From: Anaerolineales bacterium
GTDB taxonomy: Bacteria > Chloroflexota > Anaerolineae > Anaerolineales > Villigracilaceae
Length of the DNA stretch: 64,000 nt
Direction of reading: 5' to 3'
NCBI GenBank assembly: GCA_030583905.1
Contig: CP129481.1
Location: 1,488,001-1,552,000, forward strand
The notes below the pieces were generated by a model that was not told the DNA's origin, did no database searches, and saw only the letters and a list, made by a program, of their open reading frames with translations. The number at the start of each line of letters is the position of its first letter. Position 1 is the stretch's first letter. The translations under genes and the position numbers were made by a program. Of this stretch, positions 1 to 64,000 are shown one piece after another.

Positions 1-1311
1 ATCGCCCGTTACTCCTTCATCGGCGTACAGCCCAAGGCGCAATACATCGTCCGCGATACCGAGATCAAGATCAAAGACAGCGCTGGATCGCGGATCGTCA
101 AGCACGAAGGCGACCCGACCCTCTTTTTGCAGGAGGAAATGAGCCGCTTCAATTTCAAACCGCAGGCGGGCGTGCCGCGTTTCATCGGCGGGTTGGTGGG
201 GTATCTGGGCTACGAGTCGGTTCGGTTCTTTGAACCAACTCTCAGGTCAGAGATGAAGCGGGCAGATCGCGCTGACACGATCCCCGATGGCATCTATCTT
301 CTTGCCGACACCATCATAGCCTTCGATCATGCGCGGCGCAGCCTTTCGCTGATCGCGAACGTGCTGGACGGCGATACCGAAGCTGCGGAACGCAAACTCG
401 ACCAGATCGAGTCGCGCATCCGCGCGCCGCTTCCGCCCGCCCAGCCGCGTGAAGTCACACCGTCCAAGACGCGTTCGAACATGACGCAGGGGCGTTTTGA
501 AGACATGGTGCGCGATGCCAAGGAGCACATCGCGGCGGGCGATATTTTTCAGGTGGTGCTTTCGCAGCGCTTCACGCGCGAAACGGACGTCGAGCCGTTC
601 GATGTCTATCGCGCCGTGCGCCGTCTCAATCCGTCGCCGTACATGTTCTTTTTTGATTTTGGAATCGTGGATGATGCCCCGCTTTTTATCGTTGGATCAT
701 CTCCTGAAATGTTCGTGCGGCTGGAGGGACGAACCGCCTCGCTCCGACCGATCGCCGGGACGCGCCCCCGGGGAGCTGATTCCAACGCTGACACCGCGCT
801 CGCGCAGGAACTGCTTGCCGATCCGAAGGAACGCGCCGAGCATGTCATGCTTGTCGATCTGGGACGCAACGACTTGGGGCGCGTCTGTGAATACGGCACA
901 GTGAAGGTTTCGGATTTCTTTACGATAGAGAAGTACTCGCATGTCATGCACATCGTCTCGCATGTTGAAGGTAAACTCAAGCCTGACCTGACCGCCTTCG
1001 ATCTGGTGCGCGCTTCCTTCCCCGCTGGGACCGTTTCTGGCGCTCCGAAAGTCCGCGCCCTCGAGATCATCTCCGATCTCGAACCTGATGCGCGCGGTGC
1101 ATACGCGGGCATGGTCGGCTACTTCGGCTTCGATGGCAATATGGACACCTGCCTCGCCATCCGCACGATGGTTGGGCGCGGGAACACGTTTACCGTCCAG
1201 GCAGGCGCGGGCATCGTTGCCGATTCCGATCCCAGCACCGAGTTTCAAGAGACAGTCAATAAAGCGTCTGCAATGTTAAAAGCGATTGAAATGGCAGAAA
1301 CCAACGGTTGA
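1..1311 (+). CDS. trpE: anthranilate synthase component I (5' truncated)
   Basis: The reading frame is open from base 1, so the start lies outside the window and about 436 residues are seen. TrpE condenses chorismate with ammonia supplied by TrpG to make anthranilate, the first committed step to tryptophan. The chorismate-binding C-terminal domain is intact, with NPSPYMFF, IAGTRPRG, a DLGRNDLGRV stretch, FPAGTVSGAPK and GYFGFDGNMDTC. It heads a trp operon and its glutamine amidotransferase partner is encoded downstream as part of a trpGD fusion. The stop codon TGA lies inside the intergenic repeat that follows. Any trp leader or operator is outside the window. Confidence 0.97.
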   Translation: MARYSFIGVQPKAQYIVRDTEIKIKDSAGSRIVKHEGDPTLFLQEEMSRFNFKPQAGVPRFIGGLVGYLGYESVRFFEPTLRSEMKRADRADTIPDGIYLLADTIIAFDHARRSLSLIANVLDGDTEAAERKLDQIESRIRAPLPPAQPREVTPSKTRSNMTQGRFEDMVRDAKEHIAAGDIFQVVLSQRFTRETDVEPFDVYRAVRRLNPSPYMFFFDFGIVDDAPLFIVGSSPEMFVRLEGRTASLRPIAGTRPRGADSNADTALAQELLADPKERAEHVMLVDLGRNDLGRVCEYGTVKVSDFFTIEKYSHVMHIVSHVEGKLKPDLTAFDLVRASFPAGTVSGAPKVRALEIISDLEPDARGAYAGMVGYFGFDGNMDTCLAIRTMVGRGNTFTVQAGAGIVADSDPSTEFQETVNKASAMLKAIEMAETNG

Positions 1312-1371
1312 CAGTTGTCAGTGGACGGTTGGCAGTTTTCCGCTGTCAACTACCAACTGTTAACCACCAAC
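1306..1371. repeat. palindromic intergenic repeat, trpE-trpS
   Basis: The spacer is made of degenerate units of the type GTTGACAG (1307-1314) and the inverted CTGTCAAC (1343-1350), with further GGTTGGCAG and CCAACTGTTAACC units. The trpE stop TGA (1309-1311) is part of the repeat. It resembles the scattered small palindromes of many environmental genomes; this is recognition by eye. Confidence 0.6.
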
Positions 1372-1393
1372 TGAACTTGAAAGGATAACCACC

Positions 1394-2443
1394 ATGACCC
1401 CCAAACCCCGCCTCCTCACTGGTGACCGCCCGACTGGGCGTCTCCATCTTGGTCACTATGTTGGCTCGCTTGCCAATCGCGTGCGTTTGCAGCATCAATA
1501 CGAATCCTTCTTTATCATCGCAGACTTGCACACGCTCACGACCAAACCTGAGCCGCAATACATCAAAGAGATTCCAACCTACATCAAGGAAACCGTGCTG
1601 GATTATCTCGCTGTCGGCATCGACCCCGATGTCAGTACGATATTTGTTCAATCGGCGATTCCAGAAACATATCAGTTGAATCTGCTGTTTGAGATGTTGG
1701 TCACCGTACCGCGACTCGAACGGATGCCCACTCTCAAAGACATGGCGCGCGACGCGAACATGGACTCCATGCCGTTCGGCCTGCTTGGCTATCCCGTTTT
1801 GCAGGCTGTGGATATTTTGCTTCCGCGCGCGCAGGTTGTCCCGGTGGGACGTGACAACCAGTCACACGTCGAACTCGCCCGCGAAATGGCGCGCCGCTTC
1901 AACAATCTCTACGGCGAAGTCTTCCCTGAGCCCGACTCGATCATCGGTGACGTTCCACTTTTGGTCGGCACGGACGGACAAAGCAAGATGAGCAAATCCG
2001 TGGGCAATGCGATCTATCTTTCCGATGACACCGAGACCGTCAAACAAAAAGTGATGAACATGTACACCGACCCCAAACGTCTCCGCGCCACCGACCCTGG
2101 AACTGTAGAAGGCAACCCTGTCTTCATCTACCACGACGCTTTCAACCCATCTAAAGCCGAAGTGGACGATCTAAAAGAGCGTTATCGCATTGGCAAAGTC
2201 GGTGACGTGGAAGTCAAGCAGAAACTCGCGGTCGCCATCAACAACTTCCTTGAGCCGATCCGCGAGAAGCGTGCGTATTTCCTGTCCCATCCTTTGATTC
2301 CCAGCGACGTGCTTGCGCACGGCATCAACCGCATGCAAACCGAAGCCAAAGCCACGATGGAACTCGTCCGCGAGAAGACAGGCTTGTCCTATTCACTTGA
2401 TCTATTTGTCGATCAGGTGGATATCTTTGGAGAATACGACTAA
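1394..2443 (+). CDS. trpS: tryptophanyl-tRNA synthetase
   Basis: Class Ic aminoacyl-tRNA synthetase of 349 residues that charges tRNA-Trp. The nucleotide-binding HIGH-type motif appears as [11 protein letters not shown] near the N-terminus and the KMSKS loop as SKMSKSVGN around residue 200. AAAGGA at 1380-1385 sits about 8 bases before ATG. It is embedded between trpE and trpGD on the same strand, so charging and synthesis of tryptophan are probably transcribed together. Length and motifs are normal for the family. Confidence 0.96.
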
Positions 2444-2540
2444 CCCGTCATTGCGAGGAGCCCGAAGGGTGACGAAGCAATCCCCAACAAAATGAGGGGG
2501 ATTGCTTTGGGCGGAAGAACATCGCCCTCGCAATGACGGT
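2444..2540. repeat. long imperfect palindrome (CGTCATTGCGAGG type)
   Basis: Outer arms CCGTCATTGCGAGG (2445-2458) and CCTCGCAATGACGG (2526-2539) pair, and an inner pair AAGCAATCCCC (2475-2485) with GGGGATTGCTT (2497-2507) forms a second stem. The element starts directly after the trpS stop. Repeats beginning CGTCATTGCGAGG are scattered in many unrelated bacterial genomes. It looks non-coding and MITE-like. Confidence 0.8.
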
Positions 2541-2554
2541 GAAAGGTATCTAAT

Positions 2555-4174
2555 ATGCTCGTCCTCATCGACAACTACGACTCTTTTACCTATAACCTCG
2601 TTCAATACTTCGGCGAACTCGGCGCGGACATCAAAGTCTTCCGCAATGATCAGGTGACGATGAACCAACTTATTGCGCTCAACCCGTCGCATCTCGTTAT
2701 CTCTCCTGGACCCGGCGAACCCATCAAAGACGATGGCATCTCCTCCGACGCCATCAAACACTTCACGGGCAAAATCCCCGTGCTCGGAGTCTGCCTGGGG
2801 CATCAAGCTCTCGGCGCTGTCTTCGGCGGCAAAGTGGACCGTGCCCAGCGGCTCATGCACGGTAAGACCTCCAAAGTGACTCACAACGGGCAGGGCATCT
2901 TCAAAGACATCCCATCGCCGTTCGAAGCGATGCGCTATCACTCGCTCGTCGTCTACGACCCTATCCCCGCCGAACTCGAAGTCACCGCCGTCACGCCCGA
3001 AGAAGAAATTATGGGATTGAAACACAAAGAGCATCATACCTACGGTGTGCAGTTCCATCCTGAATCCATCCTCACCGAACACGGCAAGCAAATCCTCAAG
3101 AACTTCCTCGACCTGAATCCCGCTCCCGCTACAAAAGGAGAACCCTCCATGCTCAAGCCCTTTATTGCCAAAGCCATCAACCGCACCGACCTCACCGCCG
3201 ACGAAGCCGAGCAAGCCATGAACGTCATCATGACGGGTCAAGCCACGCAAGCGCAGATCGGCGCGTATCTCGTCGCGCTCCGCATGAAAGGCGAGACCAT
3301 CCCCGAGATCACAGGCTCTGTCCGTGCCATGCGCGCCAACGCGGTCAAGGTCAAACTGGACACAACTGAATCCGTTTACGACATCGTCGGCACAGGCGGT
3401 GACGGCGCGCACACGTTCAACATCTCCACTGCCGCGGCGTTTGTCCTCGCAGGCACAGGACGCAAAGTCGCCAAACACGGCAACCGCGCCGCCTCCTCGC
3501 AATGCGGCTCTGCCGATGTCCTCTCCGCCCTCGGTGTGAATCTCGATCTCACCGCCGAACAGGTCGCTCAAGCCATCGAACAGGTCGGCATCGGATTTAT
3601 GTTCGCGCCCAAGTTCCATCCCGCCATGAAGCACGCCGTTGGTCCGCGCAAAGAGATCGGTCAGCGTACCATCTTCAACATCCTCGGTCCGCTCACCAAC
3701 CCTGCGGGGGCGCACATCCAGCTCACAGGCGTCTTCGACCCCAAACTCACCGAGCCGCTCGCGTACGTCCTCAACGAACTCGGTTCCAAAGCCGCCCTCG
3801 TCATCCACGGCGCGAACGGTCTCGACGAACTCAACACGACGGGCGCTAATCGTGTCAGCCATCTCAAAAACAACACCGTCGAAACTTACGATCTCCATCC
3901 CGCCGATCTCGGTCTCGCGCAATCCACCGTCGCAGACCTCCGCGGTGGCACGCCCGATGAATCCGCTCAAATGATGCGCGATCTCCTCAACAATAAACTC
4001 AACGGCGCTCGCCGCGATGCCGTTCTCCTCAACGCCGCCGCCGCCCTCGCCGCCGAAACAGGCGATTTCAAATCCGCCCTCGACGAAGCCCAAGCCTCGC
4101 TCGATAGCGGAAACGCCCTCGCCAAACTCGATGCGCTGGTCGAATTTACGCAACAATTCCAAACCATTTCGTAG
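2555..4174 (+). CDS. trpGD: fused anthranilate synthase glutaminase / anthranilate phosphoribosyltransferase
   Basis: A single 539-residue frame joins TrpG (about 1-190) to TrpD (from about 199). The TrpG half has the class I amidotransferase triad Cys80 ([10 protein letters not shown]), His167 and Glu169 (QFHPES), and releases ammonia for TrpE. The TrpD half has [14 protein letters not shown] and [15 protein letters not shown], which bind PRPP and anthranilate. An in-frame ATG at 3149 (Met199) is preceded by AAAGGAG at 3134-3140 with ideal spacing, so free TrpD of about 341 residues may also be made. GAAAGG lies upstream of the first ATG. The stop TAG is the edge of the following hairpin repeat. 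Confidence 0.95.
3134..3151 (+). promoter_or_regulatory. internal ribosome binding site and start for TrpD
   Basis: AAAGGAG (3134-3140), an 8-base spacer, then an in-frame ATG (3149-3151) inside the fused trpGD gene, exactly at the start of the TrpD domain (MLKPFIAK). This would give a second, unfused TrpD product, or it is a relic of a recent fusion. Confidence 0.65.
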
Positions 4175-4195
4175 GGGCACAGCATTGCTGTGCCC
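4171..4195. repeat. GTAGGGGCACAGC hairpin repeat, trpD-trpC
   Basis: Perfect 9-bp stem GGGCACAGC (4175-4183) and GCTGTGCCC (4187-4195) with an ATT loop. The TAG in its GTAGGGG edge is the stop codon of trpGD. No T-tract follows, so it is not an obvious terminator. Confidence 0.75.
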
Positions 4196-4202
4196 AATAA
4201 CC

Positions 4203-5015
4203 ATGACAAATATTCTTGCAAAAATCATCGAACAGAAAAAATTGGAGATTGCAGCGCTCGACGCCCAAGCCTTGAGACTCTCCGCCGAACAGAGTCCAAC
4301 GCCCAGAGATTTTCTCGTGTCACTCAAGCGCCGTCACTTCGGGACTCCCCCCAGCCTGATCGCTGAACTCAAGCGCGCCTCTCCCTCCAAGGGAGTCCTC
4401 GCCCCGCACCTCGACCTCTTCCAAGTGGCAGACATTTACACCCAAAACGGCGCCTCCGCCATTTCGGTGTTGACCGATGAAAAGTTCTTCATGGGTAAAC
4501 TCGAAACCTTGCGTGAACTCCGCGCCCGCAACCTGACACCTGACACCTCGCACGTGATACCTCTTTTGCGAAAAGACTTCATCATCCACGAAACCCAACT
4601 CTACGAATCCCGAGCCAACGGCGCCGATGCCATTCTCCTCATCGCAGCCGCCATCCCTGATGACTCCCACTTTGCCGACCTCCACGCCTGCGCTTTGAAC
4701 TTGGGCTTGACCGCCTTAATCGAAGTCCATGACGAAGCCGAAACCGAGCGCGTTTTGAAAATTCCGAATATCCAACTCGTCGGCATCAACAACCGCAACC
4801 TCGCCACCTTCGATGTCACCCTCGAAACGACAGAAAGACTCCGCCCAATGATTCCGTTTGAGATAACAGTCGTTGCCGAATCAGGAATCTTCACCGCCAG
4901 CGATGTCGAACGATTGGCAAAAGCAAACGTTGACGCAATCCTCGTCGGTGAGGCGTTGGTGACTTCGGAAGATATCCCTGCGAAAGTGAAAGAACTTTCG
5001 GGAATGGGCGAGTAG
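4203..5015 (+). CDS. trpC: indole-3-glycerol phosphate synthase
   Basis: TIM-barrel enzyme of 270 residues that closes CdRP to indole-3-glycerol phosphate. ATG 4203 (MTNILAKIIEQKK) is chosen because it gives the family length; the frame stays open back to 4017 but that stretch overlaps trpD. ELKRASPSKG near residue 60, LLRKDFI, the GINNRNL region and AESGIF in the C-terminal half are typical. No clear Shine-Dalgarno precedes the start, so initiation may depend on coupling to trpGD 28 bases upstream. Its stop TAG belongs to the next repeat. Confidence 0.95.
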   Translation: MTNILAKIIEQKKLEIAALDAQALRLSAEQSPTPRDFLVSLKRRHFGTPPSLIAELKRASPSKGVLAPHLDLFQVADIYTQNGASAISVLTDEKFFMGKLETLRELRARNLTPDTSHVIPLLRKDFIIHETQLYESRANGADAILLIAAAIPDDSHFADLHACALNLGLTALIEVHDEAETERVLKIPNIQLVGINNRNLATFDVTLETTERLRPMIPFEITVVAESGIFTASDVERLAKANVDAILVGEALVTSEDIPAKVKELSGMGE

Positions 5016-5073
5016 GTCACGCTTGTAGCGTGACGTCTACCATGAACGATGTCACGTTGAAAACGTGACCTAC
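5013..5073. repeat. TAGGTCACG palindromic repeat, trpC-trpF
   Basis: Outer arms TAGGTCACG (5013-5021) and CGTGACCTA (5064-5072) enclose two internal hairpins, GTCACGC/GCGTGAC and GTCACGTT/AACGTGAC. The first three bases are the trpC stop codon. An in-frame GTG inside the element (5065) is not taken as the trpF start. Confidence 0.8.
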
Positions 5074-5082
5074 GGAAACGCA

Positions 5083-5712
5083 ATGACCAAAATCAAAATC
5101 TGCGGAATCAAAACAATAAATGATGCCCTCGCCGCCATCGAAGCAGACGCGGATTATCTGGGATTCAACTTCTATCCAAAAAGCCCGCGCTTTATTGAAA
5201 AGCAAGCCTGTGCTGAAATCACATCCGTTTTGAAGAAGGAGTATTCGCACATTAAACTTGTCGGTGTGTTTGTGAATTCATCAGTTGAGGAAGTGAGAAA
5301 TATCATGGAAACCTGTTTGCTGGATTTAGCACAAATGCACGGGGACGAAACACCTGAAAAGTTGAAAGCTCTTGATGGAAAGGCATTTAAGGCGTTTCGT
5401 GGAATTCCTGAAAATATCGATGGTTTTGTGAGGGATGATTCGCCAGCATTTTTGGTGGATGCGGCTGTGAAAGGTGTCTATGGCGGGAGCGGTGTCATTG
5501 CCGATTGGGAGGGCGCGGCGGAGTTGGCGAAGAAGTATCCGTTGTTGCTGGCGGGCGGATTGACTCCAGAGAATGTCGCGGAGGCGGTGGGCAGAGCCAA
5601 GCCGTGGGGTGTGGATGTGGCTTCGGGTGTAGAGTCAGCCCCGGGGGAGAAAGATGCGAGGAAGATCAAGGCGTTCGTGCAGGCAGTGCGCGATGGTGAG
5701 AATCAGGTTTGA
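5083..5712 (+). CDS. trpF: phosphoribosylanthranilate isomerase
   Basis: TIM-barrel isomerase of 209 residues that converts PRA to CdRP, the step before TrpC. KICGIKTINDA near the start carries the catalytic cysteine region; DYLGFNFYPKSPR, LLAGGLTPENV and WGVDVASGVE follow as in the family. The start is taken at ATG 5083, because the upstream GTG lies inside the repeat. The spacing to trpB is 33 bases and this is the only trp gap without a recognisable palindrome. Confidence 0.95.
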   Translation: MTKIKICGIKTINDALAAIEADADYLGFNFYPKSPRFIEKQACAEITSVLKKEYSHIKLVGVFVNSSVEEVRNIMETCLLDLAQMHGDETPEKLKALDGKAFKAFRGIPENIDGFVRDDSPAFLVDAAVKGVYGGSGVIADWEGAAELAKKYPLLLAGGLTPENVAEAVGRAKPWGVDVASGVESAPGEKDARKIKAFVQAVRDGENQV

Positions 5713-5745
5713 GCGAGGAAAAGGCTTCAATCCAAAAGAGGAATT

Positions 5746-6942
5746 ATGACGACATTATTATCAACCAAATTTGGTCCGTACGGCGGACAGTTCGTGCCAG
5801 AAACGTTGATGCCTGCGTTGATTGAGTTGGAAGAGGCGTTCGTGGCGGCGAAGGCAGATGTTGATTTTCAGCGCGAGTTCAACAAATTGATGGTATCGTT
5901 CGTGGGGCGACCGACACCGTTGACGTATGCAAAACGTCTCTCGGAAAAATTGGGCGGCGCACAGATCTATTTGAAGCGCGAAGATTTGGCGCACACGGGC
6001 GCGCATAAGATCAACAACGCGTTGGGGCAGGCGTTGTTGGTGAAGCGGATGGGGAAGCGGCGCATCGTGGCGGAGACAGGCGCGGGGCAGCATGGCGTTG
6101 CGTCGGCGACGGCGGCGGCGTTGCTGGGACTCGAATGTGTGGTGTACATGGGCGTGGTGGATATCGCGCGGCAGGAGCCGAACGTGTTCCGCATGAAGTT
6201 GCTCGGCGCGGAGGTGCGACCTGTGACGTCGGGCACGCAGACATTAAAGGATGCGATCAACGATGCGATCCGCGATTGGGTGACGAATGTGCGCGACACG
6301 CACTACCTGCTCGGCTCGGCGCTGGGACCGCATCCGTACCCGACGATGGTGCGTGAGTTTCAATCGGTGATCGGGCGGGAGGCGCGGGAGCAGATATTGA
6401 TGGAAGTGGGGCGGTTGCCTGATACGGTCATTGCCTGTGTGGGCGGCGGGTCGAATGCGATTGGAGTCTTTAGCGGATTCGTGGATGATGAACAAGTGGA
6501 GTTGATCGGCGTCGAAGCGGGCGGAAGCGGAATCGAAACAGGTAAACACGCGGCGCGCTTTGGCGACCCGTCGAAGGGACGCGTGGGTGTCATACATGGC
6601 ACAAGAACGTATGTCTTGCAAGATGAAGATGGTCAGATCGCGGAGACACATTCCGTCTCGGCGGGATTGGATTACGCGGCGGTGGGTCCTGAGCACGCGC
6701 TGATGCGGGATACCGAGCGGGCGTTTTATACGTCGGCGACGGATGAGGAGGCGTTGATCGCGTTCCAAACCTTGTGCCACACGGAGGGGATTATCCCTGC
6801 GTTGGAGTCGTCCCATGCGGTAGCGGAGGTGATCAAGCGCGCGCCGACGATGCGGAAGGATCAGGTGATTCTTGTGAATCTTTCTGGTCGCGGTGATAAA
6901 GACTTGAACACAGTGATAAAGGAATTGGGCGCGGAAAAATGA
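5746..6942 (+). CDS. trpB: tryptophan synthase beta chain
   Basis: PLP enzyme of 398 residues that joins indole and serine to give tryptophan, in an alpha2-beta2 complex with TrpA. The Schiff-base lysine is Lys88 in [17 protein letters not shown], the phosphate-binding [10 protein letters not shown] and SGRGDKD are present. AAGAGG sits 8 bases before ATG. The normal N-terminal [11 protein letters not shown] identifies canonical TrpB1 rather than the TrpB2 subgroup. The stop TGA starts the next palindrome. Confidence 0.97.
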
Positions 6943-7014
6943 ACCGCCAAGAGCGCGAAGAACGCAAAGATTTTTAAAAGGTTTTTTTGCGACCTTAGCG
7001 TGCTTCGCGGTTCA
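6940..7014. repeat. TGAACCGC...GCGGTTCA palindromic repeat, trpB-trpA
   Basis: Outer arms TGAACCGC (6940-6947) and GCGGTTCA (7007-7014) with partly paired inner arms (GCGAAGAACGC versus GCGTGCTTCGC). The first three bases are the trpB stop codon, and the trpA ribosome site AAAGAGG follows immediately. Confidence 0.75.
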
Positions 7015-7028
7015 AAGAGGAATGAATT

Positions 7029-7814
7029 ATGAACCGAATCGAAAACGCCTTCAAAAATAAACCGATATTCATGCCCTATTTCCCATTGGGCTACCCCGAC
7101 CTGAACACCTCCATTGACGTGATCGAAGCCTTAGCCAAAAACGGCGCGGATTTGATCGAGGTGGGGCTGTCTTTCTCCGATCCGCTCGCGGATGGACCTG
7201 TGATTCAGCATGCCACACAGATCGCGTTGGAAAGGGGAATCACGGTCAAGAAGTCACTCGAAGCCGTGAGGGAATTGCGCAAGCGCGGCGTGGATATCCC
7301 ATTGATTCTGATGGGCTACTACAATCCCATGCTGGCGTATGGACTGGAGAAATTTGTCTGTGATGCGGTGGAGGCAGGCGCGGATGGATTCATCGTCCCT
7401 GATTTGCCGATGGAGGAAGCGGATGAATTCCATGCCGCGATGAACGGCGTTGATGCACCGTTGATTCCCATGCTCGCGCCGACCTCCTCCCCCGAACGCA
7501 TGGAACGGATTGCCCGTAACGCAAAAGGATTTATCTATCTCGTTTCGGTGACAGGTATTACGGGGGAGCGCAAATCACTAGCGGAGGGGCTTGGTGATTT
7601 GACCGCTCGTGTACGTGAGCACACGTCCGCGCCTGTGTGTGTGGGATTTGGAATCGGCACGCCCGAACAAGCCAGGGAAGTTGGCAAGATGGCAGATGGA
7701 GTCATTGTCGGGACGGCTTGTGTGAAGACGATTGGAGCGAGTGAAAAGCCAATAGAAACCGCGAAACAGTTTGCGGCGGAGTTCCGAAGCGCGTTGAATC
7801 AAATCCCGAAGTGA
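7029..7814 (+). CDS. trpA: tryptophan synthase alpha chain
   Basis: TIM-barrel subunit of 261 residues that splits indole-3-glycerol phosphate and passes indole to TrpB. The catalytic acids are Glu44 (LIEVGLSFSDP) and Asp55 (LADGP). MGYYNPM, GFIVPDLPMEEA, and the phosphate-binding GFGIGTPEQ are present. AAAGAGG precedes ATG by 8 bases. It is the last gene of the trp operon, and its 3' end overlaps the convergent esterase gene by 16 bases. Confidence 0.97.
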   Translation: MNRIENAFKNKPIFMPYFPLGYPDLNTSIDVIEALAKNGADLIEVGLSFSDPLADGPVIQHATQIALERGITVKKSLEAVRELRKRGVDIPLILMGYYNPMLAYGLEKFVCDAVEAGADGFIVPDLPMEEADEFHAAMNGVDAPLIPMLAPTSSPERMERIARNAKGFIYLVSVTGITGERKSLAEGLGDLTARVREHTSAPVCVGFGIGTPEQAREVGKMADGVIVGTACVKTIGASEKPIETAKQFAAEFRSALNQIPK

Positions 7815-8821
7815 TGTTCGAGCGCGTGGGGGATGTCGTCACGCCAGCAGGTGTAGTTGTGTCCGCCGGTGAATTCCTGATAGGTGACGTCGTATCCATT
7901 CTTACGCAGGATCGGTAACATGCGGCGATTGTCCTCGAGCAGCCAGTCGTAGTGACCAATGTCCATCCACAGGTTCATGGTGTGTGCCTGCTGGTGTTTG
8001 ATCAAGTCCACGGCGGCGAAGTCATGCCCTTCCGACTCGAACACACCCGACTGGCTGATGACTTTGCCGAAGATCTCCGGCATGCGCAAGCCCGTGTACA
8101 CGGACATCAAGCCGCTGAAGGATGCGCCCATCACGCCGTATGCGCCGCGCTGTTTTCTCACGTCGAGCAGGTTTAGTTTTTTTGTTGCGAACGGCAGGAT
8201 GACATGGTGAAGCCACATGATGGTTGCGTCGGAGCAGGCATATTCCACGCCGCGATGCTTCCCGCCATTTTGCAGGAACGCCATTGCGATCGGGCGGATG
8301 CGCTTCTCGTGGATCAGATTGTCCACGATCACGTTCAGGCTGGCACGTTGGAGGTAATCCGTACCATCGTACACAACCAGCAAAGGCACGGGTTCCTTGA
8401 CGGGCGGATGATAGAGATACACGTCGCGTTCGGAATCGTCCGCGAGCATCCATGTATCGAGCAGGTGATGGGTCACTTTGCCGTGCGGGACGTTCTTTCT
8501 GCGGGTCGCCAGCGGGGTGGGGGCATGCCCGGGCATGTAGAAAAAATGGTTGTAATGTTTGATGCCGTTGAAGACGGTGTTCTTGTTGAGCGGGTCCTTG
8601 ACGCGCTTCTTCGCGCGCGGATCGTAAAACGCATATTCGAGATACGCCTTCGGGGAGAGTTCGATTGAATATTCCCACAAGTTTTTCCCCGCCCGCTTCA
8701 TCTTTTGCGGAGCCTGCTCCCATTGGCGGATGTCGCTGATGAAATGCGGCGCGGATTTGCCTTTCCAAATGAAGGTGGCGGTGTTGCCTGCGATGATCGG
8801 GTTTTGGAGTTTTGGTGGCAT
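7799..8821 (-). CDS. esterase D family alpha/beta hydrolase
   Basis: 340-residue protein with an N-terminal immunoglobulin-like (E-set) segment (about 1-90, containing FISDIRQWE) and a C-terminal esterase-D domain as in enterochelin esterase and antigen-85 relatives. The likely nucleophile is Ser234 in GASFSGLMS; HDF and the late GGHNYTCWRD carry the probable acid and histidine. No signal peptide is seen, so it should be cytosolic. Substrate is unknown; siderophore hydrolysis is possible but no siderophore genes are nearby. It ends inside the trpA 3' end. Confidence 0.85.
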   Translation of the reverse strand: MPPKLQNPIIAGNTATFIWKGKSAPHFISDIRQWEQAPQKMKRAGKNLWEYSIELSPKAYLEYAFYDPRAKKRVKDPLNKNTVFNGIKHYNHFFYMPGHAPTPLATRRKNVPHGKVTHHLLDTWMLADDSERDVYLYHPPVKEPVPLLVVYDGTDYLQRASLNVIVDNLIHEKRIRPIAMAFLQNGGKHRGVEYACSDATIMWLHHVILPFATKKLNLLDVRKQRGAYGVMGASFSGLMSVYTGLRMPEIFGKVISQSGVFESEGHDFAAVDLIKHQQAHTMNLWMDIGHYDWLLEDNRRMLPILRKNGYDVTYQEFTGGHNYTCWRDDIPHALEHHFGI

Positions 8822-8848
8822 GGGGGATCCTTTGTTTCAAAGATACTC

Positions 8849-8976
8849 GGTGGTTGAGTAGCGACGAGCGAAGCGAGGAGCGTATCGAAACCACCATAAA
8901 TAGAAAATATACTATTACTGGGGTGTCCTTCATCAACTGTTGGTTTCGATACGGGCTTCGCCCTACTCAACCAACG
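8849..8976. repeat. inverted pair of GGTTGAGTAG...GTATCGAAACC repeats
   Basis: A unit at 8850-8894 (GGTGGTTGAGTAG to CGTATCGAAACCACC) and a shorter inverted unit at 8941-8974 (TGGTTTCGATACG to CTACTCAACC) flank about 46 A/T-rich bases upstream of the esterase. The minus-strand gene from 10018 ends in the right copy, whose GTTGAGTAG provides its last codons and stop. Confidence 0.75.
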
Positions 8977-10018
8977 ATCTTTCAACGCCATCGAACCTCA
9001 AGATAAAATCCGCGCCGTAGGCTTTGCTTGGAGTTTGGAAGCCTGCCTTAAAGTCCGATGCAAGAATCCGCTTCATGATCTCGACCGACGTCAGCGCCGT
9101 CAGATGATATGCTTCGGGTGTCCGCAACTTTGCGCGGACGGTCTGTTTTCCATCCGAAACTTCAGCGATCAGCAGGCCAAATCCGTTTTCGTTTTTATAT
9201 TTCGACGGTCCCGTCGGGTTTAACTTGCCGATCAGCCATTTGAGAAAATTCTTCATCGGGCGCGTGTACAACAGCGGACCAATGACCCGCGTCAGGTACA
9301 ACGCGTTGATCATCGCGTTCGGAAAACTCATGTACACCACGATGTTCGGGATGCCCGTGCTGTGATACGCCGTGCTGACGTCACCCCAGCCAGTGGAGAC
9401 GACGCGCGAAGCGCCGCGTCCAAAGTCCACGCGCTTCACCTGCCATGCTGGCGGCATAGTTTGTATTTTCCCATCGCGGCGGATGCGTCCCTGCCTGTGC
9501 ATGTTCTCGATTCCCGAACGCGCCGTCCCACGCGAGACGCCACTGCCGATGCTTTTTATGTACAAAGTCAAATGCGTTGCGTTCGGAAGTTTTTCCGCCG
9601 CGTACGCGCTCAAACAATCGGATGGAACCACGTCAAAGCCGCCGCCTGGCAGGAGCATCACGCCCGCGCGTTTCGCGTCCGCATCCATTTGCGCCAGCGC
9701 TTCAAAGCCTTCGATCTCGCCGCTGATATCCACGTAATGTTTTTTATTTCGGATGCACGCCTCCGCCATCTGACGGAACGTCAACACGAACGGACCCGCG
9801 CAATGCAGAACCGCATCCACTTCGCGCAGCGCGGCATCCAATGCGGCGGTGTCATCCAATGAAAACGCGCGGTATTCCAACTCATATCGTTCAGCTTGCG
9901 CCCGCACTTTGCTTTCATCGCGCCCCGCCAAAATCAAATCCAATCCCTGCTTCAACGCCTGCTCCACGATCAACTCCCCCGTATACCCATACGAGCCGTA
10001 CACCAAAACTTTTTTCAT
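8963..10018 (-). CDS. saccharopine dehydrogenase-like NAD(P)-binding oxidoreductase
   Basis: 351 residues from ATG 10018. The N-terminus VLVYGSYGYTGELI is a Rossmann fold nucleotide-binding loop of the saccharopine dehydrogenase / trans-acting enoyl reductase superfamily; HCAGPF, HYVDISGE and PGGGFDVVPSD are typical of that group. The substrate cannot be read from sequence. The start ATG overlaps the TGA of the upstream lipoate-type gene (ATGA), implying translational coupling. The C-terminal codons and stop come from an intergenic repeat, so the tail may have been altered. Confidence 0.85.
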   Translation of the reverse strand: MKKVLVYGSYGYTGELIVEQALKQGLDLILAGRDESKVRAQAERYELEYRAFSLDDTAALDAALREVDAVLHCAGPFVLTFRQMAEACIRNKKHYVDISGEIEGFEALAQMDADAKRAGVMLLPGGGFDVVPSDCLSAYAAEKLPNATHLTLYIKSIGSGVSRGTARSGIENMHRQGRIRRDGKIQTMPPAWQVKRVDFGRGASRVVSTGWGDVSTAYHSTGIPNIVVYMSFPNAMINALYLTRVIGPLLYTRPMKNFLKWLIGKLNPTGPSKYKNENGFGLLIAEVSDGKQTVRAKLRTPEAYHLTALTSVEIMKRILASDFKAGFQTPSKAYGADFILRFDGVERSLVE

Positions 10019-10830
10019 AGCCGCTCCGTCCATGAGGCGTGCGCGTATTTTTCCTTGACGAGTTCTTCCGCTCTTTGGATTTCAGATGGAGACATTTCTC
10101 CACGCTCGAACTGGATTCCCAATTCCGCTTCAAACCCTCGGACGAAAGCCTGTGCGGCGGTTTCCCAAGCCTTTTCCACACCCAAAGCGGACTCAACTGT
10201 CGCCGCCCGCGCGAGCAGTCTTTCCTTTGCCGTCTCCCGCGCGGACTCATCGTCGAACACAAGCGCATCGCAAATGCGGGTCAGGTCGCCCATCAACGGG
10301 AGTGAGCCGTGTTGCAAAACGCCTTCCTTCTTCCGCGCCTGCGCCGAACCGATGAGTTTCTTTCCATTCACCGTAATTTCATACGTGGATGGCACTTCAA
10401 AACAAACTGGATTCAAATTTTGCGAATTTGCCTGTTGCGCATGTTCTTTCACCTCCACGGGCAACCCTAACTCGCGCACCGCGAATAACAATGCCCGCGA
10501 CAAACGGTTGTACGACTCCAACACGCCGCCCGTAAGGATCGGGTCATCCGCGGGACCGGTCACAGAGTAGGTTAATTCGTCTGTGTGCAGGATCGCCCGT
10601 CCCCCCGTCACGCGGCGGACGACATCCCAGCCTCGGAACTTGAGTCGCTCAATGTCCACATCTTTGAGTGACTGCGCGTAGCCAAGCGAGAGACAGGGCG
10701 GATTCCAAGAATATAAACGCAGTGTCGGCTTTGATTCGCCGCGATGAATATGCTCAAGAATGGACTCATCCACTGCCATATTCCATGCGCCCGTGGATGG
10801 GGGAGTGTGAAGTAAGCGCCAGGTTGTCAT
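10015..10830 (-). CDS. LipM-like octanoyltransferase / lipoate-protein ligase family protein
   Basis: 271-residue BPL/LplA/LipB-fold protein. RRVTGGRAILHTDELTYSV is the acyl-binding motif and a conserved lysine (Lys158) lies in NGKKLIGSAQARKK. Cys143 in PVCFEVPSTYEI matches the active-site cysteine region of LipM, which moves octanoyl groups from ACP to a lipoyl domain, so this is favoured over ATP-dependent LplA. No lipoyl-domain substrate or lipoate synthase is in the window. It is followed by the reductase with an ATGA overlap. Confidence 0.85.
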   Translation of the reverse strand: MTTWRLLHTPPSTGAWNMAVDESILEHIHRGESKPTLRLYSWNPPCLSLGYAQSLKDVDIERLKFRGWDVVRRVTGGRAILHTDELTYSVTGPADDPILTGGVLESYNRLSRALLFAVRELGLPVEVKEHAQQANSQNLNPVCFEVPSTYEITVNGKKLIGSAQARKKEGVLQHGSLPLMGDLTRICDALVFDDESARETAKERLLARAATVESALGVEKAWETAAQAFVRGFEAELGIQFERGEMSPSEIQRAEELVKEKYAHASWTERL

Positions 10831-10844
10831 AGGTTAATTATAAA

Positions 10845-10875
10845 GGTGACAGTCACTTTCAAAGTGACTGTCACC
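10845..10875. repeat. perfect 15-bp palindrome between dapA-like and lipM-like genes
   Basis: GGTGACAGTCACTTT (10845-10859), one C, then the exact reverse complement (10861-10875). It lies 6 bases past the stop of the minus-strand aldolase gene and 14 bases before the next start. There is no T-tract on the minus strand, so it is more like a dispersed repeat than a terminator. Confidence 0.8.
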
Positions 10876-10880
10876 TGATT

Positions 10881-11792
10881 TTACGAAATCTTCGAAAACA
10901 TCTCCGCCGCGTCTTCCAGTATTTTCTCGTCTATCTCCTCCAGCGGAGAGCTGACCGACCAGCGCGGAAGACCGTGTATCTTATGAAGCAGTCCCTTCAA
11001 GAGCGGGGCGATGGGAGCGAATTGTTCAAGGAAATGCCGCTGTTCCGTGACCTTTGCTTGAACTTCGGATGGGTCTTTGCCTTCTTGAAACAAATCCCAG
11101 ACTTGGCGCAGATTGTCAGAGATCAGATTTGCGGGCGCGGTGATGGCGCCTTGCGCGTTGTTCCCCAACGCGTGGTGGAAGTAGGCGTCCGTGCCGTTTA
11201 AGACGAGCAATTCCCTGCCGAAGCGCTGACCGACGGCAGCCGCAAATTCTTTATCGTGCGATGAGTCTTTGATGCCTGCAAATTGATTTGGGAATTTTGT
11301 TTTGAGTCGTTCGAGCAGTTCCAGCGAAAAGCCGATGCCCGTCATGGGCGGGATGTGATAGCCGAGCAGGTATTTTCCTTCCGGCACGGCTTTTTCGATC
11401 AGTTCGCTGAACCAGCCGAACAAGCCGTCATCGCTCACTTTGCGGAAATAATATGGCGGCAGGACGACCGTCCCGTCATAGCCAAGTTCGAAGGCGAGTT
11501 TGGTCAACTCGATGGTTTCGCTCAGGCTGGGCGTGCCCGTGCCTGCCAACAGTTTGAATCCGCGCAGTTGCTGGCGGTAGGCGCGTACGGAGCGCATGAA
11601 TGCCTCGCGTTCCTTTGGTGAGAAGGATGGTCCCTCGCCGGTGGTGCCGAAGAACAGCGCGCCGTGGCATCCCCTGTCAGCGAGGAAATGCATGAAGGCG
11701 GGAATCGACTCGAAGTCAAAGGAGGATGCGTCTGCTTTTAGGGGAGTCACAGCCGCGGCGTAGACTCCTGCCAGAGGGTGTAGGTCAGTCAT
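10881..11792 (-). CDS. dihydrodipicolinate synthase family aldolase
   Basis: 303-residue class I TIM-barrel lyase. The family triad is visible: Thr50-Thr51 in FGTTGEG, Tyr145 in LLGYHIPP and Schiff-base Lys175 in AGIKDSS. The YHIP in place of YNVP and isolation from lysine genes suggest a pyruvate-type aldolase of other specificity rather than DapA itself. ATG 11792 lies 2 bases after the stop of the upstream gene; a TTG at 11798 overlapping that stop is the alternative start. Confidence 0.85.
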   Translation of the reverse strand: MTDLHPLAGVYAAAVTPLKADASSFDFESIPAFMHFLADRGCHGALFFGTTGEGPSFSPKEREAFMRSVRAYRQQLRGFKLLAGTGTPSLSETIELTKLAFELGYDGTVVLPPYYFRKVSDDGLFGWFSELIEKAVPEGKYLLGYHIPPMTGIGFSLELLERLKTKFPNQFAGIKDSSHDKEFAAAVGQRFGRELLVLNGTDAYFHHALGNNAQGAITAPANLISDNLRQVWDLFQEGKDPSEVQAKVTEQRHFLEQFAPIAPLLKGLLHKIHGLPRWSVSSPLEEIDEKILEDAAEMFSKIS

Positions 11793-11794
11793 GT

Positions 11795-12646
11795 TCAATC
11801 ATTCTCTTCGATGAATTGTTTTGCAGCGGTCTCGGGCGGCTGCAAGGGTTGTCCTTGTTGCGACAGGTAATGCTGGTGATCCAATACCCAGAGGTACATA
11901 TCGCCTTCGGTCCTGCCCGGAAAATCCTTTAAGATTTCGCTTTGTCGAACAATTTCGATGATGGGCATGTAGACCGTGTCGTACCAGTGTGCCACGGCTT
12001 CCTCGTCGGAAATGAAGCGTTGATAATCGAGCCCCATGAAGTAGCCGTGTACAGCAATGTGTTCGAGCATGCGTTCGAAACCGTCGGGGATGGTGAGTTT
12101 GATATTCGCGTCGGGCCGGACCTTGTCGAGCGATGTGCGCTCGAGGAAATGGACTTTGGCGTGCAGCACTTCAAGGTCTTCGGGTTTGAGGTTGGGGGTG
12201 ATGTTAACGCGCGTGGCGCATTCGCGCACTTCGGCTTCGATGTACAGTTGTCCTTTTTCCCGCGCGACGGAGACGCGGTGATGACCGTCCACGACGAAAT
12301 AGACTTCACCGACTTTGTATAAAACGACGGGCGGGAGGTGGATGTCTTCGTAAAAGGCGCGGTCGACCTTTTGCCAGCGGCTGGCGAGTTGATCTTCCTT
12401 CGGAAGGAAGGCGCGGTCAAATTCATGATAACGGTTCAGACTCCCGACGATCTGGTCCACGCGGACGGTCTTGACTCCCTGATAAATGGGACCGCCAATG
12501 TGGAGTTTTTCCTTGATCTCGTCGTAGGAGAGCAGGGTGGCGGCGTGCTTGTTCCCTGCGATGACGGAGAATACCTGATTGATAAAGGATTTGAAGCGCG
12601 CCCTGCCAAAATCGACACGAGTTTGTTCATGTAATGGGTCTGACAT
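11795..12646 (-). CDS. ParB-like (sulfiredoxin-fold) domain protein
   Basis: 283 residues. VYFVVDGHHRVSVAREKG (about 115-132) is the signature loop of ParB/sulfiredoxin-like domains, preceded by a DIHLPPVVLYKV strand. The C-terminal half (FERMLEHIAVHGYFMGLDY, VYMPIIEIVRQ) is family-specific and unassigned by me. No HTH is evident, so it is not a partition ParB; the real ParB is at 27783. It stands upstream of the aldolase with two bases between genes, so they are probably co-transcribed. Its function is unknown. Confidence 0.6.
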   Translation of the reverse strand: MSDPLHEQTRVDFGRARFKSFINQVFSVIAGNKHAATLLSYDEIKEKLHIGGPIYQGVKTVRVDQIVGSLNRYHEFDRAFLPKEDQLASRWQKVDRAFYEDIHLPPVVLYKVGEVYFVVDGHHRVSVAREKGQLYIEAEVRECATRVNITPNLKPEDLEVLHAKVHFLERTSLDKVRPDANIKLTIPDGFERMLEHIAVHGYFMGLDYQRFISDEEAVAHWYDTVYMPIIEIVRQSEILKDFPGRTEGDMYLWVLDHQHYLSQQGQPLQPPETAAKQFIEEND

Positions 12647-12704
12647 TTCTTACACTCTCTTTTTTCTGTTCATAAAGTCAGTGATGTTGTTCTCAATATG
12701 CCGG

Positions 12705-13325
12705 TTATATATCCAGTACTTTGTATGGATAGACGTTGATGATTCTTGTCGAGCCGACGGTTGTATCCATGTCTTCGAGGTTGTTGCGGTAAAAATGGGT
12801 ATGTCCGTGAAGATGATAGCGCGGCTTTGCAATGCGGACGAGCCAGTTCAGAGCTTTGAGTCCCTGATGCGCCAGATCCGTGTCGTCATGGATTCCGGAT
12901 GGCGGCGAATGGCTGATGAGGATATCCAGTGCGCGCCCGTGGCGGATGCGGTTTATCACCAGTTGGGGGAGCATCCAATATGCCCGCCAGTAGGCTTCCG
13001 ATTGGGTATACTGGTTTGTGCCGTTGGGTCGGTAGCGGATGCAGCCGCCGAAGCCGCCGATCAGGGCATTTTTGCATTGGACAGTTTTCAGGTCCAGGTT
13101 GGAGCCGCCTTCGGCTTTCGAGCGGGCATCGCGCAGGTCGAATTGCGGATCGTGGTTGCCTGGCACATAATACATCGGCACGTTCAACATGGTTACGATG
13201 TATTCCAGATAGGTGTAGGGCATATCGCCGCAGCCGAGGATGATATCCACGTTCTGAAAATGTCTGCTGGCTGTCAGGGTATAGACACGGTCCACGGTTT
13301 GGTCGCTTAAGGCTAGGATCTTCAC
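12705..13325 (-). CDS. calcineurin-like metallophosphoesterase
   Basis: 206 residues from GTG 13325 (MKILALSD); the frame is open to an ATG at 13376 but the family begins at the first beta strand. Motifs in order: ALSDQ (normally DxH), ILGCGDMPY, VPGNHD, ISHSPPSG and HLHGHTH. The first metal histidine is replaced (D-Q), as in some YfcE/ICC-type relatives. It is a cytosolic phosphohydrolase of unknown substrate, divergent from the kinase operon at 13476. Confidence 0.8.
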   Translation of the reverse strand: MKILALSDQTVDRVYTLTASRHFQNVDIILGCGDMPYTYLEYIVTMLNVPMYYVPGNHDPQFDLRDARSKAEGGSNLDLKTVQCKNALIGGFGGCIRYRPNGTNQYTQSEAYWRAYWMLPQLVINRIRHGRALDILISHSPPSGIHDDTDLAHQGLKALNWLVRIAKPRYHLHGHTHFYRNNLEDMDTTVGSTRIINVYPYKVLDI

Positions 13326-13396
13326 CGCGTAGGATTGTGCCGTAGAATGCGATTCCGTGCAAGTCCATTTCCCCACAAAATTGCAATCCTCAGCAT

Positions 13397-13425
13397 TTGC
13401 ATTTCCCCCAAGTGCACACTATAAT
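13397..13425 (+). promoter_or_regulatory. sigma70-type promoter for the kinase operon
   Basis: TTGCAT (13397-13402), 17-base spacer, TATAAT (13420-13425). Transcription would start near 13432, before the GGAAGGA ribosome site at 13447-13453. Confidence 0.6.
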
Positions 13426-13475
13426 TCACCAACCAAACGGAAGATTGGAAGGAGCATTCTCTGGAAACGAAAAAC

Positions 13476-15344
13476 ATGACCTCCATGGGGTCGGGCTCTT
13501 TGGGAGACCGACCGAACCGCCAGCAATTACAGTCTGGTGTAACGCTCGTTAATCGTTACAACATTCAGGATGTGATTGGTATTGGCGGAATGGGGTCGGT
13601 GTATCGCGCCCGCGACCTGCACTTTCCGAATGTGGTGAAGCTGGTGGCGGTGAAGGAGATGTTGAACCTTGCGCCAGACCCGTTGGTGCGTCAGACCATC
13701 GTTCAGAATTTCGAGCGCGAGGCAAACATTCTTGCCACGCTTAACCATCCGTCCATTCCGCGTATTTACGATTATTTTTCTCATAATGACCACTCCTATC
13801 TCGTACTGGAGTTCATTCATGGCAAAGACCTTGAGACAGTGATCAATGACGCCAACGGCTTTTTGCCTGAAGATCAGGTCATTAGCTGGGCGATCCAGCT
13901 TTGCGATGTGCTGTCGTATCTGCATGGTCACAAACCGGATCCGATCATCTTCCGTGACATGAAGCCGTCGAATGTGATGATCAACCACAACGGGGATGTG
14001 GTGCTGGTGGACTTTGGTATCGCCAAAACGTTTCAATCCGGGCAGAAGGGGACTATGATCGGCACGGAAGGCTACTCTCCTCCGGAACAGTATCGCGGGG
14101 AAGCGACTCCTCTGGCGGATGTTTACTCGCTCGGAGCCACCCTCCATCATGCGATCACGCGCCGCGATCCGCGCCTTGAGCCGCCTTTCTCGTTCTCGGA
14201 GCGTCCCGTCCGCCGGATCAATTCCAATGTTTCCATTGAATTCGAGTCGGTGATCAATACTGCCCTGCAATACAACCCGTCTGACCGTTTCCCAAATGCC
14301 AGCGCAATGAAGGACGCGATGATGAACGTGGCGCGCAAAACGGGCGCGCTCTCCAAGATCACCTCCGCGTTGCCGGTTTCAGGGAACGGGATCAAGCCGC
14401 TTTGGTCTTTCAAATGTGAAGATGAAATTCGCGGAACTCCCACATTGCACCAAGGTTCGTTATTCGTCGGTTGCTATGATAACAACCTGTACTCATTAAA
14501 TGCAGCGGATGGTCAATTTCAATGGAAGTATCCCACGGATGGGGGCATTGTCTCCCGCCCGACAGCCTATGAAAACAATGTTTTCTTCTGCTCCGAGGAT
14601 CAACGCCTGCATGTGATTGGTGCCCGCACCGGCAAGGTCGTGTGGACGTATTACACCGAGGGGAAGATCTATTCCTCGCCCCGTATTGCGGATGGACATG
14701 TTTTTTTCGGCTCGGAAGACCAGCATCTTCATGCAGTCAATGTCAATAGCGGACGTGCAGTCTGGAAATTCTCGACCGATGCGCCGATCCATTCCACGCC
14801 GCTGGTGGCGAATGAAATGGTCTATTTTGGCACGGAAGCCGGTTCCTTTTATGCGCTGGATTTCCGCGGATCTCTGAAATGGCGCTTCCAGGGAAAACGT
14901 GCGATCACATCCTCGCCGATCCACAACGGACAGGCGATTTATGTCGGTTCGCTGGATGGAACCCTGTATGCCTTGGATGCGAAGAGCGGGTGGGCAATTT
15001 GGAAATTCCGGCTTGGAAAAGGGACCATCTCCTCGCCGGTACTTGCGGATGATTTTATTTTCATCGGTGCTGCGGACGGCTTTATCTACTGCGTGGATAT
15101 ACGGACCGCCAAGGAAGTCTGGCGCTTCCGCACGGAAAATCAAGTGAGCAGTTCCCCGATCGTATACAAGGATTCTCTCTACTGCGGCTCGGTGGATGGC
15201 AGTATGTATTGCCTTGAGTACCGCACGGGACGCCTGCGCTGGAAATTTGAATCGCAGGGTCCGATCACCGGTTCACCGATTGTGTTTGACGATATTGTAT
15301 ATTTTGGCTCTACAGATCATCACGTCTACGCTCTGTTCGCCTAA
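13476..15344 (+). CDS. Hanks-type Ser/Thr protein kinase with C-terminal PQQ-like beta-propeller
   Basis: 622 residues. The kinase domain (about 25-285) has GIGGMGSVY, the VAVK lysine (Lys60), IFRDMKPSN with catalytic Asp161 and Asn166, and DFG at 179-181. The usual HRD is FRD. From about 308 to the end come at least seven PQQ/BamB-like blades (units of the LYALDAKSGWAIWKF type). No membrane helix lies between the two parts, so the propeller should be cytosolic. A good Shine-Dalgarno (13447-13453) is 22 bases from ATG but 7 bases from an in-frame CTG at 13461. It heads an operon with PP2C, J-VWA and FHA genes. Confidence 0.9.
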   Translation: MTSMGSGSLGDRPNRQQLQSGVTLVNRYNIQDVIGIGGMGSVYRARDLHFPNVVKLVAVKEMLNLAPDPLVRQTIVQNFEREANILATLNHPSIPRIYDYFSHNDHSYLVLEFIHGKDLETVINDANGFLPEDQVISWAIQLCDVLSYLHGHKPDPIIFRDMKPSNVMINHNGDVVLVDFGIAKTFQSGQKGTMIGTEGYSPPEQYRGEATPLADVYSLGATLHHAITRRDPRLEPPFSFSERPVRRINSNVSIEFESVINTALQYNPSDRFPNASAMKDAMMNVARKTGALSKITSALPVSGNGIKPLWSFKCEDEIRGTPTLHQGSLFVGCYDNNLYSLNAADGQFQWKYPTDGGIVSRPTAYENNVFFCSEDQRLHVIGARTGKVVWTYYTEGKIYSSPRIADGHVFFGSEDQHLHAVNVNSGRAVWKFSTDAPIHSTPLVANEMVYFGTEAGSFYALDFRGSLKWRFQGKRAITSSPIHNGQAIYVGSLDGTLYALDAKSGWAIWKFRLGKGTISSPVLADDFIFIGAADGFIYCVDIRTAKEVWRFRTENQVSSSPIVYKDSLYCGSVDGSMYCLEYRTGRLRWKFESQGPITGSPIVFDDIVYFGSTDHHVYALFA

Positions 15345-15355
15345 AAGGAGTCAAT

Positions 15356-16261
15356 GTGGCTGATTTTTTCAAGAAATTATTTGGTGGCAAGGAAGAAAAG
15401 AAAACGGAGATGGATGCCGCCACAACGGCGCCTCTCACAGACCAGCAGATCAATTCGATCATTGCAAGTCAGAACGTCAAGTACGAAATGAAGCAATTGA
15501 TCGCGAGTGTTGGGCAGTCGGTGGGCAAACAGCGCGAACATAACGAGGATAGCGTGCTTGCGCTTACCTCCACAATTTCGGGAAGCTCCGAGAATGTTCC
15601 CTTCGGCTTATACATCGTTGCGGACGGCATGGGCGGGCATCAATTCGGTGAGGTGGCAAGCAACGCCGCTATACGTCTCATCGCCGGGAACGTGATGAAA
15701 AAGTTTCACTCCTATCTGTATCACCTGCCGACCCAATCGCTTCAGGAATCCCTGCAGGAAGTGATGGAGATCGCGATCATGGAAGCCCATCAATATGTCC
15801 AGCGGGAAGCGCCGGGCAGCGGAACGACGGTCACGGCTGCGCTTGTGCTGGGTCAACAGATGACCATTGCGCATGTGGGGGACAGCCGCGCTTATTCCGT
15901 TTACCCCGATGGCAGAGTGGAGGCGCTTACGCGCGATCATTCCCTGGTCAAGCGGCTGGAGGAACTGGGTCACTTGAATAAGGACGAAGTGGACAACTTC
16001 CCTCACCGCAATGTCTTGATCCGCGCACTGGGGCAGGGCGAAACCCTCGAGGCGGATATCTTCACCATCCCGTTCCCGCAAGGCGGAAATCTCATGATCT
16101 GCAGTGATGGACTCTGGGGAGTGGTCAACGAAAAGGATATTGTCCGCATCATTAACGACGCTCCGAACCTGCATCGTGCCAGCCAGAGCCTGGTCGAAGC
16201 TGCCAATGCTGCTGGCGGACCCGATAATATAACGGTTGCTCTTATCAACTTAATCGGATAA
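15356..16261 (+). CDS. PP2C-type Ser/Thr protein phosphatase
   Basis: 301 residues from GTG 15356; AAAGGAG (15344-15350) overlaps the preceding stop and fixes this start, because the ATG one frame off would be out of phase. A variable 60-residue N-terminus is followed by the PPM motifs: REHNEDSV, YIVADGMGGH, GSGTTVTAAL, IAHVGDSRAY, ICSDGLWG and GGPDNITVAL, so all metal aspartates are in place. It should reverse phosphorylation by the adjacent kinase. No membrane segment is seen. Confidence 0.93.
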   Translation: MADFFKKLFGGKEEKKTEMDAATTAPLTDQQINSIIASQNVKYEMKQLIASVGQSVGKQREHNEDSVLALTSTISGSSENVPFGLYIVADGMGGHQFGEVASNAAIRLIAGNVMKKFHSYLYHLPTQSLQESLQEVMEIAIMEAHQYVQREAPGSGTTVTAALVLGQQMTIAHVGDSRAYSVYPDGRVEALTRDHSLVKRLEELGHLNKDEVDNFPHRNVLIRALGQGETLEADIFTIPFPQGGNLMICSDGLWGVVNEKDIVRIINDAPNLHRASQSLVEAANAAGGPDNITVALINLIG

Positions 16262-16264
16262 CCC

Positions 16265-17746
16265 ATGTCAGCCAGCAAGCCCGATTATTACGCCGTTCTG
16301 GGGGTCTTTCGAGATGCAACGCAGGAGGAGATCAAGCGTGCTTATCTTGAAGCCGCCCAGCGCCTGCATCCCGATAAGAATGTGGCTGCCGGCGAAACCG
16401 AACTATTTCTTGGCGCTCAACAAGCCTACGAAGTCCTGTCGAATCCGAAACGACGCAGCCAGTATGATGCCACCCTGCCGCCTGAAGTGGAAGTTAACAA
16501 AGACATCAAGCACGAACTTCACTTCAGCCGCCCAAACCTCGTCAAATTGGGCGAGGATCAGTTGGTTTACGTCCTGCTTGAGGTTGCGCCGCGGGATGAA
16601 ACGACTGAAAATATTGCCGCCCCGCCTCTGAACCTGTGCCTTGTACTGGATCGCTCTACTTCCATGCAGGGGGAAAAGCTGGATATTTTAAAAGCCACAG
16701 CCATCCAGTTGCTGCGCAGTCTGCGCCCGCAGGATGTTCTGAGCATTGTAGCGTTCAGTGATCGCGCCGAAGTGGTCGTCCCTGCCTCGATCAGTCTGGA
16801 TAAAAAGAAGCAGGAAGGGCGCATCCAAATGATGCAAGCTTCCGGCGCCACCGAGATATTCAATGGATTGGACGCCGGATTAAAGGAAATTCGGCGCACG
16901 CTCGATCCATCGCGCGTTAACCACATCATTTTATTGACCGACGGTCAGACCTATGGCGATGAACAGGCGTGCTTGCAGCTTGCCGAACAAGCCGCTGCAC
17001 AAAATGTCGGGATCACCGGCATGGGCATTGGGCATGAATGGAACGATATTTTTTTGGATGCGCTTGCCGGCAAGACCGGCGGTTCTTCAGCCTACATTTC
17101 AAAGCCCAAGGATATTGAACGGCTCCTCGTCGAAAAATTCCAGGCGCTCGTCAGTACGTATGCGGATGATGTCCTGCTTGAATATAAGGAGCAGGACGAT
17201 GTCAAGATCAATTATGTGTTTCGCCTGCAGCCCGATGCAGGTCCCATAGAAGTCGGTTCTCCCATGCGCCTCGGACCTATCTTGCGTGATGTCCACCTGC
17301 AGGTTTTGATCGAACTCGTTGTTAAACCGGAAGCGTTGAACGGAGACAACGCAACCATTCTTAATGGTTTTTTGAAGACATCCATTGCAGCCCGCCCCAT
17401 GCCTGTGCCTCCCATTCGCCTCCACCTTACCCGCGAGGTGCATCAGACACCCTCGTCAGATCCCCCCCCGACAAGGATCCTAAGCGCCCTCTCGCGCCTC
17501 ACCCTGTATCGGATGCAGGAACGTGCCCAGGTCGCGGTTGATGCGGGTCAGTTCGAGGTGGCGGTCCGTCATCTTCAGAATCTTGCCACTCATCTGCTGT
17601 CACAGGGAGAACATTCCCTCGCAAAAACTGCCCTGTTCGAGGCGGAGAACCTCGAGCGGATGCATGCCTGGAGCGCCAGCGGCAACAAGGATATCAAATA
17701 CAGTACACGGGCGCTTTTGTTAGGCGGCGGGAAGGAGAAAAAATAA
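16265..17746 (+). CDS. J-domain / von Willebrand A domain fusion protein
   Basis: 493 residues. The N-terminus (1-70) is a DnaJ J-domain with the HPD motif at 35-37 (RLHPDKN) and a YEVLSNPKRRSQYD tail. Residues about 122-300 are a VWA domain with a complete MIDAS: DRSTS (129-133), Thr196 in GATEIFNG and Asp226 in LLTDGQ. The rest is an Ig-like segment and a helical C-terminus with TPR-like character (FEVAVRHLQNLATHLL). There is no signal peptide. It suggests DnaK-linked remodelling of a complex controlled by the kinase/phosphatase pair; that role is inference. Four bases separate it from the PP2C gene. Confidence 0.9.
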   Translation: MSASKPDYYAVLGVFRDATQEEIKRAYLEAAQRLHPDKNVAAGETELFLGAQQAYEVLSNPKRRSQYDATLPPEVEVNKDIKHELHFSRPNLVKLGEDQLVYVLLEVAPRDETTENIAAPPLNLCLVLDRSTSMQGEKLDILKATAIQLLRSLRPQDVLSIVAFSDRAEVVVPASISLDKKKQEGRIQMMQASGATEIFNGLDAGLKEIRRTLDPSRVNHIILLTDGQTYGDEQACLQLAEQAAAQNVGITGMGIGHEWNDIFLDALAGKTGGSSAYISKPKDIERLLVEKFQALVSTYADDVLLEYKEQDDVKINYVFRLQPDAGPIEVGSPMRLGPILRDVHLQVLIELVVKPEALNGDNATILNGFLKTSIAARPMPVPPIRLHLTREVHQTPSSDPPPTRILSALSRLTLYRMQERAQVAVDAGQFEVAVRHLQNLATHLLSQGEHSLAKTALFEAENLERMHAWSASGNKDIKYSTRALLLGGGKEKK

Positions 17747-18258
17747 TGATCGTTTGTTCCAATTGCAAACATGGCAATATGGCGGGGGCAATGTTCTGCG
17801 CCGAATGCGGCGCACAATTGGTTGGCAAGGACGCATTAACCACCCAGAATATTTCCACGGATAAGTTCAAGAAAGTGACGAATATTCCCGCGGATGACAT
17901 GTACCAGCCCTTCGATGGGAGCGATGCGTGGGGCAGCCTCCACCTGCTGGATACGGGACAAGTGCTCCCGCTTTCATCCCGCAATGAATTCACAATGGGA
18001 CGCATCAGTGAGGGGCAGCCCATCATGCCTGATATTGATCTTTCCCCCTATCAGGCGTACGCGGCGGGAGTCTCGCGCCTCCATGCTGTCATTCGGCGGG
18101 ACGGCGGACGCCTCATTTTTATGGACCTTGGCTCATCCAATGGGACCTATATCAACGGAAAACGCCTGCTTCCCAACGTGGAGCAATCCCTTAGCCATGG
18201 TGACGTGGTTGCGTTGGGAAAATTGAAGATGCAGATTTTATTAAAGAGAAACGAATAA
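17746..18258 (+). CDS. zinc-ribbon FHA-domain protein
   Basis: 170 residues. Cys4, Cys7, Cys18 and Cys21 form an N-terminal CxxC/CxxC zinc ribbon. A forkhead-associated domain fills about 60-165, with GVSRLHAVIRRDGG, DLGSSNGTYINGKRL and LSHGDVVALG, so it should bind phosphothreonine peptides, presumably products of the kinase in the same operon. Its ATG overlaps the upstream TAA by one base and GAAGGAG precedes it. Other FHA proteins of such operons act as adaptors; that role here is inferred. Confidence 0.92.
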   Translation: MIVCSNCKHGNMAGAMFCAECGAQLVGKDALTTQNISTDKFKKVTNIPADDMYQPFDGSDAWGSLHLLDTGQVLPLSSRNEFTMGRISEGQPIMPDIDLSPYQAYAAGVSRLHAVIRRDGGRLIFMDLGSSNGTYINGKRLLPNVEQSLSHGDVVALGKLKMQILLKRNE

Positions 18259-18273
18259 GAGAGGCAAGCGGAC

Positions 18274-18516
18274 ATGGCACATACAGTGATCCTACACATT
18301 CCCAATGAGACATCTGTGGCTGGAGAGGTCGAAGAACTTCCCAAGCCGACTGATACGATTATCGTGGTCTTGAATCCGCGCACCAAAGATGGCAAGGATC
18401 TGCACTATATAGATAACAATGTGGTCAAGGTCATCTGGCCCCTGTCGAAGGTGAGTTTTATCGAAGTCCTTGGCGATGCCGAGGAGGAAAAGATCATCGG
18501 TTTTGTGAGGGAATAA
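18274..18516 (+). CDS. small beta-rich protein of unknown function
   Basis: 80 residues, predicted mostly beta strand ([40 protein letters not shown]) with an acidic end. I do not recognise a named family. It shares the general plan of the 100-residue protein at 34397: a V-x-G-x-V strand, a polar loop, then a WPL/PFL strand and an acidic tail. It lies between the FHA gene and a response regulator with close spacing, in the same operon. Confidence 0.7.
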
Positions 18517-18517
18517 C

Positions 18518-19234
18518 ATGTCTGACATGGATAGACGCCGCATCCTCGTTGTGGATGACGAAGAGCGCATGGTACGCTTCATCCGCATGAACCTTGAGCA
18601 TGATGGTTTTCAGGTTGGGGAAGCCTTCAACGGCAAACAAGCCATTCAAAAGATCCGCGATTTCACGCCCGATCTTATCCTGCTGGATGTGATGATGCCT
18701 GACCTGGACGGGTTCGAAGTGCTGGAGACCATCCGCGAATTCAGCAATGTTCCCGTCATCATGCTGACCGCCAAGGGCGAAGAAGATGACCGTGTGCGCG
18801 GACTTGAAACCGGCGCGGACGATTACATCACCAAGCCGTTCAGTCCGCGCGAATTGGTCAGCCGCGCAAAAGCCGTTCTGCGCCGCACCGAAGGCGCGAC
18901 CGGCTCCATGCACGGACTGCTTGAAATTGACAAGCGTCTCAAGATCGACTTTGACCGCCGCGAGATCTGGCTGGAAGGCAAACTCGTAAAACTCCGCCCG
19001 ACCGAATACCGTTTGCTCTATCACCTTGTGCAGAATGCAGGCTGGGTCGTCTCGCACGACCAGCTGCTCCAAAAGGTTTGGGGATATGAATACCGCGACG
19101 AGCCGCACTATGTCCGCCTGTACATCAACTATCTGCGCCAAAAATTGGAGAAAGACCCCGCCAACCCGGTCTACATCCTGACCGAGCGCGGCGTTGGCTA
19201 CCGCTTTGTGGATTTTAAAAGAAGCAAAGAATAG
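18518..19234 (+). CDS. OmpR/PhoB-family response regulator
   Basis: 238 residues: receiver domain (1-125) with VVDDEE, phosphoacceptor Asp57 (LLDVMMPD), MLTAKGEE and KPF; winged-helix DNA-binding domain (about 145-235) with [12 protein letters not shown] and [14 protein letters not shown]. It is a transcription factor without an adjacent cognate kinase; the closest histidine kinases are at 30228 and 31257. Only one base separates it from the upstream small gene and an intrinsic terminator follows, so it closes the kinase/phosphatase operon. Confidence 0.95.
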
Positions 19235-19260
19235 CCGGGATTTTCTAACAAAACGAATAC

Positions 19261-19293
19261 AAAACGCTTGCGTTTTTCTAACGCAGGCGTTTT
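19261..19293 (+). terminator. intrinsic terminator after the response regulator
   Basis: 14-bp stem (19261-19274 with 19280-19293, one G-T pair), loop TTTCT, and a T-rich 3' arm end. It separates the signalling operon from hsp20. Confidence 0.75.
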
Positions 19294-19341
19294 AAATTAA
19301 CGGGCGTAAGACAAATTCACATTACCTGAAAGGAGGTACCT

Positions 19342-19782
19342 ATGTCTAACTTAATTCGTTGGGAACCTGCCCGTGAAATGATGACCCTGCGTGAGGCAAT
19401 GGATCGCCTCTTTGACGACGCCTTCACCCGCCCGCTCAGCCTCGCCGGGAACTGGTCTGTCCCTGCCGTGGATATGTACCAGACCGACAACGAAGTTGTG
19501 GTGAAAGCCGCCCTGCCCGGCATCAAAGCCGACGAAGTGCAGATCAACATCACCGGCGAAGTGCTCACCCTCAAGGGCGAGGTCAAACAGTCCGAGGAAA
19601 CCAAGGAAAAGGCGTATCACATCCGCGAGCAGCGTTGGGGCGCGTTCGAACGCTCCATCGTCCTGCCCACCGATATCGTCGCGGACAAAGCCAAAGCCGA
19701 CTTCGAGAACGGCATCCTGACCATCACACTCCCCAAGGCGGAAGAGGTCAAACCCAAGACCATCACCATCAAATCGAAATAA
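19342..19782 (+). CDS. Hsp20 small heat-shock protein
   Basis: 146 residues with an alpha-crystallin domain (about 40-135): VDMYQTDNEVVVKAALPG, the GEVLTLKGE strand, ERSIVLP and the NGILTITLPKAE motif. It is an ATP-independent holdase that keeps unfolded proteins soluble. AAAGGAGG (about 8 bases upstream) is one of the strongest ribosome sites in the window. It is flanked by terminators on both sides, so it is a single-gene unit. No CIRCE element is visible upstream. Confidence 0.95.
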   Translation: MSNLIRWEPAREMMTLREAMDRLFDDAFTRPLSLAGNWSVPAVDMYQTDNEVVVKAALPGIKADEVQINITGEVLTLKGEVKQSEETKEKAYHIREQRWGAFERSIVLPTDIVADKAKADFENGILTITLPKAEEVKPKTITIKSK

Positions 19783-19799
19783 GACATCACGACCACGAA

Positions 19800-19832
19800 C
19801 AGGAGCCGGGACACCTCGGCTCCTGTTTTTTT
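19800..19832 (+). terminator. intrinsic terminator after hsp20
   Basis: Perfect stem CAGGAGCCG (19800-19808) and CGGCTCCTG (19817-19825), 8-base loop, followed by seven T. Confidence 0.92.
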
Positions 19833-19864
19833 GATTATGATAGGGGGATAGGAGATTTTGACTC

Positions 19865-21112
19865 ATGTCCCAGACCTTTTCCTCCCTTCGCATCAACCCG
19901 GACCGTATGCTTGATTCGTTTAACCAGTTAGCCGCCATCGGTGCGACGGCTGATTCGGGCGTGGACCGTCCGACCTTCAGCGAGGCGCACCTCGCCGCGC
20001 GGAAGTGGTTCCGCGAAGAAGTCGGACGCGCAGGCTTGGAGTTTCATACGGACGGGGCAGGCAACCATTCCGCCCGTTTAAACGTTGAACCTTCCAACCT
20101 GCCGACGCTGATCCTCGGCTCACATTTGGATTCTGTCCCAAACGGCGGTCGCTTCGACGGCGCGCTCGGTGTCATTGCCGCGCTCGAGGTGTTGCGGACA
20201 GTCAAAGAAAACGGGATCAGGCTCAAGGTCAATTTGGAGGCGATGGACTTCACGGATGAAGAAGGCACGCTCGTCGGTCTGCTTGGCAGCGCGGCGCTGG
20301 CAGGTCATCTTCGTCCTGAACATTTGCAAAATCCGCGCGGCGGACGGGAAAATCTGGTCGCAGGGATGAAGCGCGCAGGGTTATCCGATGAAAGTATGCT
20401 GAGCGCGGCGCGGACGAAGGATGCGCTGGCGGGTTATTTGGAACTTCACATCGAGCAGGGCAAGAGGCTGGAGCGCGCGGGCGCGGACATTGGCATTGTG
20501 ACCGCCATCGTCGGGATTTGGTCGTATCGCCTGTCGTTTACCGGTAACGCGGATCATGCCGGGACGACAACGATGGAAGACAGGCGCGATGCTTCGCTGG
20601 GCGCAAGCGCGTTCACGCTGGCAGCGCGCGAGTTGGTGATGCGGGAGTTTCCGAATTGCGTGGTCAACGTTGGCAAAATGGACGTTACGCCGGGCGCGTT
20701 CAATATTGTCCCTGCGCGGGTGGATGTGGCGCTCGAGTTCCGTTCGCCCGATGAAGACGAGTTCGATCGTTTGGACAAAGCTTTGCTGGAACTGGCTGGA
20801 GAGGAAGCCGCGCGTTTTGGCTTGGAATTGCAGACCGAATTTCTCGGCAAACATTCGCCCAGTTTAATGAACGATAGTGTGCGAAGCGCATTTGCGTATG
20901 CGTGTGATGACTTGGGCTTGTCTCACATGTCTCTGCCTTCGGGTGCGGGACATGATGCCCAATCACTCGCGGATCTGTGTCCTGTCGGGATGATCTTTGT
21001 CCCATCAGTGGATGGTGCCAGTCATTCGCCGCGTGAGTTCACGAAATGGGAAGATTGTGTCAACGGTGTGAATGTGCTTTTGCAGGCGGCTCTGCGGTTG
21101 GGGAGCGGGTAA
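19865..21112 (+). CDS. M20-family amidohydrolase (allantoate / N-carbamoyl-amino-acid amidohydrolase type)
   Basis: 415 residues, metal-dependent hydrolase of the hydantoinase/carbamoylase branch. Metal ligands are seen in LGSHLDSVPNGGRFDGALG (His, Asp), DFTDEEG (Glu), LELHIEQGKRLE (His) and SGAGHDAQ (His). HIEQG is the branch marker that separates it from ordinary M20 peptidases. The exact substrate (allantoate, ureidoglycolate or carbamoyl amino acid) cannot be told. The adjacent adenosine deaminase hints at purine salvage or breakdown, which is only context. Confidence 0.88.
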   Translation: MSQTFSSLRINPDRMLDSFNQLAAIGATADSGVDRPTFSEAHLAARKWFREEVGRAGLEFHTDGAGNHSARLNVEPSNLPTLILGSHLDSVPNGGRFDGALGVIAALEVLRTVKENGIRLKVNLEAMDFTDEEGTLVGLLGSAALAGHLRPEHLQNPRGGRENLVAGMKRAGLSDESMLSAARTKDALAGYLELHIEQGKRLERAGADIGIVTAIVGIWSYRLSFTGNADHAGTTTMEDRRDASLGASAFTLAARELVMREFPNCVVNVGKMDVTPGAFNIVPARVDVALEFRSPDEDEFDRLDKALLELAGEEAARFGLELQTEFLGKHSPSLMNDSVRSAFAYACDDLGLSHMSLPSGAGHDAQSLADLCPVGMIFVPSVDGASHSPREFTKWEDCVNGVNVLLQAALRLGSG

Positions 21113-21118
21113 AATAAG

Positions 21119-21187
21119 TCACAGATAAACACGGATGGACGCAGATTAAAAAAACATACTTTTATCTGCATTCATCTGTGGTTAAAA
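21119..21187. repeat. CACAGAT...ATCTGTG palindromic repeat
   Basis: Outer arms CACAGAT (21120-21126) and ATCTGTG (21174-21180), with inner GCAGAT and ATCTGC pairing. It fills the gap before the adenosine deaminase. A degenerate member of the same type is at 27706-27771. Confidence 0.75.
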
Positions 21188-21198
21188 CAAGGTTGCCC

Positions 21199-22233
21199 AT
21201 GAAAAACTTCGACCCGAAATATAACGATATTCCCAAGACTGAGATCCACTGTCATCTTGAAGGCGCGATCCGCACGCAGACCATCATTGACGTTGCGCGC
21301 GAATACAACATTTCACTGCCCGCCTATGAAGTGGACGAACTGGATAAACACGTCAAAGTCCTTGACCAGATGCGCGATCTGCAAGCCGTGTTGGAAGCGT
21401 TCGATATTTTCCAGCGCAGTATCACGTCGCCAGCCGTGTTCGAACGCATAGCCTGGGAATTGTTCGAAGATTGCGCGAAGCAGAACATCAGACTCTTTGA
21501 GGTGCGCTTCTCGCCCGATTGGGCGTTTCACGGACATGACCTGAATTGGGATGCCTGCCTCGAAGGTCTGCTCCGCGCGCAGGAACGGGCGGAAAAAGAA
21601 TTCGACATGGCGATCGGCATCATTGCCATCACCTCCCGCAGTATGGGCGCGGACTCGTGTGTCAAAACTGTGGATTGGGCGATCCGCCACCGCAACCACA
21701 TCCAAGCCGTTGACCTTGCCGATGGCGAGATGATCTACCCGATGCAGGATTTTATCAAGCCGATTCTGAAGGCGAAGGATGCAGGCTTGAAAGTAACCAT
21801 CCATTCGGGGGAGGATACGCCTGCTTCGTATGTCATTGAAACCGTTGAAAATTTCAAGCCAGACCGCATTGGGCACGGAATTCACAGCATCGAAGATATG
21901 CGGGCGGTGGACATGCTCATCGAGCGGGGGGTCACGCTGGAGGTGAATCCCTGGTCGAATTACCTGACCAACTCCGTCCCGACGATCGAGGCGCATCCGC
22001 TCAAGAAGTTGTACGACCTCGGCGTGCGCGTCACCATCAATTCAGACGATCCCGAAGTGCTCGAAACGAACGTCAACAACGAATACCGCATTGCGCACGA
22101 AGTTCTCGGCATGAGCATGAAAGAGATTGGGGAATGCAACCGGGTTGCTTTTGATGCTTCGTTCATTGACGCGGCGAAAAGACAGCGGATCTGGGATAAA
22201 TATTTTGTTAATTCCACCCCAAATTCAAATTGA
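21199..22233 (+). CDS. adenosine deaminase family protein
   Basis: 344 residues from ATG 21199; an upstream GTG lies in the repeat and is discounted. It hydrolytically deaminates adenosine (or adenine) in the purine salvage pathway. Zinc ligands and catalytic residues are in TEIHCHLEG, VTIHSGED (His, Glu), RIGHGIHS and NSDDPEV (Asp). The VEVNPWSN segment takes the place of the common CPxSN. Adenosine versus adenine or a modified purine cannot be settled from sequence. Confidence 0.88.
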   Translation: MKNFDPKYNDIPKTEIHCHLEGAIRTQTIIDVAREYNISLPAYEVDELDKHVKVLDQMRDLQAVLEAFDIFQRSITSPAVFERIAWELFEDCAKQNIRLFEVRFSPDWAFHGHDLNWDACLEGLLRAQERAEKEFDMAIGIIAITSRSMGADSCVKTVDWAIRHRNHIQAVDLADGEMIYPMQDFIKPILKAKDAGLKVTIHSGEDTPASYVIETVENFKPDRIGHGIHSIEDMRAVDMLIERGVTLEVNPWSNYLTNSVPTIEAHPLKKLYDLGVRVTINSDDPEVLETNVNNEYRIAHEVLGMSMKEIGECNRVAFDASFIDAAKRQRIWDKYFVNSTPNSN

Positions 22234-22259
22234 CCGATTCGCACCCCATAGGGTAAAAT
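22230..22259 (+). promoter_or_regulatory. promoter for the rpmH operon
   Basis: TTGACC (22230-22235), 18-base spacer, TAAAAT (22254-22259), overlapping the end of the adenosine deaminase gene. It leaves a leader of about 73 bases before rpmH. Confidence 0.55.
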
Positions 22260-22338
22260 AATGCGCCTGTTAACCAGCCTACCTATCCCGTCGGGGATTG
22301 TGTAATCATCTTTTCAGTAATAAAGGAAGAAACGAAGA

Positions 22339-22509
22339 ATGACCAAGCGAACATACCAACCCAAGATCCGCCGCCGCGTGCGTGTGCATGGATTCCGCAA
22401 ACGCATGTCCACGGCTGACGGGCGCGCCGTGCTCAAGCGCCGCCGTCTTAAAGGACGCCATAAACTTGCGGTCCGAGCCAACGAACACGTCAAGCGGGTT
22501 CGCTGGTAG
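22339..22509 (+). CDS. rpmH: ribosomal protein bL34
   Basis: 56 residues beginning [19 protein letters not shown] and very rich in Arg and Lys. KRTYQP, HGFRKRM and [13 protein letters not shown] are the standard L34 core. It is part of the large ribosomal subunit. AAGGAAG stands 9 bases before ATG. It heads the conserved rpmH-rnpA-yidD-yidC-jag cluster usually found near the replication origin. Confidence 0.97.
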
Positions 22510-22550
22510 GTCTCCTCGCGTTTTGACGCGGAGATCTCCGAGAGACGCGG

Positions 22551-22904
22551 GTGCAGAGACGATTTCGACTGTCCCGATCCGAAGACTTCAAGCGGGTGCG
22601 GCGAACTGGCAAGTCCTATGCCCATCCGCTTGTTGTGTTAGTAGCGCAAGCCAGTGACGCCAATTCCCGAGTCCGTGTGGGTGTTGCCGCCGGCAAGACG
22701 ACAGGGACAGCCGTCCATCGCAACCGTGCCAAGCGACTCTTGCGCGAAGCGATGCGTCCGCTGATACCGTCTGTCGCCTCAGGCTGGGACCTGATCCTGA
22801 TTGCCCGACCCGCGCTTGTATCCGCATCCCTCGAAGATACCCGCTCCGCGCTGACCAGCCTTTTGCGGCGTGCCAGCCTGCTCCTCCCTGCGAATGAATC
22901 CTGA
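22551..22904 (+). CDS. rnpA: ribonuclease P protein component
   Basis: 117 residues from GTG 22551. RnpA assists the RNase P RNA in removing tRNA 5' leaders. The start [18 protein letters not shown], the [28 protein letters not shown] box and the DLILIARP strand are standard. It lies 41 bases after rpmH and overlaps yidD by 11 bases. Confidence 0.95.
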
Positions 22905-23190
22905 AACCGAATTCCATCTCCACGATTATTCCCACGAACCGCGTCTTCGCGATGTGCCGCGCACGCTCGGAAATATGCCGCGCATTGCCGTGCTGGGATT
23001 GATTCGTTTGTATCAAATGGTGATTTCACCCGGGTTGCCTGCGAATACCTGCCGTTTTTATCCATCCTGCTCTCATTACGGATATCAGGCTGTGTACAAG
23101 CATGGCGCGTTAAAGGGATCGTTCATGGCGGTTTGGCGTGTATTGCGCTGCAATCCCTTTAACCCCGGCGGATATGATCCTGTCAAATAA
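22894..23190 (+). CDS. yidD: membrane protein insertion efficiency factor YidD
   Basis: 98 residues from ATG 22894. The core [16 protein letters not shown], the cysteine motif [11 protein letters not shown] and the tail [14 protein letters not shown] are diagnostic. YidD is a small inner-face membrane protein helping YidC insertion. The N-terminal 27 residues are longer than usual; ATG 22975 would give a 71-residue protein of common length, so the start is uncertain. It overlaps rnpA. Confidence 0.9.
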
Positions 23191-23249
23191 TAATTTCATC
23201 GCCGCGCGGATTGACCTGCGCGGCGCATCCATGCAGGAGTAGTACAAAT

Positions 23250-24317
23250 TTGAATACAAAAAGATTGCTGTTTTTTTTCCTCCTTGCGCTTGGCGCGCTT
23301 GTGCTTAGCGCCTGCGGCACCCAGCCGCTTGCGAACAACTGGCCCGGTCTCGCCGCGGATGATGAACGTGCTTATCTTTCCAGCGGTTCCTTCGTCTATG
23401 CGGTGGATGTGACGAACGGCAGGGAAATCTGGCGTTACCCCGCCGAAGCCGACAATAAACTGATCTTCTATGCCACCCCTGTCTTGACAGAAGACGGTCA
23501 TCTGCTTATCGGCAGCGCCGGCACCTCCCATCCCTTTGTCAGCCTTGACCCTGAAACTGGCAGGGAGAACTGGTCGGAATCGTTCATGGGTGCGAAAGGC
23601 GCCTGGGTGGGATCGCCTCTCGTCTTGAACGAAGTGATCTACGCGCCCAATACTGACGGTTTCCTGTATATGCTTGACATGCGCGGACGGCAAATTACCG
23701 ACCCCATTGAACTGGGCGGCGCGCTGTGGTCTGCCCCGGTCACAGACGGCTCTTTAATCTATGTCACTTCCCTCGATCATCATCTTCATATCATTGACCC
23801 GTCGAACCTGTCCTTGTCGGAGCCTCTCAGTCTGGGTGGTGCGGCTCCCGGCAGTCCCGCGGTCGGCGATGGCGGCATCTTTGTCGGTTCGTTTTCGGCG
23901 AACATGGAGTTCGTCCAATCCAACGGAAATCGCCAGGTGCTTGCCAATGCGGGCAACTGGATCTGGGGCGCGCCCACACTCGACGGCGAAACCCTCTACT
24001 ATGCCGACTTGGACGGAAAGATCTACTCGCTCGATCTCGCAACCAACCGCCAGAATTGGGATAACGTCCAGCCGGATGGACCTGTCGTGGCGAGCATGCT
24101 CGTGTTGGATGACCAGATCTACGTCGCGACAGAATCGGGGTCCTTCTTCGCCCTGGATCGCAATGGAAGGATCGTCTGGGAAAAGATTCCCGGCGGGCAG
24201 ATTTACACCGCCCCAGTCCTTTCCGGTGACTTGATCCTCGTCGCGCCGTATCAGGCTGATTTTGCCCTTGCCGCCTATGACGCGGACGGCAGACAAGCCT
24301 GGACTTTCAAACCCTAA
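23250..24317 (+). CDS. BamB-like PQQ-propeller lipoprotein
   Basis: 355 residues from TTG 23250, chosen because CAGGAG lies about 10 bases upstream and because it gives a clean lipoprotein signal (KRLLFFFLLALGALVLSAC, lipobox LSAC). The mature part is a series of PQQ/quinoprotein-like blades such as VYAVDVTNGREIWRY, FFALDRNGRIVWEK and DADGRQAWTF. It should be anchored outside the cytoplasmic membrane. Its place between yidD and yidC suggests a link with membrane protein insertion; the role is unknown. Confidence 0.85.
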   Translation: MNTKRLLFFFLLALGALVLSACGTQPLANNWPGLAADDERAYLSSGSFVYAVDVTNGREIWRYPAEADNKLIFYATPVLTEDGHLLIGSAGTSHPFVSLDPETGRENWSESFMGAKGAWVGSPLVLNEVIYAPNTDGFLYMLDMRGRQITDPIELGGALWSAPVTDGSLIYVTSLDHHLHIIDPSNLSLSEPLSLGGAAPGSPAVGDGGIFVGSFSANMEFVQSNGNRQVLANAGNWIWGAPTLDGETLYYADLDGKIYSLDLATNRQNWDNVQPDGPVVASMLVLDDQIYVATESGSFFALDRNGRIVWEKIPGGQIYTAPVLSGDLILVAPYQADFALAAYDADGRQAWTFKP

Positions 24318-24336
24318 TCAATAAGGAACCCGACCC

Positions 24337-25134
24337 ATGTGGGAATCACTTATCATTCAACCCATGACCAACCTCCTGCTGTTCATTTATGACCTGCTGG
24401 GGAGCGGTCCGCACATGTTCGGTCTTGCGATCATCCTGTTCACCATCGTCATCAAACTGATTACCTGGCCCCTCAATGCATCGCAGGTAAAGGGTGCGCA
24501 AGCCATGCAGGAACTTCAGAACGACAAGGATTGGCAGGAGATCCAAAAGAAGTATGCCAAGGACCGCGAGAAACTGGCGCAGGAGCAAATGCGCATTTAC
24601 AAGGAAAAAGGCATCAACCCCTTCGCGTCCTGCCTGCCGACTTTGGTTCAATTTCCCATCATCATCGGCTTGTACCAGAGCATCATCCGTGCACTTTCCG
24701 CGACCCCGCTCGACATGCTGAAACTTGCCCGCACCATCTACCCCTTTCAGGATGTCCAAAGCATCATCCCGCTCAACAGCACCTTCCTGTGGATGGACCT
24801 CGGACGTCCCGAATCGATCCAGATCCTCGGCTTTGCTCTGCCCACCCTTGCCATCATCGTTGCAGTGACCACCTGGATTCAGACCAAACTGACCATGCCC
24901 GCATCCAGCAACCCGAACGACCAGAGCGCGCAAATGTCCAGAATGATGAGCATTTACATGCCGTTCCTCTTGGGCTGGTTTGCGTTGAACTTTGCCTCCG
25001 GCATCTCGGTCTATTTCATCATCAGTAATATTTTGGGTGTCGTTCAATACGCCGCAACAGGGCGTGCCAATTGGAACAATCTCCTGCCCGGCCGCCGCAC
25101 CCCGGCTGCCGCATCCACAACCAAAAAGAAATAG
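24337..25134 (+). CDS. yidC: membrane protein insertase YidC/Oxa1
   Basis: 265 residues, Oxa1-type without the large periplasmic domain of Gram-negative YidC, as in monoderms. The first helix FGLAIILFTIVIKLITWPL is followed by a cytosolic helical hairpin (about 50-95), SCLPTLVQFPIIIGLYQ, and two further helices around 165-240 (LPTLAIIVAVTTWIQT, ISVYFIISNILGVVQ). The basic C-terminal tail (TTKKK) is ribosome-facing. It inserts membrane proteins alone or with SecYEG. Confidence 0.95.
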   Translation: MWESLIIQPMTNLLLFIYDLLGSGPHMFGLAIILFTIVIKLITWPLNASQVKGAQAMQELQNDKDWQEIQKKYAKDREKLAQEQMRIYKEKGINPFASCLPTLVQFPIIIGLYQSIIRALSATPLDMLKLARTIYPFQDVQSIIPLNSTFLWMDLGRPESIQILGFALPTLAIIVAVTTWIQTKLTMPASSNPNDQSAQMSRMMSIYMPFLLGWFALNFASGISVYFIISNILGVVQYAATGRANWNNLLPGRRTPAAASTTKKK

Positions 25135-25143
25135 GGAGGCAAT

Positions 25144-25986
25144 ATGAACGAGCGAACCACGCTTGAAGTCATCGCACCGACCGTTGAAGAAGCCATCCAA
25201 CAAGGCTTGACCCAACTTGGGCTGACGGCGGACGCCGTCTCGGTGGAAGTGCTCGACTCCGGCTCAAAAGGACTGTTCGGACTGGGCGGGCGGCAGGTGC
25301 GTGTGCGCCTGACGGTCAACCCGCCTGTTTCTCATGACGCAACTCCTTCCGCCTCCACCCCGGACCGTGAGCCTGCTCACACAAAACGGACCGAATCCAA
25401 GCCGAAAGCGAAAGAGTCCAAACCGCGCGCCGCGAAGAAAGCCGTAGTTGAGGAAAAAACGGAAGAGAAGAAACCTGCTGAACAACCCGCACCAAAAAAG
25501 ATGGCACGCACTGACCATGACGTCATCTTGGACACAACCGAAGATGTGATTTCAAAATTGATCCATTATTTGGGGATGAAGGCTCAAGTTTCCGCCCATT
25601 ACGACGACACCAGCACCGACGACCGCCGTGTCATCCTTGTGGATGTACGCGGTGATGACCTCACTTCCCTGATCGGGCGCCACGCTGAGACGTTGACCGC
25701 TTTCCAGCATGTCGCGTCGCTCATTGTCGGCAAGCAGACCGAACATTGGGTGCAGTTGATCGTGGATGTGGAAGGGTACCGTTCCCGCCGCGAAAAGCAG
25801 GTTCGCCAGCTCGCCAATCGCATGGCAGACCAGGTCACAAAGACCGGACGCAGAGTGACCATGGAGCCGATGCCATCCAGCGAACGCCGCGTTGTCCACA
25901 TCGAACTGCGCGGACATCCCGCCGTCACCACCGAAAGCACGGGGGAAGAGCCGTATCGCAAAGTGGTGATCCTGCCAAAGGAATAG
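25144..25986 (+). CDS. jag: RNA-binding protein KhpB/Jag
   Basis: 280 residues with three parts: Jag_N (1-55, VEEAIQQGLTQLGL and GSKGLFGLGGR), a long charged Lys/Glu/Pro linker (about 65-120), a KH domain (about 125-195 with VDVRGDDLTSLIGRHAETL) and an R3H domain (about 200-260 with SSERRVVHIEL). It binds RNA and in firmicutes affects envelope growth. It ends the rpmH operon and a terminator follows. Confidence 0.93.
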   Translation: MNERTTLEVIAPTVEEAIQQGLTQLGLTADAVSVEVLDSGSKGLFGLGGRQVRVRLTVNPPVSHDATPSASTPDREPAHTKRTESKPKAKESKPRAAKKAVVEEKTEEKKPAEQPAPKKMARTDHDVILDTTEDVISKLIHYLGMKAQVSAHYDDTSTDDRRVILVDVRGDDLTSLIGRHAETLTAFQHVASLIVGKQTEHWVQLIVDVEGYRSRREKQVRQLANRMADQVTKTGRRVTMEPMPSSERRVVHIELRGHPAVTTESTGEEPYRKVVILPKE

Positions 25987-26000
25987 CTCGGCTATAGACC

Positions 26001-26033
26001 AAAGACCGTGGACAATTGTCTGCGGTCTTTTTG
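26001..26033 (+). terminator. intrinsic terminator after jag
   Basis: AAAGACCG (26001-26008) pairs with CGGTCTTT (26023-26030), the loop is itself self-complementary (GACAATTGTC), and TTT follows. Confidence 0.75.
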
Positions 26034-26072
26034 TGTTGACTATCTGTGGTCTGCCGTCCACCATCCTCACGG

Positions 26073-26078
26073 TATAAT
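26073..26078 (+). promoter_or_regulatory. -10 element implying a leaderless transcript
   Basis: A consensus TATAAT ends 7 bases before the ATG of the PfkB-family gene at 26086, with no Shine-Dalgarno between. Transcription should start at or beside the A of the ATG. Confidence 0.55.
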
Positions 26079-26085
26079 TCGCTCC

Positions 26086-26937
26086 ATGTTGGAATTGTCA
26101 TCCCTTCAGCCTGTGGACTATCTCGCCATTGGTCATGTCGCTGTGGATTTAACGCCGCATGGTAAACAACTCGGCGGGACGGTTTCCTATGCGGCGTTGA
26201 CGGCACAGGCGCTCGGTCTGCGGGTGGGGATCGTCACCTCGGCGGGGACGGATGCACCGTTGCAGGCTTTGAATGGGATACAGATATTCAACATCCCAAC
26301 TGAAACCAGCACGATTTTCGAAAACGTCGAAACGGAGAACGGACGCAGGCAGACCTTGCATCATCAAGCCGCGCCGATCACTTTTGAGCAGGTTCCACAA
26401 GTTTGGCGGGATTCGCCCATTGTTCATCTCGCTCCCATCGCGCAGGAGGTGGATATGGCGATGGCGGGACAATTCCCGTCGTCGTGGGTGGGTGTCACAC
26501 CGCAGGGCTGGATGCGAACGTGGGATGAGCAAGGTCGGGTTGTGGCAAAAGCTTGGGAAAACAGCGAGCAGGTTCTCGGTCAGGTTGGATGCGTGGTGAT
26601 GAGCGTCGAGGATGTGGAACGCGATCTGGAGCTTGTCGAATGGATGGCGCATCATACCCGTCTGCTTTGTCTCACGGAAGGGGAGTTGGGGTCGGTCTTG
26701 TACTGGAATGGAGACCGGCGCCGCTTTCGTCCGCCATCCATCGAGGAAGTTGACTCAACAGGCGCGGGCGATATTTTTGCGGCTGCATTTTTTTCGCGTT
26801 TGCGCGGCACGCGTGACCCGTGGGAGGCGGCGCGGTTCGCCACCAGCCTTGCGGCTCATTCGGTGGCGCGTGCCGGTTTGGATGGAATTCCGACCCGTGC
26901 AGAGATCGAGCATTGTTTGATGGAGGTTTTATCTTGA
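26086..26937 (+). CDS. PfkB-family carbohydrate/nucleoside kinase
   Basis: 283 residues from ATG 26086. Ribokinase fold: GGTVSYAALTAQALGL is the N-terminal substrate motif and DSTGAGDIFAAAFFSRL is the C-terminal anion hole with catalytic Asp. The protein is short for the family and its sugar or nucleoside substrate cannot be told. The start follows a TATAAT by 7 bases. Its TGA overlaps the TTG start of parA, so it is the first gene of the partition operon. Confidence 0.85.
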   Translation: MLELSSLQPVDYLAIGHVAVDLTPHGKQLGGTVSYAALTAQALGLRVGIVTSAGTDAPLQALNGIQIFNIPTETSTIFENVETENGRRQTLHHQAAPITFEQVPQVWRDSPIVHLAPIAQEVDMAMAGQFPSSWVGVTPQGWMRTWDEQGRVVAKAWENSEQVLGQVGCVVMSVEDVERDLELVEWMAHHTRLLCLTEGELGSVLYWNGDRRRFRPPSIEEVDSTGAGDIFAAAFFSRLRGTRDPWEAARFATSLAAHSVARAGLDGIPTRAEIEHCLMEVLS

Positions 26938-27704
26938 CGAAGATCTATACCTTGGTGAACCAGAAAGGCGGTGTCGGGAAGACCACGTCCACGATCAATA
27001 TTGCGGCGTATCTGGCGCGCATGGGGCAGCGTGTGCTGGTGGTGGATCTCGACCCGCAGGCGAATGCCACATCTTGTTTGGGCGTGGACAAGCTCAATGT
27101 GCAGGGCGGCACCTATGAAGCGCTGTTGGGGGATGGGGATGTTTTCCCGCATATTTTGTTGAACGAGCGTTTGCGGCTGTCGCTGCTTCCTTCGTCACCG
27201 TCGCTGGCGGGTGCGGAAGTGGAACTGGTGGATGAATTGGCGCGCGAGTCGCGTTTGCGCAAAGCAATCCAGAAGGTGGCGGACCGCTACGATTATATTT
27301 TTGTAGACTGTCCGCCTTCGCTCGGTCTATTAACCGTGAACGGGTTGATGGCGGCGATGGATGGGGTCATCGTCCCGGTGCAATGTGAGTATCTCGCGCT
27401 CGAAGGGCTGGGACAGCTGACTCAGACCATTGAGCGGGTTCGTTCGCTGTTGTTTCCTGAGTTGACGGTGCGTGGCGTGGTGTTGACGATGTTCGACAGC
27501 CGTACCAATCTCTCCAACGATGTGGTGGACGAAGTGAATCGGCACTTTCCGAATCAGGTGTTCAAGAACATTATTCCGCGCAGTGTGCGTCTGGCGGAGG
27601 CGCCTTCGTATGGACTGCCGATCTCGGAGTATGCTCCCACGTCCGTTGGTGCGCTGGCGTATGAAGCGCTGGCAAAGGAATTGTTGAAAGGCGATAGAGT
27701 TTAA
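26934..27704 (+). CDS. parA: chromosome partitioning ATPase ParA
   Basis: 256 residues from TTG 26934 (overlaps the preceding TGA; GGAGG at 26922-26926). The deviant Walker A is QKGGVGKTTSTIN, Walker A' is VVDLDPQANAT and Walker B is IFVDCPPSLG; GVVLTMFDSRTNLS and VIPR-type IIPRSVRLAEAPSYG are typical of Soj. It drives origin segregation with ParB. An upstream extension of the frame overlaps the kinase gene and is not used. Confidence 0.95.
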   Translation: MTKIYTLVNQKGGVGKTTSTINIAAYLARMGQRVLVVDLDPQANATSCLGVDKLNVQGGTYEALLGDGDVFPHILLNERLRLSLLPSSPSLAGAEVELVDELARESRLRKAIQKVADRYDYIFVDCPPSLGLLTVNGLMAAMDGVIVPVQCEYLALEGLGQLTQTIERVRSLLFPELTVRGVVLTMFDSRTNLSNDVVDEVNRHFPNQVFKNIIPRSVRLAEAPSYGLPISEYAPTSVGALAYEALAKELLKGDRV

Positions 27705-27705
27705 A

Positions 27706-27771
27706 ATCACAGATCAACGCAGATGACATGGATTGCGGCTCGATAGACGCAGCCCCTTTCATTTGTGGTTG
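27706..27771. repeat. degenerate CACAGAT-type palindrome, parA-parB
   Basis: CACAGATCAACGCAGAT (from 27708) and the distant ATTTGTGGTTGAA (27761-27773) are an imperfect copy of the element at 21119. It occupies the whole parA-parB spacer. Confidence 0.5.
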
Positions 27772-27782
27772 AAGGAGCAAAG

Positions 27783-28637
27783 ATGGCTCAACGAAAAGGT
27801 TTAGGCAAGGGATTGGATGCGCTCATTCCGGGCGGAAAACCAGTTTCTCCGTCTGGGACTGGAAGCGGTGTACAGCAGGTGGCGGTGGATGCGATCAAGA
27901 TGAATCCGCGCCAGCCGCGCGTGCATTTCTCGCAGGAGGAATTGAACGAACTGGCGGCGTCGATTCGGGAACATGGCGTAATCCAGCCTCTGATCGTCTC
28001 CCCGAACGGCGATGGGACCTTCGTCCTGATCGCGGGCGAGCGCCGTTGGCACGCCTCCCAGCGTGCCGGTTTGCGGACCGTGCCTGTCATCACGCGGCAG
28101 GCGAATAATCAGGAATTGCTTGAGATCGCGCTGATTGAGAACGTCCAGCGTGCGGATCTGAACCCGATGGAAGAGGCTGAGGCTTATCATCAATTGGCGG
28201 AGGATTTTGGGCTTTCGCACGAGATGATCGCCAAGCGCGTCGGCAAGAGCCGCGTGGCAGTGACCAACACCATGCGTCTGCTCGGGCTCGCGGATGCGGT
28301 CAAGCAGGCGTTGGTGGATGGCAAGATCACCGAAGGGCATGCGCGCGCCTTGTTGGCGCTCTCCACCCAAAAGGCGCAGACAGCCGCCTTGCAAACGATC
28401 ATGAACCTTTCGCTGAGCGTCCGTCAGGCGGAGGAATTGGTGCGCAAGTTGACTGGCAGTAAACCCGTCAAAGCCAGGAAGCCGATGCGCAACGCCAATT
28501 TAACAGACGTGGAAAAACGTCTCCAGCGCAGTTTGGGGACGAAGGTCGCTTTGAAGCATGGCAAAAAGGGCGGCACGGTGACGATCTATTATTATTCGGA
28601 TGAAGAGTTGGATGTGTTACTGGAGAAGTTGACGTGA
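27783..28637 (+). CDS. parB: chromosome partitioning protein ParB
   Basis: 284 residues from ATG 27783, preceded by GAAGGAG. The N-terminus MAQRKGLGKGLDALIPGG is the ParA-stimulating peptide. Then come the CTPase/ParB domain (IKMNPRQPRVHFSQEEL, GERRWHASQRAG, ENVQRADLNPMEEAEAY), an HTH (about 150-190, IAKRVGKSRVAVTNTMRLL) and a C-terminal dimer domain. It binds parS and loads SMC. No perfect parS is visible in this window. Confidence 0.95.
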   Translation: MAQRKGLGKGLDALIPGGKPVSPSGTGSGVQQVAVDAIKMNPRQPRVHFSQEELNELAASIREHGVIQPLIVSPNGDGTFVLIAGERRWHASQRAGLRTVPVITRQANNQELLEIALIENVQRADLNPMEEAEAYHQLAEDFGLSHEMIAKRVGKSRVAVTNTMRLLGLADAVKQALVDGKITEGHARALLALSTQKAQTAALQTIMNLSLSVRQAEELVRKLTGSKPVKARKPMRNANLTDVEKRLQRSLGTKVALKHGKKGGTVTIYYYSDEELDVLLEKLT

Positions 28638-30214
28638 AACTTCTCTACAACGCTAATATCCGTACTTTTGATTCTGCCAATCCGCTCGCCGAAGCGATCC
28701 TCATCGCAGGCGGGCGGATCATTGCAGTGGGTGGCAAATCCACGCTTGAATCTCTTGCGCACGGCAAAGTGGACAAGCAGGACATGCAGGGCAAAACCAT
28801 CTTGCCTGGGCTGACCGACGCGCACATCCACATTCAGCATTACGCGCTGGGACTCTCCAAAGTGGATTGCGAAACAAAGACAAAAGAAGAATGTCTGCGG
28901 CGGGTGGGGGAGCGGGCGAAAACGCTCAAGTCCGGCGAATGGGTCCTGGGACATGGCTGGCAACAAAACGACTGGGATGGAAACTTTCCAACCGCTGATG
29001 AACTCGATGCTGTCTCCCCGCACAACCCCGTCTATCTCACTGCCAAGTCGCTCCATGCGGCGTGGGCGAACACCTCCGCGCTGAAACTGGCGAACATCAC
29101 CGATTCCACGTCAGACCCGAAGGACGGTGCAATTCAACGCGATGCGCACGGTCACGCCGCGGGTATTTTGCTAGAAACCGCCATGGGACTTGTATCCAGC
29201 GCGGTTCCAGAATCAAGCATCCCCGAAGTTGCCGAAGCGATTGAAAAGGCACAGCCAATCCTCTGGCGCATGGGCATCACCGGCATCCACGATTTCGACC
29301 GCCGCGAATCCTTCATGGCGTTGCAATTGCTTCGCGCGCAAAACAAACTCCGCTTGCGTGTGTGCAAAAATATCCCCGTTGAAAGCGTGGAACAGGCGAA
29401 CGACCTCGGCTTGCGCACGGGCTTCGGCGACGAGTGGTTGTGGCTTGGCTCGGTAAAAGCTTTTATGGATGGCGCGCTCGGTCCGCGCACCGCGGCGATG
29501 ATCGAGCCGTATGAGGGCGAACCGCACAACAAGGGCATCCTCAACATGGACGGCGAGGAACTTTTTGAGCATTGCCGAAAAGCCGCCGATGTTGGTTTGA
29601 GCATGACCGTCCACGCGATTGGCGACAAAGCCAACCACGAAGTGTTGAATGCTTTCGAGCAATTGCGAAATTACGAAACACAAAACAATCTGCCGCACCT
29701 GCGTCATCGCATCGAGCATGTGCAGGTCATCCACCCCGATGACGCGCCGCGCCTTGCGAAACTAAATGTCATTGCTTCGATGCAACCCATCCATGCCACG
29801 TCGGACATGCACGCCGCCGACCGCTACTGGGGTAAACGCGCAAAATTCTCCTACGCCTGGCGCGACCAGTTGAACTTCGGCGCGCCGCTTGCTTTTGGAT
29901 CGGATGCGCCCGTGGAATCGCCCAACCCGTTTTTGGGAATCTACGCCGCCGTGACGCGCAAGCGCGCCGACGCCTCGGACTCCGACCCTGTCTGGTTCCC
30001 TGACCAAGCTTTGACCTTGTCTGAAGCGTTCTCCGCCTACTCGTTGGGCGCCGCCTACGCCGCCAACGCGGAGCACCGCCTTGGCAAGCTCGCTGAAAAT
30101 TTCCACGCCGACTTGATCGTTCTCGACGCTGATCCGTTCGAAATCCCCCCAAAAGACCTGTTGACATTGAACGTGAATTCTGTAATGATAAACGGAGACT
30201 GGGTTTTGCAATAA
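28634..30214 (+). CDS. YtcJ-type amidohydrolase
   Basis: 526 residues from GTG 28634, which overlaps the parB TGA (GTGA). Amidohydrolase 3 family: LPGLTDAHIHIQH (metal histidines), VKAFMDGALGPRT (carboxylated lysine position), MTVHAIGDKAN, RHRIEHVQV and FGSDAPVESPNP (Asp). No signal peptide, so it is cytosolic. It hydrolyses C-N bonds in a substrate that cannot be named. It is the last gene of the pfkB-parAB transcription unit. Confidence 0.9.
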   Translation: MKLLYNANIRTFDSANPLAEAILIAGGRIIAVGGKSTLESLAHGKVDKQDMQGKTILPGLTDAHIHIQHYALGLSKVDCETKTKEECLRRVGERAKTLKSGEWVLGHGWQQNDWDGNFPTADELDAVSPHNPVYLTAKSLHAAWANTSALKLANITDSTSDPKDGAIQRDAHGHAAGILLETAMGLVSSAVPESSIPEVAEAIEKAQPILWRMGITGIHDFDRRESFMALQLLRAQNKLRLRVCKNIPVESVEQANDLGLRTGFGDEWLWLGSVKAFMDGALGPRTAAMIEPYEGEPHNKGILNMDGEELFEHCRKAADVGLSMTVHAIGDKANHEVLNAFEQLRNYETQNNLPHLRHRIEHVQVIHPDDAPRLAKLNVIASMQPIHATSDMHAADRYWGKRAKFSYAWRDQLNFGAPLAFGSDAPVESPNPFLGIYAAVTRKRADASDSDPVWFPDQALTLSEAFSAYSLGAAYAANAEHRLGKLAENFHADLIVLDADPFEIPPKDLLTLNVNSVMINGDWVLQ

Positions 30215-30227
30215 AATCTTACAGGTA

Positions 30228-31256
30228 ATGACCATGTCCCAAAACCTTCCGAAGCTTACCCCTGAAATGCTGATACCCCGTATGGGCGAATATATCGTCC
30301 AGAAGGGGTTGGTCAGCGAAAACGACCTGCAAAAAGCACTTGCCTATCAACAGGAGCAGATCGCCAAGGGGATTCCCTGCCTGATCGGTCAGTCGTTGAT
30401 GGATTTGGGGTTTCTGGATCGGGATACGCTCGATCAGGTGGTCACCGAACAGATCATTCAGCTCCGCTCTGCTTTGCAGGCGGCGAACCGTAATCTGGAA
30501 CAGCGCGTCAAAGACCGCACGGCGGATTTGAACGAAGCGCTCAACAGGCTTTCGGAACTTAATCAAATGAAGGCAAATTTCGTGTCGAACATCTCGCACG
30601 AGTTACGCACGCCATTAACACATATCAAAGGCTATCTTGAACTGCTGGTGACCGAGTCGCTGGGGGCTATTGCGGAAGAACAGCGGCATGCCCTGTCTGT
30701 CAGTCAGCGTGCGGCGGCTCGGCTCGAAGGTTTGATCGAAGACCTGATCATGTTCTCGCTGGCTTCACGCGGCGAGATGAGCATGAAAATGGATAAGGTG
30801 GATATCCGCCGGCTTGCATCGCTTGCGGTCAAAGCTGCGGTGAATAAGGCAGAAGATCGAGGCGTCAAATTACAGGTCTCTGCAGCGGATGGCGTTCCCG
30901 CCGTGCAGGCAGACCCGGAGAAGATCGGCTGGGTGTTGAATCAACTTCTTGATAACGGGATCAAGTTCACCCCGTCGGGAGGAAGCGTGATGGTCAGTTT
31001 GAAGGAGGAGGGGATCAATCTTGTCATGCTTTCCGTAACCGATAGCGGCATCGGAATCCCGCCGCATCGTATGAAGGAGATCTTCGAGCCGTTCCATCAA
31101 TTGGATGGTTCGTCCACGCGTCATTACGGCGGGACGGGGCTTGGGCTTTCGCTTGTGCGGCAGGTGATTGAGGCGCACGGTTCGCTGCTGGATGTGCAGT
31201 CGGTGGAGGGGAAGGGCACTACGTTCAAGTTCCCATTGCTGGCGGTACGTGATTAG
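30228..31256 (+). CDS. soluble sensor histidine kinase with MshEN-like N-terminus
   Basis: 342 residues, no membrane helix. The N-terminal 80 residues (MGEYIVQKGLVSENDLQKALAYQQ, IGQSLMDLGFLDRDTLDQVV) resemble the paired-helix domain at the N-terminus of type II secretion/type IV pilus ATPases. A coiled coil (about 75-115) leads to HisKA with His124 (ISHELRTPL) and the ATPase domain (QLLDNGIKFTP, DSGIGIP, GGTGLGLS). The next gene, a second kinase, starts at the base after its stop. Confidence 0.9.
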   Translation: MTMSQNLPKLTPEMLIPRMGEYIVQKGLVSENDLQKALAYQQEQIAKGIPCLIGQSLMDLGFLDRDTLDQVVTEQIIQLRSALQAANRNLEQRVKDRTADLNEALNRLSELNQMKANFVSNISHELRTPLTHIKGYLELLVTESLGAIAEEQRHALSVSQRAAARLEGLIEDLIMFSLASRGEMSMKMDKVDIRRLASLAVKAAVNKAEDRGVKLQVSAADGVPAVQADPEKIGWVLNQLLDNGIKFTPSGGSVMVSLKEEGINLVMLSVTDSGIGIPPHRMKEIFEPFHQLDGSSTRHYGGTGLGLSLVRQVIEAHGSLLDVQSVEGKGTTFKFPLLAVRD

Positions 31257-32444
31257 ATGGACTTATCAACGCTTACCCAACTGCATCAAATTTTTCAGGA
31301 AGTGCAAAACCAGCAGGATTGGAAAACCGCGCTGGATAAATTGTTCCTGTCCATGCGCTCTTCTTTTGTGTTCGATAATGTAGCCATCTATCTGGCGGAC
31401 CGGCAGGCGCGCGGTTTGGATGTGGTGTATGCGCGTGCGATGGGTCGCGGGAAGACTGCCGAGGCGGACGCTGCCTGGGGGGAGAGTGTGGCGAACGATG
31501 TCATCTCCAATAGACGCGTGGTATTGCGTGAGCCAAAGGAAAAGAGCGAAATCAAAGATCGTATGTCGCAGACGTATTTGTTGGGCATACCTTTGAGCAT
31601 CGGCACGAAGGTGCGCGGCGCGTTATTGTTCGTCCGTTTTGGCGGTCCGCAATATACTGATCTACATTTGCATTTGGCATCGTTGCAGGCGTTTTGGTCT
31701 GCGGCACTGCTCGAACGAAAGGAATTGGGGGAGGCACGCGCTGAATTGGATTCGGTCCAGCGTCAGATGCGCCTTCAGGATGATTTTGTCTCGACCATTT
31801 CGCACGAATTACGCACGCCGCTCGGGTTCATTAAGGGCTATTCCACCAGTCTTTTGCGTCAGGACACCACATGGGATGACGAAACGCAGCGTGAATTTCT
31901 AACCATCATCGACGAGGAAGCCGACCGTCTCACACGCCTGATCGAGGATATGCTCGAATCTGCCCGCCTGCAGAGCAAGACATTGCAGTTCAAATTTTCA
32001 CCGATCCGGCTGGACGCGCTTGTGAGGGATGTTGCCACGCGGGTGAAGACGCATCATCCGGAATTGGAGATCGATTTCCAGCTCGAATCCCTGCCGCCGG
32101 TGCTGGGAGACGGCGTGCGTCTTTCGCAGGTTTTCGAGAATCTGTTCAGCAATGCCATCAAGTATGCTCCCAAGTCGAAGATCAGCATTGCGACAAAAAG
32201 TGCTGATAAGAGGGTCTTGATCTCTTTTGCAGATCAAGGCGATGGTATTCCAGAAGATTTTCTTCCGTTTTTGTTCGAGCGTTTTTACCGCGTTCCCGGC
32301 GAACGAACTGTCACGGGCACGGGCTTGGGGTTATATATTTGCAAGCAAATTGTCATGGCACATCATGGTAAGATTTGGGTAGAGTCGGTGTTGGATGCGG
32401 GTACGACCTTTTTTATTGAGTTGCCCGCCGATCCAACGCTTTGA
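31257..32444 (+). CDS. GAF-domain sensor histidine kinase
   Basis: 395 residues, soluble. A GAF-like sensory domain (about 5-155) is followed by a short coiled coil, HisKA with His183 (STISHELRTPLGF) and a HATPase domain (NLFSNAIKYAP, DQGDGIP, TGTGLGLYICKQ). It follows the first kinase without a gap (TAGATG) and precedes an OmpR-type regulator by 33 bases, so the three probably form one phosphorelay set. Confidence 0.93.
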   Translation: MDLSTLTQLHQIFQEVQNQQDWKTALDKLFLSMRSSFVFDNVAIYLADRQARGLDVVYARAMGRGKTAEADAAWGESVANDVISNRRVVLREPKEKSEIKDRMSQTYLLGIPLSIGTKVRGALLFVRFGGPQYTDLHLHLASLQAFWSAALLERKELGEARAELDSVQRQMRLQDDFVSTISHELRTPLGFIKGYSTSLLRQDTTWDDETQREFLTIIDEEADRLTRLIEDMLESARLQSKTLQFKFSPIRLDALVRDVATRVKTHHPELEIDFQLESLPPVLGDGVRLSQVFENLFSNAIKYAPKSKISIATKSADKRVLISFADQGDGIPEDFLPFLFERFYRVPGERTVTGTGLGLYICKQIVMAHHGKIWVESVLDAGTTFFIELPADPTL

Positions 32445-32477
32445 GCGGTCCATTCCATTGTTCCAAGGAGATTCATT

Positions 32478-33173
32478 ATGGCAAAGCGTATTTTGATCGT
32501 GGACGATGAACCTCGTTATCTGCGTCTTCTGGAAGCAAATTTGCGAACCGAAGGCTATGAAGTTGCGACAGCGCAGGATGGCTTGCAGGCATTGGATGTC
32601 TTTTCGGCACAGCCGATCGATCTGGTGCTTTTGGATGTGATGATGCCGCGTCTGGACGGGTTCGCAACCTGTCAGCGGCTGCGTGAGTTTTCCAATGTGC
32701 CGATCGTGATCCTGACCGCGCGCGGCGAAGAGCAGGACCGAGTGCGCGGACTGGACCTCGGTGCCGACGACTATCTGGTCAAGCCGTTTTCCGCCACGGA
32801 ATTATTGGCGCGTGTGCGAGCGGTTCTGCGTCGCGCTCAACCTCCCGCAGATGTTGGTCAGGTACGCTTCTTTACGCATGATGATCTCAAGATCGATTTT
32901 GCCCGTGCGGAAGTTTGGCGCGGGGAGGAAGCCATTTCACTCTCCGCCACCGAATATCGCCTCCTTTTGCAGTTCGCGCACAATGTCGGCAAGATACTCA
33001 CCTCCGAGGATTTGCTGACCAGCGTTTGGGGTCCCGAATACAAAAATGACAAGGAAATTTTGTGGGTGAGCATCGCCCGCCTCCGGCAGAAATTGGAACT
33101 GGAAGCCCATACCCCGCGCCACATTGTCACGCGTTCCGGGTTAGGATATCTGATGCCGCCCACTGAATCGTGA
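32478..33173 (+). CDS. OmpR/PhoB-family response regulator
   Basis: 231 residues. Receiver with IVDDEPRY, Asp53 (LLDVMMPRLD), ILTARGEEQ and VKPF; winged helix with SATEYRLLLQFA and WVSIARLRQKLE. AAGGAG lies upstream of ATG. It is the probable target of one or both kinases just upstream, and its sequence is clearly related to the regulator at 18518. Confidence 0.95.
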   Translation: MAKRILIVDDEPRYLRLLEANLRTEGYEVATAQDGLQALDVFSAQPIDLVLLDVMMPRLDGFATCQRLREFSNVPIVILTARGEEQDRVRGLDLGADDYLVKPFSATELLARVRAVLRRAQPPADVGQVRFFTHDDLKIDFARAEVWRGEEAISLSATEYRLLLQFAHNVGKILTSEDLLTSVWGPEYKNDKEILWVSIARLRQKLELEAHTPRHIVTRSGLGYLMPPTES

Positions 33174-33218
33174 CACAGGCGCATGTCATTAAGTTAGGCA
33201 TGTGAGGAAAGTCAGGCT

Positions 33219-34373
33219 ATGCCGAAAAAAAGAATTCTTATTGTCGATTCTGACGTTGCCAGCCGCAATTTTATCGCCCGCATATTGCAGTCGCAGGAGT
33301 ATGATGTGCTTCAAGCCGGCTCTGGCAAAGAGGGATTGATTTTCGCATGGCGCGACCATCCCGACCTTATCATTGTTGACCCGCTTCTCGCGGATCTGAC
33401 GGGGGAAGAATTTGCCTCCAAACTGCGGAACGATCCCCGCACCGAGACCATCACGCTGATCGCCTTGAGCGGCGACCATACGCTTGCCCGCGTTAAATCC
33501 TGCCAGGATGCTGGCTTCAATGAATACATTGTCAAATCCGGACAGGCAGTCTCCATGCTCACGGACGCCCTCAATCGCACCTTTGGGATATCCGAGGATG
33601 CCATGAAACAGGGCGGCTTGTTGATCGTTTTTCTGAGTGCAAAAGGCGGGACAGGCACCTCGTCCATGTGTGCGAATCTTGCCATGAATATCGCATCTCA
33701 CCAGCCGGAGGCGCGTATGGTTGTTGTTGACCTGGTTTTGCCCATTGGGTCGATCTCTCCCATTGTCGGCTATCAGGGAGAGCAGAATATTGTCAGCATT
33801 GCAGATATGTCCGCTTCAGCAACCAACTCCGAGTTTTTCCGACGCGAATTGCCGTTCATGAATATCTGGCGTTTTAGCTTGCTGGCGGGTTCGCCCGATC
33901 CTGAACTCAGCAATCAACTCAACGTTGCGCGGATCTGGGATATTGTGACGGCGTTGAAATCCACCTATGATTATGTTCTGGTGGATATTGGGCGCTCTCT
34001 TTCGCGCATCACGCTGCCTCTTATCCAGCATGCCGACCTGGCTGCGCTGCTGATCAGCACCGATATCAGCACGCTGCCCCTTACGAAAACTCTGATCGAG
34101 TATTTGAAAGGGAAGGGCGTCCATTCGGGCTCGATCTTCTCTATCTTAAATCGTGCAGTTGGGTTGGAAGGGCTTAGCAAGACGGATGCCGAAAACATGC
34201 TGGGCATTACCATTAACGCGGCAATGCCCTACCTTGGTACAAATTTCGCTTTTGCAAACAGCCATCACCAGCCTTTTACGTTAAAATTCCCAAAGGATAC
34301 GGCTTCCATTATCTTTCATGATACGGCGCGGGAGATGGTGAAGTTGGCGCATAAAATGCGCGAAGATGATTAG
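33219..34373 (+). CDS. receiver domain / CpaE-like (MinD-ParA family) ATPase
   Basis: 384 residues. Residues 1-120 are a receiver-like domain with Asp54 (IIVDPLL) and the Lys of YIVKSG; the rest is a SIMIBI ATPase as in the Tad pilus protein CpaE/TadZ. The deviant Walker A reads SAKGGTGTSSM: the signature Lys142 is kept but the usual GKT lysine is Thr147. VVVDLVLP and YVLVDIGRSLS are the later motifs. It sits two genes before CpaF, so a localisation or polar-hub role is likely. Confidence 0.88.
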   Translation: MPKKRILIVDSDVASRNFIARILQSQEYDVLQAGSGKEGLIFAWRDHPDLIIVDPLLADLTGEEFASKLRNDPRTETITLIALSGDHTLARVKSCQDAGFNEYIVKSGQAVSMLTDALNRTFGISEDAMKQGGLLIVFLSAKGGTGTSSMCANLAMNIASHQPEARMVVVDLVLPIGSISPIVGYQGEQNIVSIADMSASATNSEFFRRELPFMNIWRFSLLAGSPDPELSNQLNVARIWDIVTALKSTYDYVLVDIGRSLSRITLPLIQHADLAALLISTDISTLPLTKTLIEYLKGKGVHSGSIFSILNRAVGLEGLSKTDAENMLGITINAAMPYLGTNFAFANSHHQPFTLKFPKDTASIIFHDTAREMVKLAHKMREDD

Positions 34374-34396
34374 CGCTGTTTTTATAGGAGTTAAAG

Positions 34397-34699
34397 ATGA
34401 CCATTGAATACGACGAAAAAGGCAAATACTACACCAACGTGATATCGAAGGTGGCTGTTCCCGCAATTATTCAAACTACAACTCATCTTGTGCGGGGTTC
34501 TGTCCACATCCGGCAGGGTGATCGCTTTAAGGATGAACTTGAGAACAATGAGCGCTATGTGGCTGTGACCGACGCCAGCATCTATGACGCGGATGGAAAG
34601 ATGATCTATAGCGTCCCATTTCTGGCTGTTCAGCGTGAACAGATCGTCTGGGTCATGCCGGTGGAAGACGATGATGAAAACAAGGAAGCGGCAGGATGA
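34397..34699 (+). CDS. small conserved-looking protein of unknown function
   Basis: 100 residues, beta-rich with an acidic tail (VEDDDENK). VRGSVHIRQGDRFKDEL and IYSVPFLAVQREQIVWVMP are the visible strands. I cannot name its family. The overall plan resembles the 80-residue protein at 18274. A ribosome site AGGAG precedes ATG. Its last codons overlap the cpaF-like start, and it lies between the CpaE- and CpaF-like genes. Confidence 0.75.
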   Translation: MTIEYDEKGKYYTNVISKVAVPAIIQTTTHLVRGSVHIRQGDRFKDELENNERYVAVTDASIYDADGKMIYSVPFLAVQREQIVWVMPVEDDDENKEAAG

Positions 34700-36009
34700 A
34701 TGTCCCTGTAAGTTCTCAACGGCTTACCGGTCAAGATTTGGTTCGTCTGAAGAAATATCTCGCTGACCATCTGTCTCGCGCGCTTGAGATGGAGGGGGTT
34801 CCAGCCGCTCAACGCGGCACATTCTTAAAACAAAATATCATGCGCGTCTATGACCAGACGCAGTTGAAACTCCCGGATGATGTTCGAAATGAGATATTCA
34901 AACAGGTGTTCGATGACCTGCTGGGATATGGACCCATACAATCCCTGCTTGATGACCCTGAAGTATCCGAGATCATGGTGAACGGTCCGCAAAAAATCTT
35001 TATTGAGAAGAATGGAAAACTCACCAAGTCCAATGTTGTCTTCGACGATGATGAACACGTCGTTCGGATCATAGACCGCATCATTCTTCCTTTGGGCCGC
35101 CATGTGGACTGGGACTCTCCCACAGTGGATGCCCGTTTGCCCGATGGCTCGCGGGTTAACGCGGTTGTGCGTCCTGTCGCCATTGACGGACCGTCGATTA
35201 CCATCAGAAAATTCCGCAAGGACAAGTTGCAGGTAAGTGATCTCATTGATTTCGGTTCGATCACCCAGCAAATGGCGGAATTTCTCGAAGCATGTGTCAA
35301 GGCGCGTTTTAATATTGTGGTTTCAGGCGGTACCGGATCGGGGAAGACCACTTTGCTCAATGTCCTTTCCGGTTTTATTCCCGAGAATGAACGCATTGTC
35401 ACCATCGAAGATGCCGCTGAATTGCAACTCCAGCAGGATCACGTCATGCGTATGGAAACGAAAGCGCCCAATTCGGACGGGCTTCACTCGGTAACGATCC
35501 GTGACTTGGTGCGGAACTCCCTGCGTATGCGCCCCGATCGGATTGTGGTAGGGGAGGTGCGCGGCGGTGAAGCGTTGGATATGCTTCAAGCCATGAATAC
35601 GGGACATGACGGATCGTTGACCACCGTCCATTCCAACAGTCCGCGTGATGCGCTCTCACGTCTTGAGACGCTTGTTTTGATGTCGGGCATGGACCTCCCA
35701 CTTAAGGTGGTGCGTCAGCAGATTTCCTCTGCGGTGGATCTGATCGTACAGCAAACCCGCCTGAAAGATGGTCAACGTAAAGTGACCTCCATTACCGAAG
35801 TTGCCGGCATGGAAGGTGATGTTGTTGTGCTGACCGATATCTTTAAGTTCATCCAGACAGGCGTGTCTGCGGATGGAAAGGTGATCGGCGAACTGAATGC
35901 CACCGGCATCCGCCCGATATTCACGCCGCGTTTGGAAGCGGCTGGCTATAAACTTAGCGCGGAAGTGTTCGCGCCGAAATTGTCACCTAAAACAGCCGCG
36001 CGTCGCTGA
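34696..36009 (+). CDS. CpaF/TadA-like secretion ATPase
   Basis: 437 residues, type II/IV secretion superfamily ATPase, CpaF branch. FDDLLGYGPIQSLLDDPEVSEIMVNGP is the branch-specific N-terminal motif; Walker A is GGTGSGKTT, with ATIEDAAELQL-type Asp box, the RMRPDRIVVGEVRGGEAL arginine/Walker B region and TGHDGSLTTVHSNS histidine box. It normally powers pilus assembly, but no TadB, TadC, prepilin or peptidase gene is in the window. The start overlaps the preceding small gene by 4 bases (ATGA). Confidence 0.93.
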   Translation: MNVPVSSQRLTGQDLVRLKKYLADHLSRALEMEGVPAAQRGTFLKQNIMRVYDQTQLKLPDDVRNEIFKQVFDDLLGYGPIQSLLDDPEVSEIMVNGPQKIFIEKNGKLTKSNVVFDDDEHVVRIIDRIILPLGRHVDWDSPTVDARLPDGSRVNAVVRPVAIDGPSITIRKFRKDKLQVSDLIDFGSITQQMAEFLEACVKARFNIVVSGGTGSGKTTLLNVLSGFIPENERIVTIEDAAELQLQQDHVMRMETKAPNSDGLHSVTIRDLVRNSLRMRPDRIVVGEVRGGEALDMLQAMNTGHDGSLTTVHSNSPRDALSRLETLVLMSGMDLPLKVVRQQISSAVDLIVQQTRLKDGQRKVTSITEVAGMEGDVVVLTDIFKFIQTGVSADGKVIGELNATGIRPIFTPRLEAAGYKLSAEVFAPKLSPKTAARR

Positions 36010-36016
36010 TACACTC

Positions 36017-36025
36017 TGCTATAAT
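36017..36025 (+). promoter_or_regulatory. extended -10 promoter for the XRE regulator
   Basis: TGCTATAAT: TG at 36017-36018 and TATAAT at 36020-36025, 28 bases before ATG, with a GATGAGGA ribosome site between. No good -35 is seen, as expected for an extended -10 promoter. Confidence 0.55.
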
Positions 36026-36053
36026 CTAGGCATCCAACCATTGATGAGGAACC

Positions 36054-36728
36054 ATGACCAACGCTCAAATCACCATACGCGAAAAGAAACTCGGCTTGTT
36101 GATTCGGGATGCCCGCATGGCGGAACGCCGCAGCATCAAGGAATGTGCCGATGCGATCGGAGTCAAGCCGGGCATATTCCGCGCTTATGAAGAAGGGCGT
36201 CGTTCGCCGTCCCTGCCGGAACTGGAAGCGCTTGTTTATTTCCTGAAACTGCCCATTGCCCAATTCTGGGGAAATGAGACCATGTCTGATGCGCCGTCAC
36301 CGATGGAAGCGAATGACATCACCCGTCTGATCGCTCTGCGTCAGCGTATGATCGGCGCGCTTTTGCGACAGGAACGCACCAACGCGAATATGTCCGTTCG
36401 CCACCTTGCCGCAGAAACGGGTATCTCCCAGTCGAAATTGAAATCCTATGAACTGGGCGAACGCCCCATTTCTGTGCCGGAGCTGGAGGGCATTCTTGCT
36501 GTCATTGGGACACGCATCGACGTATTCTTCGATCAAAGCGGTCCCGTTGGTCAGTGGATGAATAATCAGCGTGCCATGCAAAAATTTCAGGAACTTTCCG
36601 AAGAGATGCAAAATTTTGTATGTCAGCCGGTTAACCGCCCCTATATTGAACTCGCCATGAAGCTCAGCGAAATGTCGAAGGATAAACTTCGCTCGGTTGC
36701 GGAAGGTCTCTTGGATATAACGCTTTAA
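36054..36728 (+). CDS. double XRE-type helix-turn-helix regulator
   Basis: 224 residues with two Cro/C1-type HTH segments: about 12-66 (LGLLIRDARMAERRSIKECADAIG, YEEGRRSPSLPELEAL) and about 98-152 (LLRQERTNANMSVRHLAAETGIS, SYELGERPISVPELEGIL). The last 70 residues are helical and unassigned. It may bind a long or two-part operator, or one domain may have another partner. It has its own extended -10 promoter. Confidence 0.88.
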   Translation: MTNAQITIREKKLGLLIRDARMAERRSIKECADAIGVKPGIFRAYEEGRRSPSLPELEALVYFLKLPIAQFWGNETMSDAPSPMEANDITRLIALRQRMIGALLRQERTNANMSVRHLAAETGISQSKLKSYELGERPISVPELEGILAVIGTRIDVFFDQSGPVGQWMNNQRAMQKFQELSEEMQNFVCQPVNRPYIELAMKLSEMSKDKLRSVAEGLLDITL

Positions 36729-36748
36729 GATTCCAGCTTTTAAAACCT

Positions 36749-37270
36749 ATGACACTCGAACCCGCTCAACTCGACGCCCAAGGCAAACAAGCCTTTCAGG
36801 AGAAACGCTTCGACGAAGCCGCCGAGTATTTTCGCCAGGCGGCGGAAGGCTACACTCTGGAGCGTGCCATTTTGCTCGCCGCCGAGATGAAGAATAATAT
36901 GAGTGTCGCTCTATTGCAGGCGGGCAAACCGCGGGCATCACTCGATGCCGCCCTTGGCACGGATGAGACGTTTGCCGGCGCGAACGACATCAAACGGCAG
37001 GCTATGGCAGTGGGGAATCAAGCCGCCGCGCTCGAAGAACTCAAACGCTACGAAGAAGCCCTCGAACGATACGAACGTTCCGCTGAACTTTTCAGGCAGG
37101 CGGGGGAAGATGACCTGCGTTCCATGGTTATGAAATCTGCAGCTGCCATCAAGTTGAAGACGGGCAATATCACCGAATCGGCATTCAAGATGATGGGGTC
37201 GCTTGACGCCAAAAGGACGCCCGGCTTTTTTGAACGAATTTTGAAATTTTTCATGCGCTTCATCAAATGA
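36749..37270 (+). CDS. TPR-repeat protein
   Basis: 173 residues, helical, with TPR units such as AQGKQAFQEKRFDEAAEYFRQ and ALEELKRYEEALERYERS. The C-terminus FFERILKFFMRFIK is a short amphipathic, strongly basic helix that could touch the membrane. It is probably a scaffold. Its last codons overlap the next start (ATGA at 37267), so it is coupled to the acetyltransferase. Confidence 0.8.
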   Translation: MTLEPAQLDAQGKQAFQEKRFDEAAEYFRQAAEGYTLERAILLAAEMKNNMSVALLQAGKPRASLDAALGTDETFAGANDIKRQAMAVGNQAAALEELKRYEEALERYERSAELFRQAGEDDLRSMVMKSAAAIKLKTGNITESAFKMMGSLDAKRTPGFFERILKFFMRFIK

Positions 37271-38142
37271 TCACTACCAGCCTCCACGTGCGCCGCGCGG
37301 TTGCGCAGGATCATCGTCAGATTGCCAGCCTCGTTTTCCATGAGGCAAATACGCATCGTCATCTCGATTGGCGTTCCGCCCTTGAATGGATCGGTTCCCA
37401 AAATTATTGGGTGCTCGAAGAGAACGGAATGGTCGCTGCCGCGCTTGCCTGCCCGGAAGACCCGCCGAATGTGGCGTGGATCCGCCTGTTTGCCCATCAG
37501 CCGCATCTTTCCGGACTTGAAGCCTGGTCTGCGCTCTGGGAACGGGCACACACTGAGATCGAATCTTCCAACCCGCGTACTCAAATCGCCGCCATTATCC
37601 TAAAGCAGTGGTTTCAAACCATGCTGCTTTCCAGCGGATTTGAAATGAAACAGGATATCATTCTCCTGCAATTGCGCGGCGAACAATATCGACCGCCCGC
37701 AGCGCCAAGCGGATTCCGTATCCGCCGCATGGAAATGAGCGATCTCCTCGTTATAGCGCAGGTGGACCTTGAAGCGTTCGGTCCGTTCTGGCATAACACA
37801 CTCGACGCATTACAGCGTGCGCGTTCACAGGCAATCCATGCTACGGTTGCGGAAACGGAAACGGGCGTGATCGGGTATCAGATCAGTACGGGGAATCCGG
37901 TTGGGGCGCACCTCGCCAGGCTTGGGGTTCGTCCCGAGGCGCAAGGCAGGGGGGTGGGGACGGCATTGGTCAGGGATCTTGTTCAATGGCTCGAAAAACG
38001 TCAGACTGTTAACATTTCCGTCAATACGCAGGCGGATAATACAGCCTCCCTGGCGCTTTATCAAAAACTCGGTTTCGTTCGCACAGGTGAATATTTTCCG
38101 GTCTTTGTGTACCCATTGGAATCAAAAATCGAAAAGCGCTGA
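37267..38142 (+). CDS. tandem GNAT acetyltransferase
   Basis: 291 residues with two GNAT-like halves. The C-terminal half (about 150-285) is a clear acyl-CoA-binding domain: GFRIRRMEMSDLLVIAQVD, LGVRPEAQGRGVGTALV (pyrophosphate loop) and NTASLALYQKLGFVRTGEY. The N-terminal half (LHVRRAVAQDHRQIASLVFHE, LAWIRL-type strands) lacks a clear loop and may be degenerate. Substrate unknown. Its ATG overlaps the TPR gene stop. Confidence 0.85.
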   Translation: MITTSLHVRRAVAQDHRQIASLVFHEANTHRHLDWRSALEWIGSQNYWVLEENGMVAAALACPEDPPNVAWIRLFAHQPHLSGLEAWSALWERAHTEIESSNPRTQIAAIILKQWFQTMLLSSGFEMKQDIILLQLRGEQYRPPAAPSGFRIRRMEMSDLLVIAQVDLEAFGPFWHNTLDALQRARSQAIHATVAETETGVIGYQISTGNPVGAHLARLGVRPEAQGRGVGTALVRDLVQWLEKRQTVNISVNTQADNTASLALYQKLGFVRTGEYFPVFVYPLESKIEKR

Positions 38143-38213
38143 AAAAAGAAATAATGTTGGGCGTGCCAGGAGCGCGCGGTAATATGAATTTAAAATCACC
38201 GGCGGAGGGTGAA

Positions 38214-39053
38214 ATGAAACATTATGAAACGACTTGGAAGGCGCGCGATGGAGTGGAACTCTTTGCGCAATCATGGGAACCGGCGGCGATCCTTCCCAAA
38301 GCGGTTGTCTGTCACGTGCATGGACTTGGGGAACACAGTTCGCGTTATGAGCATGTTGCCAGGGCGCTCACAAAACAAGGATTTATTTTGTTTACCTATG
38401 ATCTGCGCGGACATGGGCGTTCAGGCGGCATCCGTGGGCATATATCCTCCATCGAGGATTTTATGCAGGATATTGACCTGTTATTTGAGCGGGCGCGTTT
38501 GCGCTATCCCGATCTGCCGCTTTTCTTGTATGGGCATAGTATGGGCGGCATTCAAGTTTTGTACTATGGTTTGTCTCGCAGACCGGATGTTAAGGGTGTA
38601 ATTGCTACAAGTTCAGGCTTGCACACCGCTCTCGAGAAACAGACCATGAAGGTTTTTGCCGTGAGGATGCTTGGTTCGTTGATGCCGAAGACATCCCTTA
38701 TTAGTGGCTTGGATCCGAAGGGGGTGTCGCGGGATGAAAAGGTGGTGCAGGCTTATATTAATGACCCATTGGTGCATGATCTGGTATCCTTTGGATTGGG
38801 GAAGACCATGTTGGGTGTTGTGCGCTGGACCTTGGAACACGCGGGAGATTTCCCCCTGCCGCTGCTTCTGCTGCATGGCAAGGAAGATGTGATTGCATTT
38901 CCTTCGAGCAGCGTGGAATTTGCAGCGCCGTTGAAGGATAAATGCACACTTGTCCTTTGGGATGGAGCATATCACGAACTCCACAATGAGCCGGAAAAGG
39001 AAGAGGTATTCCGAACCATGACCATCTGGATGGATGCCCGTCTGCGGGAATAG
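38214..39053 (+). CDS. monoacylglycerol lipase-like alpha/beta hydrolase
   Basis: 279 residues from ATG 38214, picked because GGAGGGTG precedes it. Serine hydrolase of the lysophospholipase/monoglyceride lipase group: HVHGLGEHSSRY oxyanion region, YDLRGHGRS, nucleophile Ser109 in YGHSMGGIQ, Asp in LHGKEDVI and His in GAYHELHNEPE. No signal peptide. It likely acts on monoacylglycerols or lysolipids. Confidence 0.9.
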   Translation: MKHYETTWKARDGVELFAQSWEPAAILPKAVVCHVHGLGEHSSRYEHVARALTKQGFILFTYDLRGHGRSGGIRGHISSIEDFMQDIDLLFERARLRYPDLPLFLYGHSMGGIQVLYYGLSRRPDVKGVIATSSGLHTALEKQTMKVFAVRMLGSLMPKTSLISGLDPKGVSRDEKVVQAYINDPLVHDLVSFGLGKTMLGVVRWTLEHAGDFPLPLLLLHGKEDVIAFPSSSVEFAAPLKDKCTLVLWDGAYHELHNEPEKEEVFRTMTIWMDARLRE

Positions 39054-39143
39054 GAAAATAAGAGCATTCTAAGATATGCTGGACAAATCCATTTCAGCAT
39101 GGGAAAATTCCCGTCAATTAAAACTTTAAGCATAGGAGCCGGT

Positions 39144-39890
39144 ATGAGCAATAATAAAGAAATAAGCAAAAGACAGGCGCGCAAGCAGCAGGTACGCCGC
39201 AAAGAGCAGCGTTCGCGTCTATTGGGTATTGGATTGGTAACGGCAGGGGCACTTTTCATTGCCTTTTTATTCATTTATCCGAATGTGCGACCAATCGGTG
39301 AGATCGTGTCTGCGCCTGAGGTTGAGCGCGGGATCGTTGATTTCAATACGGCGGGCGATCCGAACGCTCCGATCAAGATCGAGGAATATTCGGATTACCA
39401 ATGTCCTTACTGCCGCATTTTCTTTGAGAATACTGAAGATGCCTTGACCCAGAGTTATATTGCCAACGGGACAGTTCATTTCGTTTATCGTTCATTTGGC
39501 TCGTTCATTGGCGCAGAATCAGGCAGGGCGGCGGAAGCCTCCTACTGTGCGGGCGATCAGGATAAATTCTGGGATATGCACGATATAATTTTTGCCAACC
39601 AGACCGGCGAAAATGCTGGATCCTACACGGATCGCCGCCTGACTGCATTTGCCGAGGAGATCGGTCTCGATATGGATGAGTTCGGCTCCTGTTTCAATGG
39701 TGGAAAATACGCAGACCGTGTAGAAGAAGATTTCAAGGATGGGGTTGAAGCTGGTATCCGCGCTACGCCTTCCTTCGTTATGACCTATACCGTCAATGGC
39801 GAGACGAAGACAAGAGTGATCGAAGGTGCCCAGCCTTTCGATGTCTTCCAGCAGGAGATCGAAGCTGCCCTGGCGGAGATTGGTCAATAA
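39144..39890 (+). CDS. membrane-anchored DsbA-like thioredoxin-fold protein
   Basis: 248 residues from ATG 39144 (TAGGAG upstream). A basic cytosolic N-terminus (RQARKQQVRRKEQRSR) leads to one transmembrane helix (about 25-45) and an extracytoplasmic DsbA-type domain with the active site CPYC (Cys87, Cys90) and the cis-Pro region IRATPSFVM. It probably makes or shuffles disulfides outside the membrane; two more cysteines (SYCAGD, GSCFNGG) are present. The VKOR or DsbB partner is not in the window. Confidence 0.92.
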   Translation: MSNNKEISKRQARKQQVRRKEQRSRLLGIGLVTAGALFIAFLFIYPNVRPIGEIVSAPEVERGIVDFNTAGDPNAPIKIEEYSDYQCPYCRIFFENTEDALTQSYIANGTVHFVYRSFGSFIGAESGRAAEASYCAGDQDKFWDMHDIIFANQTGENAGSYTDRRLTAFAEEIGLDMDEFGSCFNGGKYADRVEEDFKDGVEAGIRATPSFVMTYTVNGETKTRVIEGAQPFDVFQQEIEAALAEIGQ

Positions 39891-39910
39891 TCTGCGAATA
39901 TTTCAATGAT

Positions 39911-39942
39911 AAAAAAGACGCTGCTTGAGCAGCGTCTTTTTT
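39911..39942. terminator. bidirectional intrinsic terminator
   Basis: Perfect 15-bp stem 39911-39925 with 39928-39942 (AAAAAAGACGCTGCT), 2-base loop, A- and T-tracts on both sides. It serves the dsbA-like gene on plus and the convergent NarL-type regulator on minus. Confidence 0.92.
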
Positions 39943-39965
39943 GATTCTGATATTGGCAGGGATTA

Positions 39966-40634
39966 TTACTTTATCGAACTTTGGCGGTTTACGATGCCTT
40001 GCTGCCAGGCATATACTGCAACTTGGGTGCGGTCTGCCAGATGTAATTTGCTGAGAATATTACTGACATGTCCTTTTACTGTGTTCTCGCTGATCACCAG
40101 TTTTTCTGCGATCTGACTGTTGGAGAGTCCGTTTGCGATGAGTTTCAACACATCCGTTTCACGATCGGTCAATTCCGTGAACAGGGGCTGTTCCTCGCTG
40201 TTTTCACTGCGGATATTTTGCAAGACCCGTGCGGCTACACGTGGATGTAATGTCACCTCGCCGTGGACTGCGCGGTGCAGAACCTCCACAAGTTTATCCA
40301 TTTTCATATCTTTCAGAATATAGGAAATTGCCCCCGCCTTCAAAGCTGGGAAGATATGGATATCTTCATGGTAGGAGGTAAGTACCACCACTTGTGAGCG
40401 CGGACTGATTTGCTTTATCCGCCGTGTTGTCTCGATCCCGTCCATGCCGGGCAAGATCAAATCCAATAACACGATTTCGGGGATCAATTCGGATACCATC
40501 TCCAATGCTTCTTCGCCGGAGGCTGCTTCGCCGATGACGTGAAAATCGGACAAATTTTCAAGATAGGAGCGAATCCCATTGCGGACTACCTCATGGTCAT
40601 CCACGATTAAGATGCTGGTGCGGTGTTGCTTCAT
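39966..40634 (-). CDS. NarL/LuxR-family response regulator
   Basis: 222 residues. Receiver with LIVDDHEVVR, Asp58 (IVLLDLILPG), LTSYHED and LKDMK; C-terminal LuxR HTH (TDRETDVLKLIANGLSNSQIAEKL, TVKGHVSNILSKL). Its ATG overlaps the TGA of the upstream sensor kinase by 4 bases, making the pair a coupled two-component system. Confidence 0.95.
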   Translation of the reverse strand: MKQHRTSILIVDDHEVVRNGIRSYLENLSDFHVIGEAASGEEALEMVSELIPEIVLLDLILPGMDGIETTRRIKQISPRSQVVVLTSYHEDIHIFPALKAGAISYILKDMKMDKLVEVLHRAVHGEVTLHPRVAARVLQNIRSENSEEQPLFTELTDRETDVLKLIANGLSNSQIAEKLVISENTVKGHVSNILSKLHLADRTQVAVYAWQQGIVNRQSSIK

Positions 40635-43600
40635 GTTTCACTGCCTCCATTATTTTTTATCGGTACTTGCGCGATCAGGCAGGTCCCCTGTCCCGGGGTG
40701 CTTTGTATTTGTACGGTCCCACGCAGGCTGCCGATCCGGTCGCGCATGGAGCGGAAGCCAAGCCCCTTGGCTTTTTGATTCATATCGAAACCGCAGCCAT
40801 TGTCAGCAATGGTGACTTGCAGGGAGTCTGTGTGATAGATAAGGGAAATATCCACCCGGCTGGCTTTACTGTGACGTGCAACATTCGCCAACGCTTCCTG
40901 AACCAGCCGATAGATGGCTTGCTCCAACTCCAGCGGGAGTTGACGATCGTTCAGGATGGTCAGGTTGGAGGTGATGTCGTTGCGGTTTTCCCATTCAAAG
41001 ATATATTCCCGCAGCGTGGTCTGAAGTCCCTTTTCCTGCAAGGCGATGGGATAGATCTCCTGAATTAGGAAGTTCAATTCCTGAATGACCTCATAGATCA
41101 GCGTCTCCGCCTCGTTCAGGTTTGGAGCGATCTCTCCGTTTTTGGATCTGACCAATCCGTTGACGGTTCCCAACTGGGCGAGCGCTGCAAACGCCTTTTG
41201 TTTTGCGCTGTCGTGCAGGTCGCGCGCGAGGCGGTTTCGTTCCTCCATGACAGCCAGGTCCTTGGTTTGCTCGAACAACTGCATGTTGGCTATGGATAAT
41301 GATGCGCGGTTCACGAGCGCGGTAAATAGACGGACGGCATCTTTGTTGAGCGCGTCGGGACGGGTATATGCCACATTGAAGATCGCGACCACTTTGCCAT
41401 CTATGATGATTGGGAAATGGGCGTAGGAACGAATGCCTTCCCGATCCATGGCGGCTCGTATGTCATCGCGCAGTTCGTTTGGCTTTAAATGGGATACGAT
41501 CACCGCTGCGCTGGTTTTCATTGCCCTGCCAACCATCCCTTCACCATAATCGAATTGAAGTACGGACAGGGTTTCGGGCTGGAAACCACGGCTGACATGC
41601 GGCAGGATCTTGTTTTTTGATTCATTCCAAAGGAAGACAACGCTGCGGTCTGCCTTTAGCATGGTGATGGATACATCCACCAGGGTTTGAAAGACATGGT
41701 TCAGCGTGACGCTTCGCAGGATCTTTTCATCCGCCTGATACAGCGCCTCGATCTCGCCCGTGCGTTTTTCCAGATCCGCGGTGCGTTTCTTTACCAGTCG
41801 TTCCAATTCCCGGTTGCGCGTTTCGATGTTTTTCACTCCCCAGCGCAAACCGCCAATCAAACTGACACCAAGCACAACGACAGCCAACCCCAGGAACCAC
41901 CAAGTCTCCCAGAATGGCGGCACAACAATTATGCTGATGGCTTGTCCCTGTTCATTCCATGTGCCGTCACTGTTCGAGCCTCGCAGGCGCAGTGTGTAAT
42001 TTCCGCCGGGCAGATTTGTATAACGACCGTTCCTTTGCGTGCCGATATTGATCCAATCGTTGTCAAAGCCTTCCAGCATGTACGCATACTGATTTCTCGA
42101 TGGTTGTTCATAGGCGAAGGCGGTAAATTCGAACTCAAAAGAGTCTTGGGGCCATTCCAGTGTGATGTTTTGCAGATATTCGACAGATAGCGTATCTTCG
42201 TGTGGGGCGCCATCCCGCGTCAGGGATGTGAGGGAAACCTTGGGAGCGTAGGGATTATCCTTGATCTCCTCCGGAGAAAATAGGATCAATCCATTAATGC
42301 CTCCAAAATACATCTTTCCGTTTTGGTCTTTGGCAAAGGCGTTCTGGTTGAATTCGTTGCTCTGTAATCCGTCGCTGACCGTGAAGTTGCGGAAGGTTCG
42401 GTCGGCTGGATCGAATTTGGAAAGTCCATAGTTCGTGCTTACCCAGAGATATCCCATTTCATCTTCGAGAATTCCATAAATGATATTGTTCGGCAGACCT
42501 TCATTTTCTGTAAAGTGGGAGAAGGTGTTGTTTCCGGGCTCAAAGCGATCCAGTCCGCCGCCATATGTGCCGATCCAAAGGATTCCATCCTTATCTTCAT
42601 GGATGACCATAATGGCGTTGCCGCCAAGCGAAGATGGATTCTCCGGATTATGGGTATACCGAGTGACCTCATTTGTCTCAAGGTTGATGCGTCTTAACCC
42701 GTCATCGAACGTGCCAACCCAAAGGTTTTGGCTGCCATCTTCGATGATGGCATTGACCTGATGCCCGGAAAAGATATCCGGATTGCCCTCTTCCGGTTCA
42801 TATTGTTGAAATCCCTGATCGTCTCTGTTGAACAGATAAAGTCCGCGGTTTGTGCCGATCCAAAGATTCCCTGATGTATCTTCATGGATCGCAAAGATCG
42901 TTTCTCTTGTGTTGATATTATCGCCGGTTCCAACTTGCTGATAACTGAGAAAGGAGTTCGTTTCAGGGTCGAAGCGGTTTAATCCACGAGTTGTGCCAAC
43001 CCACAAGACTCCCTGCCTGTCACTGTAAAGCGAGATGACGCTGTCATTGCTGATCGTTGTCGGATCATTGGGATTGTGTTCGAAATATGTGAACTGCTCT
43101 GTGAGCGGATCGAAACGATTCAATCCGCCGTCAAGCGTGCCTATCCATACATAACCTTCATTGTCTGCAAGGATGGGGAAGATGAAGTTGCTGCTCAGGC
43201 TGGATGCGTTGTTTGGATTTTTGTGATAATAGGCGAACCTGTCCTGCTGGCGGTTATATTTGTTCAATCCGCCGCCATAGGTCCCGATCCATAAGACGCC
43301 GCTTGCATCTTCATAGATGGTAAATACCTGGTTGTTACTCAGGCTGTTTGAAACGGTTGGTTGATGCTGGTGATGAATGAAGCGAGCATTTTGTGGATCG
43401 TAACGGTCAAGTCCGTTGTTTGTGCCGATCCACAGCCCGCCGGAACGATCCTTATAGAGGGTGTACACGGTGTTCCCCGCCAGGCTGTCGGGGTTGCTTT
43501 CAGAATTCGTAAATCTTGTGAAATACCTATCTTCTGTGTGATAAAGGTTTAACCCATTTCCGGTACCGATCCACATTTCTCCTTCCCGCCCTTCGGCGAT

Positions 43601-44392
43601 GCTCAGAACGCGGTTATGACTCAGGCTGAACAGGTTGTTTTCGCTGAATTTATGAACCGTGAAACTTTTGTCCGTTTTGTCATATACGCTAAGCCCCGCA
43701 TTGGCGCTCCCGATCCATAGCAGCCCTTTTGTATCTTTGAATAAGGCGCGGATGGGGATGCGTGTCCTGCTTTGTGCTTCGGGTTGATTGGTGGGAAAGG
43801 CGTAATAATGGGTGAAACTGTCTGTTTCAAAATGCAGGAAATCCAGCCCGTTGTTGGTGCCGATCCATAGTCCATCTTCATCAAGGCAAAGGGCATGGAT
43901 CTCATTTCCGGCTATGCTGTCATCATCTGCAGCGCTATGGATGTAATGTTTGAATTGGTTGGTGTAGGGGTCGTAGCGGTTCAATCCGCCTGTTCGTGTG
44001 CCGATCCATAGATATCCCTGTTCGTCCTCTACAAGGGTTGTGACGGCACGGTCGCTTAGGCTGGATGGAGTGTTTGCATCGGGTTTGTAGACTTTGAAAT
44101 CGTATCCATCATAGCGGTTCAATCCGTCGTCTGTGCCAACCCAGAGGAAGCCCTTTTGGTCTTGCAGGATGGCGTTTACGACACTCTGTGAGAGACCTTC
44201 TTCGATGCTGATCTGTTCAAAGCGGATGTTTTTTCCGTACGGGATGGATAGGCTGGATGGAGGAGAATCAGGTGTGAGGTCGGAAGGTGAAGCGGATGGG
44301 GGTGTTTCCGGCGTGATGGCAGGGAATCCCGTGCCGCATGAAGCCGAGAACGTGACGAGGGTGACCATCCATAAAAGCCAAAACTTTCTCAT
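40631..44392 (-). CDS. Reg_prop beta-propeller / GAF sensor histidine kinase
   Basis: 1253 residues. An N-terminal signal with a lipobox-like SASC, then about 13-14 two-component propeller repeats of the type GYLWIGTRTGGLNRYDP (about 60-720), a Y_Y_Y domain (about 740-815), one membrane helix (about 827-850), a coiled coil, a GAF domain (about 890-1030), HisKA_3 with His near 1060 (LARDLHDSAKQ) and HATPase (IADNGCGFD, GLGFRSMRDR). The receptor half is outside the cell. It signals to the NarL-type regulator at 39966. A TATAAT 8 bases before ATG suggests a leaderless message. Confidence 0.93.
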   Translation of the reverse strand: MRKFWLLWMVTLVTFSASCGTGFPAITPETPPSASPSDLTPDSPPSSLSIPYGKNIRFEQISIEEGLSQSVVNAILQDQKGFLWVGTDDGLNRYDGYDFKVYKPDANTPSSLSDRAVTTLVEDEQGYLWIGTRTGGLNRYDPYTNQFKHYIHSAADDDSIAGNEIHALCLDEDGLWIGTNNGLDFLHFETDSFTHYYAFPTNQPEAQSRTRIPIRALFKDTKGLLWIGSANAGLSVYDKTDKSFTVHKFSENNLFSLSHNRVLSIAEGREGEMWIGTGNGLNLYHTEDRYFTRFTNSESNPDSLAGNTVYTLYKDRSGGLWIGTNNGLDRYDPQNARFIHHQHQPTVSNSLSNNQVFTIYEDASGVLWIGTYGGGLNKYNRQQDRFAYYHKNPNNASSLSSNFIFPILADNEGYVWIGTLDGGLNRFDPLTEQFTYFEHNPNDPTTISNDSVISLYSDRQGVLWVGTTRGLNRFDPETNSFLSYQQVGTGDNINTRETIFAIHEDTSGNLWIGTNRGLYLFNRDDQGFQQYEPEEGNPDIFSGHQVNAIIEDGSQNLWVGTFDDGLRRINLETNEVTRYTHNPENPSSLGGNAIMVIHEDKDGILWIGTYGGGLDRFEPGNNTFSHFTENEGLPNNIIYGILEDEMGYLWVSTNYGLSKFDPADRTFRNFTVSDGLQSNEFNQNAFAKDQNGKMYFGGINGLILFSPEEIKDNPYAPKVSLTSLTRDGAPHEDTLSVEYLQNITLEWPQDSFEFEFTAFAYEQPSRNQYAYMLEGFDNDWINIGTQRNGRYTNLPGGNYTLRLRGSNSDGTWNEQGQAISIIVVPPFWETWWFLGLAVVVLGVSLIGGLRWGVKNIETRNRELERLVKKRTADLEKRTGEIEALYQADEKILRSVTLNHVFQTLVDVSITMLKADRSVVFLWNESKNKILPHVSRGFQPETLSVLQFDYGEGMVGRAMKTSAAVIVSHLKPNELRDDIRAAMDREGIRSYAHFPIIIDGKVVAIFNVAYTRPDALNKDAVRLFTALVNRASLSIANMQLFEQTKDLAVMEERNRLARDLHDSAKQKAFAALAQLGTVNGLVRSKNGEIAPNLNEAETLIYEVIQELNFLIQEIYPIALQEKGLQTTLREYIFEWENRNDITSNLTILNDRQLPLELEQAIYRLVQEALANVARHSKASRVDISLIYHTDSLQVTIADNGCGFDMNQKAKGLGFRSMRDRIGSLRGTVQIQSTPGQGTCLIAQVPIKNNGGSET

Positions 44393-44400
44393 TACCGGTA

Positions 44401-44406
44401 ATTATA
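44401..44406 (-). promoter_or_regulatory. -10 element close to the sensor kinase start
   Basis: On the minus strand TATAAT ends 8 bases before ATG 44392, with TG two bases upstream of the hexamer and no Shine-Dalgarno. This is compatible with a leaderless transcript. Confidence 0.5.
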
Positions 44407-44437
44407 TACAATTTGAATGAGACTATATTGCCGAGAT

Positions 44438-44548
44438 ACCCCTCTCAGGAGGGGTTTTAGCGCCGAGTGACCCATGTAGGTTTGCGGGGGAAGTCAGGAG
44501 GCAGTACGAACGAGACAGCCGCTTCGCGTGCGGCTGTCTCGTTCGCGT
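44438..44548 (+). ncRNA. candidate small RNA with strong terminator (plus strand)
   Basis: The 159-base gap between the sensor kinase and ctaA contains two plus-strand hairpins: ACCCCTC/GAGGGGT (44438-44444 with 44449-44455) and a 15-bp perfect stem GAACGAGACAGCCGC (44508-44522 with 44530-44544) followed by GCGTTTTT. No gene on plus lies upstream to use this terminator, so a short non-coding RNA is possible. I match it to no known RNA family. On minus the T-tract is missing. Confidence 0.3.
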
Positions 44549-44550
44549 TT

Positions 44551-45579
44551 TTACTTTTGGTCCAAAGCTCTAAATCTATGAATAAAATAGACTGCCAGCC
44601 CTAAAAGTACGATGGCATTGGCTTGGTGAATTAGCGCAATTACGATATTGACGTAGGAAAGGACGGTCAATACACCGAGCGTGATCTGCAAGACGACCAC
44701 TCCAAAGAGCCACCACAAACCTTTGTGAATGTCTGCGGGATAGTTTTGTTTTTTGACGATGTAGATTACCAGCGGTACGAGGATCACTCCGATCCACGCC
44801 AGCCAGCGATGGATAAAGACAATGGTTTGCGGCGTTTCGAAGAGATTGACCCATGAGTTGAAAAGGTTGGGGGGGATCCACCTGCCTAGCATGAGGGGCC
44901 AAGTGGATGAAACGTGACCTGCTTTGAGTCCTGCGGTCAGACCGCCGTAGGCGATCTGGATGAGCAGGATGACGGTTGACCACAATGCCAGTTTGGAGGG
45001 GAGTGACCATTTCGCTTTTTGGGTGGCTGTATGGAAGCCGAATTTATGACCAAGTGCTGTCCACAGGGCGATGCTGAACAGCGCAAGCGCGAAAAGCAGG
45101 TGGATGGTCAGGCGGATGTGGCTGACAGCAGGGCGGTCGACAAGTCCGCTGGCGACCATGAACCAGCCCATGAAGGCTTGTGCGATAAAGAGTGATCCCA
45201 TTAAAAAATAGATGCCGAATTCCTTGAAGGGAATGGCTTTCTTAAAAAGGAAGTAGAACACCGGAATGGCATAGAACAGCCCTGCCAAACGGGCGATGAG
45301 GCGATGGAGCCACTCGATGTAGAAGATATATTTGTACTCATCCAGCGTCATACCTTTATTGATCAATTGATATTCCGGTGTTTGCTGGTATTTGGCAAAT
45401 TCCGCCTCCCATTCGTGATTTCCCATGGGTGGGATGGTTCCGTTGATGGGATTCCACTCCACGATGGACAATCCTGAGCGGGTGAGACGGACAAATCCCC
45501 CGAAGATGACGAGAAATGCCACGATGACTGTGAAAATGAAGAGCCAGTTCATCACGGCATTGTTTCTGGTTTTTGGCAT
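44551..45579 (-). CDS. ctaA: heme A synthase (CtaA/COX15)
   Basis: 342 residues with eight predicted membrane helices. It oxidises the C8 methyl of heme O to make heme A for aa3-type oxidases. GGFVRLTRSGLSIVEWNPINGTIPP, YIFYIEWLHRLIARL, SHIRLTIHLL, FIHRWLAW and LIHQANAIVLL carry the conserved heme-ligand histidines of both four-helix halves. No oxidase subunit or heme O synthase gene is beside it. An extended -10 is upstream. Confidence 0.93.
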   Translation of the reverse strand: MPKTRNNAVMNWLFIFTVIVAFLVIFGGFVRLTRSGLSIVEWNPINGTIPPMGNHEWEAEFAKYQQTPEYQLINKGMTLDEYKYIFYIEWLHRLIARLAGLFYAIPVFYFLFKKAIPFKEFGIYFLMGSLFIAQAFMGWFMVASGLVDRPAVSHIRLTIHLLFALALFSIALWTALGHKFGFHTATQKAKWSLPSKLALWSTVILLIQIAYGGLTAGLKAGHVSSTWPLMLGRWIPPNLFNSWVNLFETPQTIVFIHRWLAWIGVILVPLVIYIVKKQNYPADIHKGLWWLFGVVVLQITLGVLTVLSYVNIVIALIHQANAIVLLGLAVYFIHRFRALDQK

Positions 45580-45607
45580 GTTGTTTCTCCGATTTTGTAT
45601 CGCGGCG

Positions 45608-45616
45608 ATTATAGCA
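45608..45616 (-). promoter_or_regulatory. extended -10 promoter for ctaA
   Basis: Minus-strand TGCTATAAT, 28 bases before ATG 45579, with CGGAGAAAC as ribosome site. It matches the form of the XRE promoter at 36017. The rest of this 160-base gap (45580-45739) holds only the terminator of the TPR gene. Confidence 0.55.
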
Positions 45617-45711
45617 TGGAGGTCAATCGGTGTTTGGGACTTTAGTCACAGGCTGGGAGTTGTCCGCATGGCGGAGCAGGTGCAGGTCCCGTACGAAGCG
45701 GAGAGATGAAA

Positions 45712-45733
45712 ATGCCCATCTTATGATGGGCAT
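45712..45733 (-). terminator. intrinsic terminator after the large TPR gene
   Basis: Stem ATGCCCATC (45712-45720) with GATGGGCAT (45725-45733), 4-base loop, then four T on the minus strand. Confidence 0.7.
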
Positions 45734-45739
45734 CCTCTG

Positions 45740-48055
45740 TCATCCTTTTCGCATCTGGTCGTATAGTTGGCGATAATCTTCCACATTGGGCGGGCTCATC
45801 AGGATGATCTGGTTGATGACCTCCATTGCGCCATGTTTGTCACCGTTTTGGAAGAGGGTATCGCCCAGTTCATCGAGTACGCGGACGGCTTGTGCTGTGC
45901 GGTTGGCTCGGTGAAGCTGCGCCGCGAAGGTGCGCTTGAGCAAAGGCTGGTCGCCATGGTCGTTGACCAGTTCCTCGAGGAAGGCAAGCGCCGGTTCATT
46001 CTTGTTCTGGCTTTCCAGGTGGTTGATGTAATTTTCAAGTTCGTTGATGGCTTTGTCCGGCTGCGCCATGCGCAAGTTGAGTTCGATGATCTGTTTTCGC
46101 ACGGCATCGTCGTCCGGCGAAAGGGTGCGGATCTGTTCGAAGACGCGCAGAGCTTGTTTCCAATCCAGCCGCTGCATGTCGATATCCGCCATGCGTTGCA
46201 GGATATGTACATTCCAATCGCGGCTGGCGTTGCCTTGCTGGACAAGCCGCAGGGCGGTGGTAAAGGTCTTGCGCGCCATGTCCAGTTCGGCGAGGCGGTA
46301 ATAGATGGCTGCAAGTTCAAGGTATTCGCGGACAGCATCGTCGGTTTGACCGCGCGCCACGAATTGTTCGATCAAGCGTTTGCGCGCGCTCATATCCATG
46401 GGCGAGATCTGGATGATGCGACGCAGAAGTTTTGTCGCTTGCAGCGCTTCGCCGCGAGCGCTATAGGCTTGCGCCACCACGCCGAACTTTGTAATGGCGT
46501 CGTTCGGGCGCCCTTCCTGAACGAGCAGGTCGCCCATGAGCGTGTGGAGCGGTAGGTAGGTGGGGGCGTATTGAAGTGCGTCATACGCCTCGTCCATGGC
46601 GGAGCGCAAACTGCCCGTACGCGCCAATTGGTTGATATGGTTCATCGATTCGAGCACCGAACTGGATTGGGCTTGCAGGATGACCTCTGCGAGCGGGGCA
46701 GGCAGATCGCCCTCCTGTTTTGGCATTTGTTCGCGAGTTTTGTGGAGTTGCTCCCGCCAGTCGGGACGCATCAGGAGTCCGTGGATGTTCTGACAGATTT
46801 TGCGGATCGCCTCTTCATCCGTTTGGTTTTGATACGCCTCGATCAGCGGTTCATATTGCTGACGGATGTCGTCGGCAATTTCGGCAGGGACGGTCATGGC
46901 ATCGGCGGATTTCAACGCTTCCAGATATTCCAAAGCCGCTTCATGGTGGAGCGATTTTCGTTCGAGCATTTGTCCCAACAGAAGACGGGTTGGAAGCGCG
47001 TAGTCGTTATGCTTGACGGAGTTTTGCAGGAAGCGCTGGGCGGTTTCGAAACGCTCGCCTTTAAAACGTAAAAGTCCGAGCGTGAAATACAAGGCTGGAT
47101 GTTTGAAACCTGCTTCGAGTGCGCCTTCCATTTCCTCCGCAGCCTGCGATTCATTGCCTTTGGACTGCGCATCAATTGCCTGACCGAGATGCAGGACGAC
47201 CTTGGTCTGTTCGGCGTGCTGCATGGAGAGACCGCCTGTGCCTTTCACAATGGCGGATAGACCGCGGCGTTCCTGTGCGGCTGGGCTGTCGTCGGAATAT
47301 TCGAAGAGTAACTCCGCCAGCTGGGTCAATGCCTTCTGGCGCGCCTCAGCAACCGGGTCCAGCCCGGAGGAGGCGCGCGAAGCAAGCGGTTTTTGTAATT
47401 CCTTGACCTGCGCCATGCGGATGGGACCTGTCCCGCCTTTCCCGCGCACGGGTCTTGGAAGCAGTTGTCCCGTTTTGAGAAGCGTCTGCGCCTGTTTCAC
47501 TTCGGGACTGTCGGGCAGAAGGGATTGGGCTTTATTTACCATCTCCAGCGTTTTTTCCATGTTGCCTGCGCGTTGGATGATGCTGGCAATGGCGAGATAC
47601 TCCATCACTGCCTGTTGTTTATGCCCCAGTTTTTCGTGGACTTGCGCAAGACGCGAATGGGCGATTGCGTTTTCAGGGTTGATGTTGGTGACGCGCACCC
47701 AGTTTTCCAGCGCCTTTTCGGTATCGCGTTGTTTGAGAAAGAGATCCCCTGCGCGGATCGCCGCATCCACGGCGGCTTTTAAGTCGCCGGTCCGCTCGGA
47801 AAGTTGTGCCACTTTTTCCATCGACACTGGGTCGTCGGGCGTGATCTTGGAGACGCGCGTATAGATCTGCAATGCCTCTTCGACATTGTTAAGTTGATAG
47901 AGCGCAAGCCCCAGGCTGTTTAGCGCCTTGGGATGATCGGGAAACTCCTCCAGCGCGCGGCGGTAGGCATTGGCTGCCTTGCCCCACTCCTGGTCCCAGG
48001 CGGCGGAGTGCCCATCGTTCATTGCTTTTTGAAATACGTCGTCTCGTTCGGGCAT
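45740..48055 (-). CDS. large tetratricopeptide-repeat protein
   Basis: 771 residues, TPR arrays throughout. Clear units include AANAYRRALEEFPDHPKALNSLGLALYQL, ALENWVRVTNINPENAIAHSRLA-type, and LHTLMGDLLVQEGRPNDAITKFG. A less regular, Gly/Pro/Lys-rich stretch (about 195-240) divides two arrays. No signal peptide or membrane helix, so it is a cytosolic scaffold of unknown partners. It lies between ctaA and polA on the same strand but has its own terminator. Confidence 0.85.
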   Translation of the reverse strand: MPERDDVFQKAMNDGHSAAWDQEWGKAANAYRRALEEFPDHPKALNSLGLALYQLNNVEEALQIYTRVSKITPDDPVSMEKVAQLSERTGDLKAAVDAAIRAGDLFLKQRDTEKALENWVRVTNINPENAIAHSRLAQVHEKLGHKQQAVMEYLAIASIIQRAGNMEKTLEMVNKAQSLLPDSPEVKQAQTLLKTGQLLPRPVRGKGGTGPIRMAQVKELQKPLASRASSGLDPVAEARQKALTQLAELLFEYSDDSPAAQERRGLSAIVKGTGGLSMQHAEQTKVVLHLGQAIDAQSKGNESQAAEEMEGALEAGFKHPALYFTLGLLRFKGERFETAQRFLQNSVKHNDYALPTRLLLGQMLERKSLHHEAALEYLEALKSADAMTVPAEIADDIRQQYEPLIEAYQNQTDEEAIRKICQNIHGLLMRPDWREQLHKTREQMPKQEGDLPAPLAEVILQAQSSSVLESMNHINQLARTGSLRSAMDEAYDALQYAPTYLPLHTLMGDLLVQEGRPNDAITKFGVVAQAYSARGEALQATKLLRRIIQISPMDMSARKRLIEQFVARGQTDDAVREYLELAAIYYRLAELDMARKTFTTALRLVQQGNASRDWNVHILQRMADIDMQRLDWKQALRVFEQIRTLSPDDDAVRKQIIELNLRMAQPDKAINELENYINHLESQNKNEPALAFLEELVNDHGDQPLLKRTFAAQLHRANRTAQAVRVLDELGDTLFQNGDKHGAMEVINQIILMSPPNVEDYRQLYDQMRKG

Positions 48056-48100
48056 AGTGAAGTTGATTTTACTTTCGTATATTCAGATTCCTGATGACGA

Positions 48101-50905
48101 TTATGTAATTATAACCTTCATCTCGCCCCAGTTCACACCGGCTCTTGCTTCCGTTTCCAAGGGGATGCTCATTGGGTAGGCGTTTGACATTGTTCCCTGC
48201 ACGACCTGCGCAGTCTTTTCCATTTCCTTTTCGGGGCATTCCAGCACGAGTTCATCATGGACTTGCAGAAGCATTTTCCCTGTCAACCCCGCAGATTGGA
48301 GCGCGGACGGGATGCGGATCATTGCGATCTTCATGATGTCAGCCGCCGTGCCTTGGATCGGTGCGTTGATGGCTTCGCGCTCCTCGCGGTTCTTCATCTG
48401 GACATTGGTCTTGGTCTGCAATGCCGGGAAATATCTTCTACGCCCGAGCAGGGTTTCGACGTAACCGATCTCGGCAGCCTGGCGGCGGATGCCGTCCAGA
48501 TAGTTTTTTATGCCGGGGAATTTCCTGAAATAGGCTTTGACGAAATCCTCCGCCTCTGCCAGCGTCAACTCGGTGGTGCGGGTGAGTCCAAATGCCGACA
48601 TGCCGTAGATCAACCCGAAGTTGATGGCTTTGGCGTGGCGGCGCATATCCTTGGTGACCTTGTCCAATTCGATATCGTAGATGGCGGCGGCGGTCGTGGC
48701 GTGGATGTCCTCTCCCGCGCGGAAGGCAGTCAGCATGGCTTCGTCCTGCGCCATGTGCGCGACGATGCGCAGCTCGATCTGCGAATAATCCACCGAGAGC
48801 AGAACGTTTCCCTTGTCCGCGATAAACCCGTTGCGGACTCTCCGTCCTGTTTCGGTGCGGATGGGGATGTTCTGCAAGTTCGGGTTATTGGACGAGAGGC
48901 GTCCCGTCACCGCGCCGATCTGGCTGTAGGAGGTGTGCACGCGCCCTGTATTTGGGTTGATCGCGGCGGGAAGCGCATCCACATAAGTGGATTTTAATTT
49001 GGAGAGTTCGCGGTGTTCAAGGATGAAATCCAACACGGGATGTTTTCCGCGCAATGCCTCCAGCACGTCCGCCGAGGTGGAGTAAAAGCCTGTCGTCGTT
49101 TTGCGCCCTTTGTCGGGTGGTTCGAGGCGCAGGTGGTTGAATAGCACATCCGAGAGTTGCTGCGGCGAATTAATATTGAATGTCTTTCCGACGTGACCGA
49201 ATATCTCCTTTTCGATTTCCGCGAGACGGCTTGCCAGATCCTTTGACATTTTGCCAAAGAAATCGGTATCCACCAGCGCGCCGGTCATTTCCATTTCGGC
49301 GAGCACGGCGCTGAGCGGCATGTCAATCTCGTCAAGAATGTTCCTGCCGTTCACACGTTCCAGTTCTCGCTCCATGATCGGCATCAGTCGCAGGGTGGTT
49401 TCGGCATCGGCAGCGGCGTAGTTCGCGGCAGTCTCAATTGCAACGTCTGCCATGCTGATCTGCTTTTTTCCCTTGCCGATCAGTTCTTCGATGTGGGTCA
49501 TTTCTTCATCGAGCTTTGCGGCGGCGAGATTCTTCAGCCCCATATTGCGCGAGGACGGGTCTGCGATGAACTCTGCCAGCATGGTGTCGAACGTCAGCGG
49601 GGATGTGACGAGTCCATGCCGCGCGAGGAGGATGTAATCATATTTTGCATTGTGCGCGAGCTTGCCGATCTTCGGGTTCGTCATGGATGGCATCAGCGCT
49701 GCGATGACCATTTCCAGCGAAAGGTTGTTCCCCGATGTATGACCGATGGGAATGTAATAGCCGGTCCCTTCTTGTACGGAAAGCGATATGCCGACCATAT
49801 CCGCGCGCATTTCGTCCGTGTCGGTGGTTTCTGTGTCGAACGAAATGACCTTGGCTTTGGAAAGTTCTTTGACAAGGTCTCTCAACTTCGCTTCCGTATC
49901 CACGATGACGACTTCGATGTTCGAAGGCTTGATCTCCGTCACAACCTGCGGCTCGTTGACGAACATCGTCATCTGCCCGCTTTTGGTTTTGGCAGTCTTC
50001 GGCGCGGACGTTAATGTGGTTTCTGCCACGCCTCCGCTGATGGCAGGGACTTTGCTGATCAGCGTGCGGAATTCCATTTCCTTGAAAAACGCCTCGAGTT
50101 TTGTGCCGTCGAATGGCGTGACTTTCGCGTGTTCGAGGTCGAATTTCATGGTCAAATTCGTTTCGATCCGCGCGAGGTCGCGGCTCATGTACGCCATTTC
50201 CTTGCTGGATTCAAGTTTCCCCTGCCAACGTTTTTCCACCTGGTCGAGATTCGCATAGACATTGTCCAGCGTCTCGAATTTTTCGAGCAGGGAGATGGCG
50301 GTTTTTTCACCCACACCCTTCACGCCGGGGATGTTATCGGATGTATCGCCGACGATGGCTTTGTAATCCACTACTTGACTCGGACGCACGCCCAATTTTT
50401 TGACCACATCCGCATCGGTGATGTAGGTTTGGTCATCGCCTGCGAGATAGACCGCCGTGCGCTCGTTGACCAGCTGCAGCAGGTCTCGGTCGCCGGTGAT
50501 GATCTTTACGCCCAGTCCTTGCCCGGCGGCGAGACGCGCCACCGTGCCAAGCACATCGTCCGCTTCGTAGCCATCCATTTCGAGGCGCGGGATATTGAAC
50601 AGATCCACCATCTCGCGGATGCGTTCGATCTGCGGACGCAGGTCATCGGGCATTTTCTCGCGCGTGGCTTTGTATTCAGGGAAGATATCATCGCGGAAGG
50701 TTTTTCCAACGTCGAAGGCTACGGCGAGGTATTCGGGCTTTTCCTGCTCCAGCACGCGGATCAGTTCGCGCGCAAAACCGTAGATGCCTGCCGTCGGTTC
50801 ACCTTTGGAGTTCACCCAGCGCTGCGAACTTCCACCCGCGGTCAGGGCGAAGTACATGCGGTAGGCAAGTGCGTGTCCGTCGATCAAGTAGAGAGTTGGG
50901 GGCAT
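48101..50905 (-). CDS. polA: DNA polymerase I
   Basis: 934 residues, full three-domain enzyme for repair and Okazaki fragment processing. The 5' nuclease domain (1-290) has YLIDGHALAYR, DVGKTFRD, EADDVLGT and TGDRDLLQL. The 3'-5' exonuclease is apparently active: SFDTETTD near residue 354 keeps its Asp and Glu. Family A polymerase motifs are VDYSQIELRIVAHM (about 703), RHAKAINFGLIYGMSAFGL and QVHDELVLECPE (about 880). AAGGA precedes ATG. It lies downstream of a terminator. Confidence 0.97.
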   Translation of the reverse strand: MPPTLYLIDGHALAYRMYFALTAGGSSQRWVNSKGEPTAGIYGFARELIRVLEQEKPEYLAVAFDVGKTFRDDIFPEYKATREKMPDDLRPQIERIREMVDLFNIPRLEMDGYEADDVLGTVARLAAGQGLGVKIITGDRDLLQLVNERTAVYLAGDDQTYITDADVVKKLGVRPSQVVDYKAIVGDTSDNIPGVKGVGEKTAISLLEKFETLDNVYANLDQVEKRWQGKLESSKEMAYMSRDLARIETNLTMKFDLEHAKVTPFDGTKLEAFFKEMEFRTLISKVPAISGGVAETTLTSAPKTAKTKSGQMTMFVNEPQVVTEIKPSNIEVVIVDTEAKLRDLVKELSKAKVISFDTETTDTDEMRADMVGISLSVQEGTGYYIPIGHTSGNNLSLEMVIAALMPSMTNPKIGKLAHNAKYDYILLARHGLVTSPLTFDTMLAEFIADPSSRNMGLKNLAAAKLDEEMTHIEELIGKGKKQISMADVAIETAANYAAADAETTLRLMPIMERELERVNGRNILDEIDMPLSAVLAEMEMTGALVDTDFFGKMSKDLASRLAEIEKEIFGHVGKTFNINSPQQLSDVLFNHLRLEPPDKGRKTTTGFYSTSADVLEALRGKHPVLDFILEHRELSKLKSTYVDALPAAINPNTGRVHTSYSQIGAVTGRLSSNNPNLQNIPIRTETGRRVRNGFIADKGNVLLSVDYSQIELRIVAHMAQDEAMLTAFRAGEDIHATTAAAIYDIELDKVTKDMRRHAKAINFGLIYGMSAFGLTRTTELTLAEAEDFVKAYFRKFPGIKNYLDGIRRQAAEIGYVETLLGRRRYFPALQTKTNVQMKNREEREAINAPIQGTAADIMKIAMIRIPSALQSAGLTGKMLLQVHDELVLECPEKEMEKTAQVVQGTMSNAYPMSIPLETEARAGVNWGEMKVIIT

Positions 50906-50923
50906 GGGAGTATCCTTAAAAAT

Positions 50924-50954
50924 AAAACGCAGAGTTTATTATACTCTGCGTTTT
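50924..50954. terminator. bidirectional-type terminator upstream of polA
   Basis: 12-bp perfect stem AAAACGCAGAGT (50924-50935) with ACTCTGCGTTTT (50943-50954), 7-base loop. On minus it ends the transcript of the 532-residue fusion gene. Confidence 0.85.
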
Positions 50955-50991
50955 TGAAAATAGAACTTTTGTTTCAGGCAAACTACCGGCC

Positions 50992-52590
50992 CTACGAATC
51001 TTCCTGTCCCTGCCGCTGGCGCGTCTGGCGGATGTAATCTTTCACCAATTGCGCAGGGTGCGGCTGTGTTCCGCCCATGATGAGATAACCGGGCGCCCAA
51101 AAATCGCCGGATGGATTTTCCTTCTTCAAACGCGGAAATTCACTAAAAATCTTCTCGGACGTTTGCTGTCGCATGATGCGCATCAGGTAACCGGGCGATG
51201 TATTCGGCTGGACGTTCACAACCCACTGCAAATATTCGGGGCGCACAGCCAAAAATTCGAGCCGCCAGCCGAAGGCAATGCAGATATTCGGCAGCCATTC
51301 ACCCATATGATCCGCAAGATCGCCGGTGATGTAATGCGATGAAAAGCGCGGCACGAGCAGGCACGCATAAGTCAGGTGATACAGCCCCGCCGTGATCGGC
51401 TCCACCACCAGTTTCTTTGCCGCCTCGGTGGTCGGACTTTCACGGGTGACGTCCGCTTCGCCGGGCTGCGGGACGGCAACGGGCGTACTGGGTCTCGGTT
51501 TCGAGCGGGACGGGGCGGTCACTTCCACATCATCGAACGTGGTCTGGGTTTCCACGCCTCGTTCCTGACTTTGAGATTGCTGCGTCACCTCGATGTTTTG
51601 CCTGCGCTGGGGCGGATTCGCATCCCGGTTGAAGACGGATGCGTTCGACAGAGATTCCGCGACACGCGTCTGATTGGGATCGAAATCCTCCTTTTGGCGC
51701 GGCACGCTGAAGATGTGTGTGGAGGGGGGTTCGGGCGTGGGGGCGGGAATGTCCGTAAGAATGTTCGAGATCGAGGGGATGTTGATGTCTTCCTCCTCGT
51801 TCATCGCATCGGATAAAACCTGCGCGGGACGATGGTCTGTGTGCTCGCTGCCGAGATCGTTCACAAGCTGGCTCGCCTGGGAGCGGATCGTGCTAAAGGG
51901 AGTCTCAGCATCGAAAACAAGAGCAAGCACGGTGTCGGAGGTGAGGCGGGTGGCGTACAGCATATGCTCCGCTTTTGTGCTTTCCAGTCGAATGAAACGC
52001 AGGAGATCGGAGCCTTTCTGCCCGTCCCAATTCCGTGTAACAGCTTGCGCAACTTCCTTCGCGGCGTTTTGCGAGAGACCGCCCGCGTATGCCCACAGGT
52101 CGCTTTTGCGGGTGATCAGCGCAGCTTGCGCGGACGATTCCAACGTGAGACGGGTGAGGTGCTGGGCGGCTTTGCTCACATCGCTTAACCACGGAATGGT
52201 GGTGTGCTGCGTGATGGGCACTGCCGGGGAGGGGGATGGTTGGGGTTTGCTGATTGCGTTCATAAATTCTGCCAATCTAAACGGCTTGCGGACAAGGATC
52301 CACGGGCGCAAGTCATCGAATGCGGGCGGATCGCCTTCTTCATCGCACAGGATGATCAGGTTGATGCCCTGCCGGACGGTGCGTAACGCGTTGCCGATTT
52401 CGTTCACCCAGTCTTCGCCAAGCGCAGCATCAAGCATGGCAAGCGGGGCGCCAACTTCGTCCGCTCGTACCACAGCGGATGCCTTGTTGTTGACAACGTG
52501 CGCCCGATAGAGGGATGATTCCTCCAATTTACGATGGACGGTTTCTCCAAAGCTGGAGTTGGGAGTGACGATCAGGATGTCCGCTGGCAT
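50992..52590 (-). CDS. receiver / roadblock-like / degenerate IS200-type (Y1) transposase fusion
   Basis: 532 residues, three parts. 1-112: receiver-like, with Asp54 (AMLDAAL) and Lys102 (VRKPF). About 133-248: a roadblock/LC7-like domain (AALITRKSDLWAYAGGLS, MLYATRLTSDTVLALVFD). About 250-395: a disordered Pro/Ser/Gln linker. About 402-525: an IS200/IS605 TnpA (Y1_Tnp) fold, GLYHLTYACLLVPRF, GWRLEFLAVRPEYLQW, SEKIFSEFPRLKKE, DFWAPGYLIMGG, VKDYI. The HUH motif is lost (Tyr453-Leu-Gln455) but the tyrosine equivalent to the nucleophile is kept (Tyr519). It is probably a domesticated DNA/RNA hairpin-binding module controlled by signalling; function unknown. No flanking IS ends are seen. Confidence 0.75.
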   Translation of the reverse strand: MPADILIVTPNSSFGETVHRKLEESSLYRAHVVNNKASAVVRADEVGAPLAMLDAALGEDWVNEIGNALRTVRQGINLIILCDEEGDPPAFDDLRPWILVRKPFRLAEFMNAISKPQPSPSPAVPITQHTTIPWLSDVSKAAQHLTRLTLESSAQAALITRKSDLWAYAGGLSQNAAKEVAQAVTRNWDGQKGSDLLRFIRLESTKAEHMLYATRLTSDTVLALVFDAETPFSTIRSQASQLVNDLGSEHTDHRPAQVLSDAMNEEEDINIPSISNILTDIPAPTPEPPSTHIFSVPRQKEDFDPNQTRVAESLSNASVFNRDANPPQRRQNIEVTQQSQSQERGVETQTTFDDVEVTAPSRSKPRPSTPVAVPQPGEADVTRESPTTEAAKKLVVEPITAGLYHLTYACLLVPRFSSHYITGDLADHMGEWLPNICIAFGWRLEFLAVRPEYLQWVVNVQPNTSPGYLMRIMRQQTSEKIFSEFPRLKKENPSGDFWAPGYLIMGGTQPHPAQLVKDYIRQTRQRQGQEDS

Positions 52591-52671
52591 TTCGTAGAAA
52601 GTTTATCACTGAGTAAAAGGGGAATCAAGGCGACTTCGGGGCTATTTTTCGGCTATTTCCAAACAAAATTG

Positions 52672-53262
52672 TCATGTGCCTGCCAAAAAACCTTGTTGAC
52701 CGCCTTCATTGTACTCTGTTTGCAGCTCTTTAATGCCTAACAGCGCCATCAGCACTTCCGGCGGGATGTCGGCTTCAGGCAGGTCTGTTTTGTAGGCTTG
52801 CTCCTGTTCGGCGCGTTCGCGCAGGCTTTTCCAAAGCAGATTACGCTCTTCGCCTTCCACAACGAGATCGTTCAGCGTTTTCGCATTGAGCAGGCACTCG
52901 CCCGTGGAATACAGGAACGTCAGCCGTCTCCACTTATCCGTTTTGACGGGCTCCTTGAGTTTCTCCAGTGCGCCGATCTGGATCTTGTAATATTCCTCGT
53001 TTGCGCGCGGATGATGCGGCTCGTCCTTGAGCAATTCGGCGCGGGTGGTGAGTTCGTGTCCCTTGACCTCGGCGATGAATTCGATCTGTCCGCTTCGCTC
53101 TCCGAAGGAGGCTGGCTGGTAGAACGCGAGATAATCCACGGCGACAACTTTCGGCGCCGTACGAAGCGGGATGCGATACCAGCCGAGCAGGCGCGCAATT
53201 TCCAGATCCCGTGGAGTGGGGAGCAGGCAGACGAGGACGAGGGAAGACGGGGAAAGCGTCAT
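52672..53262 (-). CDS. protein of unknown function, 196 residues
   Basis: I do not recognise the family. Strands and charged positions resemble a small restriction-endonuclease-like fold (VVAVDYLAFYQP, GQIEFIAEVKGHELTTR, RRLTFLYSTGECLLNA): Asp in VDYLAF, then E-x-K in AEVKG could be a D...ExK site, which is speculation. The C-terminus is helical and acidic. No signal or membrane segment. It stands between the transposase-fold fusion gene and the PLP enzyme, same strand, separated by a palindromic repeat from the latter. Confidence 0.6.
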   Translation of the reverse strand: MTLSPSSLVLVCLLPTPRDLEIARLLGWYRIPLRTAPKVVAVDYLAFYQPASFGERSGQIEFIAEVKGHELTTRAELLKDEPHHPRANEEYYKIQIGALEKLKEPVKTDKWRRLTFLYSTGECLLNAKTLNDLVVEGEERNLLWKSLRERAEQEQAYKTDLPEADIPPEVLMALLGIKELQTEYNEGGQQGFLAGT

Positions 53263-53272
53263 GTGAAGAAAT

Positions 53273-53321
53273 AGAAAGTGGAAAGTGACGAGTTGATTCT
53301 ACTCTTTACTTTCCACTTTCT
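53273..53321. repeat. AGAAAGTGGAAAGT palindromic repeat
   Basis: 14-bp perfect arms AGAAAGTGGAAAGT (53273-53286) and ACTTTCCACTTTCT (53308-53321) with a 21-base loop, between the 196-residue gene and the PLP gene. Confidence 0.8.
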
Positions 53322-53348
53322 ACAAACGAATTTCGACCGGTTTGCAAA

Positions 53349-54815
53349 CTAGATTAAACCAACTTCCTTGTTGAATTCCACGATCAGTTCGTCGATCTCA
53401 TCCGCCTGCTTCTGGACGTTGGTCCAGTAATCGGGCTGATACCACTGCGCCTGGATCTCTTCGTAGGTCTTGCCCTGCTGTTCGACCCAGGTATAGTATT
53501 TCAGGTTGTGCACGCGGCGGCGGTCGGTGTAGCGCAGTTCAAGCATGTTGTCCGTGGACTGTCCGTGCAGGTAGCGGGCAAAGTCCGCGGCGGCATCGCG
53601 CTCGGTGTATTGACCGAACTCCTGATGCATTTCGTGCAGGCGCGAGCGGTAGAGTTCCATCGAGTCGGTGGCGATGGTAAGCATGATGTCGTTCTCGCCC
53701 ATTTCGTAATATTTGGCGGCTTTGATCGCGGAGAGTACGTTCGAGATGCCGGAGAAACCGAGCAGGTCGAGATTGGAGATCGTTGCTTCGGGAATGCCTT
53801 TTTCAGCGAGGAGCGCGCGTCCATTCTCTTCGTTGAAGAGACGGGCGATGTTGACCACGGCATTATCGTCGATGGCGACGACCACATCGGTATTCTTGGT
53901 GTTATGCACCCACGGCACATGTTTATCGCCGATGCCTTCGATGCGGTGTGCGCCAAACCCGTTTTCGAGCAGGGTCGGGCATTGCAGCGCTTCGCTGGCG
54001 ACGATCTTGCTTTCGGGGAAGAGTTGCTTCAGGTAATCGCCGCTGGCGATGGTGCCTGCCGAGCCGGTCGCGGATGCCATGCCGCGATAACTGTCGTTCG
54101 GTCCCATGACCTGTTTGAGCACTTCCTCCATCGCATGACCGGTCACTTCGTAGTGCCAGAGATAGTTGCCGAATTCCTGGAATTGATCGAAGATCATCAG
54201 GTCCTGACCGGAGTTGCGGAGTTCCCAGCATTTGTCGAAGATTTCTTTGACGTTCGATTCGGAGCCGGGGGTCTTGATGGTTTCGCCCGCAACTTTTGCA
54301 AGCCATTCAAAGCGTTCCTTTGACATGCCTTCGGGCAGGATGGCGATGGATTCACACGCCAGTAACGCTGAATCGTATGCGCCGCCACGGCAGTAATTGC
54401 CCGTGGAGGGCCAGACAGCTTTTTGAGTGGTCGGGTCGAACTGACCGGTGACCAGTCTCGGGACGAGACAGGAGAACGCCGCCCCGACCTTGTGTGCGCC
54501 GGTTGGGAACCATTTCCCGACGATGGCGATGATGCGGGCTTTGACTCCCGTCAGCGAGGAAGGAAGCTCGATGAAATTGACTCCGCCAAAGGTCCCGCCG
54601 GAAGCGGTGGGTTGATTCTTCCAGGTGATGCGGAACAGGTTGAGGGGGTGAATATCCCACAGCCCGATGCCTTTCAATTCATCCTGGATCTTTGCAGGGA
54701 TCTTGGATGGATCCTTCATTTGGGCGTAGGTGGGGATGATGATGTTGCGTTCTTTGGCGCGTTGGATGGCGCGGGCGCGGCGGTCTTTATGGATGGTCAG
54801 GTCGATCGTGGTCAT
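53349..54815 (-). CDS. TrpB-like fold-type II PLP enzyme of unknown specificity
   Basis: 488 residues. IVGKWFPTGAHKVGAAFSC places the Schiff-base lysine at Lys109 in the same GAHK context as TrpB. STGNYCRGGAYDSALLACES and SATGSAGTIASGDYLKQLFP are the substrate and phosphate regions. It is about 90 residues longer than TrpB and lacks the TrpB N-terminus, and true trpB is at 5746, so another beta-elimination or replacement reaction is likely. AAGGAG precedes ATG. It is a single-gene unit with its own promoter. Confidence 0.82.
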   Translation of the reverse strand: MTTIDLTIHKDRRARAIQRAKERNIIIPTYAQMKDPSKIPAKIQDELKGIGLWDIHPLNLFRITWKNQPTASGGTFGGVNFIELPSSLTGVKARIIAIVGKWFPTGAHKVGAAFSCLVPRLVTGQFDPTTQKAVWPSTGNYCRGGAYDSALLACESIAILPEGMSKERFEWLAKVAGETIKTPGSESNVKEIFDKCWELRNSGQDLMIFDQFQEFGNYLWHYEVTGHAMEEVLKQVMGPNDSYRGMASATGSAGTIASGDYLKQLFPESKIVASEALQCPTLLENGFGAHRIEGIGDKHVPWVHNTKNTDVVVAIDDNAVVNIARLFNEENGRALLAEKGIPEATISNLDLLGFSGISNVLSAIKAAKYYEMGENDIMLTIATDSMELYRSRLHEMHQEFGQYTERDAAADFARYLHGQSTDNMLELRYTDRRRVHNLKYYTWVEQQGKTYEEIQAQWYQPDYWTNVQKQADEIDELIVEFNKEVGLI

Positions 54816-54848
54816 TAGACATCTCCTTGAAATTTGTCAGACAACTTG

Positions 54849-54854
54849 ATTATA
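54849..54854 (-). promoter_or_regulatory. -10 element for the TrpB-like gene
   Basis: Minus-strand TATAAT 33 bases before ATG 54815; a weak -35 (TTGTGC, 16-base spacer) is upstream. Confidence 0.45.
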
Positions 54855-54942
54855 GCGCACAAGTTTCCCGGCACAAAGATGATTTTGGTCACCGTTTCGC
54901 AGACTATCATCACATATGACCAATTCAGAGAATGAAAAGAGA

Positions 54943-56076
54943 TTATATCCCCATCATCTTGCTGACGACCGAGAGCAAAATGCCGCCCGCAATGACGCTG
55001 CCCAACTGACCCGCCGTATTCGCGCCCATGGCGTGCATGAGGATGAAGTTATCGGGGTCTTCGTCGTTGGCGGTTTTTGCCGCAAGGCGTCCTGCCATCG
55101 GAAAGGCGGAAATGCCAGCCGCGCCAATGAGCGGATTGATCTTTCCGCCGCTCATTACAGACATCAGTTTGCCGAAGAGCAATCCCGCCACCGTGTCGAG
55201 CGCAAAGGCGAATAGACCGAGCACCATGATCTTGCCCGTATCCAAATTCAGGAATGCTTCCGCGCTCATGGTCGAGCCGATGGCAAGCCCGAGGAACAAC
55301 GTAGCGATGTTGATGATCTCGTTTTGCGCGGCATTGCTCAAACGGTCCACCACGCCAGTGACCTTGAGCAGGTTGCCGAGCATGAGCATGGAGATGAGCG
55401 GCGTGGCTTCAGGGACGAGAATGCCGACCACCAACGTGATGACCACGGGGAAGAAGATCAACGTCCGTTTGGAGATGGGCTTGGGCGCATACTCCATTTT
55501 GATCATGCGTTCTTTTTTCGTGGTGAGCAAACGCATCAACGGCGGCTGGATGATCGGGATCAAACTCATGTACGAATATGCCGCCACCGCAATCGGCGCG
55601 AGCAGTTCGGGCGCAAGTTTGCTTGCCACAAAAATGGATGTCGGTCCGTCGATCGCGCCGATCACGCCGATGGATGCGGCTTGATTAAGCGGGAATCCCA
55701 GCCAGATCGCCAGGATCAACGTGCCGAAGATGCCGAACTGTCCCGCCGCGCCGAGCAAGACCATTTTTGGCTGCGCCAGCAGCGGCGAAAAATCGATCAT
55801 CGCGCCGACACCGATGAAGATGAGCAGCGGGAACAATTCCGTTTTGATGCCCGCGTTGTACAAAACGCCCATCATGCCTTCCACGGCGGTCATTCCCGAA
55901 AGCGGAATATTCGCCAGCATACAACCGAAGCCGATGGGCAATAACAAAACGGGCTCGATCTCCTTGAACACGGCGAGATAGATCAATATCAATGCGGCGG
56001 CGATCATCACGCCGTTGCCCAGCGTGAAATTCGAAAAACCTTTTATCAGTTCGGGGATGAGGGATGATAAATCCAT
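54943..56076 (-). CDS. sodium-translocating decarboxylase beta subunit
   Basis: 377 residues, highly hydrophobic, OadB/MmdB/GcdB family. It decarboxylates carboxybiotin and couples this to Na+ export. LLPIGFGCMLANIP, GAMIDFSPLLAQP (the conserved Asp region), GVIGAIDGPTSIFVASKLAPELL (IDGP motif, proposed Na+ site) and AAGISAFPMAGRL are characteristic. It is the last gene of a four-gene operon starting at 58575, 4 bases after the biotin carrier gene. Confidence 0.95.
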   Translation of the reverse strand: MDLSSLIPELIKGFSNFTLGNGVMIAAALILIYLAVFKEIEPVLLLPIGFGCMLANIPLSGMTAVEGMMGVLYNAGIKTELFPLLIFIGVGAMIDFSPLLAQPKMVLLGAAGQFGIFGTLILAIWLGFPLNQAASIGVIGAIDGPTSIFVASKLAPELLAPIAVAAYSYMSLIPIIQPPLMRLLTTKKERMIKMEYAPKPISKRTLIFFPVVITLVVGILVPEATPLISMLMLGNLLKVTGVVDRLSNAAQNEIINIATLFLGLAIGSTMSAEAFLNLDTGKIMVLGLFAFALDTVAGLLFGKLMSVMSGGKINPLIGAAGISAFPMAGRLAAKTANDEDPDNFILMHAMGANTAGQLGSVIAGGILLSVVSKMMGI

Positions 56077-56080
56077 AAGG

Positions 56081-56542
56081 TTACATCCACGACGCTTCGC
56101 CCAGATCGGCGAACTTGATCAGCGCCTGTTTGTGTGCCACGCTCTGACCTTCGCTCACCAGCACATCGCCAACCGTGCCGCTGTACGTCGAGCGGATGCT
56201 GTTCTTCATCTTCATCGCTTCGATCACCAGCACCACCTGCCCCGCCTCCACCTTGTCGCCTGCCTTCACAAAAATATTGACGACCGTCCCGGGCAGGGGG
56301 GAGGTCAGCGAGTTGCCGCTCAATGCGAGATTGGGAGACGGTGCAGGGACAGGAGCGGGATTCGGCTTGTACGGCTGGCTCTCCGTTTTTCTGTCCGCTT
56401 CATTTCTTGTTTCAACCTGATTCTGTTTCTCAGGCATGACCTCAAACCGCACGCCATCCACATGCACGATGACGGGACGCGCGTTGATATCTTCGATCTC
56501 TACTTCATGAACTTGGTTGTTGACTGTGAGTTTTTGTTTCAT
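56081..56542 (-). CDS. biotin carboxyl carrier subunit of the decarboxylase
   Basis: 153 residues from ATG 56542. A proline-rich linker (about 60-80) leads to a biotinyl domain with the canonical EAMKMKN site (Lys111) and LPGTVVNIFVKAGDKV. It shuttles CO2 from the carboxyltransferase to the membrane beta subunit. The frame is open further upstream but that part lies inside a palindromic repeat and codes no family sequence. Confidence 0.93.
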   Translation of the reverse strand: MKQKLTVNNQVHEVEIEDINARPVIVHVDGVRFEVMPEKQNQVETRNEADRKTESQPYKPNPAPVPAPSPNLALSGNSLTSPLPGTVVNIFVKAGDKVEAGQVVLVIEAMKMKNSIRSTYSGTVGDVLVSEGQSVAHKQALIKFADLGEASWM

Positions 56543-56563
56543 AAATTCCATCTCTTTTTGGAG

Positions 56564-56583
56564 TGCAGGAGCTTGCTCCTGCA
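56564..56583. repeat. GCAGGAGC hairpin repeat in the decarboxylase operon
   Basis: TGCAGGAGC (56564-56572) and GCTCCTGCA (56575-56583) with a 2-base loop, between the OadG-like and biotin carrier genes. Confidence 0.7.
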
Positions 56584-56617
56584 TTTGCAACGGCAAGCCA
56601 TTGCAATCCATAAAAAA

Positions 56618-56989
56618 TTAACGCCGCTTCATTGTCCCTTTTTCAGACATTTGCCGGGTGCGCATCCCCAACTGCCACGCGGAGACGAGCGCCGTCGGCG
56701 GCTGCTCCAGCGGGCGCGCGGAGGTTTGTCCCTGCTCGGCGAGCGCCATTGCCACGGCGAGCAAAGCGACCTGAAGCTTGGAATCCGTCTGGGGCGGTGA
56801 ATCAACTTCGGGGGAGTCGGATGCGTTGTCTTGAGCGTGTCGAAGGGCGGGTTCTTCTTCCGCAGGAGATTCTTTCTCCGCAGTGACCGCCGTCAGAAGC
56901 GCCATCATCCCCCACAACAAGATGATCGCGCCGAAGACCAGCCCCATGCCGAGAGCGGTGATTTCGAGGGAGAGAATAAAGTCAGTCAT
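56618..56989 (-). CDS. OadG-family small membrane subunit of the decarboxylase
   Basis: 123 residues from ATG 56989. One N-terminal membrane helix (LGMGLVFGAIILLWGMMALL) followed by an acidic, disordered stretch and a C-terminal segment ending MSEKGTMKRR. Such gamma/delta subunits hold the carboxyltransferase on the membrane part. An upstream GTG (57001) is a weaker start. It lies between the carboxyltransferase and biotin carrier genes. Confidence 0.88.
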   Translation of the reverse strand: MTDFILSLEITALGMGLVFGAIILLWGMMALLTAVTAEKESPAEEEPALRHAQDNASDSPEVDSPPQTDSKLQVALLAVAMALAEQGQTSARPLEQPPTALVSAWQLGMRTRQMSEKGTMKRR

Positions 56990-57000
56990 GTTATTTTCCA

Positions 57001-57024
57001 CGTAGGGGCGAGTCGCCCCGCCTA
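57001..57024. repeat. GTAGGGGCGA hairpin repeat
   Basis: GGGGCGA/TCGCCCC pair (57007-57020 region). On the minus strand its edge TAG is the stop codon of the carboxyltransferase gene, the same arrangement as in the trp operon. Confidence 0.7.
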
Positions 57025-58575
57025 TACAGGAATATTCCCATGCTTGCGCGGGGGAGCTGGCGTGTATTTGTCGCGCAGCGCAGACAATGTCGCGATGATC
57101 TTCGGGCGTGACTCGCGCGGCTCGATGATGTCATCCACATAGCCTGTGGATGCGGCGTAATACGGATTGTTGAATTTCTCGCGATATTCGCTGGCGAGTT
57201 TCTTGCGTTCTTCGGCAGGATTCTCTGCCGTCTCGATCTGCTTCTTGAACAAAATATTTGCCGCGCCTTCCGCGCCAAGGACGGCGATCTCTGCCGAGGG
57301 CCACGCGTAGGTGACATCCGTGCCGAGATACTTGCTGGACATGACCACATACGCGCCGCCATATGCCTTGCGGGTGATGATGCAGATCTTCGGCACGGTG
57401 GCTTCGGAATAGGCATAGAGCAGTTTCGCGCCATGGCGGATGATGCCGCCGTGTTCCTGCGCGATACCCGGCAGGAAGCCCGGCGAATCGACGAAGGTCA
57501 CAAGCGGGATGTTGAAGCAGTCGCACATGCGCACGAAGCGCGTCATTTTGTCCGCCGCGTCGATGTCGATCACGCCCGCCATAATGGACGGTTCCTGCGC
57601 CACGATGCCGACACTGTGTCCGCCGATGCGCGCGAGCCCCACAATCGCATTCCGCGCCCAATCGGGTTGGATCTCAAGGAAAGAGTCCTTGTCAATGATT
57701 TTTTCGATGACTTGATGCATCACATACGGCTCGTTCGCTTCGAGCGGGATGATGTGGTTGAGTTCTTCATCCATGCGCGAGAGATCATCGGCTGGCTGGA
57801 CGTACGGCGGATTTTCGACGTTGTTCGAGGGCAAATATGAAAGGAAATGACGCGCCATATCCAGCGCAGCTTTTTCGCTCTTCACGCTCAAATGCGCCAC
57901 ACCACTGACCGAGTTATGCACCGCTGCGCCGCCAAGCGACTCGGCATCGATCACTTCGCCCGTCACGGCTTTGATCACGTCCGGTCCCGTCAGGAACATG
58001 AACGATGATTTTTCCACCATGATGACCAGGTCGGTCAGGGCGGGGGAGTACGCCGCGCCGCCCGCGCACGGTCCGAGCATCACGCTCACTTGCGGAACCA
58101 CGCCCGAATACTGCGCGTTGCGTCGGAAGATCTCCGCATAACCGCCCATCGAGCGCACGCCTTCCTGAATGCGCGCGCCGCCCGAGTCGATCAGAGAAAT
58201 GAACGGCACGCCGTTGCGTACCGCCAGGTCCATCACGCGGCAAATTTTGTGCGATTGCATCTCGCTCAGCGTGCCGCCGTAAATTGTAAAATCCTGTGAA
58301 TATAGATATACCGTCCGCCCGTGAATTTGACCGTAGCCTGTAATGACCCCATCACCGTAAAACTTCTCTTTCAGCAATCCCAGTTCATCGCCCTGATGCG
58401 TGATGAACGGTTCGATCTCGTTGAACGTGCCGGGGTCGAGCAGCAACTCAATGCGCTCACGCGCGGTCAACTTTCCTTTGGCTTTTTGCTTGGCAATGCG
58501 CTCCTCGCCGCCGCCTTCCAACGCCTTGGCGCGCATCTTGCGCAGTTCCAAAATTCGGGGATCTTCTTGTGTCAT
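57022..58575 (-). CDS. carboxyltransferase subunit (methylmalonyl-CoA decarboxylase alpha / propionyl-CoA carboxylase beta family)
   Basis: 517 residues. Two crotonase-fold halves: GGTLSEMQSHKICRVMDLA, SLIDSGGARIQEGV, LGPCAGGAAYSPAL and FVDSPGFLPGIAQEHGGIIRHGAKLLYA, YGGAYVVMSSK. It moves a carboxyl group between acyl-CoA and biotin. ATG 58575 is preferred over ATG 58581 because the AAAGGA site touches the latter. With beta, gamma and biotin subunits downstream and no biotin carboxylase, a Na+-pumping methylmalonyl-CoA decarboxylase is the best reading. Confidence 0.93.
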   Translation of the reverse strand: MTQEDPRILELRKMRAKALEGGGEERIAKQKAKGKLTARERIELLLDPGTFNEIEPFITHQGDELGLLKEKFYGDGVITGYGQIHGRTVYLYSQDFTIYGGTLSEMQSHKICRVMDLAVRNGVPFISLIDSGGARIQEGVRSMGGYAEIFRRNAQYSGVVPQVSVMLGPCAGGAAYSPALTDLVIMVEKSSFMFLTGPDVIKAVTGEVIDAESLGGAAVHNSVSGVAHLSVKSEKAALDMARHFLSYLPSNNVENPPYVQPADDLSRMDEELNHIIPLEANEPYVMHQVIEKIIDKDSFLEIQPDWARNAIVGLARIGGHSVGIVAQEPSIMAGVIDIDAADKMTRFVRMCDCFNIPLVTFVDSPGFLPGIAQEHGGIIRHGAKLLYAYSEATVPKICIITRKAYGGAYVVMSSKYLGTDVTYAWPSAEIAVLGAEGAANILFKKQIETAENPAEERKKLASEYREKFNNPYYAASTGYVDDIIEPRESRPKIIATLSALRDKYTPAPPRKHGNIPV

Positions 58576-58760
58576 ATGCATTCCTTTTATTTTCGCAGGG
58601 GCGACCCATACGATGAGTGATAAATTTCACAATAAAAAGTATATCAATCGGATGTCAGACAAGCCAGTGATGGAGGTCATGCCGCAAATAGGATAATCCG
58701 CCTCCTCTTTTGTACCTGATACCTGCTTCTGTTTCAATAGGCATTTGTTTACGCTGGGAA

Positions 58761-58790
58761 AAAATCATCCCGCAATAACTTTGCGGGATG
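58761..58790 (-). terminator. intrinsic terminator after the small lipoprotein gene
   Basis: CATCCCGCAA (58766-58775) with TTGCGGGATG (58781-58790), 5-base loop, followed on minus by ATTTTTT. The remaining 200 bases to the carboxyltransferase start contain no gene I can support. Confidence 0.88.
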
Positions 58791-58797
58791 AAAAAAT

Positions 58798-59259
58798 CTA
58801 CGGCACATACGGCGGCAGGGACAGCACTTTGTAACCGTCGCCGTCTTTTTGCACGCTGATCGCGTATTCCGTGATCGGTTCGGGGAGCGTCTCGCCGCAA
58901 CAGCCTGTAAACTCGAACAATTCGCCGTCCTTCGTCTTGAACGTGACCGTGAACTCGAATCCGCTCTCCGTTTCCACGGCGTTGACCACGTCCATCACTT
59001 CCATGCAGACGAGACCATTCTGCTCGCATCCCCTTTGCCATAAGGACGCATGATCTGTGGGGGATAGGTCGGGATTCCAGCCCGCAAGGAGTTCGTATTC
59101 CCCGCCGTATACCATCACTGCCTCGGCATACTGTCCATTTGCCAGCGCGCTGAAGAATGTCCGCAGGGTGGCTTCGGCTTTGGGTAATTCAGATTCCTGT
59201 TTGGCAGGTGAACATGCCACAAAAAGAAGCACGAAGAGAACAAGGAACACCTTTTTCAT
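58798..59259 (-). CDS. small lipoprotein, NTF2-like
   Basis: 153 residues. A lipoprotein signal peptide MKKVFLVLFVLLFVAC with lipobox at Cys16, then a compact domain with ATLRTFFSALANGQYAEAVMVY, typical of NTF2/DUF4878-like lipoproteins, and three further cysteines (GCEQNG, VCMEV, GCCGE). It should sit outside the membrane; function unknown. It is 2 bases after the peptidase gene stop and likely co-transcribed with it. Confidence 0.85.
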   Translation of the reverse strand: MKKVFLVLFVLLFVACSPAKQESELPKAEATLRTFFSALANGQYAEAVMVYGGEYELLAGWNPDLSPTDHASLWQRGCEQNGLVCMEVMDVVNAVETESGFEFTVTFKTKDGELFEFTGCCGETLPEPITEYAISVQKDGDGYKVLSLPPYVP

Positions 59260-59261
59260 TT

Positions 59262-60452
59262 CTATCCTTTCAGAAGCACGATCTCCCGTTGCGGTTCGCC
59301 GATATATAACGCGCCTTCGTCCGTGAGAACGACATCCTCCTCCAAACCGATATATCCATAATTCGGGACTGCCAGCCCGGGCTCCAGCGTATAGACCTGA
59401 TCATTTTCCAGCATTTGATTGGGCGAGTCGCCGTATTTTTCCCACAGCGGACCGAGCAACGCGCCGCCATCGTGTGCCACGCGCCCGAGTTGATGACCGA
59501 GCGCGTACTTGTATTCGGGATAGCCTGAATCCGTGACGATCTCGCGCGCGATGGTGTCGATGGAATTGCCTGTCACGCCGGCTTTCATTGTCTCCCGTGA
59601 CTTCTCGATGGCGGTGCGGATGGTGATGAAACCGCGCTGGACTTCGAGCGGGGCTTCGGTTTCGCCTTCGCGCAGGACATATGCAACGCGCTGGATGTCC
59701 GAGCAGTAGCCTTCGTATTTCACCCCAAAGTCAAAGTGGATGATATGCCCGCGCTCGACCTTGATTTCACTGGGTCCGCTGTGCCCGACGATTTTGTCCG
59801 GTCCCGCGTTGACAGCGGGATTGTTCTCCGGTGACCACGCATAGCCGACGCCGTATTCCTTCATCAGCGCGTGCATGTAATTTGCCACTTCGATCTCGGT
59901 CATGCCGATTTTGATGAAGTTGAAGGTCTTTTTGTAGATCTCGTCCGTGATCTCGACGGCTTTCTGGATGCGGGCGAGTTCGGTTTGGGTCTTTCGTCCG
60001 CGCAGAGAATTGATGACCGGCTCGGCACTGATGATGCGGTCCGCATAGGGCGTGCCAGCCAGGTATTCCATCAGGAAGCCGTGCATGGCATGGGTCAAAC
60101 CGTCCGCGTGGGTGTTGTTTCGGGACGTGTTGACCGCTATCCGGTCCGGGTTGAGGCGGGTGATCGTTTCTTTGAAGATGCCGCTGATGGCGGTGTCATA
60201 TCCGATGATCTCGTTGAATACGCCGAGTTGTGCGATTGCTTCCTTTTCGAGGTTGCCGACGATGGCAGTTTTGTGTCCGGCTTTGGTGAAGATGAGCGCG
60301 GAGAGCCAGGTGAGGTCGTGCCCGCCGATGAGGAAATCGAGCACGGGGTCGCGCACGCCGCTGGTCTCGCGGACGAAGGTCAGCCAGAGATCGATGTTTT
60401 GTTCCCTGAGGATTTCAACGGTTTGGTTTGCTTTTTCCTGAATGAGAGACAT
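59262..60452 (-). CDS. M24-family (Xaa-Pro type) metallopeptidase
   Basis: 396 residues from ATG 60452 (GAGG 7 bases upstream); an open extension to 60809 overlaps the MFS gene and is discarded. The creatinase-like N-terminal domain (1-165) is followed by the pita-bread domain with metal ligands in HFDFGVKYEGYCSDIQR (two Asp), GHQLGR (His), LEPGL (Glu) and GLEEDVVL (Glu). It cleaves X-Pro bonds or related substrates in the cytosol. It precedes the lipoprotein gene. Confidence 0.9.
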   Translation of the reverse strand: MSLIQEKANQTVEILREQNIDLWLTFVRETSGVRDPVLDFLIGGHDLTWLSALIFTKAGHKTAIVGNLEKEAIAQLGVFNEIIGYDTAISGIFKETITRLNPDRIAVNTSRNNTHADGLTHAMHGFLMEYLAGTPYADRIISAEPVINSLRGRKTQTELARIQKAVEITDEIYKKTFNFIKIGMTEIEVANYMHALMKEYGVGYAWSPENNPAVNAGPDKIVGHSGPSEIKVERGHIIHFDFGVKYEGYCSDIQRVAYVLREGETEAPLEVQRGFITIRTAIEKSRETMKAGVTGNSIDTIAREIVTDSGYPEYKYALGHQLGRVAHDGGALLGPLWEKYGDSPNQMLENDQVYTLEPGLAVPNYGYIGLEEDVVLTDEGALYIGEPQREIVLLKG

Positions 60453-60487
60453 ATGGTTTCCTCGTTTGATATTGGATGGGGAACGGT

Positions 60488-61759
60488 TTACCGTCCGCCG
60501 TTTGCGGTCAATTGCTTGCGCGGGTCTTTTACCATAAATAACAGGATGCCGATCATTATGGCGGACAATACGGTGGAGATGGAAAAGGTCGGGATGAAGC
60601 CCGCCGCGTCCACGATGAAGCCGCCGATGATGGGCGCGAAGATGGTGGCTGGTGCGGTCAGCGTTTGCGAGAGTCCGATGTAGATCGGGCGTTCCGCTTC
60701 GGTGCCGAAGCCGACGGTCATTGCCATGCTGATGGTCCAGATGGACACATTGGCGAGACCGGTTAGGATGAAGATGGGATAGAACCACGTAATGGATGAT
60801 GCATTCCACGCAAGGATCGCGCTCAACATGGCGGCGACCCCGCCGAGGATGAGCATGGAGCGATGACCGATTTTATCCCCAAGCCAGCCCATGCCCGCGT
60901 TGGCGATGGTCTGTGAGATGGTGAGTGTGGCGGTGAGATAGCCTGCCGTGACCGTGTCCATGTTGAAGTTGCGCAGGGCGTAGATGATGTAGAACGCAAA
61001 TCCCATTGTGGCGAATTGCGAGATGAAACGCACGCTCAGGAACCAGTTGAAGTTCGCATCCTTGCCCATGACCTTTTTTGCGTCATCCCAAAAGTGGGTC
61101 TTTTCTTCGGGGATGATCTTTTCCCGGTCTTCCGGCTCGCGTGTCAGCGAGAGCGCGAACCAGGATATGGTGAAGAAGAAGCTGGCGAGGATGAAGCAGG
61201 CTGCAAAGTCCCAGGGAGAGGCGATGATATCGAGGATGTATCCCGCGGCGACTGCCGATCCGCTGATGAAGAGGTTTGCCAGCGCAGCTTGCACTCCAAA
61301 GAAAGTCCCGCGCGCATCGGACGGGATGATCTTCGAGATCATGGATGTCCATGCATTGGCGGTGAAGCCTCCGCCCAGTCCCTGCCAGATGAGCATGATG
61401 AAGGTGAGCACCAGCCCGGCAGTGACCCCGATGTGCGGAATGAATAAAGCGACCATGGCAAGCCCAAAGAATGGAATGCGCTCGTGGATGGTCATCAACA
61501 ACACGGTCGGTTTGTACTGGCGCAGGCGCGAGACATGGCTGGCTGTGAACAGTTGCGGGAAAAGCCAACCCGCCGAATGGATGGCGGGAACCAGCCCGAT
61601 CAGCAGGGCGGAGTCAGTCATGGTGGCGACGAAGAGCGGCAGGATGGTGCTGAAGGATGCAAAACCGAGCGCCAAGCCAAAAAGACCGCCATCCGTGAGG
61701 TTGGCGGTGACATTGTGTTTCAGGTTCTTACGGACATCTTTTTCGAGATTGGTGAGCAT
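60488..61759 (-). CDS. major facilitator superfamily transporter
   Basis: 423 residues from ATG 61759; a longer frame runs into the upstream terminator. Twelve predicted helices. Visible features are GGLFGLALGFASFSTILPLF (TM1), GWLGDKIGHRSMLILGG (loop motif A-type in the C half) and TREPEDREKIIPEEKTHFWDD (central cytosolic loop). Substrate unknown. It lies 35 bases upstream of the peptidase gene, so peptide or amino acid transport is possible but unproven. Confidence 0.88.
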   Translation of the reverse strand: MLTNLEKDVRKNLKHNVTANLTDGGLFGLALGFASFSTILPLFVATMTDSALLIGLVPAIHSAGWLFPQLFTASHVSRLRQYKPTVLLMTIHERIPFFGLAMVALFIPHIGVTAGLVLTFIMLIWQGLGGGFTANAWTSMISKIIPSDARGTFFGVQAALANLFISGSAVAAGYILDIIASPWDFAACFILASFFFTISWFALSLTREPEDREKIIPEEKTHFWDDAKKVMGKDANFNWFLSVRFISQFATMGFAFYIIYALRNFNMDTVTAGYLTATLTISQTIANAGMGWLGDKIGHRSMLILGGVAAMLSAILAWNASSITWFYPIFILTGLANVSIWTISMAMTVGFGTEAERPIYIGLSQTLTAPATIFAPIIGGFIVDAAGFIPTFSISTVLSAIMIGILLFMVKDPRKQLTANGGR

Positions 61760-61785
61760 GGACTGGATTGTACCTGACAAGCGAA

Positions 61786-61810
61786 AAGCCCGGCAGAGGA
61801 TGCCGGGCTT
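61786..61810 (-). terminator. intrinsic terminator after flotillin
   Basis: AAGCCCGGCA (61786-61795) with TGCCGGGCTT (61801-61810), 5-base loop, then TT on minus. It separates the flotillin/NfeD unit from the MFS gene. Confidence 0.85.
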
Positions 61811-61836
61811 CATTGACATGCTTGTCTTTTACCTTG

Positions 61837-63282
61837 CTAGGCTTTCGGGTTGTCCTTGTCGGCTTCCGGCGTCTCACTGCTTTCAGCGGGGACGGTGGTC
61901 TGCCCCTTCACCTTGCCGAGATACTCGGGCAGTTGCACGCCAGCCATGTCGGAAATATCCTGAAGCGGGGGCAGGCTCTTGAACAGGTTGGAGATGAAGT
62001 TCGACGTGGACGAGCCGTCGCCATTCCCGCCCGAATCCCAGACGGTGATCTTGTCGATCTTGAGGTTGCTGATGGCTTCCACCTGCCGCGCGACCAGTTC
62101 CTCCAGTTTTTCGATCATCAGCAGGGTGGATGCGGCTTGCGCATCGCCGCCGACGCTCTCGACCAGTTTGCGATAACCACTTGCCTTGGCTTCGAGCAGT
62201 TTCTGCATACCTTCGGCTTCGGCTTGATATTTGAATAAGATGCCATCCGCTTCACCCTTCGCTTCGCGTCGGACGCGTTCCGCTTCGGCTTCGGCGGCGA
62301 TCTCAACCTTGTTCTTCTCGACCTCTTCGCGCACCACTTCTTCAGCGCGCAGGCGTTCCTGTTCGGCTTTGTACAGAGCCTGTTGGATGGCGACCTGCGC
62401 CTCAAAGCGCGCGACCTCCGCCTGTCTCAACGCGGCGGCTTGTTTCACTTCCAGTTCGGCATTATATTCTGCGATTTGCGCCTTGGATGTGTTTTCGCCG
62501 CGGACCGCAAGCGCTTCCTGCTCCTGCACGCGCTGGCGCTGGTTCGCGTCGGCGGTTTTTCTACCGATTTCTGCCTCCGCCATGGCTTCCGCAACCCTGA
62601 TCTCCTGCTCGCGGATGGCATTCGCTTCACCGATCGCGCCTTTTTTGGATTGTTCTGCGACGTCGATCTTCGCCTGGTTGATGGCTTCTGCCGCCGCTTT
62701 CTTCCCGATGCTTGCGATGTAATCTGACGCATCGGTGATGTCCGTGATATTGACGTTGATCAACTGCAAGCCGATCTTGTTCAACTCGGGTTCCACGTTA
62801 TTGCGGATGGCTTCAAGGAAACTCTCACGGTCCTGGTTGATCTGCTCGATGGTCAATGAAGCGACGGTGAGACGCAGTTGACCGAAGATGATCTCCTTCG
62901 CCATTTCTTCGATGGCGTTCTGCGGCAGGCGCAGAATTCTCTCCGCCGCATTGCTCATGATCTCCGGCACGGTGCTGACGCCGACCGTGAACGTGCTCGG
63001 CACGTTGATGCGGATGTTCTGCATGGACAACGCGTTTTCGAGTGGAATGTTGATCGTGATGGGGGTCAGGTTCAGGTAGGCGTAATCCTGAATGAGGGGC
63101 CAGACGAACGCGCCGCCTCCATGCGTGGTCTTGCTTGAACGTCCCTTTTCCACGCGCCCGTAAATTACCAGCACCCGGTCCGATGGACAGCGTTTGTAAC
63201 GACTCGCCAGGAAGATTACGAAAAAAAAGACGAGTATTACAAAAGCCATTAAAGACAAAACACCCAACGTGGTAGAACCCAT
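61837..63282 (-). CDS. flotillin-like SPFH protein
   Basis: 481 residues. N-terminal membrane anchor (about 8-28), SPFH/PHB domain (about 35-200; RVLVIYGRVEKG, ITINIPLENALSMQ), then a long Ala/Glu coiled coil (about 205-400) with EA repeats, and a glycine-rich end. Flotillins organise membrane microdomains. AAAGGAGG precedes ATG. It forms an operon with the upstream NfeD gene, the usual partner. Confidence 0.93.
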   Translation of the reverse strand: MGSTTLGVLSLMAFVILVFFFVIFLASRYKRCPSDRVLVIYGRVEKGRSSKTTHGGGAFVWPLIQDYAYLNLTPITINIPLENALSMQNIRINVPSTFTVGVSTVPEIMSNAAERILRLPQNAIEEMAKEIIFGQLRLTVASLTIEQINQDRESFLEAIRNNVEPELNKIGLQLINVNITDITDASDYIASIGKKAAAEAINQAKIDVAEQSKKGAIGEANAIREQEIRVAEAMAEAEIGRKTADANQRQRVQEQEALAVRGENTSKAQIAEYNAELEVKQAAALRQAEVARFEAQVAIQQALYKAEQERLRAEEVVREEVEKNKVEIAAEAEAERVRREAKGEADGILFKYQAEAEGMQKLLEAKASGYRKLVESVGGDAQAASTLLMIEKLEELVARQVEAISNLKIDKITVWDSGGNGDGSSTSNFISNLFKSLPPLQDISDMAGVQLPEYLGKVKGQTTVPAESSETPEADKDNPKA

Positions 63283-63300
63283 TTCAGCCTCCTTAAAGTA

Positions 63301-63852
63301 TTAGCTTATTTTTTCGACAATCAGGGTATTCCCGCCCGATACATCCACCACGCGGACTTTTTCACCCGTGGCGATTGCGGTCTTGCTTTTGGACGAAGCA
63401 TCGAAGATCTTTAACGAGCCCTGCACAATGACCTGCACCTGCCCGGTACCGTTCTTGGGGATGGTCAGATAAACGCTGCCTTCGTTTCCGATGGTGTTGC
63501 GGATGTCGATCGTTCCCTCGGTTTGCAGGCGCTTCATCTGCGAAAAGATCAGTCCGATCACACCCACTGTGACGGCACCTGCCGCCACCCCACCAATGAC
63601 GGTCAACAGGACGGGCAGGTCCGCTTTCAGCATTGTCAATCCAACCAACCCGAACATCATGAAGAAGGACGTCAACCCCTGCAGGGACATGAATTTGAAA
63701 CCCACATCCCCGTCCACGGAAACATCGCCGTCCACATCTTCACCGAAGTCTCCGCCGCCGAATGCCAGTAACAACATGCGGAGCAGCAATAGCGTCCCGC
63801 CGACGATGGCGGATGCCCAGTAAATGACCTCGATCCAACTCAACCCAAACAT
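63301..63852 (-). CDS. NfeD-like membrane protein
   Basis: 183 residues from ATG 63852 (AAAGGA upstream). Three membrane helices (about 10-30, 60-75, 80-105), with an acidic loop rich in Asp (GEDVDGDVSVDGD) between the first two, and a C-terminal OB-fold domain (about 115-183, GTIDIRNTIGNEGSVYL, GEKVRVVDVSGGNTLIVEKI). NfeD proteins partner with flotillins, as the operon here indicates. The acidic loop is unusual and could bind a metal cation. Confidence 0.88.
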   Translation of the reverse strand: MFGLSWIEVIYWASAIVGGTLLLLRMLLLAFGGGDFGEDVDGDVSVDGDVGFKFMSLQGLTSFFMMFGLVGLTMLKADLPVLLTVIGGVAAGAVTVGVIGLIFSQMKRLQTEGTIDIRNTIGNEGSVYLTIPKNGTGQVQVIVQGSLKIFDASSKSKTAIATGEKVRVVDVSGGNTLIVEKIS

Positions 63853-63939
63853 GATTTTCCTTTCCTGTGCTTGTCTGGTCAAATTATACCTGATACATCT
63901 ACGTGTAAACTGGTCGGCGGTTGCCGGGGCGGTGACCTA

Positions 63940-63967
63940 TTGACAGAACCTGCGTTTTGGTTAAAAT
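63940..63967 (+). promoter_or_regulatory. strong sigma70-type promoter at the right edge
   Basis: Perfect TTGACA (63940-63945), 16-base spacer, TAAAAT (63962-63967). It points out of the window and is followed by an operator and a Shine-Dalgarno. Confidence 0.75.
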
Positions 63968-63970
63968 AAA

Positions 63971-63984
63971 AACGAACGTTCGTT
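63971..63984. promoter_or_regulatory. palindromic operator AACGAACGTTCGTT
   Basis: Perfect 14-bp palindrome directly after the -10, over the expected transcription start. AACGAAC-type half sites are typical of TetR-family autoregulators. Confidence 0.65.
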
Positions 63985-63990
63985 CATTTT

Positions 63991-63996
63991 AGGAGG
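63991..63996 (+). promoter_or_regulatory. Shine-Dalgarno of a gene starting beyond the window
   Basis: AGGAGG four bases from the window end; a start codon should occur within the next few bases outside. Confidence 0.65.
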
Positions 63997-64000
63997 CGCA

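Follow-up and report, generated by a model that had tools for sequence, protein, structure and literature searches.

The window (the whole stretch of DNA analysed, 64 kb in length) carries on its minus strand a gene, here called X (50992..52590), whose open reading frame encodes a protein of 532 aa composed of a receiver-like domain, a roadblock-like domain, a linker and a catalytically dead TnpA (Y1_Tnp) domain. This is the architecture proposed in the preliminary description of the locus, which did not state the strand, and it is borne out by profile searches (Pfam, NCBIfam), AlphaFold2 and Foldseek. X is followed, in the same orientation, by polA (48101..50905), coding for a complete DNA polymerase I of 934 aa in which Pfam recognises all three domains, the polymerase and the 5'-3' and 3'-5' exonucleases. 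Downstream of polA, also on the minus strand, lies the gene for a TPR-repeat protein (45740..48055; 771 aa; Pfam) that is syntenic in the family. A 196-aa gene upstream of X (52672-53262) is conserved in the genus and matched no Pfam family; upstream of it, in turn, there is an inverted repeat (53272-53322) with arms of 25 nt that are 88% complementary and 1 nt apart. We found no report in the open-access literature of the gene X architecture, or of a dead Y1_Tnp domain linked to polA.

Domain structure of the gene X protein

The C-terminal domain (residues 403-528; 51007..51384) is matched by the Y1_Tnp model of Pfam over residues 404-522 (3.1e-13) and, at 5.9e-15, by the IS200/IS605 transposase model of NCBIfam, with 55.6 bits where the cut-off is 55, and IS200-type transposases are the top PDB sequence matches of the protein. 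Y1_Tnp is also found in 57/57 relatives (Pfam), all of which match the NCBI IS200/IS605 transposase equivalog model as well. In the AlphaFold2 model, for which the input alignment consisted of the 57 relatives, pLDDT is ~90-98 across most of the three folded regions, and Foldseek matches the TnpA domain to 2fyx (TMt 0.83) and also to the ISDra2 and IS608 complexes. The Y1_Tnp pattern first noticed at the C-terminus is thus confirmed by both profiles and fold, structure prediction having been proposed as a check on it. A separate model, made for a distant relative outside gene X's family but within the class, likewise matches 2fyx (TMt 0.71) and MglB (TMt 0.67).

The receiver-like domain (residues 1-116; 52243..52590) matches Spo0F (TMt 0.81; Foldseek), and Response_reg is found in 28 of the 57 relatives (best 1.6e-13; Pfam). 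Asp54 (52429-52431) and Lys102 (52285-52287), to which the preliminary description had drawn attention, are indeed conserved, in 88/90 and 83/90 relatives, but the acidic pair is mostly lost, being Thr9-Pro10 here (Thr at position 9 in 78/90 relatives and Pro at position 10 in 63/90). Moreover, the proteins of one genus of the class (g24; L050 and L051) have no receiver and consist of roadblock and TnpA alone (419-429 aa). The degenerate pocket and the receiver-less genus weaken the earlier suggestion that the transposase fold had been placed under signalling control; the degenerate receiver is probably an interaction module or a switch that does not depend on phosphorylation.

The middle domain (residues 132-248; 51847..52197) matches MglB (TMt 0.69) as well as Rag-type GTPases and their complexes (Foldseek), and its assignment to the roadblock/LC7 fold rests on structure because the Robl_LC7 sequence match is weak, being seen in 1/57 relatives at 0.0013 and failing the family cut-off (Pfam). 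Between this domain and TnpA runs a linker (residues 249-394; 51409..51846) that is acidic (net charge -10), disordered (pLDDT mostly <50) and poorly conserved. Within gene X's family, identity falls from 82% in the TnpA domain, the most conserved part of the protein, to 78% in the roadblock, 53% in the receiver and 40% in the linker.

Loss of cutting chemistry and reuse of the TnpA domain

At the former HUH site the gene X protein reads Tyr453-Leu-Gln455 (51226..51234), as had been recognised at the outset, and among 90 aligned relatives H-x-H is found in none and Y-x-Q in 80. The loss of the H-x-H metal site extends across the whole class: it is absent from all 58 fused TnpA domains, as against its presence in 20/21 comparison TnpA-type proteins from the phylum, the sole exception (L253) being a degenerate stand-alone copy. 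Homologues with an intact HUH motif and IS ends, which would have refuted the preliminary reading, were sought and found neither among the 90 relatives nor among the 58 class-wide fused domains. Intermediates that keep one histidine, on either side of the motif (H-x-Q and Y-x-H), do occur and are consistent with stepwise decay from an active ancestor. In IS608 the metal ligand Q131 is the Gln four residues past the nucleophile Tyr (PMC5934647); this third ligand is also gone, gene X having Thr523, and Gln is found in 3/90 relatives versus 16/21 comparison TnpAs. The tyrosine reported at the nucleophile position, Tyr519 (51034..51036), is present and aligns with the TnpA nucleophile, and the residue is Tyr in 76/90 relatives and Phe in 14/90, but it is Phe in 13/16 order-level and 11/14 class-level relatives. 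With Phe in most of the deep branches, Tyr is not needed as a nucleophile, and its presence in gene X is lineage-specific. The catalytic death of the domain is well supported.

Full-length orthologues of gene X occur once per genome in nearly every genome searched in the genus and family, and are found in much of the order as well. The same architecture, searched for across Chloroflexota, is found over the class; the 65 loci from the scan of GTDB genomes are recorded as Anaerolineales, Anaerolineae or other Chloroflexota. With a roadblock-domain profile, relatives were detected in 79/248 genomes of the class, to which the matches are nearly confined. In a tree of TnpA domains, built from a short alignment and with many weak inner forks, fused domains and ordinary transposases are split by a 100/99 branch and the fused ones track taxonomy. 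The fused domain has a single origin, vertical inheritance and purifying conservation, and its domestication by the host, the view taken in the preliminary description, is well supported by the single copy, the fixed site and the lack of IS-end-like repeats beside the gene. What was once an enzyme of selfish DNA seems to have turned into a fixed host component that no longer cuts.

Gene X could instead be an IS200/IS605 transposase that is still active or was inserted recently, or assembly could have wrongly joined a transposase to another gene; neither is credible to any real degree. The protein does pass the NCBIfam transposase model by 0.6 bits, so that automated annotation could name it accordingly and may hide it as 'IS200/IS605 family transposase'. 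Against this, no relative has kept H-x-H, dozens of independent assemblies show a single full-length copy per genome at the same place, and no IS-end-like repeats were found flanking the gene. On these four grounds, lost H-x-H, single copy, fixed site and missing IS-end-like repeats, both an IS relic and an active transposase were ruled out.

Each of nineteen stand-alone TnpA copies lacks part of the catalytic set. They make up a single clade (100/100) that nests inside the fused domains of gene X's family, which indicates that they arose as copies of the tail of X. A gene for an Mrr-type restriction endonuclease (Mrr_cat, 1.7e-11) adjoins the stand-alone copy in 12 of the 17 loci examined (L149, L151-L156, L158, L159, L162, L164 and L166), and most of these loci also have a TPR protein and a GAF/PAS histidine kinase. 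The Mrr gene itself was detected in 13/61 relatives (E <1e-50), in 11 of them beside the stand-alone copy. The cassette is possibly a DNA-responsive or defence-like unit, and defence-system models matched neither gene X nor the stand-alone domain. One stand-alone copy (L165:3641-4216) has H-x-H together with Phe at the nucleophile position, and because of this Phe it should not cut either; its neighbours include MotA/ExbB-type and MotB/OmpA-type genes.

Linkage to polA and the junction hairpin

In 89 of 102 loci with room to show it, polA lies directly downstream of X, on the same strand and within 1.5 kb, a count in which the overlap of two collections makes some genomes figure twice. The X-polA order is kept in order-level relatives with about 25-54% protein identity, many with gaps of 0-20 nt, and the adjacency recurs in five families of the class (f22, f24, f20, f134 and f137); at many further class-level loci the surroundings of the gene X relative showed no polA. 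The linkage is thus long-lasting. Receiver-roadblock proteins that have no TnpA domain also adjoin polA (L142, L143, L146, L184, L190 and L195), which makes the pairing independent of the fusion and the TnpA domain not essential to it. From the persistence of the linkage, the best inference is that gene X has a role with DNA polymerase I. The preliminary description, which did not note the linkage to polA, had mentioned a genome rich in short palindromes, natural ligands of TnpA/RAYT proteins; some enrichment is seen in the 64-kb window, but it is mild (9 hairpins against a shuffle mean of ~2.4), and the linkage to polA says more about the function of gene X than do genome-wide palindromes.

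The X-polA gap in this genome is 86 nt long and holds a conserved hairpin, AAAACGCAGAGTATAATAAACTCTGCGTTTT (50924..50954, minus strand), with TATAAT in the loop and followed by the T-run ATTTTT. Folded as single-stranded DNA it has a free energy of -12.6 kcal/mol (z -6.6). The scan for a CGCAGAG...CTCTGCG hairpin just after X covered 83 distinct loci, some of them at order and class level; 50 have it, and recognisable variants occur in several more. Among 30 distinct sequences the 7-bp core is almost invariant in gene X's family while the outer pairs covary (21 double-changed cells versus 0/500 shuffles). The palindrome is present once in this genome, at the X-polA junction, and its half-site CGCAGAGTATAAT has one exact match. 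No known RNA family reached its gathering threshold in the region. In the gap of four other loci (L065, L067, L083 and L084) we observed MITE- or REP-like palindromic inserts (CGTCATTGCGAGGAGGGC...GCAATGACG). Two origins considered for the junction hairpin were ruled out, a relic of an IS right end, since deeper relatives have no hairpin and X abuts polA there, and, for this genome, a multicopy REP family, since there is one copy.

By its sequence the hairpin reads as a terminator of X that overlaps the TATAAT box of polA, so that in gene X's family polA may be transcribed alone. A terminator by itself, however, needs no invariant stem sequence, which makes a sequence-specific reader likely, and the hairpin is a candidate ligand of the gene X protein. 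Conceivably, though this is rather unlikely, gene X regulates the expression of polA. Its dead TnpA domain, as a dimer, would then act on the junction hairpin in the form of extruded DNA or of RNA; bound there, the protein would control both the termination of X and the initiation of polA transcription. The recurrence of the hairpin after X, the near-invariance of its core beside covarying outer pairs and the single occurrence of the palindrome in this genome, at the junction, all point in this direction, as does the recognition by TnpAs of hairpins with unpaired bases (PMC8266576). Yet the same element resembles an ordinary intrinsic terminator overlapping the -10 box of polA, and one relative (L018) retains TATAAT although its stem is broken. 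Moreover, similar hairpins that share CGCAGAG but differ in the loop are present at other places in the genomes of relatives, and the junction hairpin is absent from order- and class-level relatives, leaving the older association of X with polA unexplained by such a regulator.

A non-cutting TnpA fold in a polA-linked protein

The evidence from sequence on nucleic-acid binding by the dead TnpA domain is mixed. Among the basic positions common to ordinary TnpAs, the fused domains keep 415 and 474 and have lost 417, 418 and 479, while 489 and 490 persist only close to gene X's family. New Arg or Lys residues are nearly invariant in that family at positions 443, 450, 480, 487, 524 and 526. The mean net charge of the domain is +4.7 in ordinary TnpAs, ~+3 in gene X's family, +1 in the order and about -7 in the f24 group. 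The lost basic residues and the acidic f24 branch argue against a universal capacity to bind nucleic acid, and the hairpin-binding role envisaged in the preliminary description is no more than putative, the conserved basic residues of TnpA surviving only in part.

Scaffolding of small GTPases is a common role of roadblock domains, and the TnpA fold may serve protein-protein dimerisation or docking only, with the gene X protein acting as a scaffold, perhaps together with an MglA/Rag-like GTPase, and binding no nucleic acid. We regard this as doubtful but by no means negligible. It would fit the closest structural matches of the roadblock domain, MglB and Rag-type complexes, as well as the loss of residues 417, 418 and 479 and the strongly acidic branch, but it sits poorly with the nearly invariant new Arg/Lys positions and the charge of ~+3 in gene X's family, and with a linkage that is to polA and, for the stand-alone copies, to an Mrr-type nuclease; no GTPase gene came to notice alongside.

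The explanation we favour, and to which we give about even chances, is that gene X encodes a host-domesticated, non-cutting TnpA module as part of a dimeric protein that is linked with DNA polymerase I as its adaptor or regulator. The TnpA domain of an IS200/IS605 element has lost its cutting chemistry and persists in a receiver-roadblock protein, of which it is the best-conserved region. Both roadblock and TnpA are known dimer folds, and the protein may dimerise through the two of them. The dead TnpA domain would then offer a surface for structure-specific nucleic-acid binding or for partner docking, and the protein would help to recruit, localise or regulate Pol I; we infer both the binding of nucleic acid and the action on Pol I. 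In favour of this explanation we count the genus that has lost the receiver but kept roadblock and TnpA, and the dead copies that stand alone next to an Mrr-type nuclease gene, as a further context linked to DNA. It is limited in that adjacency of genes proves neither contact nor a shared pathway. Also to be set against it are the terminator-like hairpin and TATAAT box between X and polA in gene X's family, the TnpA-less proteins encoded beside polA, the lost basic residues with the acidic f24 branch, and the class-level loci at which no polA was seen nearby. A more specific proposal, improbable in our estimation, is a class-wide accessory factor of Pol I in which the dead TnpA domain would sense folded single strands, such as hairpins at forks, at flaps or at the polA junction, and would signal through the roadblock and receiver-like domains, with the steering or restraining of Pol I as the output.

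Gene X shows a fold under strong selection through the depth of a bacterial class despite its lost chemistry, and provides a testable case of a transposase recruited to replication and repair, either into the machinery itself or to regulate it; the Mrr-flanked stand-alone copies represent a second reuse of the same dead fold. The polA linkage, the X-polA junction hairpin and the stand-alone copies beside an Mrr-type nuclease are new here.

Several known systems resemble gene X in part. With Spo0F-type receivers and pseudo-receivers it shares the fold, Asp54, Lys102 and a KPF motif, but in most relatives the Mg2+-binding acidic pair has become Thr-Pro. Its middle domain has the fold of MglB-type Roadblock/LC7 proteins, from which it differs in having a receiver-like domain on one side and TnpA on the other and in falling under the Pfam cut-off by sequence. 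TldR proteins, transposon-derived transcription factors, are nuclease-dead relatives of TnpB, a different transposon protein with an RNA-guided mechanism, and we know of no RNA guide for gene X. IS200/IS605 TnpA (IS608, ISDra2; PF01797) has the fold and sequence family in common with gene X, and its nucleophile aligns with Tyr519; in gene X, by contrast, H-x-H and the third metal ligand are gone and two signalling-type domains are fused to TnpA, and the gene is single-copy, polA-linked and not mobile. To our knowledge, the known domesticated relatives of IS200 transposases keep the cutting site. There is a parallel in way of life with TnpA-REP (RAYT) proteins, which, like gene X, are host-kept, single-copy and vertically inherited relatives of TnpA. 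The TnpA-REP proteins described process REP hairpins and have both H-x-H and Tyr still in place (PMC8266576), whereas in gene X the chemistry is lost and the TnpA domain sits in a multidomain protein; and while RAYT genes flank multicopy REP hairpins, the palindrome beside gene X is single-copy in this genome.
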